Source: Microvirga puerhi (lineage in GTDB: Bacteria > Pseudomonadota > Alphaproteobacteria > Rhizobiales > Beijerinckiaceae). Taken from it: DNA of 64,000 nt. The stretch spans positions 372,001 through 436,000 of the forward strand of contig NZ_JAIRBM010000001.1 of assembly GCF_020089865.1 (NCBI RefSeq), given 5' to 3'. Under the pieces are notes generated by a model. The model worked only from the letters and a program-made list of their open reading frames with translations, ran no database searches and had not been told where the DNA came from. Numbering within the stretch: the stretch's first letter is position 1; every line of letters begins with the position of its first letter. Made by a program: the position numbers and the translations under genes. Positions 1-64,000 of this stretch are shown here, piece by piece.

Positions 1-820
1 CAACAAGGGAATGACCCTCGGCGAGTTCAAGTTCATCTATGCCTGGGAGTGGGGGCATCGCCAGCTGGGTCGCCTGATCGGCCTCGTGTTCTTTCTGCCG
101 CTCGTCTTCTTCTGGTGGCGCGGAGCCATCAAGGGACGCCTTGCACTGACTCTCCTCGGAATTGGCGCGTTGGGCGGGCTCCAAGGAGCGGTCGGCTGGA
201 TCATGGTGGCGTCCGGCCTCGAGCCGGGAATGACAGCGGTCGCACCAATCAAGCTTGCCCTTCACCTGACTGTCGCGAGCGTCATCCTGGCCTGCCTCGT
301 CTGGGTCGCGGCTGGACTGCGGAAGCATGAGCCAACCGAGGCGCAAATTGAGCCCAGGCTCGGCGCCGTTCCTGCGGTCCTGGCATGCCTCGTCCTGCTC
401 CAGATTGCCCTTGGCGGTCTCGTGGCAGGCTCGAAGGCGGGCTTTACCTACAATACGTGGCCTTTGATGGATGGCAGCGTCGTGCCCCCCGGCTCAGTGC
501 TGTTCAGCGTCACGCCATGGATCGAGAACTTCGTCGATAATCTCGCTCTCGTGCAATTCAACCACCGGATCGTGGCCTATGGCATCGTGATCTTGGCCCT
601 GTGGCATGTCTGGTCCGTCAGCCGGCGGGCTCCCGCTTCCAAAGCCGGACGCCGGGCAAGGGCTGTTGCAGGACTTGCCATCGGGCAGATGGTGCTCGGG
701 ATTGCGACGCTGCTTCTGGTCGTCCCGTTGTGGGCCGGGCTGCTGCATCAAGTCTTCGCCATGGTGGTTCTCAGCATGGCTGTCGTTCACACCCGCGTCA
801 GCCGGGACGCCGTCGCTTAA
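1..820 (+). CDS. ctaA: Heme A synthase (COX15/CtaA), 5' end outside window
   Basis: Membrane enzyme that oxidises the C8 methyl of heme O to make heme A for cytochrome aa3 oxidase. The reading frame is open from base 2, so the gene begins upstream and only the C-terminal part is present (about 270 residues of a family usually near 350). Visible hallmarks are WEWGHRQLGR, FNHRIVAYG and LLHQVFAM, carrying the conserved histidines that bind heme, spread over several hydrophobic helices. An intrinsic-terminator-like hairpin follows the stop. The family call is firm. Confidence 0.93.
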   Translation, partial: NKGMTLGEFKFIYAWEWGHRQLGRLIGLVFFLPLVFFWWRGAIKGRLALTLLGIGALGGLQGAVGWIMVASGLEPGMTAVAPIKLALHLTVASVILACLVWVAAGLRKHEPTEAQIEPRLGAVPAVLACLVLLQIALGGLVAGSKAGFTYNTWPLMDGSVVPPGSVLFSVTPWIENFVDNLALVQFNHRIVAYGIVILALWHVWSVSRRAPASKAGRRARAVAGLAIGQMVLGIATLLLVVPLWAGLLHQVFAMVVLSMAVVHTRVSRDAVA

Positions 821-840
821 AATACAGAGGCACAAAGAAA

Positions 841-860
841 AGGGCAGCCTAAGCTGCCCT
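841..860. terminator. Hairpin between convergent genes
   Basis: AGGGCAGC and GCTGCCCT form a perfect 8-bp stem with loop CTAA. On the minus strand the stem is followed by TTTCTTTGT, so it most likely ends the DUF1236 gene transcript; it may also stop ctaA readthrough. Confidence 0.65.
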
Positions 861-883
861 CTCTTCGATCGATCCTGCTGTAG

Positions 884-1300
884 TTAGCGGATGATCTGAA
901 CCACGCGATGAGAGCTGGGCTCAACCAGGACCGGAGTGTTATTCACTACGGTGTAGCGATAGCCACGCACGCCATACTCGGCCGGAACTTCGTAATAGGT
1001 TACGCCGCTGGACGGTAGAACCGTGCCGACACGCAGTTCCTGGCTATAGGCGTAGGACGGGACGTCCTGGGTGACCACATACTGACGGAACCTCGGCTGC
1101 TGATCGCCAACGATGCCGCCGACGATGGCACCTGTCACGCCGCCCACGGCAGCGCCCACCGGGCCGCCGACGATCGCGCCGCCGACCGCGCCGGTCGCCG
1201 CACCGGCTGCAGCACCGCCAGCGGCCGGATCCTGAGCGAAGGCGGCGGCAGGCGTAAGGGCAACAAGAACGGCACCGGTGAGAAGAAGTTTCTTCGACAT
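884..1300 (-). CDS. Glycine-zipper DUF1236 exported protein
   Basis: A 138-residue small exported protein. An N-terminal signal peptide ends at AFAQ (about residue 23). It is followed by a glycine/alanine-rich zipper (about residues 28-65, GxxxG spacing) and a C-terminal DUF1236 module with VPSYAYSQ, GVTYYEVPAEYGVRGYRYTV and the ending HRVVQIIR. Start ATG 1300 was chosen because AAGGAG lies nine bases upstream and a signal peptide follows directly; a longer frame from 1345 has no such support. The family is common in Hyphomicrobiales envelopes, function unknown. Confidence 0.85.
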   Translation of the reverse strand: MSKKLLLTGAVLVALTPAAAFAQDPAAGGAAAGAATGAVGGAIVGGPVGAAVGGVTGAIVGGIVGDQQPRFRQYVVTQDVPSYAYSQELRVGTVLPSSGVTYYEVPAEYGVRGYRYTVVNNTPVLVEPSSHRVVQIIR

Positions 1301-1586
1301 GAGATCGTGCTCCTTAGCAGTGAAAGTCGGACTTCCAACGGCCAACTTTACCTGCGGTTCCGCTTGTTCATTCGATGTTCACGGAAAACTTGTCGAATTC
1401 TTTATCGACCCAAATGGAACCTTTTGACGGGAGGCAAAACCGCGAGACGCAGTCTGCTTGGCTGTTTTCCAAAGGGAAAATAGTCGTTTCATTTGGGGAC
1501 TTGGTAATTATCCTGTTAAATGGAACAGTGTTAGAAGACTCGGCTCATCCGGTCGTATCCAGAAACGGACTTATCGGGAGTAAAGC

Positions 1587-2261
1587 ATGAACGTGCTGGT
1601 TTTTGCGTCACGCAAGGGTGGCTCCGGAAAGAGCACGCTTGCGGCTCATCTCGCCACCTATATCGCGACCCCGGAACGCAAGACCCTTCTGATCGATAGC
1701 GATCCCCAGGGGTCTCTGTCGTTCTGGCATCGGATCCGGGGCGAGGAGAACCCGGCGCTGAAGCACAATCCCCGCGATCTCACCCAGACTTTGAAAGCGG
1801 CGCGGAGCGAAGGCTATGATTGGGTTCTGGTCGATACGCCTCCCAATAAGTCGCCCATCGTCGTCGAAGCCATCCGCAACGCGACCTTGGTGATCATTCC
1901 AACTCGGCCGAGCCTGTTCGACATCGCCGCCGTGCAGGACACGGTCGCCATCGCCCGTGAGCTGCGCAAACCCTATGCCGCGGTCATCAATGGCGCACCG
2001 GCAAAGCGCGGTGGAGAAGAAGCCCCCATCGTTGCCGATGCACGCGGGGCGCTCAACGCTCTCAAAGTTCCCGTCTGGGCCGGTCAGATCACCCATCGCG
2101 CGGACTTCTCGATGGCTCTCGCGGAAGGCGAGGGCGCAGAGGAGTTCGATCCCGGTTCATACGCCGCGGACGAGTTGGGACGCCTCTGGACCGCCATCGA
2201 CAGGTCGATCAAGGCTGTGCAGGGCGCCTATAAGGGACGAGGCACGCGTACCGCTGCTTGA
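1587..2261 (+). CDS. ParA/MinD-family P-loop ATPase, orphan
   Basis: A 224-residue ParA-type ATPase. The deviant Walker A motif KGGSGKST sits at residues 10-17 and the Walker A' region LLIDSDPQGS near residue 36, with VLVDTPPNKS (Walker B) near residue 85. Family members position chromosomes, plasmids or protein complexes on the nucleoid or membrane. No ParB, MinC or partner gene adjoins it, so this is an orphan and the cargo is unknown. A strong terminator follows directly, so it is likely monocistronic. Confidence 0.85.
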   Translation: MNVLVFASRKGGSGKSTLAAHLATYIATPERKTLLIDSDPQGSLSFWHRIRGEENPALKHNPRDLTQTLKAARSEGYDWVLVDTPPNKSPIVVEAIRNATLVIIPTRPSLFDIAAVQDTVAIARELRKPYAAVINGAPAKRGGEEAPIVADARGALNALKVPVWAGQITHRADFSMALAEGEGAEEFDPGSYAADELGRLWTAIDRSIKAVQGAYKGRGTRTAA

Positions 2262-2281
2262 GTACGATCATACCGAAAAGG

Positions 2282-2310
2282 AAAGCGGCCCGTTGGGCCG
2301 CTTTTTATTT
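2282..2310. terminator. Intrinsic terminator after parA-like gene
   Basis: AAAGCGGCCC and GGGCCGCTTT form a 10-bp stem with a three-base loop (GTT), followed by TTATTT on the plus strand. On the minus strand the stem is followed by CCTTTTC, so it may also serve the convergent metY gene. Confidence 0.88.
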
Positions 2311-2416
2311 GAGGCTAGGGCACTTTTCGGCTCGGAAGATTTAGATTGCCTACGAAATGCTGCACAGCAAAGAAAGAGCTGTCGCACTTACGTGAAACAG
2401 CTCCAGCATCATCAGT

Positions 2417-3700
2417 TCAAGCGGCCTCAAGCGCCTGATTCAGATCGTCGATCAGGTCGTCCTTGTCTTCCAGGCCGATAGAGAGGCGCACGACTTCCGG
2501 TCCGGCGCCGGCCTGGACCCTTTGAGCATCCGTGAGCTGCCGATGCGTGGTCGATGCGGGATGGATTACGAGAGAGCGCGTGTCGCCGATATTGGCGAGA
2601 TGCGAGAAGAGTTTCAGATTGGAGACGAGCTTCACGCCCGCCTCGTAGCCGCCTTTGAGGCCGAAGGTGAACACGGCGCCGGCACCCTTGGGGCAGTACT
2701 GCTTGGCAAGGTTGTGATAGCGGTCCGTGCGAAGGCCCGGATAGCTGACCCAGGAGATCTTCGCATGCGCCGCCAGATGTTCTGCGACCGCGAGGGCGTT
2801 GTCGGAGTGCCGCTGCATGCGCAATGGCAGGGTCTCGATGCCGTTGAGGATCAGGAACGCGTTGAAGGGTGAGAGCGCCGGTCCGAGATCGCGCAGGCCG
2901 AGCACGCGGCAGGCGATGGCGAAGCCGAAATTGCCGAAGGTCTCGCCCAGCACCATACCGCCATATTCCGGCCGGGGCTTGGAGAGCATGGGATAACGGT
3001 CGTCGCCGGCGAAGTTGAATGTGCCGCCGTCCACGATAAGACCGCCGATGGAATTGCCATGGCCGCCCAGGAACTTGGTCGCCGAATGCACGATGATGTC
3101 GGCGCCGTGCTCGAAGGGACGGATCAGGTAGGGCGATGCCATCGTGTTGTCGACGATGAAGGGAATGCGGTGCTTCTTGGCGATGGCCGCGATAGCCTTC
3201 AGATCGACGATCACGCCGCCGGGATTGGCGATCGACTCGACGAAGATGGCTTTGGTCTTCGGTGTGATGGCGGCCTCGAACGAGGATGGGTCGTCGGAAT
3301 CCGCCCAGACGACGTTCCAGCCGAAGTTCTTGTAGGCATGGTTGAACTGGTTGATGGACCCGCCATAGAGCTTCTTGGCCGCGACGAATTCATCGCCCGG
3401 CTGGAGCAGAGTGTGGAAGACCAGAAATTCCGCAGCATGGCCGGACGCCACCGCAAGGGCAGCGGTGCCGCCCTCCAGCGCCGCCACCCGCTCTTCGAGC
3501 ACGGCGCAGGTAGGATTGCCGATACGGGAATAGATATTGCCGAAGGCCTGCAGACCGAAAAGCGAAGCTGCATGATCTACATCGTCGAACACGAAGGATG
3601 TGGTCTGATAGATCGGCGTCGCCCGGGCGCCGGTGGCCGCGTCCGGCGCGGCTCCCGCGTGAATGGCAAGAGTATCGAAACCTGGCAGGCGATCAGTCAT
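2417..3700 (-). CDS. metY: O-acetylhomoserine sulfhydrylase (PLP enzyme)
   Basis: A 427-residue Cys/Met-metabolism PLP enzyme expected to make homocysteine directly from O-acetylhomoserine and sulfide in methionine synthesis. Seen: [11 protein letters not shown] near the N-terminus, [10 protein letters not shown] (55-64), the [10 protein letters not shown] motif whose Lys209 should carry PLP, and the conserved C-terminal VIHPASTTH. Length and the YSRIGNPT signature fit the MetY branch rather than MetB/MetC. A good ribosome site (AAGGAAGAAGG) precedes ATG 3700. A promoter with an embedded palindrome lies at 3737-3765. Confidence 0.93.
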
Positions 3701-3736
3701 GAGGAGCCTTCTTCCTTACGGGTATGGTCTGTTCTA

Positions 3737-3765
3737 TTTAAAGAACGTACCGTTCGTCCGGTCAA
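3737..3765 (-). promoter_or_regulatory. metY promoter with operator-like palindrome in the spacer
   Basis: On the minus strand TTGACC (3765-3760) and TTTAAA (3742-3737) are separated by exactly 17 bp. The spacer contains the inverted repeat GAACG-TAC-CGTTC (3743-3755). A repressor bound there would cover the promoter core. The geometry is seen directly; regulator identity is unknown. Confidence 0.5.
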
Positions 3766-3933
3766 GAAGGCCGTCAGTGGGTTTGGCAAAAAGCGTTCTG
3801 TCATTCCGGATTGCCATCAGGCAAGTCCGACCCGCAGGGCCACGCGAAGCGGGGAAACCCATAAACTCTTTCGATTCAGAATAAAGAACCGGGGCAGCGG
3901 CCGCATCTTATTGGCAAAGCGCGGCGGCTATAG

Positions 3934-3963
3934 ATTCCGGGCCCCGCTGCGCGGCCCCGGAAT
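3934..3963. repeat. REP-like GC-rich inverted repeat
   Basis: ATTCCGGG (3934-3941) pairs with CCCGGAAT (3956-3963), with an inner CCGC/GCGG stem around TGC. It resembles the short extragenic palindromes with CCGGAATGAC ends that are common between genes in Hyphomicrobiales. It lies downstream of the CoA-binding-protein gene. I did not see a second full copy in this window. Confidence 0.5.
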
Positions 3964-3978
3964 GACGAGGGTGCGTTC

Positions 3979-4506
3979 CTATCGCGGCCGATTGAGGCTC
4001 AGTTTCTGAAAGCCCTTGCCGGCAAGCACGGGCTTCTTGGCGCTCAGCATCCGCGAGTTGACGCCCTGCCAGGAAATCTCGCCGGAGAGGCGGCCGAACT
4101 CGATCTTGGGGCAACGGTCCAGCACGACCTTGACGCCCTTCGCTTCGGCGCGTGCCGCGGCCTCGTCATTGCGCACGGACAGTTGCATCCAGACGACTCT
4201 GGGCAGGGGATCCAATTGCAGCGCCTCGTCCGTGATCGGTCCCGCCGCTTCCGAATTGCGGAAGATTTCGACCATGTCGATCGGCTGCGGGATGTCCTTT
4301 AGGGAGGCATAGACCGGCTTTCCGAGCAATTCGCTGCCGGCAAAGCCCGGATTGACCGGAATCACGTCATAGCCGCGCTCGAGCAGATATTTGGTGACGA
4401 TCCAGCTCGGGCGGGCGGGATTCGCGGAGGCGCCGACGAGCGCAATGGTCTTCACGCTCTGCAGAATGCCGCGGATATAATCGTTCGGGTAATTGTCGTG
4501 ATCCAT
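3979..4506 (-). CDS. CoA-binding domain protein (YccU-like)
   Basis: A 175-residue protein with a single Rossmann-type CoA-binding domain (CoA_binding_2). TIALVGASANPARPSW lies near the N-terminus and IPVNPGF about 35 residues later, followed by PVYASLKDIP and VVWMQLSVRNDEAA. Family members bind CoA but their reaction is unknown. ATG 4506 is preferred: a start at 4548 would leave only a few bases to the divergent thioesterase gene. Neither start has a strong ribosome site, so the N-terminus is uncertain. Confidence 0.82.
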   Translation of the reverse strand: MDHDNYPNDYIRGILQSVKTIALVGASANPARPSWIVTKYLLERGYDVIPVNPGFAGSELLGKPVYASLKDIPQPIDMVEIFRNSEAAGPITDEALQLDPLPRVVWMQLSVRNDEAAARAEAKGVKVVLDRCPKIEFGRLSGEISWQGVNSRMLSAKKPVLAGKGFQKLSLNRPR

Positions 4507-4578
4507 GGCGGGACCGTATGGGAGAGACTGCCGTAGTTCAATGAGCATATTGTGTCACGCACGTCCCATCAGCCGGTC

Positions 4579-4995
4579 ATGACCCGCGAGGAGCTGAGCG
4601 CCTTCCTCGATCGCGAATTTCCGCAGATCCATTTCGGTGGTCGCACGTATCACGTGGAGGAGGTCGGTCCTCTGCGGGTCCGCCTGCGCATGGATTATCA
4701 CGACCGCCATCTCCGTCCAGGCGGCACCCTTTCGGGCCCGTCCATGATGGGGCTTGCGGATTTGGCGCTCTATGCCGCCATCCTCGCCCATATCGGGCCG
4801 GTAGCCCTCGCGGTGACAACGAGCCTCAATTTCAACTTCCTTCGCAAGCCGGAGCAGCGGGCCCTGATTGCCGAGTGCCGCCTTCTGAAGCTCGGCAAGC
4901 GGCTCGCGGTGGGGGAGGTAGCCATGGCCTCGGAGGGAAGCGAGGAAATCGTCTGTCACGCGACCGGGACCTATTCGATCCCGGAGCGTGGGTGA
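4579..4995 (+). CDS. PaaI-family hotdog-fold thioesterase
   Basis: A 138-residue (147 if GTG 4552 is used) acyl-CoA thioesterase-like protein. The hotdog core is visible as RMDYHDRHLRPGGTLSGPSMMGLADLALYAAI followed by AVTTSLNFNFLRK, the usual PaaI/YbgC arrangement of helix and strand. It is divergent to the CoA-binding-protein gene, and its stop is only four bases from the stop of the convergent glutathione transferase gene. The substrate cannot be told from sequence. Confidence 0.82.
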   Translation: MTREELSAFLDREFPQIHFGGRTYHVEEVGPLRVRLRMDYHDRHLRPGGTLSGPSMMGLADLALYAAILAHIGPVALAVTTSLNFNFLRKPEQRALIAECRLLKLGKRLAVGEVAMASEGSEEIVCHATGTYSIPERG

Positions 4996-4999
4996 CGAT

Positions 5000-5635
5000 C
5001 TATTGGCCGGCCTCTTTCTTCGGCACGAGCGCGTCGTCGATCTCGCGGGCTCGAATGGCGGCCGGGCGGCTGGAGATCCGCTGCCAGTAGCGTTCGAAGG
5101 CCGGGCGCTTCTCCAGCGTGCCGAACATCATGCCCCAGCCGATTTGCGAGCCGACATACACATCCGCAGCCGTGAAGCTGTCGCCGGTCAGGTAGTCTGA
5201 CTGTGAAACTGCGTATTCCAGGGTGTTGGTGACGTCCTCAACGGAGCCATAGCCGACCATGCCCTTGCGCTCCGGCGGCACCTGGAGGCCAAGCGCCTTG
5301 TTGCTCAGAGCAGCTTCTACGGGTCCAGCCGCGAAGAACATCCAGCGATAATAGGGAGCGCGGCGGCGATCATTCGTTGGAGGAGCAAGGTTGGTTTCGG
5401 GAAACGCATCCGCCAGATAGGCGCAGATCGCGGCCCCTTCCGTAACGACCGTTTCTCCATGACGGATGGCAGGGACCTTTCCCATCGGATTGGTGGCCAG
5501 ATATTCGGGCGCCTTCATGGTCGTACCGAATTCCAGGATCTCGGTCCGGTAGGGCTTGCCGACCTCTTCCAGCATCCAGCGGATGATCCGCCCGCGCGAC
5601 ATGGGATTGGTGTAGAAGACGAGTTCTTCGGTCAT
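5000..5635 (-). CDS. Glutathione S-transferase family protein
   Basis: A 211-residue GST with an N-terminal thioredoxin-like domain (YTNPMSRGRIIRWMLEEVG; the NPMSRG segment holds the likely active Ser) and the cis-Pro segment GKVPAIRHGETVVTEGAAICAYLAD. A C-terminal helical domain with FTAADVYVGSQIGW follows. It conjugates or reduces with glutathione in the cytoplasm; the substrate is unknown. Its upstream region shares a striking 11-bp-periodic TGGTA/TACCA array with the rplM promoter region. Confidence 0.88.
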   Translation of the reverse strand: MTEELVFYTNPMSRGRIIRWMLEEVGKPYRTEILEFGTTMKAPEYLATNPMGKVPAIRHGETVVTEGAAICAYLADAFPETNLAPPTNDRRRAPYYRWMFFAAGPVEAALSNKALGLQVPPERKGMVGYGSVEDVTNTLEYAVSQSDYLTGDSFTAADVYVGSQIGWGMMFGTLEKRPAFERYWQRISSRPAAIRAREIDDALVPKKEAGQ

Positions 5636-5707
5636 GGGAATGCTGCCCTAGAAAGATCGGCAGGCAGCGTAATCCAAACCGGCCGTCCATGCCAACAGCG
5701 CGGCGTG

Positions 5708-5745
5708 TGGTAGCATATTACCATAAATGTGGTATTTTAATACCA
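5708..5745. promoter_or_regulatory. Four-copy alternating TGGTA/TACCA array, 11-bp period
   Basis: TGGTA at 5708, TACCA at 5719, TGGTA at 5730 and TACCA at 5741 occur with exact 6-base gaps, so each half-site begins 11 bp (one helical turn) after the previous one and orientation alternates. The last pair forms TGGTATT-TT-AATACCA. It sits between the divergent GST and rplM genes and looks like a tandem operator for a dimeric repressor. Confidence 0.55.
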
Positions 5746-5804
5746 TTTGCCGGAAACCCTTTTGCTGTAAGGATTTCTGACGTCTCGCATGGGCGGCTTT
5801 TCGG

Positions 5805-5833
5805 TTGACAACCCAAACAAGGCTGCTTATTCA
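5805..5833 (+). promoter_or_regulatory. Putative rplM-rpsI promoter
   Basis: TTGACA (5805-5810) is followed after 17 bp by TATTCA (5828-5833), a good sigma-70-type pair. It predicts an mRNA start near 5840 and a leader of about 75 bases before rplM. Confidence 0.55.
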
Positions 5834-5843
5834 CCCCTTACTC

Positions 5844-5864
5844 GCCGCCGCATTTCGCGGCGGC
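5844..5864 (+). promoter_or_regulatory. GC-rich hairpin in the rplM leader
   Basis: GCCGCCGC (5844-5851) and GCGGCGGC (5857-5864) form a perfect 8-bp stem with loop ATTTC, followed by TGTCGTTTTC. It would lie at the very 5' end of the predicted rplM mRNA. It could be a ribosomal-protein autoregulatory element or a stability hairpin; sequence alone does not decide. Confidence 0.45.
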
Positions 5865-5914
5865 TGTCGTTTTCAGAACCTGAGCCGCTTATGGCTCCAA
5901 CGGGAAACAGCGCA

Positions 5915-6379
5915 ATGAAGACTACGACTTCGCTGAAGCCCGCCGAGGTCGAGAAGAAGTGGGTTGTGATCGATGCAAACGGCCTCGTTGTGGGCCGCCT
6001 CGCTTCGATCGTTGCCATGCGCCTGCGTGGCAAGCACAAGGCAAGCTATACGCCCCACGTCGACTGCGGCGATAACGTCATCGTCATTAACGCCGATAAG
6101 GTGGTGCTCACCGGCCGCAAGCGCGAGCAGAAGGTGTACTACCACCACACCGGCTATCCGGGCGGCATCAAGGAGCGGACTGCAAAGTTCATCCTCGAGG
6201 GCCGTTTCCCCGAGCGCGTGGTCGAGAAGGCAGTGGAGCGCATGCTCCCGCGCGGCCCGCTTTTCCGCCAGATCATGGGCAACCTGCGCGTCTATGGTGG
6301 CGCTGAGCATCCTCATACCGCTCAGCAGCCGGAGACCCTGGACGTGGCGGCCCTCAACAGCAAGAACGTGAGAGTCTAA
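5915..6379 (+). CDS. rplM: 50S ribosomal protein L13
   Basis: A 154-residue L13. The conserved core [43 protein letters not shown] and MLPRGPLFR is complete. ATG 5915 is chosen because the conserved region begins within about 15 residues; the frame is open further upstream to 5789 but that part overlaps the predicted promoter and leader hairpin. rpsI follows after two bases, the usual L13-S9 operon. Confidence 0.97.
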
Positions 6380-6381
6380 TC

Positions 6382-6858
6382 ATGGCGACCCTCCAGTCTC
6401 TCGCCGATCTGGGCCAGTCCGCCCAGACCGCCGCTCCGGAAGCTCCGAAGCATGTCCAGAAGCTCGACGCCCATGGCCGCGCCTATGCCACCGGCAAGCG
6501 CAAGGACGCGGTCGCCCGCGTCTGGATCAAGCCCGGCTCCGGCAAGATCACGGTCAACGACCGTGCGGTCGAGGTCTACTTCGCCCGCCCTGTGCTGCGC
6601 ATGATCCTTGCTCAGCCGCTTCAGATCGCTAACCGTGACGGCCAGTACGACATCGTCGTCAACGTCAACGGTGGTGGCCTGTCCGGTCAGGCGGGCGCTG
6701 TCCGCCACGGCCTCGCCAAGGCGCTGACCTACTATGAGCCGGAACTCCGCGGTCCGCTCAAGAAGGAAGGCTTCCTGACCCGCGACGCCCGCGTCGTCGA
6801 GCGTAAGAAGTACGGCAAGGCCAAAGCCCGCCGCAGCTTCCAGTTCTCGAAGCGCTAA
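6382..6858 (+). CDS. rpsI: 30S ribosomal protein S9
   Basis: A 158-residue S9 with an N-terminal extension of about 35 residues typical of alphaproteobacteria. It is followed by [37 protein letters not shown] and the basic C-terminal tail ending [11 protein letters not shown], which reaches into the ribosomal P-site. It is co-transcribed with rplM and closed by a terminator 22 bases after the stop. Confidence 0.97.
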
Positions 6859-6880
6859 GCGCGACGGCAACGAAAATTCG

Positions 6881-6907
6881 AAAGGGCGGCTTCGGGCCGC
6901 CCTTTTT
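6881..6907. terminator. Terminator of the rplM-rpsI operon
   Basis: AAAGGGCGGC and GCCGCCCTTT form a 10-bp stem around TTCGG and run into a T-tract (6903-6907). It lies between convergent genes and may also act on the exonuclease gene. Confidence 0.9.
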
Positions 6908-6965
6908 CGTTGGATGACTTGTTACCTCCGCTCCGCGCCAACCCTGGGCCAAGGCAATAGATCGG

Positions 6966-7580
6966 CTAGGTGCGGTCGAAGACGTCGGGCTGCAACTTCC
7001 CGATCCTCAAGAGATGTTGCAGCGCGTATGTCACGGAGAGCGCGTCGTCGAGAGCATCGTGTCCGTGCAACGGAGGATGCCGGACGCCGTAATAGTCCGC
7101 GAGCTTGTTACTAGGGGTCTTTGCGATATCGTCTATCGGCATGCCGGCTGCGATCACGAGCTTGACGGCGTTATCGAACCGGTGCGCCGGGATCGATGGC
7201 GGGATGCCCGCGACATAGCAGCTGATGGCGACCATGTTCAGCTCGTCCTTGCCCCACGACCAGAACCGCGCACCGTCTGAAAAGCGGTCAATTCCAGCGA
7301 GGGCTTCCTGTAAGGCCATCCCCTTGGTCTCTATGTCTTCCCCCATGATCCCGGTCAGCTTGGTGAAGAACGGGTCTATGGCATACCTGTTGCCAAACCG
7401 GTCGATCGGCTGAACGTAGGCTTTGTATGTATCCAGAAGGGGGAAATCGCCCTCCAGCCCGATTTTCACCGCGCCGATCTGTGCGATCACCGGATCGGGG
7501 TCGTGAGCCGCGCACCAAAACCGGCTCTGCGAGCCCTGGATGCAAAGAAACTCGCAGTCGAATACGATTGCCGTTTTCAT
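6966..7580 (-). CDS. DEDDh 3'-5' exonuclease family protein
   Basis: A 204-residue stand-alone RNase T/DNA-Q-type exonuclease. The first acidic pair is in AIVFDCEFL (residues 4-12), a middle aspartate in WGKDELN, and the last motif is HDALDDALSVTYAL, matching HxAxxD of the DEDDh group. It should hydrolyse 3' ends of DNA or RNA with two metal ions. ATG 7580 starts directly at the first beta strand; the upstream frame to 7778 has no domain content. The gene is transcribed away from the argC leader region. Confidence 0.82.
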   Translation of the reverse strand: MKTAIVFDCEFLCIQGSQSRFWCAAHDPDPVIAQIGAVKIGLEGDFPLLDTYKAYVQPIDRFGNRYAIDPFFTKLTGIMGEDIETKGMALQEALAGIDRFSDGARFWSWGKDELNMVAISCYVAGIPPSIPAHRFDNAVKLVIAAGMPIDDIAKTPSNKLADYYGVRHPPLHGHDALDDALSVTYALQHLLRIGKLQPDVFDRT

Positions 7581-7752
7581 GAGCGTTGCCCGGTGCCTTG
7601 TCCCTTCCCAGCATAGCATTGCCGTTGTTCGGCGGCAGGTGGACTGGGGCAGTCGGTCTCGCGTGGCTAGATCAGGAACCGCGACAGGCTCTCCAACACG
7701 CCTGTGAACCTCCATCCTAACCCATACGCATCCTCCTCGAATGCCGCGCTTG

Positions 7753-7781
7753 TTGACAACGGTGGCGTTGCAGCGCATGTC
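7753..7781 (+). promoter_or_regulatory. Candidate promoter for the argC leader
   Basis: TTGACA (7753-7758) is a perfect -35 box; 17 bp later CATGTC (7776-7781) is a weak -10. The spacing predicts a transcript start at or next to A7788, which is the first base of the Arg-rich leader ORF. Confidence 0.45.
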
Positions 7782-7787
7782 TTGACC

Positions 7788-7850
7788 ATGATCATTCGGA
7801 CCACCATCCGCCGACGTTCCATGAACGCTCCCGCTGCGCGAGCGCGATGA
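7788..7850 (+). CDS. Arg-rich leader peptide upstream of argC
   Basis: A 20-codon ORF encoding MIIRTTIRRRSMNAPAARAR. Six codons are arginine, three consecutive (CGC CGA CGT) and two near the end (CGA, CGA). No Shine-Dalgarno sequence precedes it, and the predicted transcript start falls on its ATG, so it would be leaderless, as known for the rhizobial trp leader. An intrinsic terminator begins 22 bases after its stop and argC begins at 7958. The layout matches classical ribosome-mediated attenuation, here for arginine. Seen: ORF, codons, terminator. Inferred: regulatory role. Confidence 0.5.
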   Translation: MIIRTTIRRRSMNAPAARAR

Positions 7851-7871
7851 CGGCTATTGAAGTCTGATCGC

Positions 7872-7898
7872 AAGCCGCGCCCGATGCGCGGCTTTTTT
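7872..7898 (+). terminator. Attenuator terminator before argC
   Basis: AAGCCGCGC (7872-7880) and GCGCGGCTT (7886-7894) form a 9-bp stem with loop CCGAT, followed by a run of T. No other plus-strand gene precedes it apart from the Arg-rich leader ORF. GCGCG stretches at the end of the leader ORF (7836-7846) could pair with CGCGC of the 5' arm as an antiterminator. Confidence 0.7.
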
Positions 7899-7957
7899 AT
7901 TTTCTCTTCCGGAATAAGCCTTATATCAGCGGCCTGACAGGCAGAACGGATCTGGCG

Positions 7958-8926
7958 ATGACCACCATGACGACCTCCACGACATCATCCGACGCGCGGA
8001 CCAAGACTGTGTTCATCGACGGGGAGGCCGGTACCACTGGCCTCGGCATCCGCGATCGCCTCAAGGGAGAGCCCGGGATTGCGATCAAGAGCATCGACCC
8101 GGAGCGGCGCAAGGATCCCGCGGCCAAACGCGAGATCCTCGGTGAGGTGGATCTGGTGGTCCTGTGCCTGCACGACGATGCCGCTCGGGAGACGGTGGCC
8201 CTCGTCGATGCGCTGGATGGCCGGAAACCGAAGATCGTCGATGCCAGCACGGCGCATCGGGTAAGCCCCGGCTGGGTCTATGGCTTCGCCGAGCTCGCCC
8301 CGTCGCAGCGCGACGCCATTGTAAAGGCGGACCGGGTTGCCAATCCCGGCTGCTACCCGACGGGAGCGATCGCGCTCATTCGCCCGCTTGTGGACGAAGG
8401 ACTGATACCGCCGGACTATCCGATCAGCGTCAATGCGGTCAGCGGCTATAGCGGCGGCGGCCGGTCCATGATCGAAGCTTATGAGGCAGGCACCGCGCCC
8501 GCCTTCGAACTCTACGGCCTGGGCTTCGAGCACAAGCACGTGCCCGAATTGCAAAAGTATACCGGCCTCGTGCGCCGCCCGATCTTCGTACCGTCGGTCG
8601 GCAATTTCCGCCAAGGCATGCTTGTCAGCGTGCCGCTGCACCTGGACATGCTTCCGAAGCAGCCAAAGGCCGAGGAGTTGGAGGCCGTTCTGAGCCGCTG
8701 GTACGCCGGCAGTCAGATCGTTTCCGTCCTTACCACGCACTCGGACGGAAAACGCCTCGAGCGGATCGAGCCCGAGGCGTTGAACGATACGAACTTGATG
8801 GAGCTCCGCGTGTTCCGGAACGACGCCTATGACCACGCCGTCCTGGTCGCGCGCCTCGACAATCTCGGCAAGGGAGCGTCAGGCGCAGCGGTTCAGAACA
8901 TCAAGCTCATGCTCGGTCTAGACTGA
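7958..8926 (+). CDS. argC: N-acetyl-gamma-glutamyl-phosphate reductase, type 2
   Basis: A 322-residue ArgC that reduces N-acetylglutamyl phosphate to the semialdehyde with NADPH in arginine biosynthesis. Visible are [10 protein letters not shown] (nucleotide-binding loop, about 22-31), VDASTAHR and the active-site segment [10 protein letters not shown] with Cys132. Length and the short N-terminus fit the type 2 subfamily. It is preceded by the leader peptide and terminator described at 7788-7898. Its 3' end overlaps the convergent FAH-family gene by nine bases, so no terminator separates them. Confidence 0.93.
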
Positions 8927-9814
8927 CACCGAGCGCTGGTGCGCGGGATATCTGATGTCGGCGGGCCGCTCCTCGAACGCAAAGACCCGCTGACGCTGCA
9001 CGCCGAGACCGTCGATCCCGAGGCTTATCTCGTCGCCGGACTTGAGGAAGCGCGGCGGCTTCATGCCCATGCCGACGCCGGGAGGGGTGCCAGTGGTGAT
9101 GACGTCGCCCGGCTCCAGGATCATGAAGTGTGAGACGTAGGAAACGATCTGCGGCAGGTTGAAGATCATCGTCTTCGTCGAGCCGTTCTGCATCCTTTCG
9201 CCATTCACGTCGAGCCACATGTCCAGCGCGTGCGGATCGGGGATCTCGTCGCGGGTCACGAGCCACGGGCCGAGGGGACCGAAGGTCGGGCAGCCCTTGC
9301 CCTTGGTCCAGGTTCCGCCGCGCTCGATCTGAAACTCCCGCTCGGATACGTCGTTGCAGACGCAATATCCTGCGACGTAGTCCATGGCTTCGTTGGCGCC
9401 CACGTAGGACGCGCGCTCGCCGATCACAATGGCAAGTTCGACCTCCCAGTCCGTCTTATGCGACCCACGCGGAATGATCACGTTATCGTTCGGGCCCACG
9501 ATGCAGGAGGGCGCCTTGTTGAATATGATCGGCTCAGCAGGGATGGGGGCGCCCGTCTCGGCGGCGTGGTCGGCGTAGTTCAGGCCGATCGCGATGAAGT
9601 TGCCCACTTTGCCGACGCAGGCACCAAGCCGCTGACCCGAAGGGGCAAGGGGGAGTGTTTTTGCGTCGAGTTTACGGATCCGGTCGAGACTGTTGGCGCT
9701 GAGGGAAGCGCCGCTGATATCCGGAATGACTGACGAAAGATCCCGGATTCCACCATCGGCATCCACCAGTCCGGGCTTTTCGCGCCCGACCTCACCAAAC
9801 CGCACAAGCTTCAT
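8918..9814 (-). CDS. Fumarylacetoacetate hydrolase-family protein
   Basis: A 298-residue FAH-superfamily enzyme. [40 protein letters not shown] (metal-binding acidic residues), [12 protein letters not shown] and [16 protein letters not shown] are all present. Such proteins cleave or hydrate 2-keto or 2,4-diketo acids. The [18 protein letters not shown] start resembles the 2,4-diketo-3-deoxy-sugar-acid hydrolases often annotated as ureidoglycolate lyase. Start ATG 9814 has AGGGGAAA upstream. The substrate is not determined. Confidence 0.87.
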
Positions 9815-10226
9815 CAGCGTTTCCCCTTTTTGACGGTAGGGCATCATATGGTCCGATTTAGCGGTCGGGCGCAATGCGCTTTCCTCGTCACGGAAATGTT
9901 GCCGTTTTGTCACGCATATCGACGAAACGCCTCGGACATCACAGCGGGCACATAAGCGACAGATAAGCGCTTGTCCTTTGGCGAAGAGGGGAAATACGTC
10001 TGTTTATATATAAACTAAAATCTTTAACTGCTTTTCCTTCAGGGAAGAGCAAGTAAAAGCGAAAGTAAAAGTCACAATTTCTTAGAATATATTGTCCTAC
10101 GGTCAAGCTCGATAGGAACTCGTTAACGGATTGCGGCAAAATCAAAGCATTGGCAGAGTGAGTTTCAAAGCGGGGAAGATTCTCCCGCGTATGAACAACA
10201 GAAGACGACAAGGGCGGGAAATCTCT
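9815..10226. other. 412-bp non-coding region upstream of the FadL-like gene
   Basis: No convincing gene. The middle part (about 9995-10130) is AT-rich against the surrounding DNA. It contains a perfect 14-bp palindrome GTTTATATATAAAC (10002-10015) and a direct repeat AAGTAAAAG at 10051 and 10063 (12-bp period), both possible binding sites for control of the divergent genes. An antisense frame (9939-10211) resembles nothing known. Confidence 0.5.
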
Positions 10227-11528
10227 ATGCGTTTCAATCGGTCTTTAATTCTGGCTGCCGTCTCTCTCTCGGCGCTCGTGGCCGCTCAGGGCGCAGCTCA
10301 GGCTGGCGCTTTCGCTCTGCGGGAGCAGAGTGCAACCGGGCAAGGCGAGTCCTTTGCCGGCGTGGCGGCGGGCTCAGCCGGCGTTTCGTCGATGTACTGG
10401 AACCCCGCCACCATCACGATGGCTCCGGGCTGGCAGGGCGAGTTCCACGCGACAGCGATCATTCCCGAATCGAAGATCGCGCCGACCTTCACGATTCCTG
10501 CCGGTCTCGCCGCTCTGGGTCCGTCCGGAGACATCGGTATGGATGCGGTCGTTCCCGCGGGCTATGCCAGCTTCCAGATCAACGACAGCCTCTGGCTCGG
10601 CTTCTATAACGGCGCTCCCTACGGCCTGGTAACGAAGCCCAACCCCGTCTGGGCCGGTCAGATCTATGCCCGCACCACGTCGGTATTCTCTTACGAAGCC
10701 ATGCCGACCATCGGCTATAAGGTGAATGACTGGCTGTCAGTCGGTGCCGGCGTGCGCGCCCAGTATTTCAAGGTTCGCTATTTCTCGGCGACGGCGGCAT
10801 CGCCATTTGCGCCCTCGGCCGGCCTCGAGGGCGACAGCTGGGGCTTCGGCTACTCTCTCGGTGCGACCCTGACCCCATTCGCCGGCACGTCGATCGGTAT
10901 CGGTTTCCGCTCGGCCGTTGAGCAGAAGCTCGAAGGCAACTTCCAATATTTCGGTATCCCGATCAAAGCCAACCTGGTCCTGCCCGAATCCGTCTCCGTC
11001 GGTATCAGCCAGCGGATCACGGACGCCTTCACGCTGAATGCGACCGCTGAATGGACCAACTGGAGCCGTCTCGGCTATCCGCGCGTGACCAACGGGCTGA
11101 CGGGAACGCTCCTGGCGCAGTCCCCGTATCTGCCGCTAGACTACAAGGACGGCTGGTTCTTCTCGGTGGGCGGCGAATATCGCATCAATCCCGCCTGGAC
11201 GGTTCGCGCCGGCCTCGGTTACGAAATCTCCCCGATCGAACTCGAGACGCGTAGCCCACGCCTGCCCGACACCGATCGCGTGTGGCTTTCCGTGGGCACG
11301 ACCTACAACTGGAGCGACCAGCTTTCGTTCGACCTCGCCTATACGCACATCTTCGCGGTCGGGAACACGAACCTCTCTCTGACGCCCGGCAATCCGACCT
11401 TCGCAACGCGCGGTGCGGTGCTGACGGCGGATGTCGACACGCATGTCGACATCATCTCCGCCGGCGTCAAATACCGCTGGGACAATCCGGCGAAGGCCAT
11501 TCCCGCCCCAATCGTTCGCAAATACTAA
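10227..11528 (+). CDS. FadL/OmpP1-family outer membrane transporter
   Basis: A 433-residue outer membrane beta-barrel of the long-chain fatty acid/aromatic hydrocarbon transport family. A signal peptide (MRFNRSLILAAVSLSALVAA...AQA) precedes a mature start GAFALREQSATGQGESFAG, the family hallmark forming the N-terminal hatch. The rest shows alternating barrel strands ending with a C-terminal aromatic-containing strand. ATG 10227 has GGGCGGGAA upstream. It lies convergent to the PHA synthase gene, which fits but does not prove a link to fatty-acid uptake. Confidence 0.9.
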   Translation: MRFNRSLILAAVSLSALVAAQGAAQAGAFALREQSATGQGESFAGVAAGSAGVSSMYWNPATITMAPGWQGEFHATAIIPESKIAPTFTIPAGLAALGPSGDIGMDAVVPAGYASFQINDSLWLGFYNGAPYGLVTKPNPVWAGQIYARTTSVFSYEAMPTIGYKVNDWLSVGAGVRAQYFKVRYFSATAASPFAPSAGLEGDSWGFGYSLGATLTPFAGTSIGIGFRSAVEQKLEGNFQYFGIPIKANLVLPESVSVGISQRITDAFTLNATAEWTNWSRLGYPRVTNGLTGTLLAQSPYLPLDYKDGWFFSVGGEYRINPAWTVRAGLGYEISPIELETRSPRLPDTDRVWLSVGTTYNWSDQLSFDLAYTHIFAVGNTNLSLTPGNPTFATRGAVLTADVDTHVDIISAGVKYRWDNPAKAIPAPIVRKY

Positions 11529-11548
11529 GATCCTCGGTATCTTTCATG

Positions 11549-11577
11549 CAAAAGGCCGGCATCTTGCCGGCCTTTTC
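11549..11577. terminator. Terminator between convergent porin and phaC genes
   Basis: AAAGGCCGGC (11551-11560) and GCCGGCCTTT (11566-11575) flank ATCTT. T runs follow on both strands, so it can work in both directions. Confidence 0.85.
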
Positions 11578-11597
11578 GTTTGCGAGCATCGGCCGGA

Positions 11598-13403
11598 TCA
11601 GGACTTCGCCAGCACGTAGGTGCCCGGGGCATCGCCGAGCGCCTCAAGCTTCCCGCCGCCGGGTTCGCGCGCCGGTACGCGGCGTGACGTCTGCTTTTCG
11701 ATCCAGGAGAACCAATGAGGCCACCAAGTGCCGGGGGTCTCCTGGGCCCGTCCGATCCAGTCGTCCAGCTCACCATCGAGAGAATTGCCGGTCCAATATT
11801 GGTACTTGGCCTTACCGACGGGATTGACCACTCCGGCGATATGACCGGAGCCGGCCAGCACGAACTCGACGGGGCCGCCGAAGCTCTTCGAGCCGAGGAA
11901 AACCGAGCGGGCCGGAGCAATATGGTCTTCCTTGGTCGCCAGGTTGAAGACCGGGATCTTCACCTTCTTCAGATCGAGCTTTACACCGCCCAGTTCCATT
12001 TCGCCCTTGGTGAGCCTGTTCTCCAGATAACAGTTCCGGAGATAGAAGGCGTGGTTTGCTGCCGGCATACGGGTCGAATCGGAGTTCCAATAGAGCAGAT
12101 CGAACGGGAAGGGCGCCTGCCCCTTCAGATAGACGTTCACCACATAGGACCAGATCAAATCGTTTGGGCGGAGCATGTTGAAGGCGTTGGCCATATGCGA
12201 GCCTTCGAGGTAGCCGCGCTTTTTCATGCTGGCCTCGAGGGCACTGACCCGGTCCTTATCCACGAAGACTTTCAGGTCGCCCGCATAGGTGAAATCGACC
12301 TGTGCGGTGAAGAAGGTCGCGCTGTCGATCCGCTTGTCCTTCTTCGCGGCCATATAGGCCAGAGTCGCTGCGAGCAGAGTTCCTCCGACGCAATAGCCGA
12401 TTGCCGTGACCTTCTTCTCGCCGGTGGACGTTTCGATGGCGTCGAGAGCGGCGAAGATTCCTTCCCGCATGTAGCTCTCGAAATCCTTGCCCGCATGTTC
12501 GAGCCCGGGATTGACCCAGGAGATGCAGAAGACCGTAAGGCCCTGCGCCACCGCCCACCGGATGAAGCTTTTTTCCGGATTGAGGTCGAGAATGTAGAAC
12601 TTGTTGATCCAGGGCGGAACGATCAGGAGCGGGCGCTTCAGGACGGTATCCGTCGCAGGCGCATACTGGATGAGCTCCATCAGGCTGTTGCGGAAAATCA
12701 CCTTTCCGGGTGTCGTCGCCATGTTGACGCCGACCTTGAAGCGCGTCGGATCGGATTGGCGGATCTTAAGCTCGCCACCGCCAGCCTCGATATCCTCCGC
12801 CAGCATTTCCATCCCGCGGACCAGATTGGCGCCGTTCCTCTGGAGCGTTTCGCGAAGCAGCTCCGGATTCGTCAGCAGGAAGTTCGATGGGGACAGCGCG
12901 CTCGACAACTGCCTCAAATAGAATTGCGCCTTGTGGCGTGTGTGCTCGTCGACGCCTTCCGCTTGGTCAACAAGATTCTCGGCCCACCGGGATGTGATGA
13001 GATAAGCCTGCTTGAGGAAGTCGAAGACCGGGTTCTCGGACCATTCAGGATCTTTGAAACGGTTGTCCTTCGCCTCTGGTTCAGCAATCGCCTCGACGGG
13101 CTCGCCGTGAGCGCGCTTGAGGGTCGATGCCCACAGATCCAGGAACTGCACCCCAAGTCGATTCTGCGCATCGACCGCCCTTTGGGGATCGATCATCCAG
13201 GCTTCGGCGATATGTCCGAAAGAACGTACAGCCTCTGCCGCCTCTTCGGCGAACCCCGACCGGTGCTGGCCTTCGGTCATGGGTTTGAGGTATGCCGCTG
13301 TCGCCTTGCCTACTCCTTCCAGGAGCAAGGTCAGATTGCGTGAGAGTTCGTCGAAGTCCGGGACTGGGGGAGGCGCTTTGTCAGTCGACGACGGTTTGTC
13401 CAT
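11598..13403 (-). CDS. phaC: Class I poly(3-hydroxyalkanoate) synthase
   Basis: A 601-residue PHA synthase that polymerises 3-hydroxyacyl-CoA into storage polyester on granule surfaces. The lipase-like box is GYCVGG with nucleophile Cys338, and the later [12 protein letters not shown] (Asp) and [11 protein letters not shown] (His) complete the triad. [21 protein letters not shown] is typical of PhaC. Single-chain length near 600 and no adjacent phaE or phaR indicate class I. ATG 13403 is preferred (GGGAGA eight bases upstream); in-frame upstream starts exist at 13442 and 13529. phaA/phaB are not in the window. Confidence 0.95.
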
Positions 13404-13516
13404 AAGGGCGTTCTCCCGACGGTCCTCGCTGCCATTGCTCATATGCCGCATTTCCGACATTTTAGCGATTGGATCATCATAAAGCCTAGAGTCATCCGTT
13501 GTTCTCGGAATTAAGA

Positions 13517-13918
13517 ATGAATTTTGCATCCGCTCCTATCGCCCGCACCGTCGCTGCGGGCTGCGCCTTCCTCCTGGCTGCCCTCCTGGCGGGATGCGGC
13601 GGCAACGCGACCGGAGAGTTCGTGGAATCGAGCGGACTGGGTCCCAAGATGGCCGCTAGGCCGGATTTCATCACGGCCTCAAGGCCTCAGAATCTCGATT
13701 ACATCCCTATCGGCACGCCTCAGGAGGGGCGCCCGACGGCAGCAAAGACGCTTGATGAGGTCAAGGCCGCCGAGGCCGAGCTCGATGCCGTTCGGGCGCA
13801 AAATCAATCGAAGGGTGAGGCCGCAGCGCAGCTCGGAGGAACTCCGGCGCCCCAGACAGTCGCCTTGCCGGCCCCCGCAAGCCCTGCGCAACCGACCAAG
13901 AAGAAAAAGACCCCCTAG
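13517..13918 (+). CDS. Small lipoprotein of unknown function
   Basis: A 133-residue protein with a lipoprotein signal peptide. After [13 protein letters not shown] comes a hydrophobic stretch ending in the lipobox LLAGC, so Cys is the expected lipidation site. The mature part is low-complexity: an Ala/Glu-rich helix around [21 protein letters not shown], then a Pro/Ala/Gln-rich tail ending KKKKTP. No recognised domain. ATG 13517 puts the signal peptide at the N-terminus. It is divergent to phaC and 37 bases upstream of the aminotransferase gene, possibly co-transcribed with it. Confidence 0.75.
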
Positions 13919-13955
13919 CAACGAGCCTTTTAGAATCCTGCCCGAGGACTGAACC

Positions 13956-15176
13956 ATGCCTGATTTTTATCGCATCAAGCGCCTCCCACCTTACGTCTTC
14001 GAGCAGGTCAACCGCATCAAGGCCGCCGCCCGGGCCAACGGCGCCGACATCATCGATCTCGGCATGGGCAATCCCGATCTGCAGGCACCGCAGCATGTGA
14101 TCGATAAGCTGGTCGAGACGGTGGGCAAGCCACGGACCGACCGCTATTCGGCCTCGAAGGGCATCGGCGGGTTGAGGCGCGCCCAGGCGGGCTACTACGA
14201 GCGCCGTTTCGGCGTGAAGCTCAATCCCGACACCCAGGTCGTCGCCACGCTCGGCTCGAAGGAAGGCTTCGCCAACATGGCGCAGGCGATCACCGAGCCC
14301 GGCGACGTCGTCTTGGTGCCCAATCCCAGCTACCCGATCCATGCCTTCGGGTTCCTCATGGCCGGTGGAGTAATCCGCTCTGTGCCGGCGGAGCCGACGC
14401 CGGCCTTCTTCCCGGCGGCCGAGCGGGCCGTGCTGCATTCCATTCCGAAGCCGGTGGCGCTCGTCGTCTGCTATCCATCCAATCCGACCGCTTACGTGGC
14501 GTCCCTGGATTTCTATCGGGATCTCGTCGCCTTCGCGAAGAAGCATGACCTCATCCTGCTCTCCGATCTCGCCTACTCGGAGGTCTATTTCGACGAGAGC
14601 AATCCGCCGCCGTCGATTCTGCAGGTGCCGGGAGCGATCGACGTCGCGGTGGAATTCACCTCCATGTCCAAGACGTTCTCCATGGCCGGGTGGCGGATTG
14701 GTTTCGCCGTGGGCAACGAGCGTCTGCTCGCGGCTCTGGCCCGGGTAAAGTCCTATCTCGATTATGGGGCCTTTACGCCGGTCCAGGTGGCGGCGACGGC
14801 GGCTCTCAATGGGCCCGACGACTGCATCCGCGAGATGCGCGCGACCTACAGGCGCCGCCGCGATGTGATGATCGATGCCTTCGGAAAGGCCGGCTGGCCC
14901 ATTCCGACACCGACCGCCTCCATGTTCGCGTGGGTTCAGATCCCGGAGAAATTCCGATCTCTTGGAAGCCTGGAATTCTCCAAGCTCCTTGTCGAGAAGG
15001 CCGATGTGGCGGTGGCGCCGGGGATCGGCTTTGGCGAGCACGGAGATGACTATGTTCGTATCGCGCTCGTCGAGAACGAGCAGCGCATCCGCCAGGCCGC
15101 CCGCAACATCCGCCGGTTCTTCGATACGGCGGACAATACGCTGCACAACGTGGTGCCGTTGACACGAGCCGGGTGA
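13956..15176 (+). CDS. Class I/II aminotransferase (AlaC / LL-DAP aminotransferase-like)
   Basis: A 406-residue fold-type I PLP aminotransferase. Hallmarks are DIIDLGMGNPDLQAP, YSASKGIGGLR, NPSYPIHAF, CYPSNPTAY, LLSDLAYSEVYF and SMSKTFSMAGWRIGF with PLP-binding Lys239. The GxGNPD and SYPIH signatures place it with the alanine/LL-diaminopimelate-type enzymes. It lies 93 bases before hom, a conserved neighbourhood in Hyphomicrobiales, so a role in aspartate-family or alanine metabolism is plausible. The exact amino acid pair is not determined by sequence. Confidence 0.88.
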   Translation: MPDFYRIKRLPPYVFEQVNRIKAAARANGADIIDLGMGNPDLQAPQHVIDKLVETVGKPRTDRYSASKGIGGLRRAQAGYYERRFGVKLNPDTQVVATLGSKEGFANMAQAITEPGDVVLVPNPSYPIHAFGFLMAGGVIRSVPAEPTPAFFPAAERAVLHSIPKPVALVVCYPSNPTAYVASLDFYRDLVAFAKKHDLILLSDLAYSEVYFDESNPPPSILQVPGAIDVAVEFTSMSKTFSMAGWRIGFAVGNERLLAALARVKSYLDYGAFTPVQVAATAALNGPDDCIREMRATYRRRRDVMIDAFGKAGWPIPTPTASMFAWVQIPEKFRSLGSLEFSKLLVEKADVAVAPGIGFGEHGDDYVRIALVENEQRIRQAARNIRRFFDTADNTLHNVVPLTRAG

Positions 15177-15269
15177 GGGCGCGCCGGATCGGCTGTCATG
15201 AACCGTGCATGGACATGCAACCCTGGCAGTCGTAAAGAGCTGCGCGACTTTCACTAGGAGCTGCTGTTC

Positions 15270-16592
15270 GTGACACGTCCTTTTCGGGTCGGCATCGCCG
15301 GCCTCGGCACGGTTGGCGCATCGGTCATCCGCATCCTCGCCCGTCAGAACGAGGTCTTGGCCCAGCGGGCCGGTCGTCCCATTGAAGTGACGGCTATTTC
15401 CGCCCGTGATCGGACCAAGGACCGCGGCTTCGATCTTTCGGATTTCGATTGGTTCGATGATCCGGTCGCGCTCGCTCGCTCTGCCGACGTCGATTGCGTG
15501 GTCGAGCTGGTGGGCGGTGCGGACGGAGCGGCCTTGCAGACGGTCGAGACCGCTTTGTCCCAGGGGAAGAGCGTCGTCACTGCCAACAAGGCTCTCTTGG
15601 CGAAACACGGCCTTTCCCTTGCGCGAATCGCCGAGGAAAAGGGCGTCGCCCTGGCATTCGAGGCCTCCGTCGCCGGGGGAATCCCGATCATCAAGACCTT
15701 GCGCGAAGGACTGCCCGCCAACCGGGTATCGCGGCTCTATGGTATCCTCAACGGAACCTGCAATTATATTCTATCGCGCATGGAGCTGGAGGGGCTGACC
15801 TTCTCCGAATGCCTCAAGGACGCCCAGCGCCTTGGTTATGCGGAAGCCGATCCAACCTTCGATGTGGAAGGTTTCGACACGGCTCATAAGCTCGCCATCC
15901 TCACCAGCCTCGCCTTTGGGACGGAAATCGACGCCGACGCCATCTATGTCGAGGGCATTTCCTCCATCACGCCGCTTGATCTTGCCATGGCAAGTGAGCT
16001 CGGATTCCGGATCAAGCTTCTCGGGGTCGCCGAGCGGACGGAGACCGGGATCGAGCAACGCGTCCACCCGACAATGGTGCCGAAGACCTCATCCATTGCC
16101 CAGGTCATGGGCGTGACGAATGCGGTGACCGTTGATGCCGACGCCGTAAAGGAATTGACCCTCATCGGTCCTGGTGCTGGTGGTGACGCTACCGCTTCCG
16201 CCGTGGTCGCCGACATCGCCGATGTGGCACTCGGAAAGGCGGAGGCTCCATTCGGCCAGCCGGTGGACCGCCTGGAAAAGGCTCCTCGGGCCCCAATGCA
16301 GCGCCATGAGGGTGGTTACTATATCCGCCTGACGGTCCATGATCGCCCGGGCGTCGCGGCCGGCGTGGCGACCCGCATGGCTCAGGCCGACATCTCCCTG
16401 GAAAGCATCCTGCAGAAGCGGTCCGAAACGGCTGCGACACAGGATCCTCACGGCCGCTCGGGAGCACCGGTTTCCCTTGTGCTCATCACCTACGCGGCCA
16501 CCGAGGCATCGATCCGCTCGGCTGTTGAAAAAATCTCGGGAGATGGTCTTATCGCCGAGCCGCCCCAAGTGATCCGCATCGAACGCGAATAA
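15270..16592 (+). CDS. hom: Homoserine dehydrogenase with ACT domain
   Basis: A 440-residue enzyme reducing aspartate semialdehyde to homoserine, the branch to threonine and methionine (and so to MetY's substrate). The Rossmann loop is GIAGLGTVGASV; VTANKALLAKHG, GGIPIIKTLREGL, NGTCNYILSRM and YAEADPTFDVEGFDTAHKL are typical. A C-terminal ACT domain (from about residue 350, YYIRLTVHDRPGVAAG) suggests feedback inhibition, usually by threonine. GTG start 15270 has AGGAG ten bases upstream. Confidence 0.95.
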   Translation: MTRPFRVGIAGLGTVGASVIRILARQNEVLAQRAGRPIEVTAISARDRTKDRGFDLSDFDWFDDPVALARSADVDCVVELVGGADGAALQTVETALSQGKSVVTANKALLAKHGLSLARIAEEKGVALAFEASVAGGIPIIKTLREGLPANRVSRLYGILNGTCNYILSRMELEGLTFSECLKDAQRLGYAEADPTFDVEGFDTAHKLAILTSLAFGTEIDADAIYVEGISSITPLDLAMASELGFRIKLLGVAERTETGIEQRVHPTMVPKTSSIAQVMGVTNAVTVDADAVKELTLIGPGAGGDATASAVVADIADVALGKAEAPFGQPVDRLEKAPRAPMQRHEGGYYIRLTVHDRPGVAAGVATRMAQADISLESILQKRSETAATQDPHGRSGAPVSLVLITYAATEASIRSAVEKISGDGLIAEPPQVIRIERE

Positions 16593-16647
16593 TTCCCGGC
16601 GCAGGCCGGATCCCGATTTCCCTCATTCATAAGGAGACGATACGTCC

Positions 16648-17646
16648 ATGTCGCAGGGCATTACCGTCCAACCGGGCCAACTCATTGAGCGCATTCTGAC
16701 CTTGGAGCTCGTCCGCGTGACCGAGCGCGCCGCCGTGGCTTCGGCCCGCCTGCGCGGACGCGGCAATGAGAAAGCCGCTGACCAGGCCGCCGTAGATGCC
16801 ATGCGCCGCGAGCTGAACCGCCTGCCGATCGACGGCACGGTCGTGATCGGCGAGGGCGAGCGCGACGAAGCGCCAATGCTCTTCATTGGTGAGAAGGTCG
16901 GCAATCGGAACGGCCCGAAAGTGGACATCGCCGTCGATCCGCTCGAGGGCACGACGCTGTGCGCCAAGGACATGCCTGGCTCAATCGCCGTCATGGCAAT
17001 GGCTGAATCCGGGACGCTGCTCGCGGCGCCGGACGTCTATATGCACAAGATTGCGGTCGGCCCGGGCTATTCCACCGGCGTCGTCGATCTCGATGCCTCG
17101 CCGGAAGAGAACATTCACAGCCTTGCCAAGGCGAAGGGCGTGAAACCCAACGAAATCAACGCTTTGGTTCTCGACCGCCCGCGCCATGCGGATCTCATCG
17201 CGGCCATCCGCAAGACGGGTGCGGGCATTCGCCTGATCAGCGATGGCGACGTGGCGGGCGTGATCTTCACGACCAAGCCCGACGAAACCGGAATCGATAT
17301 CTATCTCGGAATCGGGGCGGCTCCCGAAGGCGTTCTGGCGGCCGGGGCACTGCGCTGCATCGGCGGCCAGATGCAGGCACGCCTGATTCTCGACACCGAA
17401 GAGAAGCGGGCCCGCGCCCACCAGATGGGCGTGACCGATCCGAACCGGAAATACGACATGACGGACCTCGCCCGGGGCGACGTGATCGTCGCCGCAACGG
17501 GCGTCACCGACGGCGCGCTCCTCAAGGGCGTGAGCTTCGGCAAGGACGTGATCACCACGGAAACGGTCGTGTATCGTTCGGCCACTGGCACTGTACGTCG
17601 GATCTACGGCGAACATCGCGAATTGTCGAAGTTCCATCTCGACTGA
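16648..17646 (+). CDS. glpX: Fructose-1,6-bisphosphatase class II
   Basis: A 332-residue GlpX that hydrolyses fructose-1,6-bisphosphate in gluconeogenesis. Visible: the N-terminal helix with VTERAAVASARLRGRG, VVIGEGERDEAPML, the catalytic/metal segment DPLEGT, AAPDVYMHKI, ISDGDVAG and GIGAAPEGVLAAGALRC. It follows hom by 55 bases and precedes the recJ region, an order conserved in related genomes. A stable hairpin follows the stop. Confidence 0.95.
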   Translation: MSQGITVQPGQLIERILTLELVRVTERAAVASARLRGRGNEKAADQAAVDAMRRELNRLPIDGTVVIGEGERDEAPMLFIGEKVGNRNGPKVDIAVDPLEGTTLCAKDMPGSIAVMAMAESGTLLAAPDVYMHKIAVGPGYSTGVVDLDASPEENIHSLAKAKGVKPNEINALVLDRPRHADLIAAIRKTGAGIRLISDGDVAGVIFTTKPDETGIDIYLGIGAAPEGVLAAGALRCIGGQMQARLILDTEEKRARAHQMGVTDPNRKYDMTDLARGDVIVAATGVTDGALLKGVSFGKDVITTETVVYRSATGTVRRIYGEHRELSKFHLD

Positions 17647-17656
17647 TGGGGCACTT

Positions 17657-17687
17657 GGCGTCCTATCCGTTTCTCCGATAGGACGCC
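17657..17687. terminator. Long GC stem after glpX
   Basis: GGCGTCCTATC (17657-17667) and GATAGGACGCC (17677-17687) form a perfect 11-bp stem with a nine-base loop. No T-tract follows on either strand, so it may be an mRNA-stabilising or weakly terminating hairpin rather than a canonical terminator. Confidence 0.5.
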
Positions 17688-17728
17688 GCCCCGTTGATTA
17701 AGCGGACATCATCTTGCGGGAGCAATCC

Positions 17729-18190
17729 ATGGCGGACCAGCAGCCGGGCAGCATTCTCATTCGTCCCTTTCAGCCAGGAGACCGGGACGGATGGAATCCG
17801 CTTTGGCAGGGCTATCTGACCTTCTACAAGTCGAGTCTTCCCCCTGAGACGACGGACCTGACCTGGTCGCGACTGCTCGATCCGGCGGAACCGATGTACG
17901 GTCTCGCCGCTGTGCTCGACGGCGAGATCATCGGGATCGTCCACTACCTCTACCACCGCTCGACATGGTCTCCGGGAAATTACTGCTATCTTCAGGATCT
18001 TTTCACATCCGAGAAGGCGCGGAACCGGGGCGTCGGCCGGTCTCTCATCGAGGAAGTCTATGGACGGGCGCAGGCAGACGGTGCGAGCCGGGTCTATTGG
18101 CTGACGCATGAAACCAATACGACCGCCCAGATTCTGTACGATAAGGTCGCAGCCAAGAGCGGCTTCATTCAGTATCGGAAGCTTTTCTGA
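17729..18190 (+). CDS. GNAT-family N-acetyltransferase
   Basis: A 153-residue GNAT enzyme. The N-terminal ILIRPFQPGDRDGWNPLWQGYLTFY and the acetyl-CoA loop YLQDLFTSEKARNRGVGRSLIEEVY (R-x-x-G-x-G/A type) are clear, with VYWLTHETNTTAQILYDKVA in the C-terminal half. ATG 17729 has GGGAG at the right distance. The acceptor substrate is unknown. Confidence 0.88.
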   Translation: MADQQPGSILIRPFQPGDRDGWNPLWQGYLTFYKSSLPPETTDLTWSRLLDPAEPMYGLAAVLDGEIIGIVHYLYHRSTWSPGNYCYLQDLFTSEKARNRGVGRSLIEEVYGRAQADGASRVYWLTHETNTTAQILYDKVAAKSGFIQYRKLF

Positions 18191-18260
18191 GTTCGAGACT
18201 TGCTTGGCATAGGGCGGGTTCACGATTCAAAAAGACACGATCCCGCTCTAGACTCCGCCC

Positions 18261-20072
18261 GTGACCGAATCAGCTTTCCTGTCTTCCACCCGCCCGTTTC
18301 TCGGTATCAGCCGTTCTGCGCTCGGTCGGACTTGGGTCGAACGCTGCGATCCCGCTCAGGGTGCCATCGCGCTCGCCATCGCCCAGACCCATGGCTTGTC
18401 CGATGTCGTGGCGCGCGTCCTCGCCGGGCGGGGGATCGGCGTGCATGAGACCGAGAGCTTCTTAAATCCACGCCTGCGGGACCTCATGCCGGACCCGTCC
18501 GTGCTGACCGATATGGACAAGGCGGCCGAGCGGCTTGCCGACGCCGTCACGCGTCGGGAGACGGTCGCCATTTTCGGCGACTACGATGTGGACGGCGCCT
18601 GCAGCGCGGCAGTCCTGGCCGAATATCTCAGGGCCTGTGATGTTCCGTACCTGATTCATATCCCCGATCGGATCACCGAGGGATATGGCCCGAACATCGA
18701 TGCCATCCGGGCCTTGAAGGAGCAGGGGGCAGGCGTCCTCGTGACCGTCGACTGCGGCACGGCAAGCCATGAACCGCTCGCCGAAGCGCGCCGCCTTGGC
18801 CTCGATACAGTGGTTCTCGATCATCACCAGGCACCGGAGCGCCTTCCCGAGGTCCTGGCGCTAGTCAATCCGAACCGGCAGGACGATCTCTCGGGGCTGG
18901 GACATCTATGCGCCGCGGGAGTGGTGTTCCTGGCGGTCGTCGCCCTTAACCGCGCTCTTCGCCGCCGCGGGTTTTTCCGGGCCGGTTCCGAACCGGATCT
19001 AATGGGAAGCCTCGATCTGGTGGCGCTTGCGACGGTCGCCGACGTCGTACCTCTGCTTGGGCTCAATCGGGCATTCGTCCGCCAGGGGCTCGCGATCATG
19101 CGGAATCGCGGACGGATAGGGCTCGCGGCCCTTCTCGATGCGGCCGGTCTCTCCGGTGCTCCGGAAAGCTGGCACCTCGGCTATCTGGTCGGTCCGCGGA
19201 TCAACGCGGGCGGCCGCATCGGTGACGCGGCTCTGGGCTCCCGACTGCTGCTCTCTCAAGATCCCGTCCATGCGGGCCAGCTCGCGACAGAGCTCGATCG
19301 CCTGAACCGGGAGCGTCAAGCCATCGAATCCATGGCCGTCGAGGAGGCCGAGGCCCAAGCTTTGTTCCTTCTGGAGCGCTCCCCCGCATTGCCCGTGATC
19401 GTGACATCGTCTCCGGAATGGCATCCTGGCGTCGTCGGTCTGATCGCCTCGCGGATGAAGGAGCGTTTTCGCCGTCCGGCCTTTGCCTTCACCATTAATG
19501 CGGATGGGACTGCGACCGGATCGGGGCGCTCAGTGCCGGGCGTGGATCTCGGCAGTGCCGTCCGCGCAGCCGTCGAGGCGGGGCTTGCAATAAAGGGAGG
19601 AGGGCACATGATGGCGGCGGGCGTGACGATCCCGGCCGCGGACATGGAGCCCTTCCAGCAATTTGTCATCGAGCGGTTTCTCGAACCTGTCGGCGCAACG
19701 CTTTTGCAGGACCATTTCGCCATCGACGGAACTCTTACGGCCGGCGGAGCTCAGACGAAGCTCGTCGCGGCACTCGAGCGCGCAGGTCCGTTCGGAGCCG
19801 GCCAGCCGGAGCCCGTCTTCGCCCTTCCTCACCACCGAATCGTGGAGACACGAGAGGTCGGCAGCGGCGGGCATATGCGCGTGCGGCTTCGGGGTGGGGA
19901 CGGAGCCATGATCGGCGGAATCGCGTTCCGGGCCGCCGGCCAGCCCCTCGGCGAGGCCTTGCTGGAGGGGACGGGGAACTCTGTCCACGTGGCCGGAACC
20001 CTGTCCATCGATCGTTGGGGCGGCAACGAAAAGGTCGAATTGCGAATAATGGACATTGCGAGGCCGGAATGA
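18261..20072 (+). CDS. recJ: Single-stranded-DNA-specific exonuclease RecJ
   Basis: A 603-residue RecJ, the 5'-3' ssDNA exonuclease used in recombination and mismatch repair. DHH-domain motifs are GDYDVDGACS (Asp107, Asp109, Asp111), VTVDCGT, VLDHHQ and LATVADVVPL. The DHHA1 region contains SPEWHPGVVGLIASR and GGGHMMAAG, and an OB-type C-terminal domain follows. The start is GTG 18261, directly before MTESAFLSSTRPFLG, which aligns with the family's usual beginning. tRNA-Glu lies 73 bases downstream. Confidence 0.95.
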   Translation: MTESAFLSSTRPFLGISRSALGRTWVERCDPAQGAIALAIAQTHGLSDVVARVLAGRGIGVHETESFLNPRLRDLMPDPSVLTDMDKAAERLADAVTRRETVAIFGDYDVDGACSAAVLAEYLRACDVPYLIHIPDRITEGYGPNIDAIRALKEQGAGVLVTVDCGTASHEPLAEARRLGLDTVVLDHHQAPERLPEVLALVNPNRQDDLSGLGHLCAAGVVFLAVVALNRALRRRGFFRAGSEPDLMGSLDLVALATVADVVPLLGLNRAFVRQGLAIMRNRGRIGLAALLDAAGLSGAPESWHLGYLVGPRINAGGRIGDAALGSRLLLSQDPVHAGQLATELDRLNRERQAIESMAVEEAEAQALFLLERSPALPVIVTSSPEWHPGVVGLIASRMKERFRRPAFAFTINADGTATGSGRSVPGVDLGSAVRAAVEAGLAIKGGGHMMAAGVTIPAADMEPFQQFVIERFLEPVGATLLQDHFAIDGTLTAGGAQTKLVAALERAGPFGAGQPEPVFALPHHRIVETREVGSGGHMRVRLRGGDGAMIGGIAFRAAGQPLGEALLEGTGNSVHVAGTLSIDRWGGNEKVELRIMDIARPE

Positions 20073-20145
20073 GCATTCTGGCGCTTGCCGTGTCGGAAGA
20101 ACCCATCTATATGTCCGCCCACCTCAGGGGCAGCGCCCCACTCAA

Positions 20146-20220
20146 GCGGCCTTCGTCTATCGGTTAGGACACCAGCCTTTCACGCTGGGAAGAGGGGTTC
20201 GATTCCCCTAGGCCGCGCCA
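20146..20220 (+). tRNA. tRNA-Glu (anticodon UUC)
   Basis: Acceptor GCGGCCT pairs with AGGCCGC; discriminator G and an encoded CCA end at 20220. The anticodon stem CCAGC/GCTGG encloses CTTTCAC, giving TTC at 20179-20181. The T-arm GGGGTTCGATTCCCC is intact. Confidence 0.97.
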
Positions 20221-20360
20221 TTTCGAGGATCCTCCCCACTGCCAGGCTCAAGCCGGAATCCCCAGGCAAAATGTTCGCCTGCCGTTGGGCTGTCATCGGA
20301 TCTTCCATAAGCTTGATATCGTTCAAAGGTGAGATTCATAGACTCACACGGGGGCCTCTG

Positions 20361-20591
20361 ATGCCGCGCTTCTTTTTCAACATCCGGGACGGCTACGATC
20401 TCGACGAGGACGACGAGGGTATCGAATTACCAGATGTCGAAGCTGCCCGAGCCGAGGCTCTCGCAACCGTCGAGGAGCTCCGCGACCAGCTCGCGGATGC
20501 AGGCAATATCGAGCTTGAGATCACCGACGAGACTGGGCGTCGGCTGATGACGGTTCCCTTCTCTCGCGGCTCCCACGGCCGACGCCGCTGA
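20361..20591 (+). CDS. DUF6894 family small protein
   Basis: A 76-residue protein beginning PRFFFNIRDGYDLDEDDEG and continuing ELPDVEAARAEALATVEEL, the signature of the DUF6894 family of small alphaproteobacterial proteins with unknown function. ATG 20361 has GGGGG seven bases upstream. A paralogue follows 92 bases later. Charged, no signal peptide, probably cytoplasmic. Confidence 0.82.
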   Translation: MPRFFFNIRDGYDLDEDDEGIELPDVEAARAEALATVEELRDQLADAGNIELEITDETGRRLMTVPFSRGSHGRRR

Positions 20592-20683
20592 AACTGGCGA
20601 CGATTCGCTAAGAGACCTTGCCTGTCTTTGGGGCAGCTCCGCTATACCGCCCAGACTGCGGTCGTGGGATCGGAGTCCGCCTT

Positions 20684-20932
20684 GTGCCCCGCTTCTACTT
20701 CAACCTCCGACGAGCCCACCTTCACCTCGTCGACAAGCACGGGGAAAATTGCGCGACGCTCGCAGAAGCGCTCGAGCATGGCGTGGTGGCAATCCTATCC
20801 CTGGTCGCCGAGGAGGGGCGTTTCCGCAACTGGACGGCGTGGGCTGTCGACATCCAAGACCAGGATCGCCACCCTGCGGCCACGCTTCCTTTCACGCTGG
20901 TGCTGAAAGCGGACCGCCGACGAAAGAGCTAG
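20684..20932 (+). CDS. Second DUF6894 family small protein
   Basis: An 82-residue paralogue of the preceding protein. It starts VPRFYFNLRRAHLHLVDKHGENCATLAEALEHGVVAI, keeping the PRFYFN beginning and the helix position but losing the acidic EG-ELPD block. GTG 20684 is chosen from the family's N-terminus; a longer frame opens at 20618. Its stop overlaps the convergent MBL-fold gene by four bases. Function unknown. Confidence 0.65.
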   Translation: MPRFYFNLRRAHLHLVDKHGENCATLAEALEHGVVAILSLVAEEGRFRNWTAWAVDIQDQDRHPAATLPFTLVLKADRRRKS

Positions 20933-21924
20933 GCCGTCTCGGCGCTCTCGAAGGCCAGCATGGCCTCCGCACGCAAGGCGTCTGGCGTTGTGATGTAGCG
21001 CGCCGAGTGATGGAAGACGACGAGACGTTTGGCACGCGCTTTGCGAGCAAGACGCCCTGCCTCCCAGGCCGTCAGGTGAAGCGCGGCTTCCGCAAGCGCC
21101 CGATCCCGCTCGGGGAAGACCGCCTCGATGAAAAGCTGATCGACATCGGCAGCAATGGTCAGGATCTTTTCGGCATTCTCGGACGTGGGAGCCGTGTCCG
21201 TCACATAGGCAATCGACTGCCCCGGGCCCGTCAGGAAAAGGTCGTCCTTCAATTTGCTGAGCGCGACCCGGCCATTTCCCGGGATCGCGATCTCCGCATC
21301 CACGATGCCGGCGCGCAGCAGATTCTTCGCCTCGGTCAGCCAGGGGCCCTTCGGCAGGCCGCGCGCTTCGAGAACGCCGCGGCGGACGTTCACACGCCGC
21401 GTCTCCCTCAAGCCGAAGGCCAGAGACGGAATTCCGTGATCGAGGGCGATCGACTCGATGCGAAGATCCGAATCCGCATAGACGATCCCTGGCGGCAGCT
21501 CCGGCGGTCGCCCCTCCCACCGCTCGAAGACATGCTGGGCGGAGAAGACGACGAAACGATCAAGCCGCAGGCCGTCGAACTCTCCCACGTGAAGCTGAAA
21601 ATCCACGGAACTCTCGTCGATCAGGTTCCAGGTATAGCCACGAAGCTTATGTTCGACGTGATCGATGAAGCCGGGCGGCCCGACAAGATGAAGAGGGCCA
21701 GGACGGTGCAGGCAGAAGCGCAGAAGGCGGTCGAAACCGATGAAGTGGTCGATATGCGCATGCGAGACGAAGACATGGCTGACCCGGAGCAGCTCTCGGG
21801 GCGAGAGTGCTCCGAGGTCGCCCAGATCGAACAGAATGGCACGGCGACCAAACCGATAGTCGAGGTAGAGGCCGGGGTCGTCGAAGGGGCCGTTGATAAG
21901 GCGCGGCTGGATGAGCCAGCTCAT
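20929..21924 (-). CDS. MBL-fold metallohydrolase (ribonuclease Z-like)
   Basis: A 331-residue metallo-beta-lactamase-fold protein. The metal motif HxHxDH is SHAHIDH (His55, His57, Asp59, His60), with later histidines in ALDHGIPSLAF and VVFHHSARY and the aspartate in YVTDTAP. The arrangement resembles tRNase Z family proteins, though length and context do not prove RNA processing. ATG 21924 overlaps the stop of the aldolase gene (ATGA), so the two are translationally coupled. Confidence 0.82.
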   Translation of the reverse strand: MSWLIQPRLINGPFDDPGLYLDYRFGRRAILFDLGDLGALSPRELLRVSHVFVSHAHIDHFIGFDRLLRFCLHRPGPLHLVGPPGFIDHVEHKLRGYTWNLIDESSVDFQLHVGEFDGLRLDRFVVFSAQHVFERWEGRPPELPPGIVYADSDLRIESIALDHGIPSLAFGLRETRRVNVRRGVLEARGLPKGPWLTEAKNLLRAGIVDAEIAIPGNGRVALSKLKDDLFLTGPGQSIAYVTDTAPTSENAEKILTIAADVDQLFIEAVFPERDRALAEAALHLTAWEAGRLARKARAKRLVVFHHSARYITTPDALRAEAMLAFESAETA

Positions 21925-22547
21925 CCCTGGCGCAGATCCCGCCAAGCTGTTGCGAAGGCACGGGCATTGCGGCCTATGTCTTCCACGGACATCGAGGGCG
22001 TGAACAGGGCGGATCCAAGGCCGAATCCATTGGCTCCGGCGTCGGTATAGCTCTTCATCGTTTCCGGCTTGATGCCGCCGACAGGCAGGACGATCGTCTC
22101 CTTGGGCAGCACGGCGCGCCAAGCCTTCACCACGGGTGGTGGAGCAGCTTCGGCTGGAAAGATCTTGATCGCATCGGCACCGGCCTTGAGCGCCGCAAAG
22201 GCCTCGGTCGGCGTGGCGACGCCGGGCGTACAGGCGAGGCCTTGCTGCTTGGCGTGCCGGATCACGTCCAGGTCCGCATGGGGCATGACGATCAGCTTGC
22301 CGCCGACATCATGCACACCGTCGACCTTCTCGGTGTCGAGCACCGTTCCGGCGCCGACGAGAACCTCTCGGGGCATGGTCTTTGCGAGAATCTCGATGCT
22401 CCGGAAGGGATCTGGAGAATTGAGGGGCACCTCGATGATTCGAAAACCTGCCTCGACCAGGACGTGGCCAACGGCCTCCGCGCTCTCAGGCCTCAGGCCT
22501 CGAAGAATAGCGATCAATGGAAGGTCGGTGAGATAATCGCGAAACAC
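21921..22547 (-). CDS. dgoA: 2-dehydro-3-deoxy-6-phosphogalactonate aldolase
   Basis: A 208-residue class I KDPG/KDPGal aldolase. LPLIAILRGLRPESA and FRIIEVPLNSPDPF are the signature of the galactonate (DgoA) branch; Lys128 in AIKIFPAEA is the Schiff-base lysine. It cleaves KDPGal to pyruvate and glyceraldehyde-3-phosphate in De Ley-Doudoroff galactose catabolism. The kinase and dehydratase partners are not adjacent. GTG 22547 is selected (AAAGGGAAAG upstream; the frame beyond has no family similarity). Eda activity on KDPG is a possible alternative. Confidence 0.87.
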   Translation of the reverse strand: MFRDYLTDLPLIAILRGLRPESAEAVGHVLVEAGFRIIEVPLNSPDPFRSIEILAKTMPREVLVGAGTVLDTEKVDGVHDVGGKLIVMPHADLDVIRHAKQQGLACTPGVATPTEAFAALKAGADAIKIFPAEAAPPPVVKAWRAVLPKETIVLPVGGIKPETMKSYTDAGANGFGLGSALFTPSMSVEDIGRNARAFATAWRDLRQG

Positions 22548-22767
22548 GGTCTTTCCCTTTGCCCGGCCCCTGCGGCGACGTGAACCTTGAGGCCTCAGCT
22601 CCCTTAGTTGGCGGAGATACGATACGCTTTCAACGGTTAATCGGTGTTCGGAAATATAGATGTCGACGGAGAAACGGGACTTTGCCCAAGCGAAGAGGCT
22701 GGGATAGAGACGTGCGCTGTCCGCAGGCGGGATTGCCGCCTGCGAAGCCCAATGCCGAGTGACAGCC

Positions 22768-23286
22768 ATGAAGCCTGAAGCCAAGCCGCCGCCCAACCGG
22801 ACGCGCAAGACAATTCTCGATCGTATCGACTTGTCCATCCTCAAGGCCATGGCCGCCAATGGACGGATGACGTATCAGGCATTGTCGGAGCGGGTCGGTC
22901 TCTCGCCAAGGCCCTGTCTCGAGCGCGTCCGGCGTCTGGAGGAGCGGGGCGTCATCCGCGGCTATTCCGCCATGCTCGACCCCATATCCCTCGGTCACGA
23001 GATCGTCGCCATGACCAATATCGGCCTGCGTGATGCGGCGACGGCCACGCGGCGTCGGCTCGAGCAGGTCTTGTGCGCTCACCCCGCCGTCATCGAGTTG
23101 CAGCTCGTCAATGGGGAATACGATTATGTCGCCCGCATCGTTGCACCGACGCTCTCGGCGTATGAGTCCCTGACTGACGGCTTTCTCGCCGATCCGACGC
23201 TCGGAATCGCCCGCATCCACACGACATTCGTTCTCAAGATGCTCAAGGCGTTCGACGGCTACCCGATCCCTGACACTCTCGGGTGA
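22768..23286 (+). CDS. Lrp/AsnC-family transcriptional regulator
   Basis: A 172-residue Lrp-type regulator. The winged helix-turn-helix is LDRIDLSILKAMAANGRMTYQALSERVGLSPRPCLERVRRLEERGVI, followed by a RAM/ligand-binding domain (VIELQLVNGEYDYVARIVA). These proteins sense amino acids and form octamers. It is divergent to the aldolase/MBL pair with a 220-bp gap that could hold its operator. The ligand is unknown. Confidence 0.9.
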   Translation: MKPEAKPPPNRTRKTILDRIDLSILKAMAANGRMTYQALSERVGLSPRPCLERVRRLEERGVIRGYSAMLDPISLGHEIVAMTNIGLRDAATATRRRLEQVLCAHPAVIELQLVNGEYDYVARIVAPTLSAYESLTDGFLADPTLGIARIHTTFVLKMLKAFDGYPIPDTLG

Positions 23287-23309
23287 TAGGATCACCCGCT
23301 ACGGATATT

Positions 23310-24287
23310 TCAGGGCTCGCTTTGACGCAGGCATTGCTGCGCCGTTCGAGAGATGCGCGTCTGCTCCTCGGGGCCGATATCGTCCCTTAAGACCTTTTGC
23401 CAAAGCTCGCTCTGGCGCAATTCCTTCACGACGCACGAACATAGCGCCCGGCACATCCCGGCCTGGCCGTTCTGCGCCAAGCAACTTGCTTCGCATTCAG
23501 CAATGAACGGCCGCGCCTCGGCCATGGGATTGGGGCCCGTCAGCTGCAGCACGCCATAGAGAACGCCGAGCAGGACGATCTGATGGAGGAGATAGATCGG
23601 AAGGCTTTTGCGGCCGGCCCAGGCTATGAGGCGAGTAGTGCTATGCTTGGCACGCCACCGCGCGATCTGAAGCGCGTCCGTATAGGGAAGCACAATCTTT
23701 GCCACAGCAATGCCGGCCAGGACCAAGCCGAACCAAGGAAAAATCGGCACGTAATCATTGGTGACCGGCTCCCTTGTCCCGAGGCCGAGCCAGTCGAGCC
23801 AGGGTTGGTCGAGGGCCGGGCTCGTGAAAATCCAGGGAGCCGCGAAACAGAAGATTGTTGCGGCCAGGACGAGGGCCGGGCGGAGCCGCAAAAAGGGCAG
23901 GGCAAGGACGCTCGATGCCGCGATGCAGTGAAGAATGCCAAAGAAAATGAAGCTCTGCGGAAAGGCGAAATAGGTGGCGACCGTGATCGCAATCGCTGCA
24001 CCGCCGATCTTTGCAAGGCGCCGCAGAAAGGCTTTCCAACGCCAGCCCTGCAAATGGGCCAGGACCAATCCTATGCCTGAGAGAAACAGGAAGGAGCCTG
24101 CGATGCACCGTGCGAACCATCTCCAGGCCGGAACGGCGACGATGTCGGTCGCGATCAGCTTGAGAAAGCTGAGATCCCAGCTGAAATGGTAGACGATCAT
24201 CGCGAGAATCGCGATTCCGCGCGCCACGTCGATGGCATCCCAACGTTGACGCGCGGCGATCTGGCTCTGTGAGATTGGGATGTTCAA
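23310..24287 (-). CDS. DUF1624 membrane protein with Cys-rich C-terminal tail
   Basis: A membrane protein of the heparan-alpha-glucosaminide N-acetyltransferase-like (DUF1624) family. WDAIDVARGIAILAMIVYHFSWDLSFL is the family start with the conserved His; about eight hydrophobic helices follow. The last about 60 residues leave the membrane and hold a run of cysteines (CEASCLAQ, CRALCSCVVK, QQCLRQ), unusual for the family. TTG 24287 is proposed; ATG 24365 would overlap the divergent sirtuin gene by 18 bp. Substrate unknown, perhaps acylation of envelope glycans. Confidence 0.78.
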   Translation of the reverse strand: MNIPISQSQIAARQRWDAIDVARGIAILAMIVYHFSWDLSFLKLIATDIVAVPAWRWFARCIAGSFLFLSGIGLVLAHLQGWRWKAFLRRLAKIGGAAIAITVATYFAFPQSFIFFGILHCIAASSVLALPFLRLRPALVLAATIFCFAAPWIFTSPALDQPWLDWLGLGTREPVTNDYVPIFPWFGLVLAGIAVAKIVLPYTDALQIARWRAKHSTTRLIAWAGRKSLPIYLLHQIVLLGVLYGVLQLTGPNPMAEARPFIAECEASCLAQNGQAGMCRALCSCVVKELRQSELWQKVLRDDIGPEEQTRISRTAQQCLRQSEP

Positions 24288-24347
24288 GCGAAACGTCTCA
24301 GGTGAAGGGGTAGGGGCATTACGGAGTGTATACCCTATATCATCCTC

Positions 24348-25106
24348 ATGACCGATCCTCTTCATACGTCAATGGCCGCGCTGAAGGACCTGATCGACCA
24401 TGCCGATGGCGCGGTTGGTTTCACCGGCGCCGGAATCTCGACCGAAAGCGGCGTCCCGGATTTCCGCTCGCCCGACAGCCCGTGGATGAAGAACAAGCCC
24501 ATTCCCTTCGACCTCTTTCTGAAGAGCGAGGAGGCGCGCCGGGAGGCGTGGCGGCGCAAATTCACGATGGACGACCTCTATCGCGGAGCCCGACCGAGCC
24601 GCGGGCATCTGGCTCTGGCGTCGCTTGTCGAGGCAGGTCGGATGCCGGGGATCATCACCCAGAACATCGACGGCCTTCATCAGGCCTCGGGTGTACCGAC
24701 CGATCAGGTCATCGAGCTTCACGGCAACGGCACCTATGCCACCTGCCTCTCCTGCGGGATACGCTATGGCCTCGACTGGGTCCGGTCCCGCTTCGAGGAT
24801 GCAGGCGATGCCCCTGTCTGCGAAGCCTGCGGCGGTATCGTGAAGTCGGCCACGATCTCGTTTGGCCAGGCGATGCCGGAGGCAGCCATGCGCAAGGCGC
24901 TCAAGCTGACGCTCTCCTGCGACGTCTTCCTGGTCGTCGGATCCTCTCTCGTGGTCTATCCCGCGGCCTCCCTTCCCTTGATGGCCAAGGAAAACGGTGC
25001 GCGCCTGGTGATCATCAATCGCGAGCCGACGCCCCTCGACGACGCGGCAGATCTGGTCATTCACGCGGAAATTGGCCAGGTGCTGTCGGAATTCGCCCCT
25101 CATTAG
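24348..25106 (+). CDS. cobB: Sir2-family NAD-dependent protein deacylase
   Basis: A 252-residue sirtuin removing acyl groups from lysines with NAD consumption. GAGISTESGVPDFRS (27-41), TQNIDGLHQ (105-112), catalytic His125 in ELHGN, and a Cys4 zinc site at Cys133, Cys136, Cys158 and Cys161 are all present, followed by VGSSLVVYPAASLP and INREPTPLD. All key residues are intact. It is divergent to the DUF1624 gene. Confidence 0.93.
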   Translation: MTDPLHTSMAALKDLIDHADGAVGFTGAGISTESGVPDFRSPDSPWMKNKPIPFDLFLKSEEARREAWRRKFTMDDLYRGARPSRGHLALASLVEAGRMPGIITQNIDGLHQASGVPTDQVIELHGNGTYATCLSCGIRYGLDWVRSRFEDAGDAPVCEACGGIVKSATISFGQAMPEAAMRKALKLTLSCDVFLVVGSSLVVYPAASLPLMAKENGARLVIINREPTPLDDAADLVIHAEIGQVLSEFAPH

Positions 25107-25232
25107 AGCCCACTTAATTCGTCGGCTAAGAAAAACATTACGCCATCCCGGGCGTTTCTGGCTTTCCCAGATTCAGGACAATGTTATCTTCTCGTTAAGA
25201 GTCGGGGTTCTGATTCGAGTGCGGGTTTCTTC

Positions 25233-25853
25233 ATGTCTAACGATTACAGCTCCAACCCATTCCACGCGCGGGGAGATTCGGCCCCGATCGATCAGGGGCG
25301 CCGCGAAGCGGCAGACGGTGTTCCGGAGGAGAAATCCCTCGACCTTGTCCAGGTCAGCGGCAGAATCAAATGGTTCGACGTGGCCAAGGGCTTCGGTTTC
25401 ATCGTCCCCGACAACGGCATGCCGGATGTGCTCCTTCACGTAACCTGCCTTCGCCGGGACGGTTATCAGGCGGCCAACGAGGGAGCCCGCATCGTCGTCG
25501 AGGCTGTTCAGCGCCCTCGGGGATTGCAGGCGCTGCGGATCCTGTCCCTGGATGAATCGACGGCGCTCCATCCCTCCGAGCTTCCTCTGCCCCGGACCCA
25601 TGTCCAAGTCGTACCGACCAGCGGTTTGGAGCCTGCCATCGTCAAATGGTTCAACCGTCTCCGCGGTTTCGGCTTCCTGACCCAAGGGGAGGGGCGGCCG
25701 GACATCTTTGTCCATATGGAGACGCTCCGTCGCTACGGAATTGCCGAGCTGAAGCCAGGCGAACGGGTTTTCGTACGCTTCGGTGACGGGTCCAAGGGCC
25801 TCATGGCGGCCGAGGTGCGCCTCGCCGACATGGCACTGCCGCATTCTCACTGA
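25233..25853 (+). CDS. Double cold-shock-domain protein
   Basis: A 206-residue protein with two CSD folds. The first is at about 40-105 (GRIKWFDVAKGFGFIVPDNG, DVLLHVTCL) and the second at about 130-195 (AIVKWFNRLRGFGFLTQGEG, DIFVHMETL). RNP1-like aromatic residues occur in both. Such twin CSD proteins are usual in Hyphomicrobiales and act as nucleic-acid chaperones. The DUF192 gene starts ten bases after its stop, indicating one operon. Confidence 0.93.
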   Translation: MSNDYSSNPFHARGDSAPIDQGRREAADGVPEEKSLDLVQVSGRIKWFDVAKGFGFIVPDNGMPDVLLHVTCLRRDGYQAANEGARIVVEAVQRPRGLQALRILSLDESTALHPSELPLPRTHVQVVPTSGLEPAIVKWFNRLRGFGFLTQGEGRPDIFVHMETLRRYGIAELKPGERVFVRFGDGSKGLMAAEVRLADMALPHSH

Positions 25854-25863
25854 CGGCGCGCGC

Positions 25864-26322
25864 ATGCTGCAAAGAACACGATCTTTCGTAATCGCCCTGG
25901 CACTCGGGGCGATGGCTGCGACGGCTGTCTACGCTCAGCAGGCCATAGAAGCCCTCACGATTCAGGCGCAGGGCGGTCAGCGCCAGGCTTTTCAGGTCGA
26001 GGTGGCCCGCAACGATGCCGATCGGGCTCAGGGCCTGATGTTCCGCCGCAGCATGCCTGCGGATCATGGCATGCTATTCGATTTCGGTCGGGTCGAGCCG
26101 GTCGCTATGTGGATGCAGAATACCTACCTGCCTCTCGACATGCTGTTCATCCGGCCCGATGGCACAATTGCCCGTATCGCGGCCAATACGGAACCCCTGT
26201 CCACGAGGACCATTCCTTCCGGGGAGCCCGTTCTGGCGGTCCTGGAGCTGAATGCCGGGACGGCCTCACGGCTCGGCATCAAGCCTGGCGACCGTGTGGA
26301 ACATCCGCTGTTCAAGCGCTGA
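25864..26322 (+). CDS. DUF192 exported protein
   Basis: A 152-residue protein with an N-terminal signal peptide (hydrophobic RSFVIALALGAMAATAVYA) and a DUF192 domain: VEVARNDADRAQGLMFRRSMPADHGMLFDFG, MWMQNTYLPLDMLFI and the closing GDRVEHPLF. Function of the domain is unknown. It lies in operon with the twin CSD gene and is followed by tRNA-Pro, an order I recall as conserved in related genera. Confidence 0.88.
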   Translation: MLQRTRSFVIALALGAMAATAVYAQQAIEALTIQAQGGQRQAFQVEVARNDADRAQGLMFRRSMPADHGMLFDFGRVEPVAMWMQNTYLPLDMLFIRPDGTIARIAANTEPLSTRTIPSGEPVLAVLELNAGTASRLGIKPGDRVEHPLFKR

Positions 26323-26384
26323 CATTGAACGCTTGCTGAAGCCTGATCCACGTGATAGCCAACAACCCACTCTGGTGACGAAGG

Positions 26385-26461
26385 CGGGGTGTAGCGCAGT
26401 CTGGTAGCGCATCTGCTTTGGGAGCAGAGGGTCGCGGGTTCAAATCCTGCCGCCCCGACCA
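26385..26461 (+). tRNA. tRNA-Pro (anticodon UGG)
   Basis: Acceptor CGGGGTG pairs with CGCCCCG; discriminator A and an encoded CCA follow. The anticodon stem TCTGC/GCAGA encloses TTTGGGA, giving TGG. The T-arm CGGGTTCAAATCCTG is intact. Confidence 0.97.
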
Positions 26462-26500
26462 CGTCGCCGAGAATGACCTTTGAGAGAGTATCGAAGCCCG

Positions 26501-26806
26501 ATGCCCGCACGGATCTACAAGCCAGCCAAGGCCGCTACCCAATCCGGCCTCGCCCGTACCAAGCAGTGGCTTCTCGTTTTCGAGCAGGACAAGCCCCGCG
26601 AGATCGAGCCTCTCATGGGCTGGACGAGCTCCGGCGATACCCGGCAGCAGCTCCGTCTCTGGTTCGACACGCAGGAAGAGGCGGTTGCCTACGCCAAAAG
26701 GCAAGGGATCGCGTACCGCGTCGAGGAGCCGCAAGAGGTGAAGCGGCGTACCATGTCCTACTCGGATAATTTCAAATTCAACCGCGTCGGTCCCTGGACC
26801 CATTGA
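26501..26806 (+). CDS. NADH dehydrogenase accessory subunit (NDUFS4-like)
   Basis: A 101-residue protein of the ETC complex I subunit family, the bacterial counterpart of mitochondrial NDUFS4, found in alphaproteobacterial complex I. ARIYKPAKAATQSGLARTK, WLLVFEQDKPREIEPLMGWTSSGDTRQQLRL, F.TQEEAVAYAKRQGI and the ending DNFKFNRVGPWTH are diagnostic. It sits between two tRNA genes, away from the nuo operon. Confidence 0.93.
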   Translation: MPARIYKPAKAATQSGLARTKQWLLVFEQDKPREIEPLMGWTSSGDTRQQLRLWFDTQEEAVAYAKRQGIAYRVEEPQEVKRRTMSYSDNFKFNRVGPWTH

Positions 26807-26828
26807 GGGTCGAGCGCGCCTCCGGCAT

Positions 26829-26905
26829 GGCCCCGTAGCTCAGCTGGATAGAGCAGCCGCCTTCTAAGCGGCAGGTCGCAGGTTCGAACCCTGCCGGGGT
26901 CGCCA
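26829..26905 (+). tRNA. tRNA-Arg (anticodon UCU)
   Basis: Acceptor GGCCCCG pairs with CGGGGTC (one G-U), discriminator G and an encoded CCA. The anticodon stem GCCGC/GCGGC encloses CTTCTAA, giving TCT. The T-arm CAGGTTCGAACCCTG is intact. Confidence 0.97.
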
Positions 26906-27006
26906 TTCCATAGGGCCTGCGTGGTCGAAGGCGACAGAAATCACGGAAGATCAATAACTTCCGTTACGCTCCTCAACGCGTTCTTTAGCTGCCCATCTGC
27001 TGTGTC

Positions 27007-28566
27007 TTAGACGGCAAGTTCTCGGTGGGCCATAACCACCTTGTTCCGCCCCTGGCGCTTGGCGTCGTACAGGGCATTGTCTGCCAGCGTGATCAGAGCC
27101 TCGCAACGGTCCCCCGATGAACCCGGCTGCGGGTTCAGAGTTGCAATCCCGACGCTGACCGTCACGACGCATTTGGGCTCGTTTCTGGGATGCGGAAGCG
27201 CCAACGCCTCAACATCAGAGCGTAGCCTCTCGGCGATCTGCGCCGAGCCCTCTTCGTCTGTCGCGGGAAGCAACAGAACGAGCTCCTCTCCACCATATCG
27301 GGCTGCCAGATCGGCCGGTCTACGGGCGATCTGATCAACGACATGCGCTACTGCCCGAAGGCAGTCATCGCCGGCTTGGTGTCCGTGGAGGTCATTGAAC
27401 TGCTTGAACTGGTCCACATCGATGAGGAGAAGCGAGAGAGGAGTTCCCTCGCGGATGGAGCGGCGCCATTCCTGTGCCAGCCGCTCATCGAAGCTGCGCC
27501 TGTTTGCCAATCCGGTCAGGCCGTCGATCCGCGCGAGTACCGCCAGCTTGGCTTCAGCCGTTTCCCTCCGCCGCAACTGGTTGACCAAGCTCCAGCCGAG
27601 AAGTCCGATGAAGGCGACAAGGGTGCCGATCGCGGAGCCGCGCAGGAGAACTTCGCTCCGCCAAGAGGCTAAGGCGTCGTCCCGCCCTGCGGAGGCGACG
27701 ACTACGAACGGAAAATTGGTCCCGCTATCGAACCCGCCAATCCTGTCGAGACCATCGAGAGGCGATACGAATCGATATGTTCCTGCCGGAGTGCGATTCA
27801 GGTGCTCGATAACGGGATTGGCTCTTGTCGGGTCGGCTCCGGCAAAGTCCGCGAGAAATGGGTAGCGTGACAGGACGGTGCCGTCTTTCGCGGAGAGGAC
27901 GATCGCCCCCTGACGACCGACTACGAACCGAGAATAGAAGCGGGCGAAATAGCTCGGGTCGATGCTTGCCACCACGATCCCGCCGAAGGAGCCGTCCGGG
28001 TTCGTGAAACGCCGGGAAATTGACGTCGTCCGTTCGCCAAGGGGCACATTGCGATCTGGCGGAGCAAAATAGGGGCGGCGGCTCAGGCTCTCTCGATGAT
28101 AGGCAAAGAAGGAGCTATCTGCCTGGTTGGGTTTGTCCGGGAAAAGGGCCTGCGAAGAACTTGTGAGCCACTGACCATCAGCGCCATAGACGCTGATTTC
28201 CTTCAGGCGAGGCAGCAGGGAAACCCGATTGACCAAAATCGAGTGAAGATGCGCCATCGCCTCGGGAGATGTTCCGTCGACCTGGACCAGCTCGACCACG
28301 GCCGAGAGGGCGTAGTCCGTCATCTCGAACGTATCCTCGGCGTGCTGCTTCAAAGAGTGAGCGAGATTGGCCGTATTAATCGCTGTATCTTCGAGAGTCT
28401 CCTCATACTCGGTCCAATCGCGCCAGCCCTCGAGACCCAGAATGGCGAGGCATACAAGGGCGATGAAATGCTGAAGCCAGCGCGTTGAAGAGCGCTTTCG
28501 ACGAAACCATGCTGAGGAAGGCTTAGACGCCTCGGCCTCGGAAGAAAGGTCGGTCGACAAGGTCAT
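27007..28566 (-). CDS. Membrane diguanylate cyclase with Cache-type sensor
   Basis: A 519-residue GGDEF protein making c-di-GMP. Two transmembrane helices (about 35-50 and 305-330) flank a periplasmic double-Cache-like sensor containing YFAPPDRNVPLGERTTSISRRF. The cytoplasmic GGDEF domain has DGLTGLANRRSFDE, LLIDVDQFKQFND, an RPAD inhibitory site five residues before the active motif GGEEL, and ADNALYDAKRQGRN. The I-site implies product inhibition. ATG 28566 is preferred over the in-frame TTG 28581. The ligand is unknown. Confidence 0.92.
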   Translation of the reverse strand: MTLSTDLSSEAEASKPSSAWFRRKRSSTRWLQHFIALVCLAILGLEGWRDWTEYEETLEDTAINTANLAHSLKQHAEDTFEMTDYALSAVVELVQVDGTSPEAMAHLHSILVNRVSLLPRLKEISVYGADGQWLTSSSQALFPDKPNQADSSFFAYHRESLSRRPYFAPPDRNVPLGERTTSISRRFTNPDGSFGGIVVASIDPSYFARFYSRFVVGRQGAIVLSAKDGTVLSRYPFLADFAGADPTRANPVIEHLNRTPAGTYRFVSPLDGLDRIGGFDSGTNFPFVVVASAGRDDALASWRSEVLLRGSAIGTLVAFIGLLGWSLVNQLRRRETAEAKLAVLARIDGLTGLANRRSFDERLAQEWRRSIREGTPLSLLLIDVDQFKQFNDLHGHQAGDDCLRAVAHVVDQIARRPADLAARYGGEELVLLLPATDEEGSAQIAERLRSDVEALALPHPRNEPKCVVTVSVGIATLNPQPGSSGDRCEALITLADNALYDAKRQGRNKVVMAHRELAV

Positions 28567-28620
28567 AACCCTCGATTCCAAAGCGATGGTTCACGCCGGG
28601 CGATCGTAAAAGACATGCCG

Positions 28621-28649
28621 GAAAAGAAGAAGCGCCAGGAGATGGCGCT
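28621..28649 (-). terminator. Terminator downstream of the DapA-family gene
   Basis: On the minus strand AGCGCCA-TCTCC-TGGCGCT is followed by TCTTCTTTTCC. It lies about 165 bases beyond the stop of the leftward dehydratase operon and before the cyclase gene. Confidence 0.55.
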
Positions 28650-28815
28650 AAAAACCTATAAATTACTTTACGTCAAGAAGTAATGATGCAACTTCTCTAT
28701 CGAGGGTCAAATTTTTGATATTATTCCTAACAAAAACACGTGAAGAGGGGCGGCTGAGAGTGACCGCTCCCCTAAGTCCTCACGCATAGCGACCCAGAGA
28801 CCGGCTCATATCCTA

Positions 28816-29745
28816 TCAGCCCCATCGCAACACGAGCGGATCCAACCGACGTGCGAGCTCGATCAAACCCTTACGGGTGTCCGGATGGATCGGCTGCAGC
28901 GGCAGGCGTGCGGTATCCGAGCGAATGACGCCGCCTTCTTTCATCAAGGCCTTGCAGGCCAGCAATCCGCATTGACGGTTCTCATAATTGATCAACGGGA
29001 GCCAACGCTCGTAAGCCTGCATGGCGTCCTCCCGACGCCCGGCGGCATAAGGATCGATAATCTGTCGGATGCCGTCGGCATAGGCTCCCCCGGTCATGGC
29101 GCCGGTCCCGCCGGCATCGAGATCTGCCATGAGCGTGATCGCCTCTTCCCCGTCCCAAGGGCCTTCGATGGCATCACCCCCAAGGGCGAGGAGTTCCCGC
29201 AGCTTTGCAGCAGCGCCCGGGACCTCGATCTTGAAATAGGCGACATTCGGGATTTCCTGCGCCATGCGGGCGAGGACGGGGGCCGATAACGGCGTACCTG
29301 CGACAGGCGCGTCTTGGATCATGATCGGGATGTCGATGGCATCCGATACGGCCCTGTAGAATTCATAGATCCCTTTTTCTGAAACCCGAATGGTCGCGCC
29401 GTGATAGGGCGGCATGATCATGACCATGGCCGCGCCGGCGTCCTGAGCACGGCGGCTGCGCTCCGCGCAGATATGGGTCGCGAAGTGGGTGGTTGTCACG
29501 ATAACCGGCACGCGGGCGGCAACATGATCAAGCACCTTCTGCATGATGACTTCCCGCTCGTCATCGGTCAGGACGAACTGTTCGGAGAAGTTCGCCAGGA
29601 TGCAGAGGCCGTCCGAGCCAGCATCGATCATAAAGTCGACAGCCCGCAGCTGGCCTTCGAGGTCGAGCTTGCCGCTTTCGTCGAAAATGCTCGGCACGAC
29701 AGGAAAGACGCCGCGATAGGGGCGAGTGAAAGAGGGCTGAGGCAA
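28816..29745 (-). CDS. DapA-family 2-keto-3-deoxy-sugar-acid dehydratase/aldolase
   Basis: A 309-residue class I aldolase-fold protein of the dihydrodipicolinate synthase family. GVFPVVPSIFDESGKLD, ANFSEQFVLTDDE and the Schiff-base Lys172 in AYFKIEVPG are visible. The usual DapA tyrosine region (YNVP type) reads QDAP instead, so it is not a lysine-biosynthesis enzyme. Beside an L-arabonate-type dehydratase the likely role is L-2-keto-3-deoxyarabonate dehydratase of the non-phosphorylative pentose pathway; an aldolase on the same compound is the alternative. It is co-transcribed with the next gene (30-base gap). Confidence 0.82.
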   Translation of the reverse strand: MPQPSFTRPYRGVFPVVPSIFDESGKLDLEGQLRAVDFMIDAGSDGLCILANFSEQFVLTDDEREVIMQKVLDHVAARVPVIVTTTHFATHICAERSRRAQDAGAAMVMIMPPYHGATIRVSEKGIYEFYRAVSDAIDIPIMIQDAPVAGTPLSAPVLARMAQEIPNVAYFKIEVPGAAAKLRELLALGGDAIEGPWDGEEAITLMADLDAGGTGAMTGGAYADGIRQIIDPYAAGRREDAMQAYERWLPLINYENRQCGLLACKALMKEGGVIRSDTARLPLQPIHPDTRKGLIELARRLDPLVLRWG

Positions 29746-29775
29746 GACGGAATCCTCCCGATAGATCTTTTGGCT

Positions 29776-31509
29776 CTAATGATTGTCGCGGGGCACAGGC
29801 GAGCCCGTACGGCCCACGAGAAAGTCGAGATCGGCGCCCTTATCCGCCTGGAGCACGTGATCGACGTAGAGCTTGGCATAGCCCCGTTCCGCATGCGGCG
29901 TCGGCGGCATCCAGGCGGCGCGACGATGCTCCAGCTCGGCAGCATCCACATGAAGGTGCAGGCTGCGCTCCTGCACATTGAGAGTGATCAGATCGCCGCT
30001 CTGAACGAGTGCCAGAGGCCCGCCTGCGGCCGCCTCCGGCGCTACATGCAGGACAACCGTGCCATAGGCCGTGCCCGACATGCGGGCGTCGGAAATCCGC
30101 ACCATGTCGCGCACGCCCTTGCGCAGCAGTTTTTGGGGTAGGGGCATGTTGCCGACCTCGGCCATGCCCGGATAGCCCTTCGGGCCGCAATTCTTGAGCA
30201 CCATGATACAGGTCTCGTCGATGTCGAGATCCTCGTCGTCGATACGCTCGTGAAGCTCCTCGATGGTCTCGAACACGACCGCTCGGCCGGTATGATTCAT
30301 GAGTTCCGGCGAGGCGGCCGACGGTTTGATGACGGCCCCGTTCGGCGCCAGATTGCCTCGCAGGATCGCAATCCCTGCATCCGGCTTGAAGGGCTCCTCG
30401 AACGGTGTGATGACGGCGCTGTTCCAGCAGGGGGCCTCCCTCACGTTCTCCCAGATCGGCTGGCCGTTCACGGTCAGGGCCCCCTTGTTCAGGAGCCCGC
30501 GCTCCCCGAGCGTCCGCAGGACGGCCGGCAGCCCGCCTGCATAGTAGAAATCCTCCATCAGGAACTGCCCCGATGGCATGAGGTCGACAAGGCAATGAAT
30601 GTCCCGCCCGAGCCGGTCGAAATCGTCGAGAGTCAGATCGACACCAGCCCGACCTGCGATCGCCAGCAGGTGGACGACGGCGTTGGTCGATCCTCCGATG
30701 GCCGCAAGCGTCCGAATGGCATTCTCGAAAGCCTGGTGGGTCAGGATCTTCGAGAGGACCAGGTCTTCCCTGACCATGTCGACGATCCGCCGGCCGGCCA
30801 TGCGTGCGAGGTGATTCCGGCGTGCGTCCGTTGCCGGAATGGCCGCATTTTCAGGTAGCCCCACGCCAAGCGCTTCGACCATGGAGGCCATGGTGGACGC
30901 CGTTCCCATGGTCATGCAGTGACCATGAGAACGGTTCATGGCGCCTTCGGCTTCATGGAATTCCTGGAGCGTCACCTCGCCGGCGCGCAGCTGCTCGCTC
31001 ATCGAGATGATGTTGGTCCCCGATCCGATAGACTTGCCGCGATAGACGCCCCGCAGCTGCGGGCCCCCGGAAACTCCGATGGTCGGAAGGTCGGCAGAGG
31101 TGGCGCCCATCAGCAGCGCCGGCGTGGTCTTGTCGCAGCCCATCAGCAGCACCACGCCGTCGAGCGGGTGTGCGCGGATCGCTTCCTCCACGTCCATAGC
31201 GGCGAGGTTGCGGAAAAGCATGGCGGTTGGGCGCATCGTCACCTCGCCGAGCGAGGAGACCGGAAACTCGAGCGGAAAGCCGCCCGCGTCCAGCACGCCG
31301 TAGCGGACATGCTCGGCGATGGTGCGGAAATGCGAGTTGCAGGGGTTCAGTTCGGACCAGGTATTGCAGATCCCGATGACAGGCCGGCCCTCGAACTGGT
31401 CCTGGGGGAAGCCGCTGTTCTTGAGAAACGAGCGATAATAGAAGCCCATCTTATCCTGGCGAGCGAACCAAGCCTGGCTTCGCAATGAGCGCTTCCTGTC
31501 CTCAGTCAT
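29776..31509 (-). CDS. IlvD/EDD-family L-arabonate (sugar acid) dehydratase
   Basis: A 577-residue Fe-S dehydratase. Cluster cysteines are Cys57 (NPCNSH), Cys125 (MGCDKTTP) and Cys198 (HGHCMTMGTAST), matching the spacing of characterised L-arabinonate dehydratases. RISDARMSGTAYGTVVLHVAPEAA is the metal/substrate region near the C-terminus. It converts L-arabonate (or D-fuconate/D-galactonate) to the 2-keto-3-deoxy acid. ATG 31509 has GGAG five bases upstream; upstream in-frame ATG 31524 lacks one. It is divergent to the ytfQ-like gene with a palindromic site between. Confidence 0.88.
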   Translation of the reverse strand: MTEDRKRSLRSQAWFARQDKMGFYYRSFLKNSGFPQDQFEGRPVIGICNTWSELNPCNSHFRTIAEHVRYGVLDAGGFPLEFPVSSLGEVTMRPTAMLFRNLAAMDVEEAIRAHPLDGVVLLMGCDKTTPALLMGATSADLPTIGVSGGPQLRGVYRGKSIGSGTNIISMSEQLRAGEVTLQEFHEAEGAMNRSHGHCMTMGTASTMASMVEALGVGLPENAAIPATDARRNHLARMAGRRIVDMVREDLVLSKILTHQAFENAIRTLAAIGGSTNAVVHLLAIAGRAGVDLTLDDFDRLGRDIHCLVDLMPSGQFLMEDFYYAGGLPAVLRTLGERGLLNKGALTVNGQPIWENVREAPCWNSAVITPFEEPFKPDAGIAILRGNLAPNGAVIKPSAASPELMNHTGRAVVFETIEELHERIDDEDLDIDETCIMVLKNCGPKGYPGMAEVGNMPLPQKLLRKGVRDMVRISDARMSGTAYGTVVLHVAPEAAAGGPLALVQSGDLITLNVQERSLHLHVDAAELEHRRAAWMPPTPHAERGYAKLYVDHVLQADKGADLDFLVGRTGSPVPRDNH

Positions 31510-31588
31510 TTCCTCTCCGTCCATTCTGAACACGGGCCCGCAAAGGAGTCCGCAGCCGCGGCCGATTGAATCGGCGTTAAATTTCATA

Positions 31589-31599
31589 TAATAGTATTA
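31589..31599. promoter_or_regulatory. Palindromic operator candidate TAATAGTATTA
   Basis: A perfect 11-bp palindrome around a central G in an AT-rich stretch between the divergent dehydratase and importer genes (66 bp before ytfQ). A close relative, TTATAGTATTA, precedes chvE at 37073. Confidence 0.5.
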
Positions 31600-31659
31600 A
31601 TAAGCAGCTGTTAAGGCTGCTGAAGTCAAAGAGCAACCGGAAATTTTCGGGAGGAAGGC

Positions 31660-32622
31660 ATGAAGGTCACTCACTTTTTGACGTCCATCGGCATGGCCGC
31701 GCTGCTGCTTTCGGCAGGTGCAGCTCATGCCCAAAACAAACTAACCGTGGGTTTTTCGCAGGTGGGATCCGAGTCGGGCTGGCGGGCGGCAGAAACGAAG
31801 GTGTCGAAAACCGAGGCCGATAAACGGGGCGTCGACCTGAAAATTTCGGACGCTCAGCAAAAGCAGGAAAACCAGATCCGGGCGGTGCGTTCGTTCATCG
31901 CCCAGGGCGTCGACGCCATCTTCATCGCTCCCGTCGTGTCTACTGGGTGGGATGCCGTGCTCAAGGAAGCCAAGGACGCGAAGATTCCGGTGGTCCTTCT
32001 CGATCGCTCCATCGATACGAAAGACGAGTCCCTCTATCTGACGGCAGTAACCTCCGACACAGTCTATGAGGGAAAGGTTGCGGGTGAGTGGCTGGCCAAG
32101 GAAACGGGCGGCAAGTGCAATGTCGTTGAGCTGCAGGGGACCGTCGGCTCGAGCCCGGCGATCAACCGCAAGAAGGGCTTCGATCAGGTCGTGGCCGCCA
32201 ATCCCGGCATGAAGATCATCCGCACCCAGTCCGGTGACTTCACGCGCACCAAGGGCAAAGAGGTGATGGAGAGCTTCATCAAGGCGGAGGGAGGCGGCAA
32301 GAACATCTGCGCGGTCTATGCCCACAACGACGATATGGCGATCGGCGCCATTCAGGCGATCAAGGAAGCCGGCTTGAAGCCTGGCAAGGACATCAAGATC
32401 GTCTCCATCGACGGCGTTCCGGACATCTTCAAGGCCATGGGTGATGGCGAAGCCAATATCACGGTGGAGCTGACCCCCAACATGGCCGGACCCGCCTTGG
32501 ACGCGCTGATTGCCTTCAAGAAGGACGGCAAGCAACCTCCGAAATGGATTCAGACGGAGTCGAAGGTCTTCACGCCTGAGACCGCGCAGGCTGAATACAG
32601 CAAGCGCAAGGACCTTTACTGA
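31660..32622 (+). CDS. ytfQ: Sugar ABC transporter substrate-binding protein (YtfQ-like)
   Basis: A 320-residue periplasmic binding protein of the galactofuranose/L-arabinose group. The signal peptide ends AAHAQ (about 25), followed by KLTVGFSQVGSESGWRAAETK, the YtfQ hallmark. VDAIFIAPVVSTGWDAVL, VVLLDRSID, YAHNDDMAIGAIQAI and VSIDGVPDIFKAM follow. It delivers sugar to the permeases encoded downstream. A GC-rich hairpin (32637-32660) separates it from the ATPase gene. With L-arabonate dehydratase next door, L-arabinose or a galactoside is the likely ligand. Confidence 0.88.
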   Translation: MKVTHFLTSIGMAALLLSAGAAHAQNKLTVGFSQVGSESGWRAAETKVSKTEADKRGVDLKISDAQQKQENQIRAVRSFIAQGVDAIFIAPVVSTGWDAVLKEAKDAKIPVVLLDRSIDTKDESLYLTAVTSDTVYEGKVAGEWLAKETGGKCNVVELQGTVGSSPAINRKKGFDQVVAANPGMKIIRTQSGDFTRTKGKEVMESFIKAEGGGKNICAVYAHNDDMAIGAIQAIKEAGLKPGKDIKIVSIDGVPDIFKAMGDGEANITVELTPNMAGPALDALIAFKKDGKQPPKWIQTESKVFTPETAQAEYSKRKDLY

Positions 32623-32636
32623 TATCGTCGCTTAAA

Positions 32637-32660
32637 GGGGCAGGTGGACGTGCCTGCCCC
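32637..32660 (+). terminator. Hairpin between ytfQ and ytfR genes
   Basis: GGGGCAGG (32637-32644) and CCTGCCCC (32653-32660) flank an eight-base loop; no T-tract follows. It probably protects the binding-protein mRNA or partly terminates, giving more binding protein than transporter. Confidence 0.5.
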
Positions 32661-32704
32661 GATTACCCGCCGCACTGGCGGAACCGACGCGACGCGGAGA
32701 GGGA

Positions 32705-34216
32705 ATGTTGCAGCCAGGCAGAGACGATCTGCAGCTTCTTCAAATTCGGGAGCTTACAAAAGGATTCCCGGGCGTGCAGGCGCTCGATCATGTGGATTTC
32801 ACTTTGCAAAAGGGGGAAATCCACGGCCTGCTCGGAGAGAATGGCGCGGGGAAATCGACCCTGATCAAGGTGTTGACCGGCGTCTTCAGGCGGGACGGGG
32901 GCACCATTCAGCTCGATGGGCAGGATATCGCACCGCAAAATCCCGCGGACGCTTTGTCTCTCGGCATCGGGACCGTTTACCAGGAGGTCAATCTACTGTC
33001 GAACCTGTCGGTGGCCGAAAACCTCTTCATCGGCCGACAACCGCATCTGTTCGGACTCGTCCGCACGCGGGAAATGCGGCGCCGCGCCTCCGATCTCCTT
33101 GCCGGCTACGGACTTCATATCGAGGTTGCTAATCCTCTCGGAAGCTTCTCCGTTGCGGTCCAGCAGATCGTCGCCATCGCGCGTGCCGTCGATCTTTCGG
33201 CGAAGGTGCTAATCCTCGATGAGCCGACCGCCAGCCTCGATGCGCAGGAGGTCGCGACCCTTTTTGGAATTCTGAACGGATTGAAGCAGCGCGGCATCGG
33301 GATCGTGTTCGTCACGCATTTTCTCGACCAAGTCTATGCCGTCTGCGACCGTGTCACCATTCTCCGGAATGGGCGGCTCGTCGGTTCGCGCCCGATTGTC
33401 GACCTGCCTCGGATTGAGCTTGTTTCCATGATGCTGGGACGAGAACTCGCTGCCGAGGCTCTTCATCGCGAGCACCGCCGCGCCGTCGCGGGGGAGCCTC
33501 TCGTCGCATTCAGGGATTACGGCAAGCGCCGCTTTCTCGAGCCTTTCAACCTCGAAGTCAGGCCTGGTGAAGCCGTCGGCCTCGCTGGGCTCCTTGGATC
33601 GGGACGTACCGAGACTGCGAAGCTCGTTTTCGGCATCGAGCGGGCCGATAGCGGGCGGGCCTTCATCGACGGAAAGCAGGTGCGTATCGCTTCGCCCCGC
33701 GATGCGGCCCGGCTGCGGTTCGGATTCACTCCCGAGGACCGCAAGACCGAGGGGATCGTCGCGGAATTGTCTGTACGCGAAAACATCATCCTCGCTCTTC
33801 AGGCGCGGCGCGGATGGCTCTCTCCCTTGCCGAGGCGCGTGCAGGACGAGATCGCGGACCGGTTCATCAAGCTGCTCGATATTCGGACCCCAGATGCGGA
33901 GAAGCCTATCGGCCTTCTCTCCGGCGGCAACCAGCAGAAGGCACTGCTCGCCCGTTGGCTGGCGACCGAGCCGCGCTTCCTCATCCTCGATGAGCCGACC
34001 CGTGGGATCGACGTCGGGGCCCATGCCGAGATCATTCGCCTGATCGAGCGCCTCTGCGAGGATGGTCTCGCGCTCCTCGTCATCTCTTCCGAGCTGGAGG
34101 AGATCGCGGCCTACAGCGACCGGGTGATCGTGCTGCGCGACCGTCGGCATGTGCGCGAACTGATCGGCTCGGACGTGAGCGCCGACGGCATCATGACAAC
34201 CATTGCGGGTCATTGA
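32705..34216 (+). CDS. ytfR: Sugar ABC transporter ATPase, two-domain (YtfR-like)
   Basis: A 503-residue ATPase with two nucleotide-binding domains of the RbsA/AraG class. The first half has GENGAGKST (Walker A) and [11 protein letters not shown]. In its signature position FSVAVQQIVAIARA replaces LSGGQ. The second half has a degenerate Walker A (GLLGSGRTETAK) and intact [16 protein letters not shown] and [13 protein letters not shown]. This asymmetry is normal for the class. It ends directly before the permease start, so it is translationally coupled. Confidence 0.92.
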   Translation: MLQPGRDDLQLLQIRELTKGFPGVQALDHVDFTLQKGEIHGLLGENGAGKSTLIKVLTGVFRRDGGTIQLDGQDIAPQNPADALSLGIGTVYQEVNLLSNLSVAENLFIGRQPHLFGLVRTREMRRRASDLLAGYGLHIEVANPLGSFSVAVQQIVAIARAVDLSAKVLILDEPTASLDAQEVATLFGILNGLKQRGIGIVFVTHFLDQVYAVCDRVTILRNGRLVGSRPIVDLPRIELVSMMLGRELAAEALHREHRRAVAGEPLVAFRDYGKRRFLEPFNLEVRPGEAVGLAGLLGSGRTETAKLVFGIERADSGRAFIDGKQVRIASPRDAARLRFGFTPEDRKTEGIVAELSVRENIILALQARRGWLSPLPRRVQDEIADRFIKLLDIRTPDAEKPIGLLSGGNQQKALLARWLATEPRFLILDEPTRGIDVGAHAEIIRLIERLCEDGLALLVISSELEEIAAYSDRVIVLRDRRHVRELIGSDVSADGIMTTIAGH

Positions 34217-35221
34217 ATGAGCGTCGTCGTCAAGGCCAGTGTTCCTCGCAGCGTTCCCAAAGGGCTTCCCCAAGCTGTGGCCCTTGTGGCGGTGTTCCTG
34301 GTGAACTGGCTCGTTTTCCGGGACTTCTTTGCCATACGCATCCAGGATGGGCGCCTCTTCGGCAGTCTTATCGACGTGCTTAACCGTGGCGCGCCCGTGG
34401 CGATCCTGGCATTGGGCATGACGCTCGTCATCGCCACCCGAGGAATAGACCTCTCGGTCGGCGCCGTCATGGCCATCGCGGGGGCGATGGCTGCCACGTT
34501 GACAGCGCAAGGCTATCCGCTTCCGGTGGTCCTGTCGGCTGCGGTGGGCATCGGGCTGGCGTGCGGCCTATGGAACGGCTTCCTCGTCGCGGTTCTGGAG
34601 ATCCAGCCCTTCGTTGCCACTCTCATTCTGATGGTCGCCGGCAGGGGCTTCGCCCAGCTAATTACGGAAGGGCAGATCATCACCTTCGTCAGCGAAGGGT
34701 TTGCTGCAATCGGCAGTGGCTCAATCCTCATGCTTCCGATGCCCGTCGTCATCGCGGTCGTGATGCTGCTCGTGACGCATCTCGTGGTCCGCTATACGGC
34801 CCTCGGACTGTTCATCGAAGCCATCGGAGCCAATGTGCGCTCCAGTGCCTATGCCGGGATTGGTACCAAGGCGGTGATCATCGCAGTCTATATGTGGTGC
34901 GGCCTATGTGCTGCCATTGCCGGGTTGATCGTAACCGCGGATATCCGGGGGGCGGATGCCAACAATGCAGGTCTCTGGCTTGAGCTCGACGCCATTCTGG
35001 CGGTGGTGATCGGTGGCACGTCCCTCTTCGGGGGACGCTTCAGCCTCGGCCTGTCGGTGGTCGGTGCGCTCATCATCCAGGCGATGAATACGGGCATCCT
35101 GCTGAGCGGCTATCCGCCGGAATACAACCTCATCGTCAAGGCCGTGGTGGTGCTGGCCGTCCTTCTGGCGCAATCACCGATCCTGTCTGGCCTCCGCACG
35201 GCCGTGAGGAGCAAGGCATGA
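34217..35221 (+). CDS. ytfT: Sugar ABC transporter permease (YtfT-like)
   Basis: A 334-residue inner membrane permease of the BPD_transp_2 family with about nine or ten hydrophobic helices. ALGMTLVIATRGIDLSVGAVMAIAGA near residue 75 is the conserved RbsC-type segment, and LDAILAVVIGGTSLFGGRFSLGLSVVGALI the EAA-like cytoplasmic loop. It overlaps the next permease by four bases (ATGA). The two probably form a heterodimer. Confidence 0.92.
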   Translation: MSVVVKASVPRSVPKGLPQAVALVAVFLVNWLVFRDFFAIRIQDGRLFGSLIDVLNRGAPVAILALGMTLVIATRGIDLSVGAVMAIAGAMAATLTAQGYPLPVVLSAAVGIGLACGLWNGFLVAVLEIQPFVATLILMVAGRGFAQLITEGQIITFVSEGFAAIGSGSILMLPMPVVIAVVMLLVTHLVVRYTALGLFIEAIGANVRSSAYAGIGTKAVIIAVYMWCGLCAAIAGLIVTADIRGADANNAGLWLELDAILAVVIGGTSLFGGRFSLGLSVVGALIIQAMNTGILLSGYPPEYNLIVKAVVVLAVLLAQSPILSGLRTAVRSKA

Positions 35222-36183
35222 TACGACGCCATCTCCCGGTTCTGATCACGCTCGCCGTCTTCGTCGTCGGCTATCTGATCTGTCTTGCTCAGTTTCCGAG
35301 TTTCGCCTCTACGCGAGTGATAGCCAACCTGCTGACGGACAACGCCTTTTTGGGGATCGTCGCCGTCGGAATGACGTTCGTGATCCTGTCAGGCGGCATC
35401 GATCTGTCGGTCGGCTCAGTCATTGCCTTTACGGGAGTTTTCCTCGCCGTCGGCATCGAGAAATACGACATCAATCCCTATCTGGCCTTCGTCCTGATCC
35501 TCGGCATCGCGGCGCTCTTCGGGGCCGGAATGGGTTTTCTGATCCATGCCTTCCAGATCCCGGCTTTCATCGTGACGCTGGCTGGCATGTTCCTGGCGCG
35601 CGGCATGTGCTTCGTACTCACGACGGACTCGATCCCGATCAACGCGCCTGCCTATAGTCAGATCACGGATATCGCATTCATGCTGCCGGGAGGAGGGCGC
35701 CTGACCTTCATCGCCCTGGTCATGCTGCTGACTTTTGCCGCGGGCATCGTGCTGGCGCATTTCACGCGCTTCGGCGCGAACGTCTATGCCTTGGGCGGCA
35801 ATCGGACATCGGCGGAGCTGATGGGTGTGCCCGTCGGGCGGACAACGGTCCGGATCTATATGCTGTCGAGTTTCCTTGCGGCACTCGCAGGCATCGTCTT
35901 TTCATTCTACACCTCGGCGGGTTATTCCCTCGCGGCGACCGGTGTCGAACTGGACACGATCGCAGCGGTCGTCATCGGCGGTACGCTTCTCACGGGTGGC
36001 TACGGTACAATTATCGGGACGTTGGTCGGTGTGCTGATTCAAGGCCTCATCCAAACATACATAACCTTCGAGGGGACCTTGAGTTCTTGGTGGACGAAAA
36101 TCGCGATCGGGGCCCTTCTGTTTGCATTCATTGTTCTGCAGCGCGGACTTTCCGCTGCATCAGGCCGTTCCAGCAGGGCGTAG
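35218..36183 (+). CDS. yjfF: Sugar ABC transporter permease (YjfF-like)
   Basis: A 321-residue partner permease of the same family. VAVGMTFVILSGGIDLSVGSVIAFTG, FIVTLAGMFLARGMCFVL and VELDTIAAVVIGGTLLTGGYGTIIGTLVGVLI are the conserved segments. Its ATG lies inside the end of the preceding permease gene. The FadR-type regulator gene starts ten bases after its stop, so the regulator is probably in the same operon. Confidence 0.92.
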   Translation: MIRRHLPVLITLAVFVVGYLICLAQFPSFASTRVIANLLTDNAFLGIVAVGMTFVILSGGIDLSVGSVIAFTGVFLAVGIEKYDINPYLAFVLILGIAALFGAGMGFLIHAFQIPAFIVTLAGMFLARGMCFVLTTDSIPINAPAYSQITDIAFMLPGGGRLTFIALVMLLTFAAGIVLAHFTRFGANVYALGGNRTSAELMGVPVGRTTVRIYMLSSFLAALAGIVFSFYTSAGYSLAATGVELDTIAAVVIGGTLLTGGYGTIIGTLVGVLIQGLIQTYITFEGTLSSWWTKIAIGALLFAFIVLQRGLSAASGRSSRA

Positions 36184-36192
36184 GGAGGCCGC

Positions 36193-37020
36193 ATGATGAC
36201 ATCGATGAGCGATTATCGGACTGCCTCCCGAACTCGGTCGGCGCATGATCTCGTCGCCCATGGCATTGGTCACAGCATCATGCAGGGGCGCTATCCCGTC
36301 GGAAGCACTCTGCCGGGCGACGCAGAGCTGATGGAATATTTCGGTGTCTCCCGCACGGCCTTAAGGGAGGCACTGAAAACACTGGCGGCCAAGGGGCTCA
36401 TCGAGTCCAAGACGAAGGTCGGTACCCGCGTGCTGGGGCGCGAGAACTGGAACATGTTCGATGCCGACATTCTGGAGTGGCACCTTGAGATCGGCGTCGA
36501 TGCCAAGTTTCTGGGCTGGCTCTTCGAAATCCGGCAGGCCCTCGAACCCCTTGCCTGCGCAACCGCGGCCATTCGCCGGTCACCGGAGCAGCTCGAGCGA
36601 ATGCGCGACGCCCTGATCGGCATGGCGCGCTGCCGGGACGACAGACGCGGCTTTACCCGCTCCGATCTGGCGTTCCATCAGGCTATCCTGGAGGCTTCCG
36701 GCAATCCTTTCCTCCAATCCATCGGCTCCGTGATCGGGGCGGCGCTTGCCACCTCCTTCGACGTGAGTTCGCCGGTCTCCAGTGTGGAGCGCTTCACGGT
36801 GGTGATGAGGCTTCATCAGGCAGTTTTCGATGCCATCGAGCGGAAGGACGCTGCCGGGGCAGGCCATGCCATCTCTACCCTGATCGTCCAGACGGCGGCC
36901 CGGGTCGGGATCACCACCCAGGCCGGTGCGATCACCACGGTCAGTCTTCATGCATTTTCGGAGGCGAATTCGGATGCTAGCATCACATCCGGTCTGCGCC
37001 TCTCGCCGAGGGGGCAATAG
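36193..37020 (+). CDS. GntR/FadR-family transcriptional regulator
   Basis: A 275-residue regulator. The N-terminal winged helix (HGIGHSIMQGRYPVGSTLPGDAELMEYFGVSRTALREALKTLAAKGLIES) is followed by a C-terminal all-helical FCD ligand domain with metal-type histidines (DLAFHQAILEASGNPFL, VVMRLHQAVFDAIE). FCD regulators usually bind sugar acids or other carboxylates. Placed between two sugar importers and near the dehydratases, it is the best candidate for binding the TAATAGTATTA-like sites at 31589 and 37073. Confidence 0.9.
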   Translation: MMTSMSDYRTASRTRSAHDLVAHGIGHSIMQGRYPVGSTLPGDAELMEYFGVSRTALREALKTLAAKGLIESKTKVGTRVLGRENWNMFDADILEWHLEIGVDAKFLGWLFEIRQALEPLACATAAIRRSPEQLERMRDALIGMARCRDDRRGFTRSDLAFHQAILEASGNPFLQSIGSVIGAALATSFDVSSPVSSVERFTVVMRLHQAVFDAIERKDAAGAGHAISTLIVQTAARVGITTQAGAITTVSLHAFSEANSDASITSGLRLSPRGQ

Positions 37021-37072
37021 AGCCGGCGGCTGCCTCCATAAGAGTGAGGCAACTTGCATGGGTGTGATTGTA

Positions 37073-37083
37073 TTATAGTATTA
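37073..37083. promoter_or_regulatory. Second operator-like site upstream of chvE
   Basis: TTATAGTATTA matches the site at 31589 in ten of eleven positions and shares the 3' extension AT (ATAGTATTAAT in both). It lies about 200 bp before chvE, just after the regulator gene. Confidence 0.45.
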
Positions 37084-37284
37084 ATGACCGATGCCGAGGC
37101 GATCCATTACCGTCGTCTCGCCTGTCCAGGAGGTCAGCGCCCCGGGAGAAGGGCGTCCCTTCGGCGCCTCGCTGAGAACAAGCGTTCCGACAGCCGGGCG
37201 TGCACGAGAAATTTTGCTGACTTGGGGCCCATGGACCAACCGACTCGCCAGTGGCGCGCGGTTTGAAGCACAGGGAGAACGAAC

Positions 37285-38349
37285 TTGAAGAAGCTTACAG
37301 CTACAATAGCCGCGCTTGCCCTTGGGGCGCTCGGATTTGCCGGCGCTGCTCATGCTCAAGGTAAGGGCCTGATCGGCGTATCCATGCCGACGAAATCATC
37401 AGCCCGCTGGATCGACGACGGCAACAATATGGTCAAGTCCCTGAAGGAAAAGGGATATGACGTCGATCTTCAATATGCCGAAGACGATATTCCGAACCAG
37501 CTCGCCCAGATCGAGAACATGATCACCAAGGGTTCCAAGGTCCTGGTGATTGCAGCCATCGACGGAACCACCCTGTCAGATGCGCTCCAGCAGGCTGCGG
37601 ACAAGGGCATCAAGGTGATTGCCTATGACCGCCTGATCCGCAACTCGAAGAACGTCGACTACTACGCGACCTTCGACAATTTCCAGGTCGGCGTGCTCCA
37701 GGGTGGCTATATCGAGAAGGCGCTCGGTCTAAAAGAGGGCAAGGGGCCATTCAACATCGAACTCTTCGGCGGCTCACCCGACGATAACAACGCGTTCTTC
37801 TTCTACAATGGCGCGATGTCGGTCCTCGACCCGTACATCAAGAGCGGCAAGCTGGTGGTGGCAAGCGGCCAGACCGGGATGGACAAGGTCTCGACCCTGC
37901 GCTGGGACGGCGCCGTCGCCCAGGCTCGCATGGATAACCTGCTCAGCGCCTATTACAACGACAAGCGTGTTGATGCGGTACTGTCGCCCTATGATGGCCT
38001 GAGCATCGGCATCATCTCGTCGCTCAAAGGCGTCGGGTATGGCACGCCCAAGCAGCCCATGCCGGTCGTCACCGGGCAGGATGCCGAAGTCCCGTCGATG
38101 AAATCCATCCTCGCCAAGGAGCAGACGTCCACGATCTTCAAGGATACGCGGGATCTCGCGAAGGTGGCCGCGAACATGGTCGACGCCATTCTCGCCGGCA
38201 AGACGGTCGAGGTGAACGACACCAAAACCTATGAGAACGGCATGAAGACGGTTCCATCCTATCTGCTGAAACCGGTCAGCGTGGATGCCTCCAACTGGAA
38301 GCAGGTGCTGGTCGACAGCGGCTACTACAAGGAAGGCCAGATCAAGTGA
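37285..38349 (+). CDS. chvE: Multiple-sugar-binding periplasmic protein ChvE
   Basis: A 354-residue periplasmic sugar-binding protein. The signal peptide ends AAHAQ; the mature protein begins [86 protein letters not shown] and [16 protein letters not shown] are characteristic of ChvE/XylF. In Agrobacterium it binds aldoses such as arabinose, galactose, glucose and xylose for import by GguAB and also signals to VirA; no virA is seen here. A terminator-like hairpin follows. Confidence 0.93.
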
Positions 38350-38362
38350 GATGAACGGCGAG

Positions 38363-38392
38363 CGGGCCCCGCATCTCGGCGGGGCCCGTTTT
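38363..38392 (+). terminator. Terminator-like hairpin between chvE and gguA
   Basis: CGGGCCCCGC (38363-38372) and GCGGGGCCCG (38379-38388) form a 10-bp stem with loop ATCTCG followed by TTTTCC. It likely gives partial termination so that ChvE exceeds GguAB. Confidence 0.75.
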
Positions 38393-38422
38393 CCATTAAG
38401 ATGCTTGATCGAAAGGAAGGCG

Positions 38423-39952
38423 ATGACTGCGATCCTTGAGATGCGAGGGATCACGAAGACGTTTCCAGGCGTCAACGCCTTGGACAACGTCAACCTCACT
38501 GTCGAGGCTGGTGAGATCCATGCTCTGGTCGGAGAGAACGGCGCCGGCAAATCGACCCTGATGAAGGTCCTAAGCGGCGTTTATCCGTATGGGACCTATT
38601 CCGGCGATATCATCTTCGAGGAGGAGGAGCGGCGCTTCAAAGGCATTGCGGACAGCGAAAAGCTCGGGATCATCATCATCCACCAGGAACTGGCTCTGGT
38701 GCCGCTTCTCTCGATCGCCGAGAACATCTTCCTTGGAAACGAGCAGGCGACCTACGGAATCATCGAATGGTCCCTGGCCTTTGCTCGGACCAAAGAGCTT
38801 CTGAAGCGGGTAGGGCTGAAGGAATCTCCCGATACGCTTGTCACCAACCTTGGTGTTGGCAAGCAGCAATTGGTGGAGATCGCCAAGGCTCTCTCGAAAA
38901 GGGTCAAGCTGCTGATCCTGGACGAGCCGACCGCCAGCCTCAACGAGAAGGACAGCGACGCGCTTCTTGAGCTGCTCCTTCAGTTCAAGGCGCACGGCAT
39001 CGCCTCAATTCTGATCTCACACAAGCTCAACGAGATCTCCAAGGTCGCCGACTCGATCACGGTGCTCCGGGACGGCAGCACGGTCGAAACTCTCGATTGC
39101 CGTAAGGAAGCGATCAGCGAGGATCGCATCATCCGGGGTATGGTCGGCCGGGCCATGGAGGACCGCTATCCGAAGCGTGAATCCCACGTGGGCGAGACGA
39201 TCTTCGCGGTCGAGAACTGGAGCGCCTACCATCCGATCCACGCGGACCGAAAGGTCGTGAAGGACGTCAATCTCCATATCAGGAAGGGTGAAATCGTCGG
39301 GATCGCCGGCTTGATGGGAGCGGGCCGCACGGAATTCGCCATGAGCCTGTTCGGACGGACCTACGGCCAGCACATCACCGGCCGGGCGATGCTCCATGGC
39401 AAGGATATCGACGTCAGCACGGTGAGCGGCGCGGTCGCGAACGGGATCGCCTATGTGACCGAGGACCGGAAGACCTACGGCCTCGTTCTCGAAGAGACCA
39501 TCGTCAAGAACGTGACCTTGGCCCATCTTTCGGGCGTCTCGACAAATATGATCATCGACGACATGCGAGAGCTTGCAGTCGCCAACGACTATCGCGGCAG
39601 GCTCAGGATCCGCAGCGCCAACGTCTATCAGCAGGCGGTGAACCTGTCCGGCGGAAACCAGCAGAAAGTGGTTCTGAGCAAATGGCTCTTCGCTAGCCCC
39701 GAGATCCTTATTTTGGATGAGCCCACACGAGGCATAGACGTCGGGGCGAAGTACGAAATCTATACGATCATCAACAGCCTGGCGGATGCCGGGAAGGGCG
39801 TGCTGCTGATCTCGTCCGAAATGCCGGAGCTGCTTGGAATGTGCGACCGGATCTACGTGATGAACGAGGGAGCGATCATCGGCGAGTTCCCTGCGGCGGA
39901 GGCGTCCCAGGAAAAGATCATGCATGCCATCGTGAAATCGGGAAGGCGTTGA
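38423..39952 (+). CDS. gguA: Multiple-sugar ABC transporter ATPase GguA
   Basis: A 509-residue two-domain sugar ATPase. The first domain has [16 protein letters not shown] and [13 protein letters not shown]; the second has [16 protein letters not shown] and [39 protein letters not shown]. The insertion [15 protein letters not shown] is typical of GguA/XylG. ATG 38423 is preceded by AAGGAAGG; an open frame extends upstream through the hairpin and is not used. It is coupled to gguB (one-base gap). Confidence 0.93.
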
Positions 39953-39953
39953 G

Positions 39954-41150
39954 ATGGATACCGGGATTGCGAGCAAACTGAGCGTCGACAAGCGGGAATC
40001 TTACGGGAACTTCCTCAAGACGCATTTTCGCGACTACGGCATGCTGGTGTCGCTGTTGGTCATCATGGCCTTCTTCCAGGTGGTCACTGACGGTACCCTT
40101 CTGAAGCCGCTCAACCTTACCAATCTGGTGCTGCAGAACAGCTATATCGTCATCATGGCCCTCGGCATGCTCCTCGTGATCGTGTCCGGCCATATCGACC
40201 TTTCTGTCGGCTCGATCGTGGGCTTCATTGGTGGTCTTGCCGCCGTCCTGATGGTCCAGTTCGGCTTCCATTTCATTCCGACCATCGTGATCTGTCTCCT
40301 GGTCGGAGCACTCATCGGCGCCATTCAGGGCTATTGGGTCGCGTTCCTGAAGGTCCCGTCCTTCATCGTGACGCTCGCCGGAATGCTCGTCTTCAAGGGA
40401 CTTCTGCTCTCGCTTCTCGGTGGCCGCTCGGTCGGCCCCTTCCCAGTTACGTTCCAGAAACTGAGCTCGGGCTTCATCCCCGATATCGGAACGAGCGATA
40501 CGCTCAACATGACTGCACTGGCCTTAGGCGTCATCGTCGCCGCGGCGCTGATCTATTTCAGCTATCGCGCCAGGGCCAGCCAGGAGAAGCATGGCGTTGA
40601 AACGGCTCCGTTCGGGTTCTTCCTCTTCAAGAACGCGCTGCTGGCGGTTCTTCTCGTCGGCTTCAGCTACCTTCTTGCCACCTATCGTGGCCTGCCGAAC
40701 GTTCTGGTGATCATGTTCGCGCTGGTGGCGCTCTACGCCTTCGTGACGAACCGGACGACCATCGGGCGGCGAATCTATGCGCTGGGCGGCAACGAAAAAG
40801 CCGCGAAGCTCTCCGGCATTAAAACCGAACGGCTGACCTTCCTGACCTTCGTCAATATGGGCGTGCTTGCGGCGCTCGCGGGCCTGATCTTCGCCGCGCG
40901 CCTCAATACAGCGACACCCAAGGCTGGCCTCGGTTTCGAGCTCGATGTCATCGCCGCATGCTTCATCGGCGGGGCCTCCGCCTATGGCGGTGTCGGCAAG
41001 GTGACGGGAGCCGTCATCGGCGCCTTCGTGATGGGCGTCATGAACAACGGCATGTCGATCCTCGGTATCGGCATCGACTATCAGCAGGTCATCAAAGGGC
41101 TTGTGCTGCTGGCAGCCGTGACCCTCGACGTCTACAACAAGAAGAAGTGA
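39954..41150 (+). CDS. gguB: Multiple-sugar ABC transporter permease GguB
   Basis: A 398-residue permease of the XylH/GguB type, longer than YtfT-like proteins because of a central insertion (RASQEKHGVETAPFGFFLFK). MALGMLLVIVSGHIDLSVGSIVGFIGG, KVPSFIVTLAGMLVFKGLLL and ELDVIAACFIGGASAYGGVGKVTGAVIGAFVMG are conserved. A single permease presumably homodimerises. It ends the sugar island; the next gene is convergent. Confidence 0.93.
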   Translation: MDTGIASKLSVDKRESYGNFLKTHFRDYGMLVSLLVIMAFFQVVTDGTLLKPLNLTNLVLQNSYIVIMALGMLLVIVSGHIDLSVGSIVGFIGGLAAVLMVQFGFHFIPTIVICLLVGALIGAIQGYWVAFLKVPSFIVTLAGMLVFKGLLLSLLGGRSVGPFPVTFQKLSSGFIPDIGTSDTLNMTALALGVIVAAALIYFSYRARASQEKHGVETAPFGFFLFKNALLAVLLVGFSYLLATYRGLPNVLVIMFALVALYAFVTNRTTIGRRIYALGGNEKAAKLSGIKTERLTFLTFVNMGVLAALAGLIFAARLNTATPKAGLGFELDVIAACFIGGASAYGGVGKVTGAVIGAFVMGVMNNGMSILGIGIDYQQVIKGLVLLAAVTLDVYNKKK

Positions 41151-41182
41151 GGGGCGACCTGACTCCAGTCCGACCCGCAACG

Positions 41183-42001
41183 TCAGGCAGCATCGGCAAG
41201 GCCGATGAGCATGTCGACCAGCGGATCGTCGGGGTCGGCGAGACCGGCCATGACGTCGAAATGATGGGCGTTCGCCACCTCATGGACCGAGCCCAGCGCG
41301 TCCATGGCATTCCACTGAGTCACGAAGTCCCGGGATTGGCGACGATATTCGGCGCTCTCGGCCCCGCCCACCACGGCAACGAAGCGCGTGTCCGCCGGAG
41401 GCTGGTCATAGATCGGGCTCAAGCGGCGCGCCTCCTCGATCGTCAAGCCAAGCGCCCGGTTGACGGAGGTCGAAACGAGCGGCACGAGGTCGAACAATCC
41501 CGAGATCGAAAGGCCTGCCCGGATCGGCCGTTTCAATGACTTTACGCTGCGCGCCATCAGGCATGCGGCCAGATGACCGCCAGCGGAATGGCCTGCGACA
41601 ATCAAGGAGCGCCCCGATCTCTGCATGAGAAAATCGGCGGCTGTTTCCATCTCGGCCACGATCCCGCTTAGCGTGACATGGGGCGCAAGATCATAGCTCG
41701 GGACAGCAACCGTCAGGCCGCGCTCGTTGGCTCCGCGGGCGAGGTGGCTCGACGACGACTTGTCCAGCCCCTGCCAATAACCGCCATGGATGAACATCAC
41801 GACAGGGCCGCCCGCGTCACCTCCTGGTGGGTGAAATAGATCGACGCGATGGCGCGGGCCTGGGCCATAGGCGAGGTCGAGTTCGCACAATGCCGCAGCC
41901 CGATAGGCGGCCGCATCCCGGTGCCAGCCGTCCATATGGACCATGTGATCCGCGACCCGTGCCCGGTTGTTGTATTCGGCTTCCAGATCCAGTTCGGTCA
42001 T
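41183..42001 (-). CDS. Alpha/beta hydrolase, kynurenine formamidase-like
   Basis: A 272-residue serine hydrolase. The oxyanion motif HGGYW (in VMFIHGGYWQGLDK) is the one used by kynurenine formamidases; the nucleophile elbow is GHSAGG and the C-terminal His lies in ANAHHFDVMAGL. N-terminal YNNRARV resembles these amidases/esterases. It is the last gene of the leftward transporter operon next to an anthranilate pathway, so N-formylkynurenine hydrolysis (tryptophan to anthranilate route) is an attractive inference; a general carboxylesterase is the alternative. Confidence 0.78.
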   Translation of the reverse strand: MTELDLEAEYNNRARVADHMVHMDGWHRDAAAYRAAALCELDLAYGPGPRHRVDLFHPPGGDAGGPVVMFIHGGYWQGLDKSSSSHLARGANERGLTVAVPSYDLAPHVTLSGIVAEMETAADFLMQRSGRSLIVAGHSAGGHLAACLMARSVKSLKRPIRAGLSISGLFDLVPLVSTSVNRALGLTIEEARRLSPIYDQPPADTRFVAVVGGAESAEYRRQSRDFVTQWNAMDALGSVHEVANAHHFDVMAGLADPDDPLVDMLIGLADAA

Positions 42002-42012
42002 GGCGGCGCCCC

Positions 42013-42711
42013 CTACACGTGCAGATACCGGTCCTTCAGGGTCGTGTCAGCCATGAGCTCGGCGCTCGTGCCGGTCCAGACCGAACGCCCCTTCTCGATG
42101 ATGACATGCCTGTCGGCGAAGGCTGCGAGGGCATTGACGTTCTTGTCGATCACGAGGATCGACTGATGCTCTGCACGCAACCGTTTCAGGCAGTCCCAGA
42201 TCTCCAGGCGGATCAACGGAGCGAGCCCTTCGGTCGCCTCGTCGAGAATGACGAGTTTCGGATTGGTCATCAGGGCCCGGCCAATGGCGAGCATCTGCTG
42301 TTCACCCCCGGACAGCTGGGTTCCGAGATTGAGACGGCGCTCCTTCAGGCGGGGAAAGAGGTCGTAGACCGCATCGAGGGTCCAGCGGCGCGAGCCCAAG
42401 CGGGTTGACGCCGTGGCCACTAGGTTCTCCTCGACCGAAAGTGTCGGAAAGATCTGCCGCCCCTCGGGAACAAGCCCGATGCCGGCTTTGGCGACCCGAT
42501 AGGGCGCAAAACCGGTGACCGTGCCTCCATCGAAGCGGACTTCGCCACCTTGGGGCTGAAGCAGGCCCATAATGGCGCGGATCGTGGTGGTCTTGCCCAT
42601 GCCGTTCCTGCCAAGCAGGGTCACGACCTCGCCCGCACCGACATTGAGCGAGACGTCGAACAGGACCTGGGCGGCGCCATAGGAGGCTTGCAGGTTACGG
42701 ACCGAGAGCAT
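42013..42711 (-). CDS. livF: Branched-chain-type ABC transporter ATPase (LivF-like)
   Basis: A 232-residue ATPase with GRNGMGKTTTIRAIMGL (Walker A), LSGGEQQMLAIGRALM (signature) and LVILDEATEGLAP (Walker B). Its start overlaps the stop of the livG-like gene by one base. With its partners it forms a HAAT-type importer; here the cargo is predicted to be 2-aminobenzoate or a related aromatic acid because the divergent genes degrade it. Confidence 0.92.
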   Translation of the reverse strand: MLSVRNLQASYGAAQVLFDVSLNVGAGEVVTLLGRNGMGKTTTIRAIMGLLQPQGGEVRFDGGTVTGFAPYRVAKAGIGLVPEGRQIFPTLSVEENLVATASTRLGSRRWTLDAVYDLFPRLKERRLNLGTQLSGGEQQMLAIGRALMTNPKLVILDEATEGLAPLIRLEIWDCLKRLRAEHQSILVIDKNVNALAAFADRHVIIEKGRSVWTGTSAELMADTTLKDRYLHV

Positions 42712-43466
42712 CAGGCCATTTCCTCCTCACCAAGGTAGGCGGAGCGAACCTCGGGGTTGGCCCGGATCCGTTCCGGCGTATCCGTGGCGATCAGGCGCCC
42801 GTAGACGAGGACACTGATCCGGTCGGCGAGGGAGAACACCGCCTCCATATCGTGCTCGATGAGCAGAATGGTCGTGTGGCTTCGCAGGCGCTGCAGAACG
42901 TCGAGCACGCGACGGGATTCGTCATGGCCCGTCCCGGCCAGTGGCTCGTCGAGCAGAAGGAGCTTCGGCTCAGTCGCGAGCGCAATGGCAAGTTCAAGCT
43001 GCCGCTTCTCGCCATGGGACAGGAGGCCAGCCTGAATCTGAGCCCGTGCCCCGAGCCCGACGAGATTCAGGCATTCCATGGCGGGCTCGTTGAGTTGCCG
43101 CTCCCGCGCGGCGTTCCCGAACAGACGATAGCTCGAGCCGGACCGCGCCTGAACCGCGAGCGAGACATTCTCCAGCGCGGAAAAACCGGGCAGTACCGAG
43201 GTGATCTGAAACGACCGGGCCAGTCCACGTCTCACACGCTCATGCATCGGAAGGCGGGTCACATCCTGTCCGTCGAATAGAACTTGCCCCGAGACAGAGG
43301 GCACGAGGCCGGAGATCTGATGGATCAGGGTGGTTTTCCCAGCGCCATTGGGCCCGATGATCGCGTGGACTTCGCCTGTGGGAACCGAAAGGCTCACGTC
43401 GTCTGTCACCACGAGGGCGCCATAGGATTTCCGCAGGTTTCTCAGTTCGAGCAACGCGTCAGCCAT
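42711..43466 (-). CDS. livG: Branched-chain-type ABC transporter ATPase (LivG-like)
   Basis: A 251-residue ATPase with GPNGAGKTTLIHQISGL, LLSHGEKRQLELAIALA (signature variant LSHGE, normal for LivG) and LLLLDEPLAGTGHDE. It overlaps the livM-like gene by eight bases, so translation is coupled. Confidence 0.92.
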   Translation of the reverse strand: MADALLELRNLRKSYGALVVTDDVSLSVPTGEVHAIIGPNGAGKTTLIHQISGLVPSVSGQVLFDGQDVTRLPMHERVRRGLARSFQITSVLPGFSALENVSLAVQARSGSSYRLFGNAARERQLNEPAMECLNLVGLGARAQIQAGLLSHGEKRQLELAIALATEPKLLLLDEPLAGTGHDESRRVLDVLQRLRSHTTILLIEHDMEAVFSLADRISVLVYGRLIATDTPERIRANPEVRSAYLGEEEMA

Positions 43467-44490
43467 GCCGTCCTCGCCCGAGAAGGCCCGTGATCCCCCC
43501 GCGCGCGAAAAGCACGATGAGGATCAGAAGCGGACCGAAGATCATCTTCCAGTTTTCCACGAGGCGGGATTGAAGGTCGCTGCCCAGCGCAGAGGCCGCG
43601 AAATGGAGGATCTCCGGCAAGAATTCCTCCAGCAGCAGGAAGACAGCCGCGCCGATGATCGCACCGTGGAGGCTGCCGATGCCGCCGAGTACTACCATGA
43701 AGATCAATTCACCCGACCGCTGCCACGTCATATAGGACGGGCTGATGAACTCCGCTTGGTTGGCGAGCAGGAATCCTGCGAGGCCCGCCATCATGCCGCT
43801 GATGACATAGGCCAGAAGCTGATACCGGAAGGGATGGAAGCCGATGGCCTCCATGCGGACAGCGTTTTCCCGCGTGCCACGAAGGACACGCCCGAAGCGA
43901 GACGCGACGATGCCCCGCGACAGGAGATAGGTCCCCAGGAGACAGAAAAGGACGAGACCATAGAAGACGCGGTCGTTCTTGAGGATGGACGTGCCTGCCA
44001 TCAGGCTCCGGGAAGCCAGCGTCATGCCGTCGTCGCCGCCATAGGCGGCGAGGGACGTCGCGAGAAAGAACAGCATCTGGCCGAAGGCCAGGGTGATCAT
44101 GATGAAATACACGCCCTTCGTGCGCAGGGAGATCGTTCCGGTCACGGTCGCGAAGAGAGCCGAGGCCGCAAGCGCCAGGGGGATTTGGATGAGCGCATCC
44201 TCACTACCGTGGCTCGCGAGGATGCCCACCGCATATCCGCCGATGCCAAGGAAGGCCGCGTGGCCGAAGCTCACCAGCGCGCCGTAACCCAGAATGAGAT
44301 CGAGGGACATGGCTGCCAGTCCGAAGATCATCACACGAGACAGAAGGGACAGAACGTAACCTTCCGCACCGGTCAGCGGAGCTAGGAGCGGAGCAAGCGC
44401 GAGGATGGCGAACAGCACAAGTGGGACGCGTTCGATCCGAGACGGGGAAGGAGCGAACGAGGAAGGGTGTGCGTGGATGAGTTCCGTCAT
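43459..44490 (-). CDS. livM: Branched-chain-type ABC transporter permease (LivM-like)
   Basis: A 343-residue permease with about ten helices. LDLILGYGALVSFGHAAFLGIGGYAVGIL, RTKGVYFIMITLAFGQMLF and SGELIFMVVLGGIGSLHGAIIGAAVF are the LivM signatures. It lies nine bases after the livH-like gene in the same operon. Confidence 0.92.
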   Translation of the reverse strand: MTELIHAHPSSFAPSPSRIERVPLVLFAILALAPLLAPLTGAEGYVLSLLSRVMIFGLAAMSLDLILGYGALVSFGHAAFLGIGGYAVGILASHGSEDALIQIPLALAASALFATVTGTISLRTKGVYFIMITLAFGQMLFFLATSLAAYGGDDGMTLASRSLMAGTSILKNDRVFYGLVLFCLLGTYLLSRGIVASRFGRVLRGTRENAVRMEAIGFHPFRYQLLAYVISGMMAGLAGFLLANQAEFISPSYMTWQRSGELIFMVVLGGIGSLHGAIIGAAVFLLLEEFLPEILHFAASALGSDLQSRLVENWKMIFGPLLILIVLFARGGITGLLGRGRHG

Positions 44491-44499
44491 GGCATCACC

Positions 44500-45420
44500 C
44501 TAGCGCTTCGCTGGAAAGAGGCCGGAAGGCCGGAAGAACAGGATGGCGGCCATGAAGATATAGATCAGCATGGGCGCGATGGCGCGTCCGGTTTGGCTCG
44601 CCGTCGCGGGGTCCAGAAAGAACCGCAGGATGTTCGGCGCAAAGGAGCGCCCGACCGTGTCCACGAGACCGATCAGAATGGCGGCCAGGAATGCACCTCT
44701 GATCGAACCGATGCCCCCGATCACGATGACCACGAAGGCGAGGATCAGGATATTGTCTCCCATGCCGGGCTCGACCGACAGGATCGGTGCGACCATCGCG
44801 CCGGCAAAGCCGGCCAGCATTGCGCCGAACCCGAACACGACCATGAAGAGACGTTGGATATTCACGCCGAGCGCCGAGACCATTTCCGGGTTCGTGGCAC
44901 CGGCTCGCACCAACATGCCGACGCGAGTTCGGCTGACTAAAACATACAAAAGGAGAGCGACGGCAAGGCCTGCGGCGATGATCGCGAGCCGATAGACCGG
45001 ATAGAGCAGGCCGTCCGTGATTTCGACGGAGCCGGACAGGATCTCGGGGACAGGGACGTTGAGGGGAGCAGCACCCCATACGAATTTTACGGCTTGGTTC
45101 AGAAAGACGATGACCCCGAACGTTGCGAGGACTTGGTCGAGGTGATCGCGATCATAGAGATGGCGAAAGACCAGGACTTCGAGAAGAAGCCCGAAAGCGA
45201 GGGCTGTCGGCAAGGCCAACAGCAGGGCGAGGCCGAAATTGCCCGTCCATGCAGTGAAGGCGGCCGCCAGATAGGCGCCGACCATGTATTGGACCCCATG
45301 CGCGAGGTTGATGAAGTCCATCACGCCGAAGACCAGGGTCAGCCCGGCGGCGATCAGGAACAGAATCAGCCCGAACTGAAGGCCGTTCAGAGCCTGGATG
45401 AATAGAAGGGTCGCTGTCAT
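44500..45420 (-). CDS. livH: Branched-chain-type ABC transporter permease (LivH-like)
   Basis: A 306-residue permease. LNGLQFGLILFLIAAGLTLVFGVMDFINLAHG at the N-terminus and LAFVVIVIGGIGSIRGAFLAAILIGLVDT near residue 240 are diagnostic. ATG 45420 is chosen; GTG 45426 two codons upstream is possible. It is separated from the binding-protein gene by a 120-base gap with a long hairpin. Confidence 0.92.
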   Translation of the reverse strand: MTATLLFIQALNGLQFGLILFLIAAGLTLVFGVMDFINLAHGVQYMVGAYLAAAFTAWTGNFGLALLLALPTALAFGLLLEVLVFRHLYDRDHLDQVLATFGVIVFLNQAVKFVWGAAPLNVPVPEILSGSVEITDGLLYPVYRLAIIAAGLAVALLLYVLVSRTRVGMLVRAGATNPEMVSALGVNIQRLFMVVFGFGAMLAGFAGAMVAPILSVEPGMGDNILILAFVVIVIGGIGSIRGAFLAAILIGLVDTVGRSFAPNILRFFLDPATASQTGRAIAPMLIYIFMAAILFFRPSGLFPAKR

Positions 45421-45489
45421 CGGCACTTCACAGGCGACATAAGGACCCGCCGGGCCTCGGCCCGACCGTCATGAGGTCCGTCGCGGTAC

Positions 45490-45524
45490 GATGGTCCCGT
45501 CCTGGCATGCAGGACAGGACCATC
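45490..45524. terminator. Long hairpin between binding-protein and livH genes
   Basis: GATGGTCC (45490-45497) pairs with GGACCATC (45517-45524). After one mismatch GTCCTG (45499-45504) pairs with CAGGAC (45510-45515) around GCATG. No T-tract follows, so it is probably an mRNA-stability or processing hairpin below the binding-protein gene. Confidence 0.55.
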
Positions 45525-45539
45525 AGGATCAAGGTCAAC

Positions 45540-46715
45540 TTAGTTCGTCGCCGTGCATTCCTTGGCATAGGCGTCCGTATAGTCGTCGAACACCTTCTCT
45601 TCGATCTCGGTCTGGAACTTGCCGTCCGAGCGCTTGGCGATCTTCACCAGATAGAAGTCCTGGATGGGGAAGCCGTTGTTTCCGAACTTGAAATCGCCGC
45701 GCAGCGACTTGAAGTCGGCCTTCTTCAGGGCCGCGCGGAGCGCGTCCTTGTCCTCGGTCTTGCCGCCTGTCGCCTTCAGGGCGCTGTCGATCAGAAGGGC
45801 GGCATCGTAGGCATGCATCGCGTAGGAACCGGGCACGGCGTTGTAGGCCGCCTCATATTCCTTCACGAACGCCTTGTTCTGCGGCAAGTCGAGGTTGGGA
45901 GCCCAGTTGGAGCCACCAAACATGCCGATCGCAGCGTCCTGCTGCGCCGGCAGGGTCGACTCGTCGACGGTGAAGGCCGACAGGAACGGAATACGGTCGG
46001 CGAGTCCGGCGGCACGGTACTGCTTCACCAGGTTCACACCCATGCCACCCGGCATGAATGTGAAGATCGCGTCGGGCTTCATCGAGGCGATCTTGGCAAG
46101 CTCGGACTGGAAATCGAGGGTGTTGAGCGGAACGTAGGACTCTTCGACGATCTCACCCTTGTAGTGCCGCTTGAAGCCGGCGAGCGCATCTTTGCCGGCC
46201 TGATAGTTCGGCGCCAGGAGATAAACTTTCTTGTAGCCGCGATCTTGGGCGACCTTGCCCAGAACCTCGTGGTTCTGGTCGTTCTGGTAGGAGGTCGCGA
46301 AGAAGTACGGGCTGCAGCTCTTGCCTGCCAGGTTGGAAGGGCCGGCATTGGTGCTGATATAGAACGTCTTGGCATCGACGATCGGCTTCTGGATCGCCAC
46401 GGCGACGTTCGAGAAGATTGGTCCGACGACGAAGTCGACCTTGTCGCGCTCGATCAGGCCCTTGACCTTGGTGACGGCCACATCCGGCTTGAGTTCGTCG
46501 TCGACCACGATCACGTCGACGTCACGGCCGCCGAGCTTGCCGCCAAAATCCTTCACAGCGAGCTGGAAGCCGTCGCGCGCCTGCTGGCCCAGCACGGCCG
46601 ACGGGCCGGACAGGGTCAGCACGAGGCCGATCTTCAGCTTCTCCTGTGCCAGGGCCGGCGACGCCGCAAGTCCCATGGCGGCTGCGAAGCCCAGGCATTT
46701 GATTGTCAGGTTCAT
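45540..46715 (-). CDS. ABC transporter substrate-binding protein (aromatic/branched-chain type)
   Basis: A 391-residue periplasmic binding protein of the Peripla_BP_6 family. The signal peptide ends PALAQ; the mature part begins EKLKIGLVLTLSGPSAVLGQQARDGFQLAVKDFGGKLGG. VDFVVGPIFSNVAVAI, NAGPSNLAGKSCSPYFFATSYQNDQ and PDAIFTFMPGGMGVNLVKQYR follow. Binding proteins of this subgroup accompany aromatic-acid pathways. ATG 46715 gives GGGAG six bases upstream; ATG 46718 just before it is possible. It is divergent from the CoA ligase gene across a palindromic operator. Confidence 0.9.
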   Translation of the reverse strand: MNLTIKCLGFAAAMGLAASPALAQEKLKIGLVLTLSGPSAVLGQQARDGFQLAVKDFGGKLGGRDVDVIVVDDELKPDVAVTKVKGLIERDKVDFVVGPIFSNVAVAIQKPIVDAKTFYISTNAGPSNLAGKSCSPYFFATSYQNDQNHEVLGKVAQDRGYKKVYLLAPNYQAGKDALAGFKRHYKGEIVEESYVPLNTLDFQSELAKIASMKPDAIFTFMPGGMGVNLVKQYRAAGLADRIPFLSAFTVDESTLPAQQDAAIGMFGGSNWAPNLDLPQNKAFVKEYEAAYNAVPGSYAMHAYDAALLIDSALKATGGKTEDKDALRAALKKADFKSLRGDFKFGNNGFPIQDFYLVKIAKRSDGKFQTEIEEKVFDDYTDAYAKECTATN

Positions 46716-46894
46716 CATGTACTCCCGAATGGCTGTTCCCTGCGCGCGGTAGGGCCGCACTGCATCGTTGTTCTATCGGGACTCAGAGGAAGCCCCGTCG
46801 ATGCTCGGCTGTAATCTGGCGTAATTCGGGCCGGCCGAACACTCCTTTTCGACGGGTGCCGGATTGCCCTCAATGCAGATCGGGATTGCCAAGC

Positions 46895-46916
46895 ATTATT
46901 TGAAGCTTTAAATAAT
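46895..46916. promoter_or_regulatory. Palindromic operator 1 of the anthranilate cluster
   Basis: A 22-bp near-perfect palindrome with core TTATTTGAAGCTTTAAATAA; only one base pair breaks symmetry. It lies in the divergent promoter region between the binding-protein and CoA-ligase genes, 86 bp before the ligase ATG. It matches operator 2 (48661) in 18 of 20 core positions. The likely binder is the MarR regulator encoded at 51835. Confidence 0.7.
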
Positions 46917-47002
46917 TTTCAGATTTCTTCAAGCGGATTGTTCCGCAGAATCGGGCGCAACGAACGACGCCCGTCCGCATCGATCGGACAGAGGAACGGA
47001 CG

Positions 47003-48655
47003 ATGGCTTACACGGCACACGTCGATACTTTCGCAAAGGACAACCTTCCACCACAGGATCAGTGGCCGGTCTTTCTCCATGACCGGCCGGAGCTGCAGTA
47101 TCCGGAGCGCCTCAATTGCGCGGCGGCGTTTCTAGACCGTTGGGTGGAAGAGGGCAGGGGCGACGAAATCTGTATTCTCAGCCCAAGCGAGACTCTGACC
47201 TACCGCGCCCTTCAGGAGCGGGTGAACCGTATCTGCAACGTGTTGGTCGATAAGCTCGGCTTCGTGACGGGAAATCGCGTTCTCCTGCGCTCTGCCAACA
47301 ATCCGATGATGGTCGCGCTTTATCTGGCTGTCCTGAAAGCTGGCGGCGTGGTCGTTGCGACCATGCCGCTCCTGCGCGCCAGGGAGATCGCCTATCCGAT
47401 CAACAAGGCCAAGATCACGATCGCTTTTTGTGATCATCGTCTCAAGGACGAGATGGAGAAAGCTCACGCAATGGCGCCTGGGCTCGCGCATGTCGTCTAC
47501 TGGGGAGATGGATCGGCGGATAGCCTGGAAGCAATGCTCGTCGATGCCTCGCCTGAGTTCAAGGCCGTCGATACCGCAGCCGATGACGTTTGTCTCATCG
47601 GATTTACGTCCGGCACGACCGGCGAGCCGAAGGGCACGATGCATTTCCACCGCGACATGCTGGCCGTTTGCGATGCTTATGCCGCTAACGTCCTGCGCGC
47701 TGATCAGACAGATCGCTTCATCGGCTCACCGCCACTTGCCTTCACATTCGGGCTCGGCGGCATCGTCCTGTTTCCGATGCGGATCGGCGCTTCGACGGTA
47801 CTTTTGGAGAAGGCCGGGCCGGATGATCTATTGCCGGCGATTGCACAATATCGCGTGACGATCTGCTTCACGGCGCCCACCGCCTACCGGGCAATGCTCT
47901 CCAAGCTGAAGGATCACGACGTCTCGAGCCTTCGGAAATGTGTTTCTGCGGGCGAGCCTCTTCCGAAGGACACATTCAAAGCCTGGAAGGCCGCGACCGG
48001 CATCAGCTTAATGGACGGAATCGGCGCCACGGAGATGCTTCATATTTTCATTGCCGCCAAGGAGGACGACATCCTTCCTGGCGCAACGGGGAAACCCGTT
48101 CCGGGCTATGAAGCGAAGATCGTCGACGATGCAGGGCGCGATCTTCCACCGGGGGCGATCGGACGGCTCGCGGTTCGAGGCCCGACCGGCTGTCGTTATC
48201 TCGCCGATGACCGGCAGCGGAAGTACGTTCAGAACGGCTGGAACATCAGCGGTGATACTTACCTCCTGGATGAGGACGGTTACTTCTGGTACCAAGCCCG
48301 ATCCGACGACATGATCGTATCCTCCGGCTACAATATCGCGGGTCCGGAGGTCGAGGCGGCGCTCCTGACGCATCCTGCGGTCGCCGAGTGTGGCGTCGTG
48401 GGCGCGCCGGACGATGGTCGCGGCATGATCGTCAAAGCCTACGTCGTCCTACGGGATGGGTTCGCTCCGGGCGCAGAGCTCACCAAGGTCCTCCAGGAGC
48501 ACGTAAAGGCCGAGATCGCACCCTATAAGTACCCGCGCGCAATCGATTACGTCGAAGCTCTGCCGAAGACGCAGACGGGCAAGCTTCAGCGCTTCGCTCT
48601 CCGCCAAATGGCGGAAACGGCTAGGGAATCCGGTGGTCAAGCATCCGTGGCTTGA
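47003..48655 (+). CDS. abmG: 2-aminobenzoate-CoA ligase
   Basis: A 550-residue AMP-forming CoA ligase that activates anthranilate (possibly benzoate) to its CoA thioester. TAHVDTFAKDNLPPQDQWPVF and LQYPERLNCA at the N-terminus are typical of 2-aminobenzoate-CoA ligases. FTSGTTGEPKGTMHFHRD is the adenylate motif, GATEMLHIFIAA and GWNISGDTYLLDEDGYFWYQARSDDMI follow, and the C-terminal catalytic Lys lies in LPKTQTGKLQRFALR. The next gene encodes the matching monooxygenase/reductase, which supports the anthranilate assignment over benzoate. Confidence 0.88.
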   Translation: MAYTAHVDTFAKDNLPPQDQWPVFLHDRPELQYPERLNCAAAFLDRWVEEGRGDEICILSPSETLTYRALQERVNRICNVLVDKLGFVTGNRVLLRSANNPMMVALYLAVLKAGGVVVATMPLLRAREIAYPINKAKITIAFCDHRLKDEMEKAHAMAPGLAHVVYWGDGSADSLEAMLVDASPEFKAVDTAADDVCLIGFTSGTTGEPKGTMHFHRDMLAVCDAYAANVLRADQTDRFIGSPPLAFTFGLGGIVLFPMRIGASTVLLEKAGPDDLLPAIAQYRVTICFTAPTAYRAMLSKLKDHDVSSLRKCVSAGEPLPKDTFKAWKAATGISLMDGIGATEMLHIFIAAKEDDILPGATGKPVPGYEAKIVDDAGRDLPPGAIGRLAVRGPTGCRYLADDRQRKYVQNGWNISGDTYLLDEDGYFWYQARSDDMIVSSGYNIAGPEVEAALLTHPAVAECGVVGAPDDGRGMIVKAYVVLRDGFAPGAELTKVLQEHVKAEIAPYKYPRAIDYVEALPKTQTGKLQRFALRQMAETARESGGQASVA

Positions 48656-48660
48656 TCACT

Positions 48661-48684
48661 ATTTATTTTAAGCTTAAAATAAAT
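48661..48684. promoter_or_regulatory. Palindromic operator 2 of the anthranilate cluster
   Basis: A perfect 24-bp palindrome centred on AAGCTT, with core TTATTTTAAGCTTAAAATAA, between the ligase stop and the monooxygenase ATG (25 bp upstream of the ATG). It is AT-only apart from the centre, unlike a terminator, and nearly identical to operator 1. Confidence 0.75.
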
Positions 48685-48709
48685 TCGAATTGGTTTGGGA
48701 TATGGTTCC

Positions 48710-51064
48710 ATGAAGGTGGCAATCGTCGGCGGCGGTCCAGCGGGGCTGTACTTCGCGATCCTGATGAAGAAGCAATGGCCGCATGCGGACGTCGCGGTCT
48801 ACGAACGCAATCGGGCTGACGACACGTTCGGCTTCGGCGTCGTGTTCTCCGATGCGACTCTGGACAATTTCGAGAAATACGATCGGCCAAGCTATGAGCG
48901 GATCACGCGGGAATTCGCTTACTGGGACGACATTGCCATCCATTTCAAGGGAACCATCCATCGTGTCGGCGGAAACGGATTCTGCGGTTGCTCCCGCCGT
49001 ACCCTGCTGCTGATCCTCCAGGATCGGGCGGCGGAGCTTGGCGTGACCATCCACTACCAAGCTGAGATAGATGACGAGCGCACCTTCGCGGACGCCGATC
49101 TGGTGGTCGTCGCCGACGGCATCAACAGCCGCTTCCGGGAGCGCTTTGTCGATTACTTCCAGCCCGAGGTGGATCTGCGCCCGAACAAGTTCGCCTGGAT
49201 GGGATCGACGAAGCCGCTCGACGCCTTCACATTCATCTTCCAAGAAACCGAGTGGGGCCCCTTTATCGCCCATGCGTACCAGTATGAGGCAAACCGCTCG
49301 ACCTGGGTCTTCGAGACTGATCCCGAGACATTCGAGCGCGCAGGTTTGGGCCAGAAAAGTGAGGCCGAGGCGGCCGCTTTGATGGAAGAGATCTTCGGCT
49401 GGTTCCTGGGCGGTCACAGGATCCTCACGAACCGCTCGATTTGGCGGAACTTCCCGATGATCCGCAACAAGCGCTGGGTGCGCGGCAACATGGTGTTGCT
49501 CGGCGATGCCAAGGCGACGGCGCATTTCTCGATCGGCTCCGGGACCAAGCTCGCGATGGAAGATGCCATCGCTCTTTATGAGGCGCTGCTTCGCGACCAG
49601 ATCGTTGATGGTGCGCTTGCCGTCTATGAGACGGGGCGACGCGAGGAAGTGGAGAAAACCCAGCACGCGGCCGATGTGTCCCTCGTCTGGTTCGAGCATG
49701 TCGCCCGGTTCTGGGATTTCGATCCCGTCCAGTTCTCGTTCGGGGTGATGACGCGTTCCAAGGCCATCACCTACGACAACCTGCGTCTGCGTGCTCCCGA
49801 CTTCGTCGCCGATGTCGACCGGATGTTTGCACGACAGGTCCGCAAGGCCGGGTTCGATGTCTCCGTCGACGAACCGGCGGCGCCGATGTTCCAGCCGTTG
49901 CGCCTGCGCGACATGACCGTGGCAAACAGGGTCGTCGTCTCTCCGATGGACATGTATTCGGCCGTGGATGGCGTCCCCGGCGACTGGCACCTCGTCCATT
50001 ACGGTTCCCGCGCAACAGGCGGTGCCGGCCTCATCTTTACGGAGATGACCTGCGTCTCCCCGGAAGCCCGGATCACCCTGGGCTGCACGGGCCTGTGGAA
50101 CGATGAGCAGGAGAGAGCCTGGAAGCGGATCGTCGATTTCGTGCATGGGCATTCCGCAACCAAGATCTGTCTGCAGCTCGGGCATGCAGGCCGTAAAGGG
50201 GCCACGAAACTGATGTGGGAGGGGATCGACCGGCCTCTCGAGACGGGCGCGTGGGATATCTGCTCAGCCTCGGCCATCCCGTATTTTCCGGACAGCCAGG
50301 TGCCGCGCGAGATCAGCCGCGCTGAGATGGATGAGGTCAAGACACAATTCGTGTCCGCCGCCGAGCGGGGTGCGCGGGCCGGGTTCGACATGCTCGAACT
50401 CCACTGCGCCCACGGTTATCTGCTGGCGAGCTTCATCTCTCCGCTGACGAACAGGCGCACCGACGAATACGGCGGTTCTCTGGACAACCGGCTGCGCTTC
50501 CCGCTAGAAGTCTTCGACGCCATGCGGGAAGTCTGGCCGGCCCATAAGCCAATGTCCGTGCGCATCTCCGCGACGGATTGGGCCGAGGGCGGCGTTAGCG
50601 GCGACGATGCCGTCGAAGTCGCACGCGCCTTCGGAGAGCACGGGGTCGATCTGATGGATGTCTCCACCGGGCAGACCGTGAGCGAGGCGCGGCCGATCTA
50701 TGGCCGCATGTTCCAGACGCCGTTCTCCGATCAGGTTCGCAACGAGGCGCTGGTTGCAACGATGTGCGTCGGCAACATCACCACGCCTGATCAGGTCAAC
50801 ACGATTCTGGCTGCCGGTCGCGCCGACCTCGTGGCGCTCGGCCGTCCACATCTCGTGGATCCCTTCTTCACCATGAAGGCTGCCGCCTGGTACGGCGCAG
50901 GCAATATCCATTGCCCGCCGCAATATCTCGCGGGTAAAGAGCAGGCTTTCCGAAACTCTGTTCGCGATCGGCAGGACTTCGAGGATCTCAAGCTGAAGGC
51001 CAGGCCGAAGACACGGGCCGAGTTGAAAATGGAGGCGGGAGAAGCGTCTCTCGCCGCAGAATGA
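48710..51064 (+). CDS. abmA: 2-aminobenzoyl-CoA monooxygenase/reductase (fused)
   Basis: A 784-residue natural fusion. The N-terminal half (about 1-385) is a flavin monooxygenase starting [19 protein letters not shown], with [15 protein letters not shown] and [26 protein letters not shown]. The C-terminal half (about 395-770) is an Old-Yellow-Enzyme-type reductase with [54 protein letters not shown] and [12 protein letters not shown]. In Azoarcus evansii such an enzyme hydroxylates and then reduces 2-aminobenzoyl-CoA to a non-aromatic 2-amino-5-oxo-cyclohexene-carboxyl-CoA. Salicylyl-CoA 5-hydroxylase is a related alternative. ATG 48710 starts right at the FAD strand. Confidence 0.88.
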
Positions 51065-51065
51065 C

Positions 51066-51833
51066 ATGAGCGGATTGCAGTTCCAGGGTCAGCATGCCCT
51101 CGTTACGGGAGGGACGCGCGGAATCGGCCGTGCCATCGCCGAAGCCCTTGCCGGTGCCGGTGCAACGGTCACCGTGCTCGGGCGTAACCGTGAGGCCCTG
51201 GAAAAACTCATCGATCAGGGAGAAGCTCATCGGGCCGCTGTCGCGGACGTCGCCGACGCGGAAGCTGTTCGAAAGGCTGTGGAGGAAGCGGCTGCGGGGA
51301 GCGGCCCGATCGATCTCCTGATTGCCAATGCCGGAGCGGCCGCCTCGGCGCCATTTCTGAAGACTGGTCCCGACATTTTCCGGCAAATGCTGGATGTCAA
51401 TCTGCTAGGTGTCGCCAATGCAGCCCAAGCCGTTCTCAAGCCTATGGTCGATCGAGGATTTGGGCGCATCGTGGCCGTTGCCTCGACGGCCAGCTTGAAG
51501 GGTTATCCTTACGTCACCGCGTACTGTGCCGCAAAGCATGCAGTCATCGGACTGGTCCGCGCGTTGGCGCTGGAAACCGCGCAGACCGGGGTCACGATCA
51601 ATGCTGTCTGTCCGGGCTATACGGACACGGATCTCGTCTCCAAAAGCCTGGATCGGATCGTCGACAAGACCGGTCGGAGCCGTGAAGAAGCTCTGAAAGA
51701 GTTCGTGAAACACAACCCGCAGGGGCGGCTCGTGGCGCCGCAGGAGGTTGCCGACACAGTGCTTTGGCTGTGCGGCCGCGGAGCTTCGGCCGTCACAGGA
51801 CAGGCCATCGCCGTAGCGGGGGGAGAGATCTGA
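51066..51833 (+). CDS. Short-chain dehydrogenase/reductase
   Basis: A 255-residue SDR. TGGTRGIGRAIAEAL (TGxxxGxG) binds NAD(P), NAGAAA follows, the catalytic pair is YVTAYCAAKHAVIG (Y-x-x-x-K) with Ser in ASTASLKG, and the tail has NAVCPGYTDTDL. It starts one base after abmA's stop. Its likely job is oxidation or reduction of a hydroxy/oxo alicyclic or opened-ring CoA intermediate; the exact substrate is not visible. Confidence 0.9.
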   Translation: MSGLQFQGQHALVTGGTRGIGRAIAEALAGAGATVTVLGRNREALEKLIDQGEAHRAAVADVADAEAVRKAVEEAAAGSGPIDLLIANAGAAASAPFLKTGPDIFRQMLDVNLLGVANAAQAVLKPMVDRGFGRIVAVASTASLKGYPYVTAYCAAKHAVIGLVRALALETAQTGVTINAVCPGYTDTDLVSKSLDRIVDKTGRSREEALKEFVKHNPQGRLVAPQEVADTVLWLCGRGASAVTGQAIAVAGGEI

Positions 51834-51834
51834 G

Positions 51835-52341
51835 ATGAGCGATCACGCGATCCCTCTCGATGCTGAGACCAAGGCCGTGGAGATGCCGGAGGACCACCGC
51901 GACGAGCTGCGTCTCTGGCTGCGCCTGCTGACCTGTTCCAATCTCATCGAGGGCGAGGTGCGCAGGCGCCTGCGCGAGCGCTTCGATGTCACCCTGCCGC
52001 GTTTCGATCTGATGGCGCAGCTCGACAAGGCGCCTGACGGGATGACGCTGTCGGACTTGTCCAAGCGCATGATGGTGTCCAATGGCAATCTGACGGGCCT
52101 CGTGGAGCGGCTCGTTGCATCCGGCCATCTGGAGCGTCGGGTATCGGAGCTCGACCGGCGGGCGCAGATCATCCGATTGACTGAGGCCGGACAGGCCGAG
52201 TTCAGGACGATGGCCGCCGAGCATGAGAGCTGGATCGCAGAGCTTTTCGGTGACCTGACCGAGAAGGAGCAGCGTGACCTCATGCGCCTCCTCGCCAAGA
52301 CGAAACTTTCCGCGCGCCGAGCTGTATCGGGAGAAGCCTGA
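51835..52341 (+). CDS. MarR-family transcriptional regulator
   Basis: A 168-residue MarR-type winged helix protein. The recognition helix region is [51 protein letters not shown], flanked by dimerisation helices. It lies inside the anthranilate operon (one base after the SDR stop; its TGA overlaps the next ATG). MarR proteins bind AT-rich palindromes and release DNA on binding aromatic acids or their CoA esters, which fits the two AAGCTT-centred sites. Confidence 0.9.
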
Positions 52342-53177
52342 TGACCCACTTTGCCAACCCGATTACGCTGCCATTGGCTGAGTATTCACCGCGTCATTTC
52401 CTCCTGTCTGTTCGTGGCCCCGTTGCAACGGTGACTCTCAACCGCCCGGAGAAAAAGAATCCGCTGACATTCGAAAGCTATCGGGAGCTCACCGATTTTT
52501 TCCATGCCTGCGCCAAGGACGACGCCGTGAAGGCGATCGTCGTCGTGGGGGCTGGCGGGAACTTCTCCTCCGGCGGGGATGTCTTCGAAATCATCGGCCC
52601 GCTGGTGGAAATGGACACAAAAGGCCTGACGGCCTTTACGCGCATGACGGGGGAACTCGTCAAAGCCATGCGAGCCGCACCGCAACCGGTGATCGCGGCC
52701 GTTGACGGCATCTGCGCAGGCGCAGGTGCAATCGTTGCCATGGCGTCGGATCTGCGTCTTTCGACGCCTGACGCCAAAGTTGCGTTCCTTTTCAACAAGG
52801 TCGGTCTCGCCGGCTGCGACATGGGGGCCTGTGCCATCCTGCCGAGGATCATCGGGCAGGGGCGTGCTTCGGAACTCCTTTACACGGGCCGCTTCATGAG
52901 CGCGGAGGAGGGAGAGAGGTGGGGCTTCTTCAGTCGTCTGGTTGCCGCTGAAAGCCTGCTGGATGAAGCGAGCAAGCTCGCGCAGGCCATCGGAAGCGGC
53001 CCGACCTATGCCAATACGATGACCAAGCGCATGCTGGCCATGGAATGGGCCATGTCGGTCGAAGAAGCGATCGAAGCCGAGGCCGTCGCTCAAGCGCTCT
53101 GCATGACGACGGAGGATTTCGCTCGCGCTTATCGGGCCTTTGCGGCCAAGGAAAAGCCCGTCTTTCAGGGAGATTGA
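52341..53177 (+). CDS. Atypical crotonase-family protein
   Basis: A 278-residue crotonase fold. The oxyanion-hole segments are [15 protein letters not shown] (70-84) and [19 protein letters not shown] (122-140). The two glutamates of true enoyl-CoA hydratases (in GGGCE and GQPE) are missing: Ala130 and the FNKVG stretch occupy those places. Asp160 in [18 protein letters not shown] is kept where dienoyl-CoA isomerases have an aspartate. It therefore may isomerise, hydrolyse or open a ring rather than hydrate. It overlaps the MarR gene by one base. Confidence 0.85.
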
Positions 53178-53178
53178 G

Positions 53179-54390
53179 ATGATCGATCAAAGCTTCCTGT
53201 CCTGGCCCTTCTTCGAGGAGCATCACCGGCGCTTCGCTCATGCTTTAAGCGAATGGGCGGACACCGCCCTCGACGAGGTCATCGACCATGACGATGTCGA
53301 CGGCTCGTGCCGTGCACTCGTGCAGCGGCTGGGCGAGGACGGATGGCTCAAGGCCGTCGTTCCACATGACTACGGCGGCATGACTCCGACCTTCGACGTG
53401 CGCCTCCTCTGCCTCGCTCGTGAGATCCTGGCTTATCGGGACGGTCTTGCGGATTTCGCGTTTGCCATGCAGGGACTTGGCACCGGGGCTGTCACCCTGT
53501 TCGGATCCGATGCGCTGAAGGGCCTCTATCTTCCGCGTGTCGCGCGTGGGGAAGCGATTGCCGCGTTCGCCCTTTCCGAGCCGGAGGCCGGATCGGATGT
53601 GGCTGCGATGAGCACCACCGCTACGCCGGACGGAACAGGCCATGTTCGCATCGACGGCATCAAGACGTGGATCTCGAACGGTGGGATCGCCGATCATTAC
53701 GTCGTCTTCGCGCGATCTGGAGAGGGGCCGGGCGCGAAGGGGCTTTCCGCCTATATGGTGGATGCCGGAACACCTGGACTGACGATCCAGGAGCGTATTG
53801 AGGTCATCGCTCCGCATCCGCTTGCCACCCTGCATTTCGAAGGATGTCGTATTCCGCTCAGTCACCGCATCGGCGGACCGGGCGAGGGCTTCAAGGTCGC
53901 TATGGGAACACTCGACGTCTTCCGATCGACAGTCGGCGCCGCAGCACTTGGATTTGCGCGGCGCGCGATGGACGAAGCTCTGACCCATTCGGCGTCACGA
54001 CGGCTCTTCGGAGCTCCCTTGGCCGATCTGCAGATGACGCAAGCAACCCTCGCTGATATGGCAACTCTCGTCGATACCTCGGCGCTCGCCGTCTATCGCG
54101 CCGCGTGGACCAAGGACCAAGGAGCACCCCGCGTGACGCGTGAAGCGGCGCTCGCCAAGCTTCATGCGACGGAATCCGCCCAGAACGTCATCGACAAGGC
54201 CGTGCAGATTTTCGGAGGCGCCGGCGTTCGAAAGGGTATGAAGGTCGAGGAGCTTTATCGCGATATCCGCGCACTCCGCATCTATGAGGGAGCGACCGAG
54301 GTCCAAAAGATCATCATCGCCCGCGAGATGCTGAAGTTGTTCGCAGCCCGGCAACATGCCGGATCCGCAACGCACCGAGCTACGGCGTGA
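53179..54390 (+). CDS. Acyl-CoA dehydrogenase
   Basis: A 403-residue FAD acyl-CoA dehydrogenase. [50 protein letters not shown] is the N-terminal/middle FAD region. The C-terminal domain has [79 protein letters not shown]. The glutamate in IYEGATEV is the expected catalytic base. It starts two codons after the crotonase stop. In this cluster it would desaturate the alicyclic or opened CoA thioester. Confidence 0.93.
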
Positions 54391-54394
54391 CGGA

Positions 54395-54868
54395 ATGGCT
54401 CCAATAAACGATACCAGCATGGCGGATGCCTCAGACACCTTGGTCGCACGCAGTGCTTGGCAAACGCGGGTGCCTGTCCGATTTTCACACTGCGACCCTG
54501 CCGGAATCGTCTATTTCGCGCGCTATTTCGACCTGCTCAACGGCGTCGTCGAGGACTGGTTTTGCCAGGGCCTCGGCATCGACTATCACGAGATGATCGG
54601 GCCAAGGCGCACCGGGCTCGGTTTCGCCAGCGCCGGTGCCGAGTTCGTTAAGCCAGGTTTCATGGGCGACTGCCTCGATTGCACGGTCCTGGTGGATCGA
54701 ATCGGACGATCGTCGCTCACTTTCCATATCCATGCGACCCGAGCCGAGGAGCCGATCCTCACCGCGCGCTTCGTGATGGTAACCACATCCCTCGAAACCC
54801 ATCGCTCCGTCCCGCTGCCTGACGATTTGCGCGCGGCGTTGGAACGCTATTGGAAGATCTGCCAATGA
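54395..54868 (+). CDS. 4-hydroxybenzoyl-CoA-type thioesterase
   Basis: A 157-residue hotdog thioesterase. VRFSHCDPAGIVYFARYFDLLNGVVEDWF is the hallmark with catalytic Asp, and GAEFVKPGFMGDCLDCTVLVDRIGRSSLTF follows. It may release CoA from stalled aromatic thioesters, protecting the CoA pool. ATG 54395 was chosen because it follows the dehydrogenase stop by four bases; ATG 54419 is possible. Its TGA overlaps the next ATG. Confidence 0.88.
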   Translation: MAPINDTSMADASDTLVARSAWQTRVPVRFSHCDPAGIVYFARYFDLLNGVVEDWFCQGLGIDYHEMIGPRRTGLGFASAGAEFVKPGFMGDCLDCTVLVDRIGRSSLTFHIHATRAEEPILTARFVMVTTSLETHRSVPLPDDLRAALERYWKICQ

Positions 54869-55308
54869 CATCAGCAATCAGCACCAAGTCGCGATCTACC
54901 CCTCCGGACGGCGTGGAGGTCTTGCATCCGAAGAACTGGCCGCAGCCCAAAGGATATTCGAATGGCATGATGGCCGAGGGCAGGATTCTCGTCACGGGTG
55001 GTATCGTCGGATGGGACGAGAGCGGTGTTTTTCCGAAGGGATTCGTGGCGCAGGCGCGTCAAACCCTTGCGAACATCATGGCCATTCTGGCTGAAGGCGG
55101 AGCGGGTCCGGAACACATTCTGCGTCTGACCTGGTATGTGGTCGATATCGACGACTATCTTGCGCAGCTACGCGAGTTGGGGAGAGCTTATCGGGAGGTC
55201 TTGGGCACCCATTATCCCGCCATGGCCCTGGTCCAGGTCGTCCGTCTGGTCGAGAAGGAAGCTCTGGTCGAAATCGAGGCGACTGCGGTCGTGCCGAAGA
55301 GTGCGTAG
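54865..55308 (+). CDS. RidA-family protein (enamine/imine deaminase)
   Basis: A 147-residue YjgF/RidA protein. HPKNWPQPKGYSNGMMAEGRILVTGGIVGWDESG, FVAQARQTLANIMAILAEGGAGPEHILRLTWYVVDIDDY and YPAMALVQVVRLVEKEALVEIEATAVV are the conserved blocks; the Arg before LVEKEALVEIEA is the substrate-binding position. RidA proteins hydrolyse enamines or imines to ketones and ammonia. In this pathway it would remove the amino group left after ring reduction of 2-aminobenzoyl-CoA. ATGA overlap with the thioesterase gene indicates coupling. Confidence 0.88.
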   Translation: MTSAISTKSRSTPPDGVEVLHPKNWPQPKGYSNGMMAEGRILVTGGIVGWDESGVFPKGFVAQARQTLANIMAILAEGGAGPEHILRLTWYVVDIDDYLAQLRELGRAYREVLGTHYPAMALVQVVRLVEKEALVEIEATAVVPKSA

Positions 55309-55325
55309 GCGATAGGGGGAAGTCA

Positions 55326-56093
55326 GTGGACGTCAAATTGGAACGGCTCCCGGGCCAGGTCGCCTGCATTCGCATCGACCGCCCCGAGGCCCGAAACGCG
55401 CTCAACGCCGCCGTGCGTGAGCGGCTGGCGGAGATCTTCATCGAGATCGCACAGGATGAAACGGTACACTGCGCGGTCCTGGCGGGAACCGACAAGGTCT
55501 TCGCGGCCGGCGCCGACATCAAGGCGATGGCAACCGCAGAGCCGGTCGATATGATGCTTCGCGCCGGGGAACGAACATGGGCCCCTCTCAAAGATTTTCC
55601 CAAGCCTCTGATCGCCGCTGTGAACGGCTATGCCCTTGGTGGCGGATGCGAACTCGCCATGCACGCCGATATCATCATCGCGGGCGAGGGAGCTCGGTTC
55701 GGACAACCTGAGATCAAGGTCGGAATCATCCCCGGAGCCGGGGGCACGCAGCGCTTGGTCCGGGCGGTGGGTAAGTTCAAGGCGATGAAGATCCTGCTGA
55801 CGGGCGAGCCCATCGCTGCACGTGAGGCGGAGGCCATGGGACTGGTCAGCGAGGTTGTGCCGGATGGGGAGGTGCTCGATCGTGCACTTGCCCTGGCCCG
55901 CCAAATTGCTGCCATGCCGCAACTCGCCGCTCGCAAGATCAAAGAGTTGGTTCTGCAAGGCAGCGACCTTCCGCTCGAAGCGGCCCTGCTGCTCGAGCGC
56001 AACACTTTCCAGCTCATGTTCGGAACCGCCGATCAGAAGGAAGGCATGGCTGCCTTTCTTGAGAAGCGTGCTCCGTCTTTCACAGGCCGCTGA
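55326..56093 (+). CDS. Enoyl-CoA hydratase
   Basis: A 255-residue canonical crotonase. GTDKVFAAGADIKAM (oxyanion hole), YALGGGCELAMHADIIIAG with the first catalytic Glu, and FGQPEIKVGIIPGAGGTQRL with the second Glu are all intact. It should hydrate an unsaturated CoA thioester in the beta-oxidation-like end of anthranilate breakdown. The GTG start at 55326 follows GGGGGAAG. It contrasts with the atypical paralogue at 52341. Confidence 0.93.
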   Translation: MDVKLERLPGQVACIRIDRPEARNALNAAVRERLAEIFIEIAQDETVHCAVLAGTDKVFAAGADIKAMATAEPVDMMLRAGERTWAPLKDFPKPLIAAVNGYALGGGCELAMHADIIIAGEGARFGQPEIKVGIIPGAGGTQRLVRAVGKFKAMKILLTGEPIAAREAEAMGLVSEVVPDGEVLDRALALARQIAAMPQLAARKIKELVLQGSDLPLEAALLLERNTFQLMFGTADQKEGMAAFLEKRAPSFTGR

Positions 56094-56095
56094 CT

Positions 56096-57631
56096 ATGAT
56101 GTTCGATCTGTCGCGCTCCGACCTGACGCTGGGCATTGTCGGCGCCGGGATCATGGGACGGGGAATCGCGCAGGTCGCAGCGGAGGCAGGAGTTCGGGTC
56201 GTTCTCGCCGATGCACGACCGGAGGCCGTCGCTGAGGCCCTGACATTCTGTGCCGACATGATCCGCCGCAAGGCGGAGAAAGGGACGATTTCCGAGGACG
56301 AGGCGGCGAAGGCCGTTGGTCTGATCCGGAAAGGGGAACTCTATCAAGATCTCGCAGCCTGCCACGTAGTGGTCGAGGCTGTCGCAGAACGACTGGATAT
56401 CAAGCACGAGGTTATCGCTGGCCTTGAAGGCGCCGTGAGCGAGACATGCATTATCGCCAGCAATACGTCGTCCCTGTCGATCGCCGGGATTGCCGCGAAA
56501 GCACGCCTTCCCGAGAGGATTGCAGGACTGCATTTCTTCAACCCCGTCCCACTGATGCGTCTGGTAGAGGTCATCGGCGGTGCCAGGACCGAGGAAGCCG
56601 TACTGACGGCTTTGACCGTGCTCGTGCACCGGATCGGGCACAAGCCTGTTCGCGCGCTCGATACGCCCGGTTTCCTCGTCAATCACGCGGGCCGTGCCTT
56701 TGGAACGGAAGCGCTTCGCATCGTCTCCGAAGGCATCGCTGACTTTGCCGACGTCGACCGTGTCATGACGGAAGCCGCCGGTTTTCGCCTGGGACCTTTC
56801 GAGCTCCTCGACCTGACCGGCCTCGATGTCTCGCATCCGGTCATGGAGTCGATTTACCACCAATACTATGAGGAGCCGCGGCACCGTCCGGTCGTCACGA
56901 CGGCCCAACGGCTTGCCGCCGGACTGCTGGGGCGTAAGGCAGGGCAGGGCTTCTATCGCTACGTCAACGGCAAGGCTGAGAAGGCGCCGGAACCTAAGCC
57001 TCCGCCAGCCGACTTCTCGCGTCCCGTTTGGATTTCCAGTCGTTTTCCCACAGAGGCTTCAGCTCTCCGGCTCCGCCTTGAGAAGGCGGGTGCGAAAATC
57101 GAAACGGGTATAAAGCCGTCTCCCGATGCCGTTGCCATTCTGACGCCCTTAGGAACGGATGCTACGACCTCGGCGCTCGCGGAGAACCTCGATCCGACTC
57201 GCTGCGTCGCTATCGACTGCCTGTTCGATCTCGATCGTCGTAGGACCCTGATGCATACGCCGGCGACGGCTCCGGACGTTTTGGAGGCGACGCATGGTCT
57301 TCTGGCGGCGGACGGCACGGCCGTCACGGTCATTCACGACAGCCCAGGCTTCATCGCGCAGCGGATCATTGCCTCGATGGTGAATGTAGCTGCCGAAATC
57401 GCCCAACAGCGCATCGCTTCCCCTGAAGACATCAATGTCTCTACGGAAATGGGACTTGGATATCCACGAGGCTCCCTGCGCTTCGGCGACGAACTCGGCC
57501 CTGCCAGGATCCTCGCCGTCCTTGATGCGTGCCATGCTTTCTATGGCGATCCGCGCTACCGTGCTTCGCCATGGCTCAGGCGTCGCGCCATGTTAGGCCT
57601 TCCCTTGACTGCACCGGAGCGCCGTACCTAG
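56096..57631 (+). CDS. 3-hydroxyacyl-CoA dehydrogenase (PaaH-type)
   Basis: A 511-residue two-part enzyme. The N-terminal Rossmann domain starts GIVGAGIMGRGIAQVAAEAG, with IIASNTSSLSI and GLHFFNPVPLMRLVEVI (catalytic His). 3HCDH C-terminal domains lie at about 185-285 (DTPGFLVNHAGRAFG) and 400-500 (DSPGFIAQRIIASMVNVAAEI, LGYPRGSLRFGDELGPARIL). Length matches PaaH/PaaC enzymes that oxidise 3-hydroxyadipyl- or 3-hydroxypimelyl-CoA. It starts two bases after the hydratase stop and ends the anthranilate operon. Confidence 0.93.
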   Translation: MMFDLSRSDLTLGIVGAGIMGRGIAQVAAEAGVRVVLADARPEAVAEALTFCADMIRRKAEKGTISEDEAAKAVGLIRKGELYQDLAACHVVVEAVAERLDIKHEVIAGLEGAVSETCIIASNTSSLSIAGIAAKARLPERIAGLHFFNPVPLMRLVEVIGGARTEEAVLTALTVLVHRIGHKPVRALDTPGFLVNHAGRAFGTEALRIVSEGIADFADVDRVMTEAAGFRLGPFELLDLTGLDVSHPVMESIYHQYYEEPRHRPVVTTAQRLAAGLLGRKAGQGFYRYVNGKAEKAPEPKPPPADFSRPVWISSRFPTEASALRLRLEKAGAKIETGIKPSPDAVAILTPLGTDATTSALAENLDPTRCVAIDCLFDLDRRRTLMHTPATAPDVLEATHGLLAADGTAVTVIHDSPGFIAQRIIASMVNVAAEIAQQRIASPEDINVSTEMGLGYPRGSLRFGDELGPARILAVLDACHAFYGDPRYRASPWLRRRAMLGLPLTAPERRT

Positions 57632-57816
57632 CGGATCGCGGGGAACGGACAGCAGGTTCCTCGCTCAGGTGGGTCTTCCGCCTGTACCGGCGGTGCCGTA
57701 GTCGCCCGCCGGAAGTCGCATTGCGTAAGGCATCCTTTCCTGTCACAGCGGCTTCTCCAATGGCAACTGAGAGATGCTTGCGATTCTCGGCTGCATTCCG
57801 ATGTGAGCCCCCTCTC

Positions 57817-58449
57817 ATGCTTGAAGACCAAAACCTTCTGCTGAACCAGTTTTTTACGCTCTGGGCGATGCTTGACCCGATCAGTCACCTTCCGCTTTTT
57901 CTGGGTGCGACGGCGGAGCTCAACGGACGCGAACGACGTCGCGCCGCGATGATGGCTGTCGGATTTGCCTTCTCCATCCTGATTTTCTTTGGAATTGCAG
58001 GCCAATATCTCCTGCACGCGATGGGAATTTCGTTGATGTCCTTCCAGATCGCAGGCGGGCTCATTCTCCTCCTGTTTTCTATCTCGATGGTGCTCTCCGA
58101 GCCGCCGGCTACGACCAGCGCCACATCGCTATCCGCCAACCCGCTCAACGTGGCAGTCTATCCTCTGAGCACACCGATCATTGCCGGGCCGGGCGCCATG
58201 CTGTCCATCATCATCCTGACGGATAACAACCGCTTCACCATTGCAGAGCAGATGACCACCTTCGCCGTGCTCGGTGTGGTTCTGGCCCTGCTTCTGACAA
58301 TTTTCATGCTCGGCGATGTGATCGGCAAGTTCATCGGCCGCGGCGGGACGAATGTGCTTCGTCGGGTCATGGGGGTCATCCTGGCCGCTTTGTCGGTCAA
58401 TCTCATCGTTTCGGCGCTAGCACAGTGGCTCAATCTCCCGCCAATCTGA
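57817..58449 (+). CDS. MarC-family integral membrane protein
   Basis: A 210-residue membrane protein with six hydrophobic helices. FFTLWAMLDPISHLPLFLGAT, GGLILLLFSISMV and VYPLSTPIIAGPGAMLSIIIL are the MarC/UPF0056 signature segments. Function is unknown; the old link to multiple antibiotic resistance was not upheld. ATG 57817 is preferred, since the open frame upstream to 57529 overlaps the dehydrogenase gene. Confidence 0.88.
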   Translation: MLEDQNLLLNQFFTLWAMLDPISHLPLFLGATAELNGRERRRAAMMAVGFAFSILIFFGIAGQYLLHAMGISLMSFQIAGGLILLLFSISMVLSEPPATTSATSLSANPLNVAVYPLSTPIIAGPGAMLSIIILTDNNRFTIAEQMTTFAVLGVVLALLLTIFMLGDVIGKFIGRGGTNVLRRVMGVILAALSVNLIVSALAQWLNLPPI

Positions 58450-58624
58450 GCGGCTCCGGTTCTCCGGAGCACCAAGACCGCTCTCCGGCCAGCAAGGCTT
58501 GAGCTGCGCGATTTCTCCCCGGATTTTGGAACAAGTTTTCATTATTAGCCGGCAACCTGATTGCGGCTGCGGCGTAAGCGGACTATGCAGAACGTTTGGA
58601 TTCTGCCGCAACCGTGAGGAATGA

Positions 58625-60268
58625 ATGTCCGCGACTGCCGTCCTGATTCATCTCCTGGGAGAGATCGCCCTCCTTCTATGGGGGATCAACATGGTCAACA
58701 GCGGGGTGCAGCGCGCGTTCGGCAGTGATTTGCGGTGGATCCTGGGTGTCGGGCTGAAAACGCGCCTTCACGCCTTCCTTGCGGGACTCGGCGTCACGAC
58801 GGTGCTTCAGAGCAGCACGGCGACGGCTCTGATGGTCGCGTCGTTCACGGCCGGTGGGGCAGTTGACCTCGTGCCGGCGCTCGCAGTGATGCTCGGAGCG
58901 AATGTCGGTACGACCCTCATCGTTCAGGTTCTGTCCTTCGACATCAGCCTCATCTTCCCGGTTTTGATCTTCGGCGGATATATCGGCTTCCGCCGCGGTT
59001 CATCGAGCCGTGCTCGGGATCTGGGCCGCGTCGTCATCGGTCTCGGGCTGATGCTGTTGTCGCTCCATCTGCTGACCGAGACGATTCGGCCGATCGAATC
59101 CTCTGTGGTGCTCAAGAGCCTGCTGGCATCTATCGCGCCAGACCCATTGATCCTCGTCCTCCTCGCTGCGGCACTCGCTTGGGCCGCCCATTCGAGCGTC
59201 GCCGCGATCCTCTTCATCATGTCTCTCGCATCCGCCGGGGTCATCGATTCGCATTCGGCGTTGGCTATGGTACTGGGCGCCAATCTCGGCAGCTCCCTCA
59301 ACCCATTGCTGGAGGGGACAGGCGGCGACCCCGTGAAGCTCCGCGTTCCGTTCGGTAATCTAGCGATGCGAGTGATCGGTTGCGCGGTGGCTCTGCCGCT
59401 GATCGACCCGCTCCTGACCTATATGAACATGTTCGACCCCAACCCATCGCGGTTGGCGGCGAATTTTCATACGCTTTTCAATGTCGTGCTGGCGGCGATC
59501 TTCATTCTGCCGTTGCCCTGGATCGCAACCCTGCTGCTCCGGTTCTTCCCGGAGAAGGTTCGAGCGTCGGATCCGAGTGTCCCGCAATATCTTGATAGCG
59601 ACGCTCTCGATACGCCGTCGGTGGCGCTGTCAAATGCGGCGCGGGAAGTGCTGCGGATGGCCGATATCGTCGAGACGATGCTGCGCGGATCCCAGGACCT
59701 TTTCCATGAAGGTGACGTGTCTCGCGTCGATGCGATCAGCCGCACGGACGACGTAGTCGATCGTCTCTACAGCGCGGTACGCCGCTATCTGAGCTCCATC
59801 AACCACGAGGCCCTCAGCGACGAGGAGGCCAAGCGCCTATCCGATATCCTGGCCTTCGCGATCAATTTGGAGCATGTGGGCGACATCATCGACAAGAATC
59901 TGATGGAACTCGCGGCCAAGCGGATCAAGAATCATCTGCGCCTGCCGAAGGATAGCCTCGCCGACATCGACAATATGCACGCGAAGCTGCTGGAGCATCT
60001 CCAGCTCGCGGCCTCCGTTCTGATGTTCCAGGACATCGGATCTGCCCGCCGCCTGGTGGCCGAGAAGGAAGGTTTTCGCGATCTGGAAAGAGCGATTACG
60101 CAACGGCATTTCGAACAGCTTCGCTCAGGAAAGGTCGTCGGTGACACCTCGGCGCTCCAGCTGGATATCGTCCGGGATCTGAAGCGCATCGAGGCGCATA
60201 TTGCGGCAACCGCGCATTCTCTCCTTGAGCAGACCGGCGACCTGAAGCCAAGCCGCCTGACATCCTGA
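58625..60268 (+). CDS. Na/Pi cotransporter family protein with PhoU domain
   Basis: A 547-residue NptA/YjbB-like protein. The N-terminal membrane half has the duplicated motif TTVLQSSTATALMVASF (about 58-74) and WAAHSSVAAILFIMSLAS (about 189-206) with MLGANVGTTL and VLGANLGSSLNP. A cytoplasmic PhoU-like helical half (about 335-540) follows. Family members export or import phosphate with sodium. It is preceded by a 175-base gap with no clear feature. Confidence 0.9.
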   Translation: MSATAVLIHLLGEIALLLWGINMVNSGVQRAFGSDLRWILGVGLKTRLHAFLAGLGVTTVLQSSTATALMVASFTAGGAVDLVPALAVMLGANVGTTLIVQVLSFDISLIFPVLIFGGYIGFRRGSSSRARDLGRVVIGLGLMLLSLHLLTETIRPIESSVVLKSLLASIAPDPLILVLLAAALAWAAHSSVAAILFIMSLASAGVIDSHSALAMVLGANLGSSLNPLLEGTGGDPVKLRVPFGNLAMRVIGCAVALPLIDPLLTYMNMFDPNPSRLAANFHTLFNVVLAAIFILPLPWIATLLLRFFPEKVRASDPSVPQYLDSDALDTPSVALSNAAREVLRMADIVETMLRGSQDLFHEGDVSRVDAISRTDDVVDRLYSAVRRYLSSINHEALSDEEAKRLSDILAFAINLEHVGDIIDKNLMELAAKRIKNHLRLPKDSLADIDNMHAKLLEHLQLAASVLMFQDIGSARRLVAEKEGFRDLERAITQRHFEQLRSGKVVGDTSALQLDIVRDLKRIEAHIAATAHSLLEQTGDLKPSRLTS

Positions 60269-60490
60269 TCAGGACAAGCCGCCGCGCTCCTTGAGTTCAT
60301 GCCAGTTCGCATACCGGACCTGCTCTGGCAGGCCGATATCGCGTCTTTCGTGATCGGAAAGGTGGCTGAAGTTGGAAATCAGCGGAGCCTGCAGACATGT
60401 CGTTGCAGGCTTCCACCACAGCTTCAGGCGAAACCAAACGCCCTCGACGCCGCGCAAGCGACGCACGTCCTCGTATCTCATGGCGATCAT
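60269..60490 (-). CDS. DUF1127 domain small protein
   Basis: A 73-residue basic protein ending in a DUF1127-like motif (LSDHERRDIGLPEQVRY). Its N-terminal part (MRYEDVRRLRGVEGVWFRLKLWWKPATTCLQAP) is not recognised. DUF1127 proteins are small, often RNA- or regulation-associated in alphaproteobacteria. The start is uncertain (ATG 60490, 60481 or 60550). It is convergent to the cotransporter gene with no gap. Confidence 0.7.
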   Translation of the reverse strand: MIAMRYEDVRRLRGVEGVWFRLKLWWKPATTCLQAPLISNFSHLSDHERRDIGLPEQVRYANWHELKERGGLS

Positions 60491-60609
60491 CCGATTGTTA
60501 CGGAGCCGATGGAATTCCCTTCGGCGACTGGTTGGAGGATGCGCCCACATCCGAGTCTTGACAAAGCGAAAGGCAGATGTCTGCCATAAGGCAGGCTTAT
60601 GGGTTAGCC

Positions 60610-61545
60610 ATGTCCAAGAATTCTCTTAAACTTCCGCCGATGAGCGCCGTTCGGGTCTTTGAGGCCGCGGCTCGCCACCAGAGCTTCACGAGGGCCGCCG
60701 AGGAGTTAGGGATGACCCAGGCGGCGGTCAGCTACCAGATCCGAATGCTGGAGGATCGTGTCGGAGCGCCGCTTTTCGTGCGTCACGCACGCCATGTGGC
60801 CCTGACAGCCCACGGAAGCCAATTGGCTCCGTCCGTGACGGAAGCTTTCGACCTGTTGCGAGCAGCCTTCGACGGAATCGACGAGGCGGTACAGGCGACG
60901 CTGAGCATCACCACTCTGACGACGGTCGCAGCCAACTGGCTGGTGCCTCGCCTTGGGCGCTTTCAGCAGCTCCATCCCGGAATCGCCGTCCAGATCGACG
61001 TCAACTCGCAACTGGTCGATTTCTCTAAAAGCGATTTCGATCTTGGAATTCGCAGCGGTACCGGCACGTGGCCGGGCTTGGAATCCCATTTCCTCTTTCC
61101 AAACCAGTTTACGCCGGTCTGCAGCCCAGACCTCCTGCGGCGCGCAAATCTGAGGGAGCCGGCAGATCTGCTGAACCTCCCCCTGATCGCGCCGAGCGAT
61201 CCGTGGTGGCAGGACTGGTTCACGGCCGCCGGCGTCTCCTGTATCGACCTGTCCAACCGCCCGGATTTTTCTCTGGGGGCCCAGCAATTCGAAGGAATGG
61301 CCGCCATGGCGGGGCAGGGCGTTGCCCTCGTCAATCCCTTTTTCTTCCGCGGCGATCTGGCGGAGGGTCGTCTCATCCAGCCCTTCGATCTCGTTGTCAC
61401 AGCAGATCGAAGCTATTGGATCGTCTATCCCAAGGCCCGCCGCCGGGCACACAAGATTCAAGCGTTTCGGGATTGGCTGACCAGCGAGCTGGCGAGCGAT
61501 GCGAAGAGAATGGATGCGTCAGATCCTAAACAGGCTCTCGCCTGA
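60610..61545 (+). CDS. LysR-family regulator (GcvA-like)
   Basis: A 311-residue LysR protein. LPPMSAVRVFEAAARHQSFTRAAEELGMTQAAVSYQIRMLEDRVGAPLFVRHARHVALTAHG is the winged helix with the GcvA/AmpR-type start, followed by a periplasmic-binding-like effector domain (TTVAANWLVPRLGRFQQLHPGIAVQID, DFDLGIRSGTGTWPGL). The target is unknown; neighbours are an unrelated DUF1127 gene (divergent) and opgH (convergent). Confidence 0.9.
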   Translation: MSKNSLKLPPMSAVRVFEAAARHQSFTRAAEELGMTQAAVSYQIRMLEDRVGAPLFVRHARHVALTAHGSQLAPSVTEAFDLLRAAFDGIDEAVQATLSITTLTTVAANWLVPRLGRFQQLHPGIAVQIDVNSQLVDFSKSDFDLGIRSGTGTWPGLESHFLFPNQFTPVCSPDLLRRANLREPADLLNLPLIAPSDPWWQDWFTAAGVSCIDLSNRPDFSLGAQQFEGMAAMAGQGVALVNPFFFRGDLAEGRLIQPFDLVVTADRSYWIVYPKARRRAHKIQAFRDWLTSELASDAKRMDASDPKQALA

Positions 61546-61556
61546 TCGGGATCATC

Positions 61557-63746
61557 TCATTCGGCGGCCTTGATCGCACTTGTGCCGGACTTCAGACCGA
61601 CGAGACGTGTCAGGAGCGCCGGGTCCTTGAGGATGGCGATCCGCTCTTTGGGCTTGAGCCAGGCCAGGACATCCTCGATCGTCTCGGCATCGCCCAGCTT
61701 CGCCTCCGCCAAGGCGCGGTCGGTTTCGATCTCGCCCCTTTTCCTGCGAGAAGTCGGCGATAGCATCTCCACATGCCGCTCGCGCAGTTCGGGATCGCAG
61801 TAGAGAGACAGAAGACCATCCTGATCGTCGTACCCGAAGGTCGCATTTCGCTGCTGCAGTTCGTTGGCCCTGATCGCAATCGCCGGGGGCCTGAACTCCT
61901 CTGGCGTCCTCAGTAAGCCAAGGCGCTTCAGGGCCAATCCTGCTCCCAGCTGGCCACTGAGCCAGGAGAGGGGGATTGCCAGCAGCAGGCCGAGGATCGT
62001 CGGTGACATCCAGAGAAACAGGGACGTCGCGATCATGAAAGCCGAAATGCCGCTCAAGAGGCCGAGGACGGTGTGCCAACGGTGGCGGCGGACAATGTCC
62101 CGCAAGGGGATCGATCCATCGTCACGACGCTGGGGTTGCCATCCCGTGTCGCGTCCGAGAAGGATCTGGAACACCGAACCGGATTGAATCAGCATCAGGA
62201 TCGGCGCCAGAAGCGCCGAGAGGATGATCTCGATCAGGGACGATAGCACGACCCTGATGCCGCCGCCGGAGGCCCGGCGCTCATGACCCCGCAGGAGCAT
62301 CAGGAGCGTGCCAAAGATCTTGGGAGCAAGCAGAATCCCCATCGTCAGAGCGAACAGGGCCAGCGCTCGCTCGGGATCGAACCGCGGCCAGATCGGATAC
62401 AGCCGGAAGTCGCGAGCGAAATATTCGGGCCGAATATAGGTCGTTTGCAGGACCAGCGCGATACCGACGATCAGCTGGAACAGCCAGAAGGGGGATGCGA
62501 GGTAGGACATGATCCCCGTGGCGAAGTGCTGTCGCGTCGGCAGCTTCAGGCCCTTCGCGCCGATGACTCGCATATGCTGGAGATTGCCCTGGCACCAGCG
62601 ACGGTCTCGCGCGGAGAGATCGATCAGCGATGGAGGGCTTTCTTCATAGGACCCATCGAGATCCGCCAACATATACACGTCCCAGCCGGCCCGTCGCAAA
62701 AGAGCCGCCTCGACGAAATCGTGGCTGAGGATGTGACCGCCGAACGGTGGCCTGCCCTTGAGATCCGGCAGACCTGCCTGGTCGGCAAAGGCTCTGGTGC
62801 GGATGATCGCGTTGTGCCCCCAGTAATTACCATCCCGTCCCATCCATACGGAAAGGCCCATGGCGATCACCGGCCCCGTTACCCGGGCTGCGAACTGCTG
62901 CAGGCGGGCGAAGAGGGTGTTGCGATTGATGATCAGCGGCAGCGACTGAATGATGCCCGCATCGGGATCGGCCTCCATCGCCGCAGCAAGGCGCACGATG
63001 CATTCGCCGGTCATGAGGCTGTCCGCATCGAGGACGAGCATATGCTCGTAATGGCCACCCCAGCGCATCACGAAGTCCGCGATGTTGCCCGCCTTGCGAT
63101 GATGGTTCTTCTCCCGGTGCCGGTAGAAGAAACGCGCCTGCGGCCCCAAGCGTTGGCGCAAAGCCAGGAACGCGCGCTCCTCCGCAATCCACGCCTCGGG
63201 ATCCGTGGTATCCGAAAGGATGAAGTAGTCGAAATGAGCGCCGAGTCCGGTCGCCTCGACCGATTCATGGATCGCTTCGAGTGCCGCATAGGTTCGCGAT
63301 GTCTGTTCGTTGTAGACCGGCATGACGATAGCCGTCCGGCACGACAGGGTCGTCGGTAGGGGCCCGCGACCCCGGGACTGGGACAGAAGCGCGAAGAAAC
63401 CCAGAAGCGCGCTCGTGAAGGCGACGGCGATCCATGAGAAGTTGACGGTAAAAAGCGCAACCAGCAGCCACTGCAGCACGGTAGTCCGGCTGACCGACAC
63501 CACCTGGTACATTTCATAGGTGCCGTAGCCGGTCAGGATCAGGCCGCCGCCGAAAACGAACAAACGCGCCAGATAGGTCCGCCAGCGGGAACGGTCGACG
63601 ACCGGCTTGCGCTCCTGGGAGGCAGACCACCGTCCGAGCGATTGAGTCGGCATCTCGAGACGATTCTCGGGCGGCATAGCGGGTTCCAGCCGCCCCTTCG
63701 CGGTATTCTTCGTGTCGGGACCTATGGTGTCCAACGATAGAGCCAT
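61557..63746 (-). CDS. opgH: Osmoregulated periplasmic glucan glucosyltransferase OpgH
   Basis: A 729-residue inner membrane GT2 enzyme (MdoH) that builds the linear beta-1,2-glucan backbone and passes it across the membrane. About eight helices flank the catalytic loop. The motifs are VMPVYNE, LSDTTD, LVLDADSLMTGE (DxD), LSHDFVEAALLRRAGW (acceptor Asp) and RDRRWCQGNLQHMR (QxxRW-type). ATG 63746 overlaps the opgG end by 25 bp; MPPENRL at 63677 is an alternative start. Confidence 0.93.
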   Translation of the reverse strand: MALSLDTIGPDTKNTAKGRLEPAMPPENRLEMPTQSLGRWSASQERKPVVDRSRWRTYLARLFVFGGGLILTGYGTYEMYQVVSVSRTTVLQWLLVALFTVNFSWIAVAFTSALLGFFALLSQSRGRGPLPTTLSCRTAIVMPVYNEQTSRTYAALEAIHESVEATGLGAHFDYFILSDTTDPEAWIAEERAFLALRQRLGPQARFFYRHREKNHHRKAGNIADFVMRWGGHYEHMLVLDADSLMTGECIVRLAAAMEADPDAGIIQSLPLIINRNTLFARLQQFAARVTGPVIAMGLSVWMGRDGNYWGHNAIIRTRAFADQAGLPDLKGRPPFGGHILSHDFVEAALLRRAGWDVYMLADLDGSYEESPPSLIDLSARDRRWCQGNLQHMRVIGAKGLKLPTRQHFATGIMSYLASPFWLFQLIVGIALVLQTTYIRPEYFARDFRLYPIWPRFDPERALALFALTMGILLAPKIFGTLLMLLRGHERRASGGGIRVVLSSLIEIILSALLAPILMLIQSGSVFQILLGRDTGWQPQRRDDGSIPLRDIVRRHRWHTVLGLLSGISAFMIATSLFLWMSPTILGLLLAIPLSWLSGQLGAGLALKRLGLLRTPEEFRPPAIAIRANELQQRNATFGYDDQDGLLSLYCDPELRERHVEMLSPTSRRKRGEIETDRALAEAKLGDAETIEDVLAWLKPKERIAILKDPALLTRLVGLKSGTSAIKAAE

Positions 63747-64000
63747 GTTTCGCTAATCTGCTTCCCGCCAGCTTCGAGAATGAGGCGCATCTCAGACGTG
63801 TTTTCGTTACCCGGGTCAAGTTCGAAGACTACACGGACCGCCTTTCGTTCCGGATAAGGCCAAACCTTAAGGTTATGAAATGAACCTGGGCTGACCGTAA
63901 GGACAGATTTAAGGTCCTGGGGGAGATTGTCACCCAGAGTATCCCCTACGAACTCGACTGCAAACTTCCTGCGACGCCCGGTCGAGCCTCGACCCACCCG
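63722..64000 (-). CDS. opgG: Glucan biosynthesis protein G (OpgG), C-terminal part
   Basis: Only the last about 92 residues are in the window; the frame runs past base 64000. RRKFAVEFVGDTLGD, SPGSFHNLKVWPYPERKAVRVVFELDP and SEMRLILEAGGKQISETWLYRWTP match the C-terminal immunoglobulin-like domain of periplasmic OpgG, which adds or trims branches of the glucan. It precedes opgH in the usual opgGH operon. Confidence 0.9.
   Translation of the reverse strand, partial: RVGRGSTGRRRKFAVEFVGDTLGDNLPQDLKSVLTVSPGSFHNLKVWPYPERKAVRVVFELDPGNENTSEMRLILEAGGKQISETWLYRWTP

Follow-up and report, generated by a model that had tools for sequence, protein, structure and literature searches.

The leader region upstream of argC

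The stretch of DNA analysed in this work (64,000 nucleotides, referred to below as the window) carries on its plus strand a gene for N-acetyl-gamma-glutamyl-phosphate reductase (argC), which is preceded by a short Arg-rich open reading frame (ORF) and an intrinsic terminator (Table 1). The ArgC protein matches the NCBIfam family argC_other with 400 bits (cut-off 230), in agreement with the first-pass annotation of this DNA, which had named argC as the next gene and had also given the TTGACA box and the 20-codon ORF, with its six Arg codons of which three are consecutive, correctly in both coordinates and sequence, as seen by direct reading. The Arg codons of the leader are CGG, CGC, CGA, CGT, CGA, and CGA, the three in tandem being located at 7809-7817, and the motif GCGCG is present twice (7836-7840 and 7842-7846). 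The terminator stem (7872-7894) consists of 9 pairs with a loop of 5 and is followed by a T-rich tail; the hairpin lies where it had been annotated, and only its end needs to be moved, as position 7898 is the end of the first T run and the tail continues to 7903. The nearest upstream ORF is on the minus strand (predicted at 6966-7778).

Table 1. Positions of the promoter elements, leader segments and argC in the window.
Feature	Position	Strand	Basis
-35 box TTGACA	7753..7758	+	Direct sequence reading
Weak -10 box CATGTC, 17-nt spacing	7776..7781	+	Direct sequence reading
Leader ORF MIIRTTIRRRSMNAPAARAR, 20 codons ending in TGA; predicted to be leaderless (ATG at or near +1)	7788..7850	+	
Segment 1, putative control codons CGC CGA CGT (Arg-Arg-Arg)	7809..7817	+	Consensus fold: pairs with segment 2
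Segment 2, GCGCGAGCGCG; putative 5' strand of antiterminator; codes for the peptide end ARAR	7836..7846	+	
Segment 3, AAGCCGCGC; 5' arm of terminator and putative 3' strand of antiterminator	7872..7880	+	
Segment 4, GCGCGGCTT followed by T-rich tail; 3' arm and tail of terminator	7886..7903	+	
argC, N-acetyl-gamma-glutamyl-phosphate reductase, type TIGR01851	7958..8926	+	NCBIfam

The -10 box of the window is poor (CATGTC), and CATANA is found at the same place in many relatives within the genus. A scan of 7580-7960 for the sigma-70 consensus yielded no promoter, and the single-sequence fold of the leader is weakly better than that of shuffled sequences (z -1.29); one intrinsic terminator is observed in the leader region, where shuffled sequences yield 0.3 on average. 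Because the consensus scan is empty and the fold reaches a z of only -1.29, the window copy proves little by itself, and a more-than-chance case for the leader would have to come from comparison with other genomes rather than from this single copy. At the Rfam gathering cut-off, only tRNAs were recovered from the whole window. The window carries a tRNA-Arg with a TCT anticodon (26829-26905), a tRNA-Pro nearby (26385-26461), and a tRNA-Glu (20146-20220).

Conservation of the leader within the genus

ArgC is present in all 48 genomes of the window's genus, and individual reading of the upstream regions located the leader before argC in 45 of them. The first-pass annotation had named a lack of conservation of the ORF or its Arg codons in relatives as the observation that would count against an attenuator; the opposite was found, since the leader occurs in these 45/48 genomes and in 22 further genera. 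The N-termini of the leader peptides vary within the genus (viz. MTNRPLIL, MNQSLFII, MTIFSDI, and MIIVSDI), an Arg pair or triplet is present in 43 of the 45 leaders, and most of the C-termini read ARxR. The leader is absent before argC in three genomes of the genus (loci L030, L126, and L127 of genomes G012, G010, and G022, respectively); at L030, the end of rpsI and its terminator directly adjoin argC, with no leader between them. At another locus of the genus (L120; genome G011, C10:124580-125380), about 110 bases that contain inverted repeats are inserted in the terminator loop and the leader ORF is intact; this insert is a natural lesion of the proposed attenuator.

Distribution of the leader beyond the genus

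To cover other genera, a covariance model (R1), built from an alignment of 46 leaders (A1), was used to search 298 genomes of the family, and a broader model (R2), built from an alignment of 36 diverse leaders (A2), was run on 397 genomes of the order and 385 genomes of the class. Our analyses have identified 108 leaders (107 distinct) in 23 genera and 10 families, a collection in which typical members are favoured, as the search models for leaders beyond the genus were built on the same features. The leader sequences at L164 (genus g12) and L036 (Bosea) are identical; hence, g12 was taken as Bosea, the two loci probably represent one genome, and the 108 leaders comprise 107 distinct ones (L036 and L046 are counted under g12).

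Within the family and outside the genus, R1 gave 45 places at E < 1e-8. Of the 35 that were examined, 34 are Arg-rich leaders before argC, and the other ten places are all in g12; the exception (L192 in G134, 5e-9) has no argC inside the examined stretch. Among 14 weaker R1 places that were examined (L195-L208), four are argC leaders and ten lack argC by tblastn. In the order, R2 gave a match at E <= 1e-4 in 25 genomes, of which 21 (own genome included) were judged real upon inspection and four (G449, G614, G521, and G384) were rejected; its five matches in the class are the own genome and four others, all four of which are real. One leader (L232) was detected by R1 only. In the window's own genome, the copy before argC alone stands out (91 bits with R2); the second-best match (C43:145221-145327, 36 bits) is a terminator after another gene and the remaining matches are at or below 27 bits. 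Other candidates were discarded, either as resembling the ends or terminators of other genes (L224, L226, L228, L231, L233, L234, L253, L255, and L256), as a terminator that has no leader (L229), or as lacking ArgC by tblastn (L230, L235, and L236).

In a set of 80 named argC loci, R2 found the leader only in three Microvirga and two Bosea loci, the rest scoring at most 21 bits. The nearest named ArgC to that of the window is from Microvirga, the first-pass annotation having placed the window among the Methylobacteriaceae, and at the seven argC loci labelled Methylobacterium the leader was absent by either scan. A looser scan additionally flags two of the named loci, L062 and L084; the former, from a Hyphomicrobiales metagenome-assembled genome, has a possible leader (MIGPIYRRIRDQAR) at promoter spacing about 230 nt upstream of argC, which was missed by R2.

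This distribution bears on the simplest explanation of the region, viz. that an ordinary terminator at the 3' end of an upstream gene lies beside a chance ORF. Partial matches to the terminator part alone are indeed frequent in the searched genomes, as this explanation would have it; however, the ORF that precedes the leader in the window lies on the minus strand, and in 23 genera the terminator is accompanied by the promoter box, the ORF, and the Arg codons; we regard this explanation as extremely improbable.

Predicted transcript start, reading frame, and Arg codons

A TTGAC or TTGAT box is located 35-37 nt upstream of the leader ATG in 105 of the 108 leaders, which were sought only at box-to-ATG spacings of 33-40 nt. 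From this spacing, we infer that the transcript begins at the first codon of the leader or very near it.

The Arg codons follow the reading frame of this ATG. In the leader frame, two consecutive Arg residues (RR) are encoded in 104/108 leaders and three (RRR) in 78/108, RRR being missing in 30; when these bases are read in frame +1 or +2, RR appears in 35 and 38 leaders and RRR in 1 and 3, respectively. Arg makes up a fraction of 0.28 of the leader peptides versus 0.13 when the bases of each ORF are shuffled. Frame +2 is also open in 94/108 leaders, and the openness of the ORF is therefore uninformative by itself. If the first ATG at promoter spacing is taken regardless of what comes after it, the first CGAYG falls in its frame in 106/108 leaders, and the length from ATG to CGA in these 106 ranges from 9 to 36 nt. 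When one representative per genus was anchored at the CGA codon, which makes position 0 Arg by construction, the next codon was for Arg in 21/23, and at none of the six preceding positions was any one residue shared by more than 6/23. In many genera, the pair has additional Arg codons beside it. Hence, the frame, the Arg codons, the terminator, and the spacing from promoter to ATG have been kept as other codons drifted, and the suggestion of the first-pass annotation that this may be an arginine attenuator gains support.

The same observations weigh upon an explanation in which the ORF is incidental, the Arg codons being a by-product of conserved RNA (CCGACG and GCGCG) that would form, with the terminator, an untranslated switch or a binding site for a protein. 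The near invariance of CGACG and GCGCG in A1 and their ability to pair with each other are in keeping with such an RNA, and the conservation of CGACG may in part reflect RNA pairing instead of codons. However, an incidental ORF is difficult to reconcile with a CGAYG that stays in the ATG frame despite differing lengths, with the 78 in-frame RRR against 1 and 3 in other frames, with the extra Arg codons beside the pair, and with an ATG at promoter spacing; we consider it very improbable.

Every one of the 108 leaders has an in-frame CGA with CGN or TGN as the next codon, CGA-CGN being found in 104/108, and in 14/108, the window included, a further Arg codon directly precedes the CGA. RR is missing in L024, L123, L159, and L184, and at L176 it is confined to a run-on part of the ORF; in these five leaders, which belong to three genera, CGA-CGN is replaced by CGA-TGN (Arg-Cys or Arg-Trp) and the second Arg is lost. 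Overall, CGA accounts for 265 of the 570 leader Arg codons, an excess that is partly due to the CGA before TGA, which belongs to segment 2; across 34 long ORFs of the window, its share is 7.9% of 984 Arg codons. This minor codon is decoded via inosine wobble, and poly-Arg and rare codons can stall ribosomes. The leader could then sense slow decoding generally, or a stress that targets the ribosome, and not the supply of arginine specifically. The occurrence of CGA with CGN or TGN in every leader, despite its rarity in the window's long ORFs, and the possibility of stalling by poly-Arg and rare codons agree with this explanation, which we nevertheless hold to be improbable, since the downstream gene is argC or argD in 107/108 cases and, in Salmonella orf34-speF, control by arginine is described with rare and frequent Arg codons alike (PMC6386406).

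Terminator and alternative pairings

Terminator hairpins are present in both alignments (46 rows in A1 and 36 rows in A2). The first GCGCG of segment 2 does not vary among the 46 aligned leaders, and in 46/46 it could pair with segment 3. When A1 was folded without the Arg codons and everything 5' of them, this GCGCG (columns 49-53) was placed opposite the CGCGC of the terminator arm in 46/46, and the fold continued with GCG:CGC and GGC:GYC helices with few breaks. The pairing of leader GCGCG with the 5' arm of the terminator, which had been proposed from the window by itself, forms the core of the putative consensus antiterminator. The full A1 consensus fold has the terminator instead, together with a pairing of CGACG with GCGCG that is possibly a protector hairpin. 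Little covariation is seen because GCGCG and CGACG hardly vary.

The duplex of segments 2 and 3 is stronger than in shuffled sequences when the medians of 23 genera, which are related, are combined (z -4.1); by genus, p <= 0.04 is reached in 6/23 only, and in 4/23 the duplex does no better than the shuffles (z above 0). In a model of switching that uses equilibrium rather than co-transcriptional folding and an assumed ribosome footprint, the probability of the terminator, averaged over genera, is 0.68 when the RNA carries no ribosome, falls to 0.54 (0.22 in the window's genus) when one occupies the Arg pair, and rises to 0.94 when it has reached the stop codon. The leader with the interrupted terminator (L120) is included in both the duplex statistics and the switching averages. 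Before the 3' arm has been made, the 5' arm of the terminator is modelled to be more sequestered when the ribosome is stalled than when it is at the stop in 21/23 genera, f14 and f1g21 going in the wrong direction, and others (f146, f173, f1g39, and f2g157 among them) hardly switch in the model, the probability of the terminator staying high with a stalled ribosome. In the leaders measured by eye, the last control codon lies 15-18 nt 5' of GCGCG; at this distance, segment 2 would stay accessible during stalling and would be covered once the ribosome reached the stop. As modelled, this is the layout of a classical attenuator.

Proposed mechanism and its relation to known systems

With high probability, the leader controls argC as a ribosome-mediated transcription attenuator, the sensed signal being charged arginine tRNA. 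This interpretation is strongly supported by the comparison of the leader sequences, in which the ORF, its codons, the terminator, their conservation, and the alternative pairings can be read directly, and by genomes in which no ArgR domain was detected. In the mechanism that we infer, including where transcription starts, that the leader is translated, that ribosomes stall on it, that termination takes place in the cell, and that arginine is the signal, RNA polymerase would start at or near the leader ATG and produce a leaderless mRNA, and a ribosome would follow the polymerase, translating the leader. With plentiful Arg-tRNA, the ribosome would clear the Arg codons, reach the stop, and cover segment 2 (GCGCG and the bases that follow), so that segments 3 and 4 would form the terminator and argC would be off. 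With Arg-tRNA in short supply, the ribosome would stall at the CGA-CGN codons slightly 5' of segment 2, which would be free to pair with segment 3; the terminator would then fail to form and argC would be transcribed. The leader is thus very probably a switch that turns argC on when arginine is short.

The his, leu, thr, and ilv attenuators of enterobacteria have control codons, an antiterminator formed by segments 2 and 3, and a terminator formed by segments 3 and 4, and the leader proposed here would have the same control logic and differs in the amino acid. A closer parallel is trpL of Sinorhizobium meliloti, a leaderless ORF with its ATG at the 5' end of the transcript and ribosome-mediated attenuation (PMC7298713). 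The two share a short ORF with the ATG at the 5' end of the transcript (here predicted), consecutive codons for the regulated amino acid, a terminator that competes with an antiterminator (here putative), and a biosynthesis gene downstream (PMC7298713); they differ in that the argC leader has Arg instead of Trp codons and precedes argC or argD instead of trpE(G). The window leader scores 16.0 bits against Rfam Trp_leader (below the cut-off of 41) and 16.4 bits against Leu_leader RF00512 (below the cut-off of 50). Its mode of action would appear to be that of the trp attenuator, arginine being the signal; it falls outside the Trp_leader family.

Consecutive Arg codons in a bacterial leader ORF are also known from orf34-speF of Salmonella (PF10940), where ribosomes are described as pausing at two consecutive Arg codons under low arginine (PMC6386406). 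Unlike the argC leader, orf34-speF precedes a polyamine gene and acts by Rho, masking of a ribosome site, and RNase G rather than by an intrinsic terminator and an antiterminator; it also belongs to the gammaproteobacteria and encodes a different peptide. The uORFC-8-2 motif before cysS in Rhodobacterales is likewise an alphaproteobacterial upstream ORF with tandem cognate codons and features of attenuation (PMC8632094), and differs in its Cys codons, its tRNA synthetase gene, and its order. A leader peptide has been reported for carA of Pseudomonas aeruginosa and is mentioned in a paper that describes pyrimidine control by attenuation (PMC4997734); it resembles the present one in preceding a gene of the arginine/pyrimidine branch and differs in the gene and the bacterial group. 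An attenuator of this kind for arginine biosynthesis was found in none of the literature matches listed, in a search that covered mostly non-subscription papers. Because these precedents differ and the leader is below all of the Rfam cut-offs, the novelty would lie in a ribosome-mediated attenuator with an arginine signal, an apparently leaderless ORF, and a recurrent CGA. If this is true, arginine joins the amino acids whose biosynthesis genes are under a classical terminator/antiterminator attenuator, here of a leaderless kind, and the recurrent CGA provides a natural experiment on the choice that attenuators make among synonymous codons.

Downstream genes and arginine regulation

An arginine synthesis gene (argC or argD) was identified downstream of 107 of the 108 leaders by the ArgC search, tblastn, or NCBIfam. 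By NCBIfam, argC of the window's type (TIGR01851) also follows the leaders L257, L261, and L232, and the divergent argC type TIGR01850 follows the leader in all 12 loci of g62 and at L180 and L183 (14/14). The gene argD is downstream of L214 and L258, the protein at L258 being cut by the end of the stretch and hence scoring under the cut-offs. The leader is duplicated in genome G585, with L214 before argD and L257 before argC.

The ArgR domain (PF01316) was detected in 0/27 genomes (25 carriers of the leader and 2 non-carriers), the same search being positive in 9/14 controls. ArgR has been listed among factors conserved in gammaproteobacteria and absent in other classes (PMC5343134). With no ArgR domain in the 27 genomes, the leader makes the adjustment of arginine synthesis to arginine supply directly testable. 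It is conceivable, though we offer this as a tentative and rather doubtful extension, that these leaders constitute an undescribed alphaproteobacterial system of arginine attenuation in the role of ArgR, in which one type of leader, recognisable by an in-frame CGA with CGN (rarely TGN) as the next codon, has come to precede two divergent types of argC as well as argD, both genes being served in one genome, and reads the charge of the CGA-decoding tRNA; the terminated leaderless RNA and the Arg-rich peptide might in addition have effects in trans, like rnTrpL and peTrpL of Sinorhizobium.

The one remaining leader of the 108, likewise Arg-rich and followed by a terminator, is located before a Rid-like gene instead of one for arginine biosynthesis (L213 in G538, oriented positions 1480-2050). 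The Rid-like protein scores below its family cut-off, and the next ORF resembles, by eye, an ACT-domain protein.
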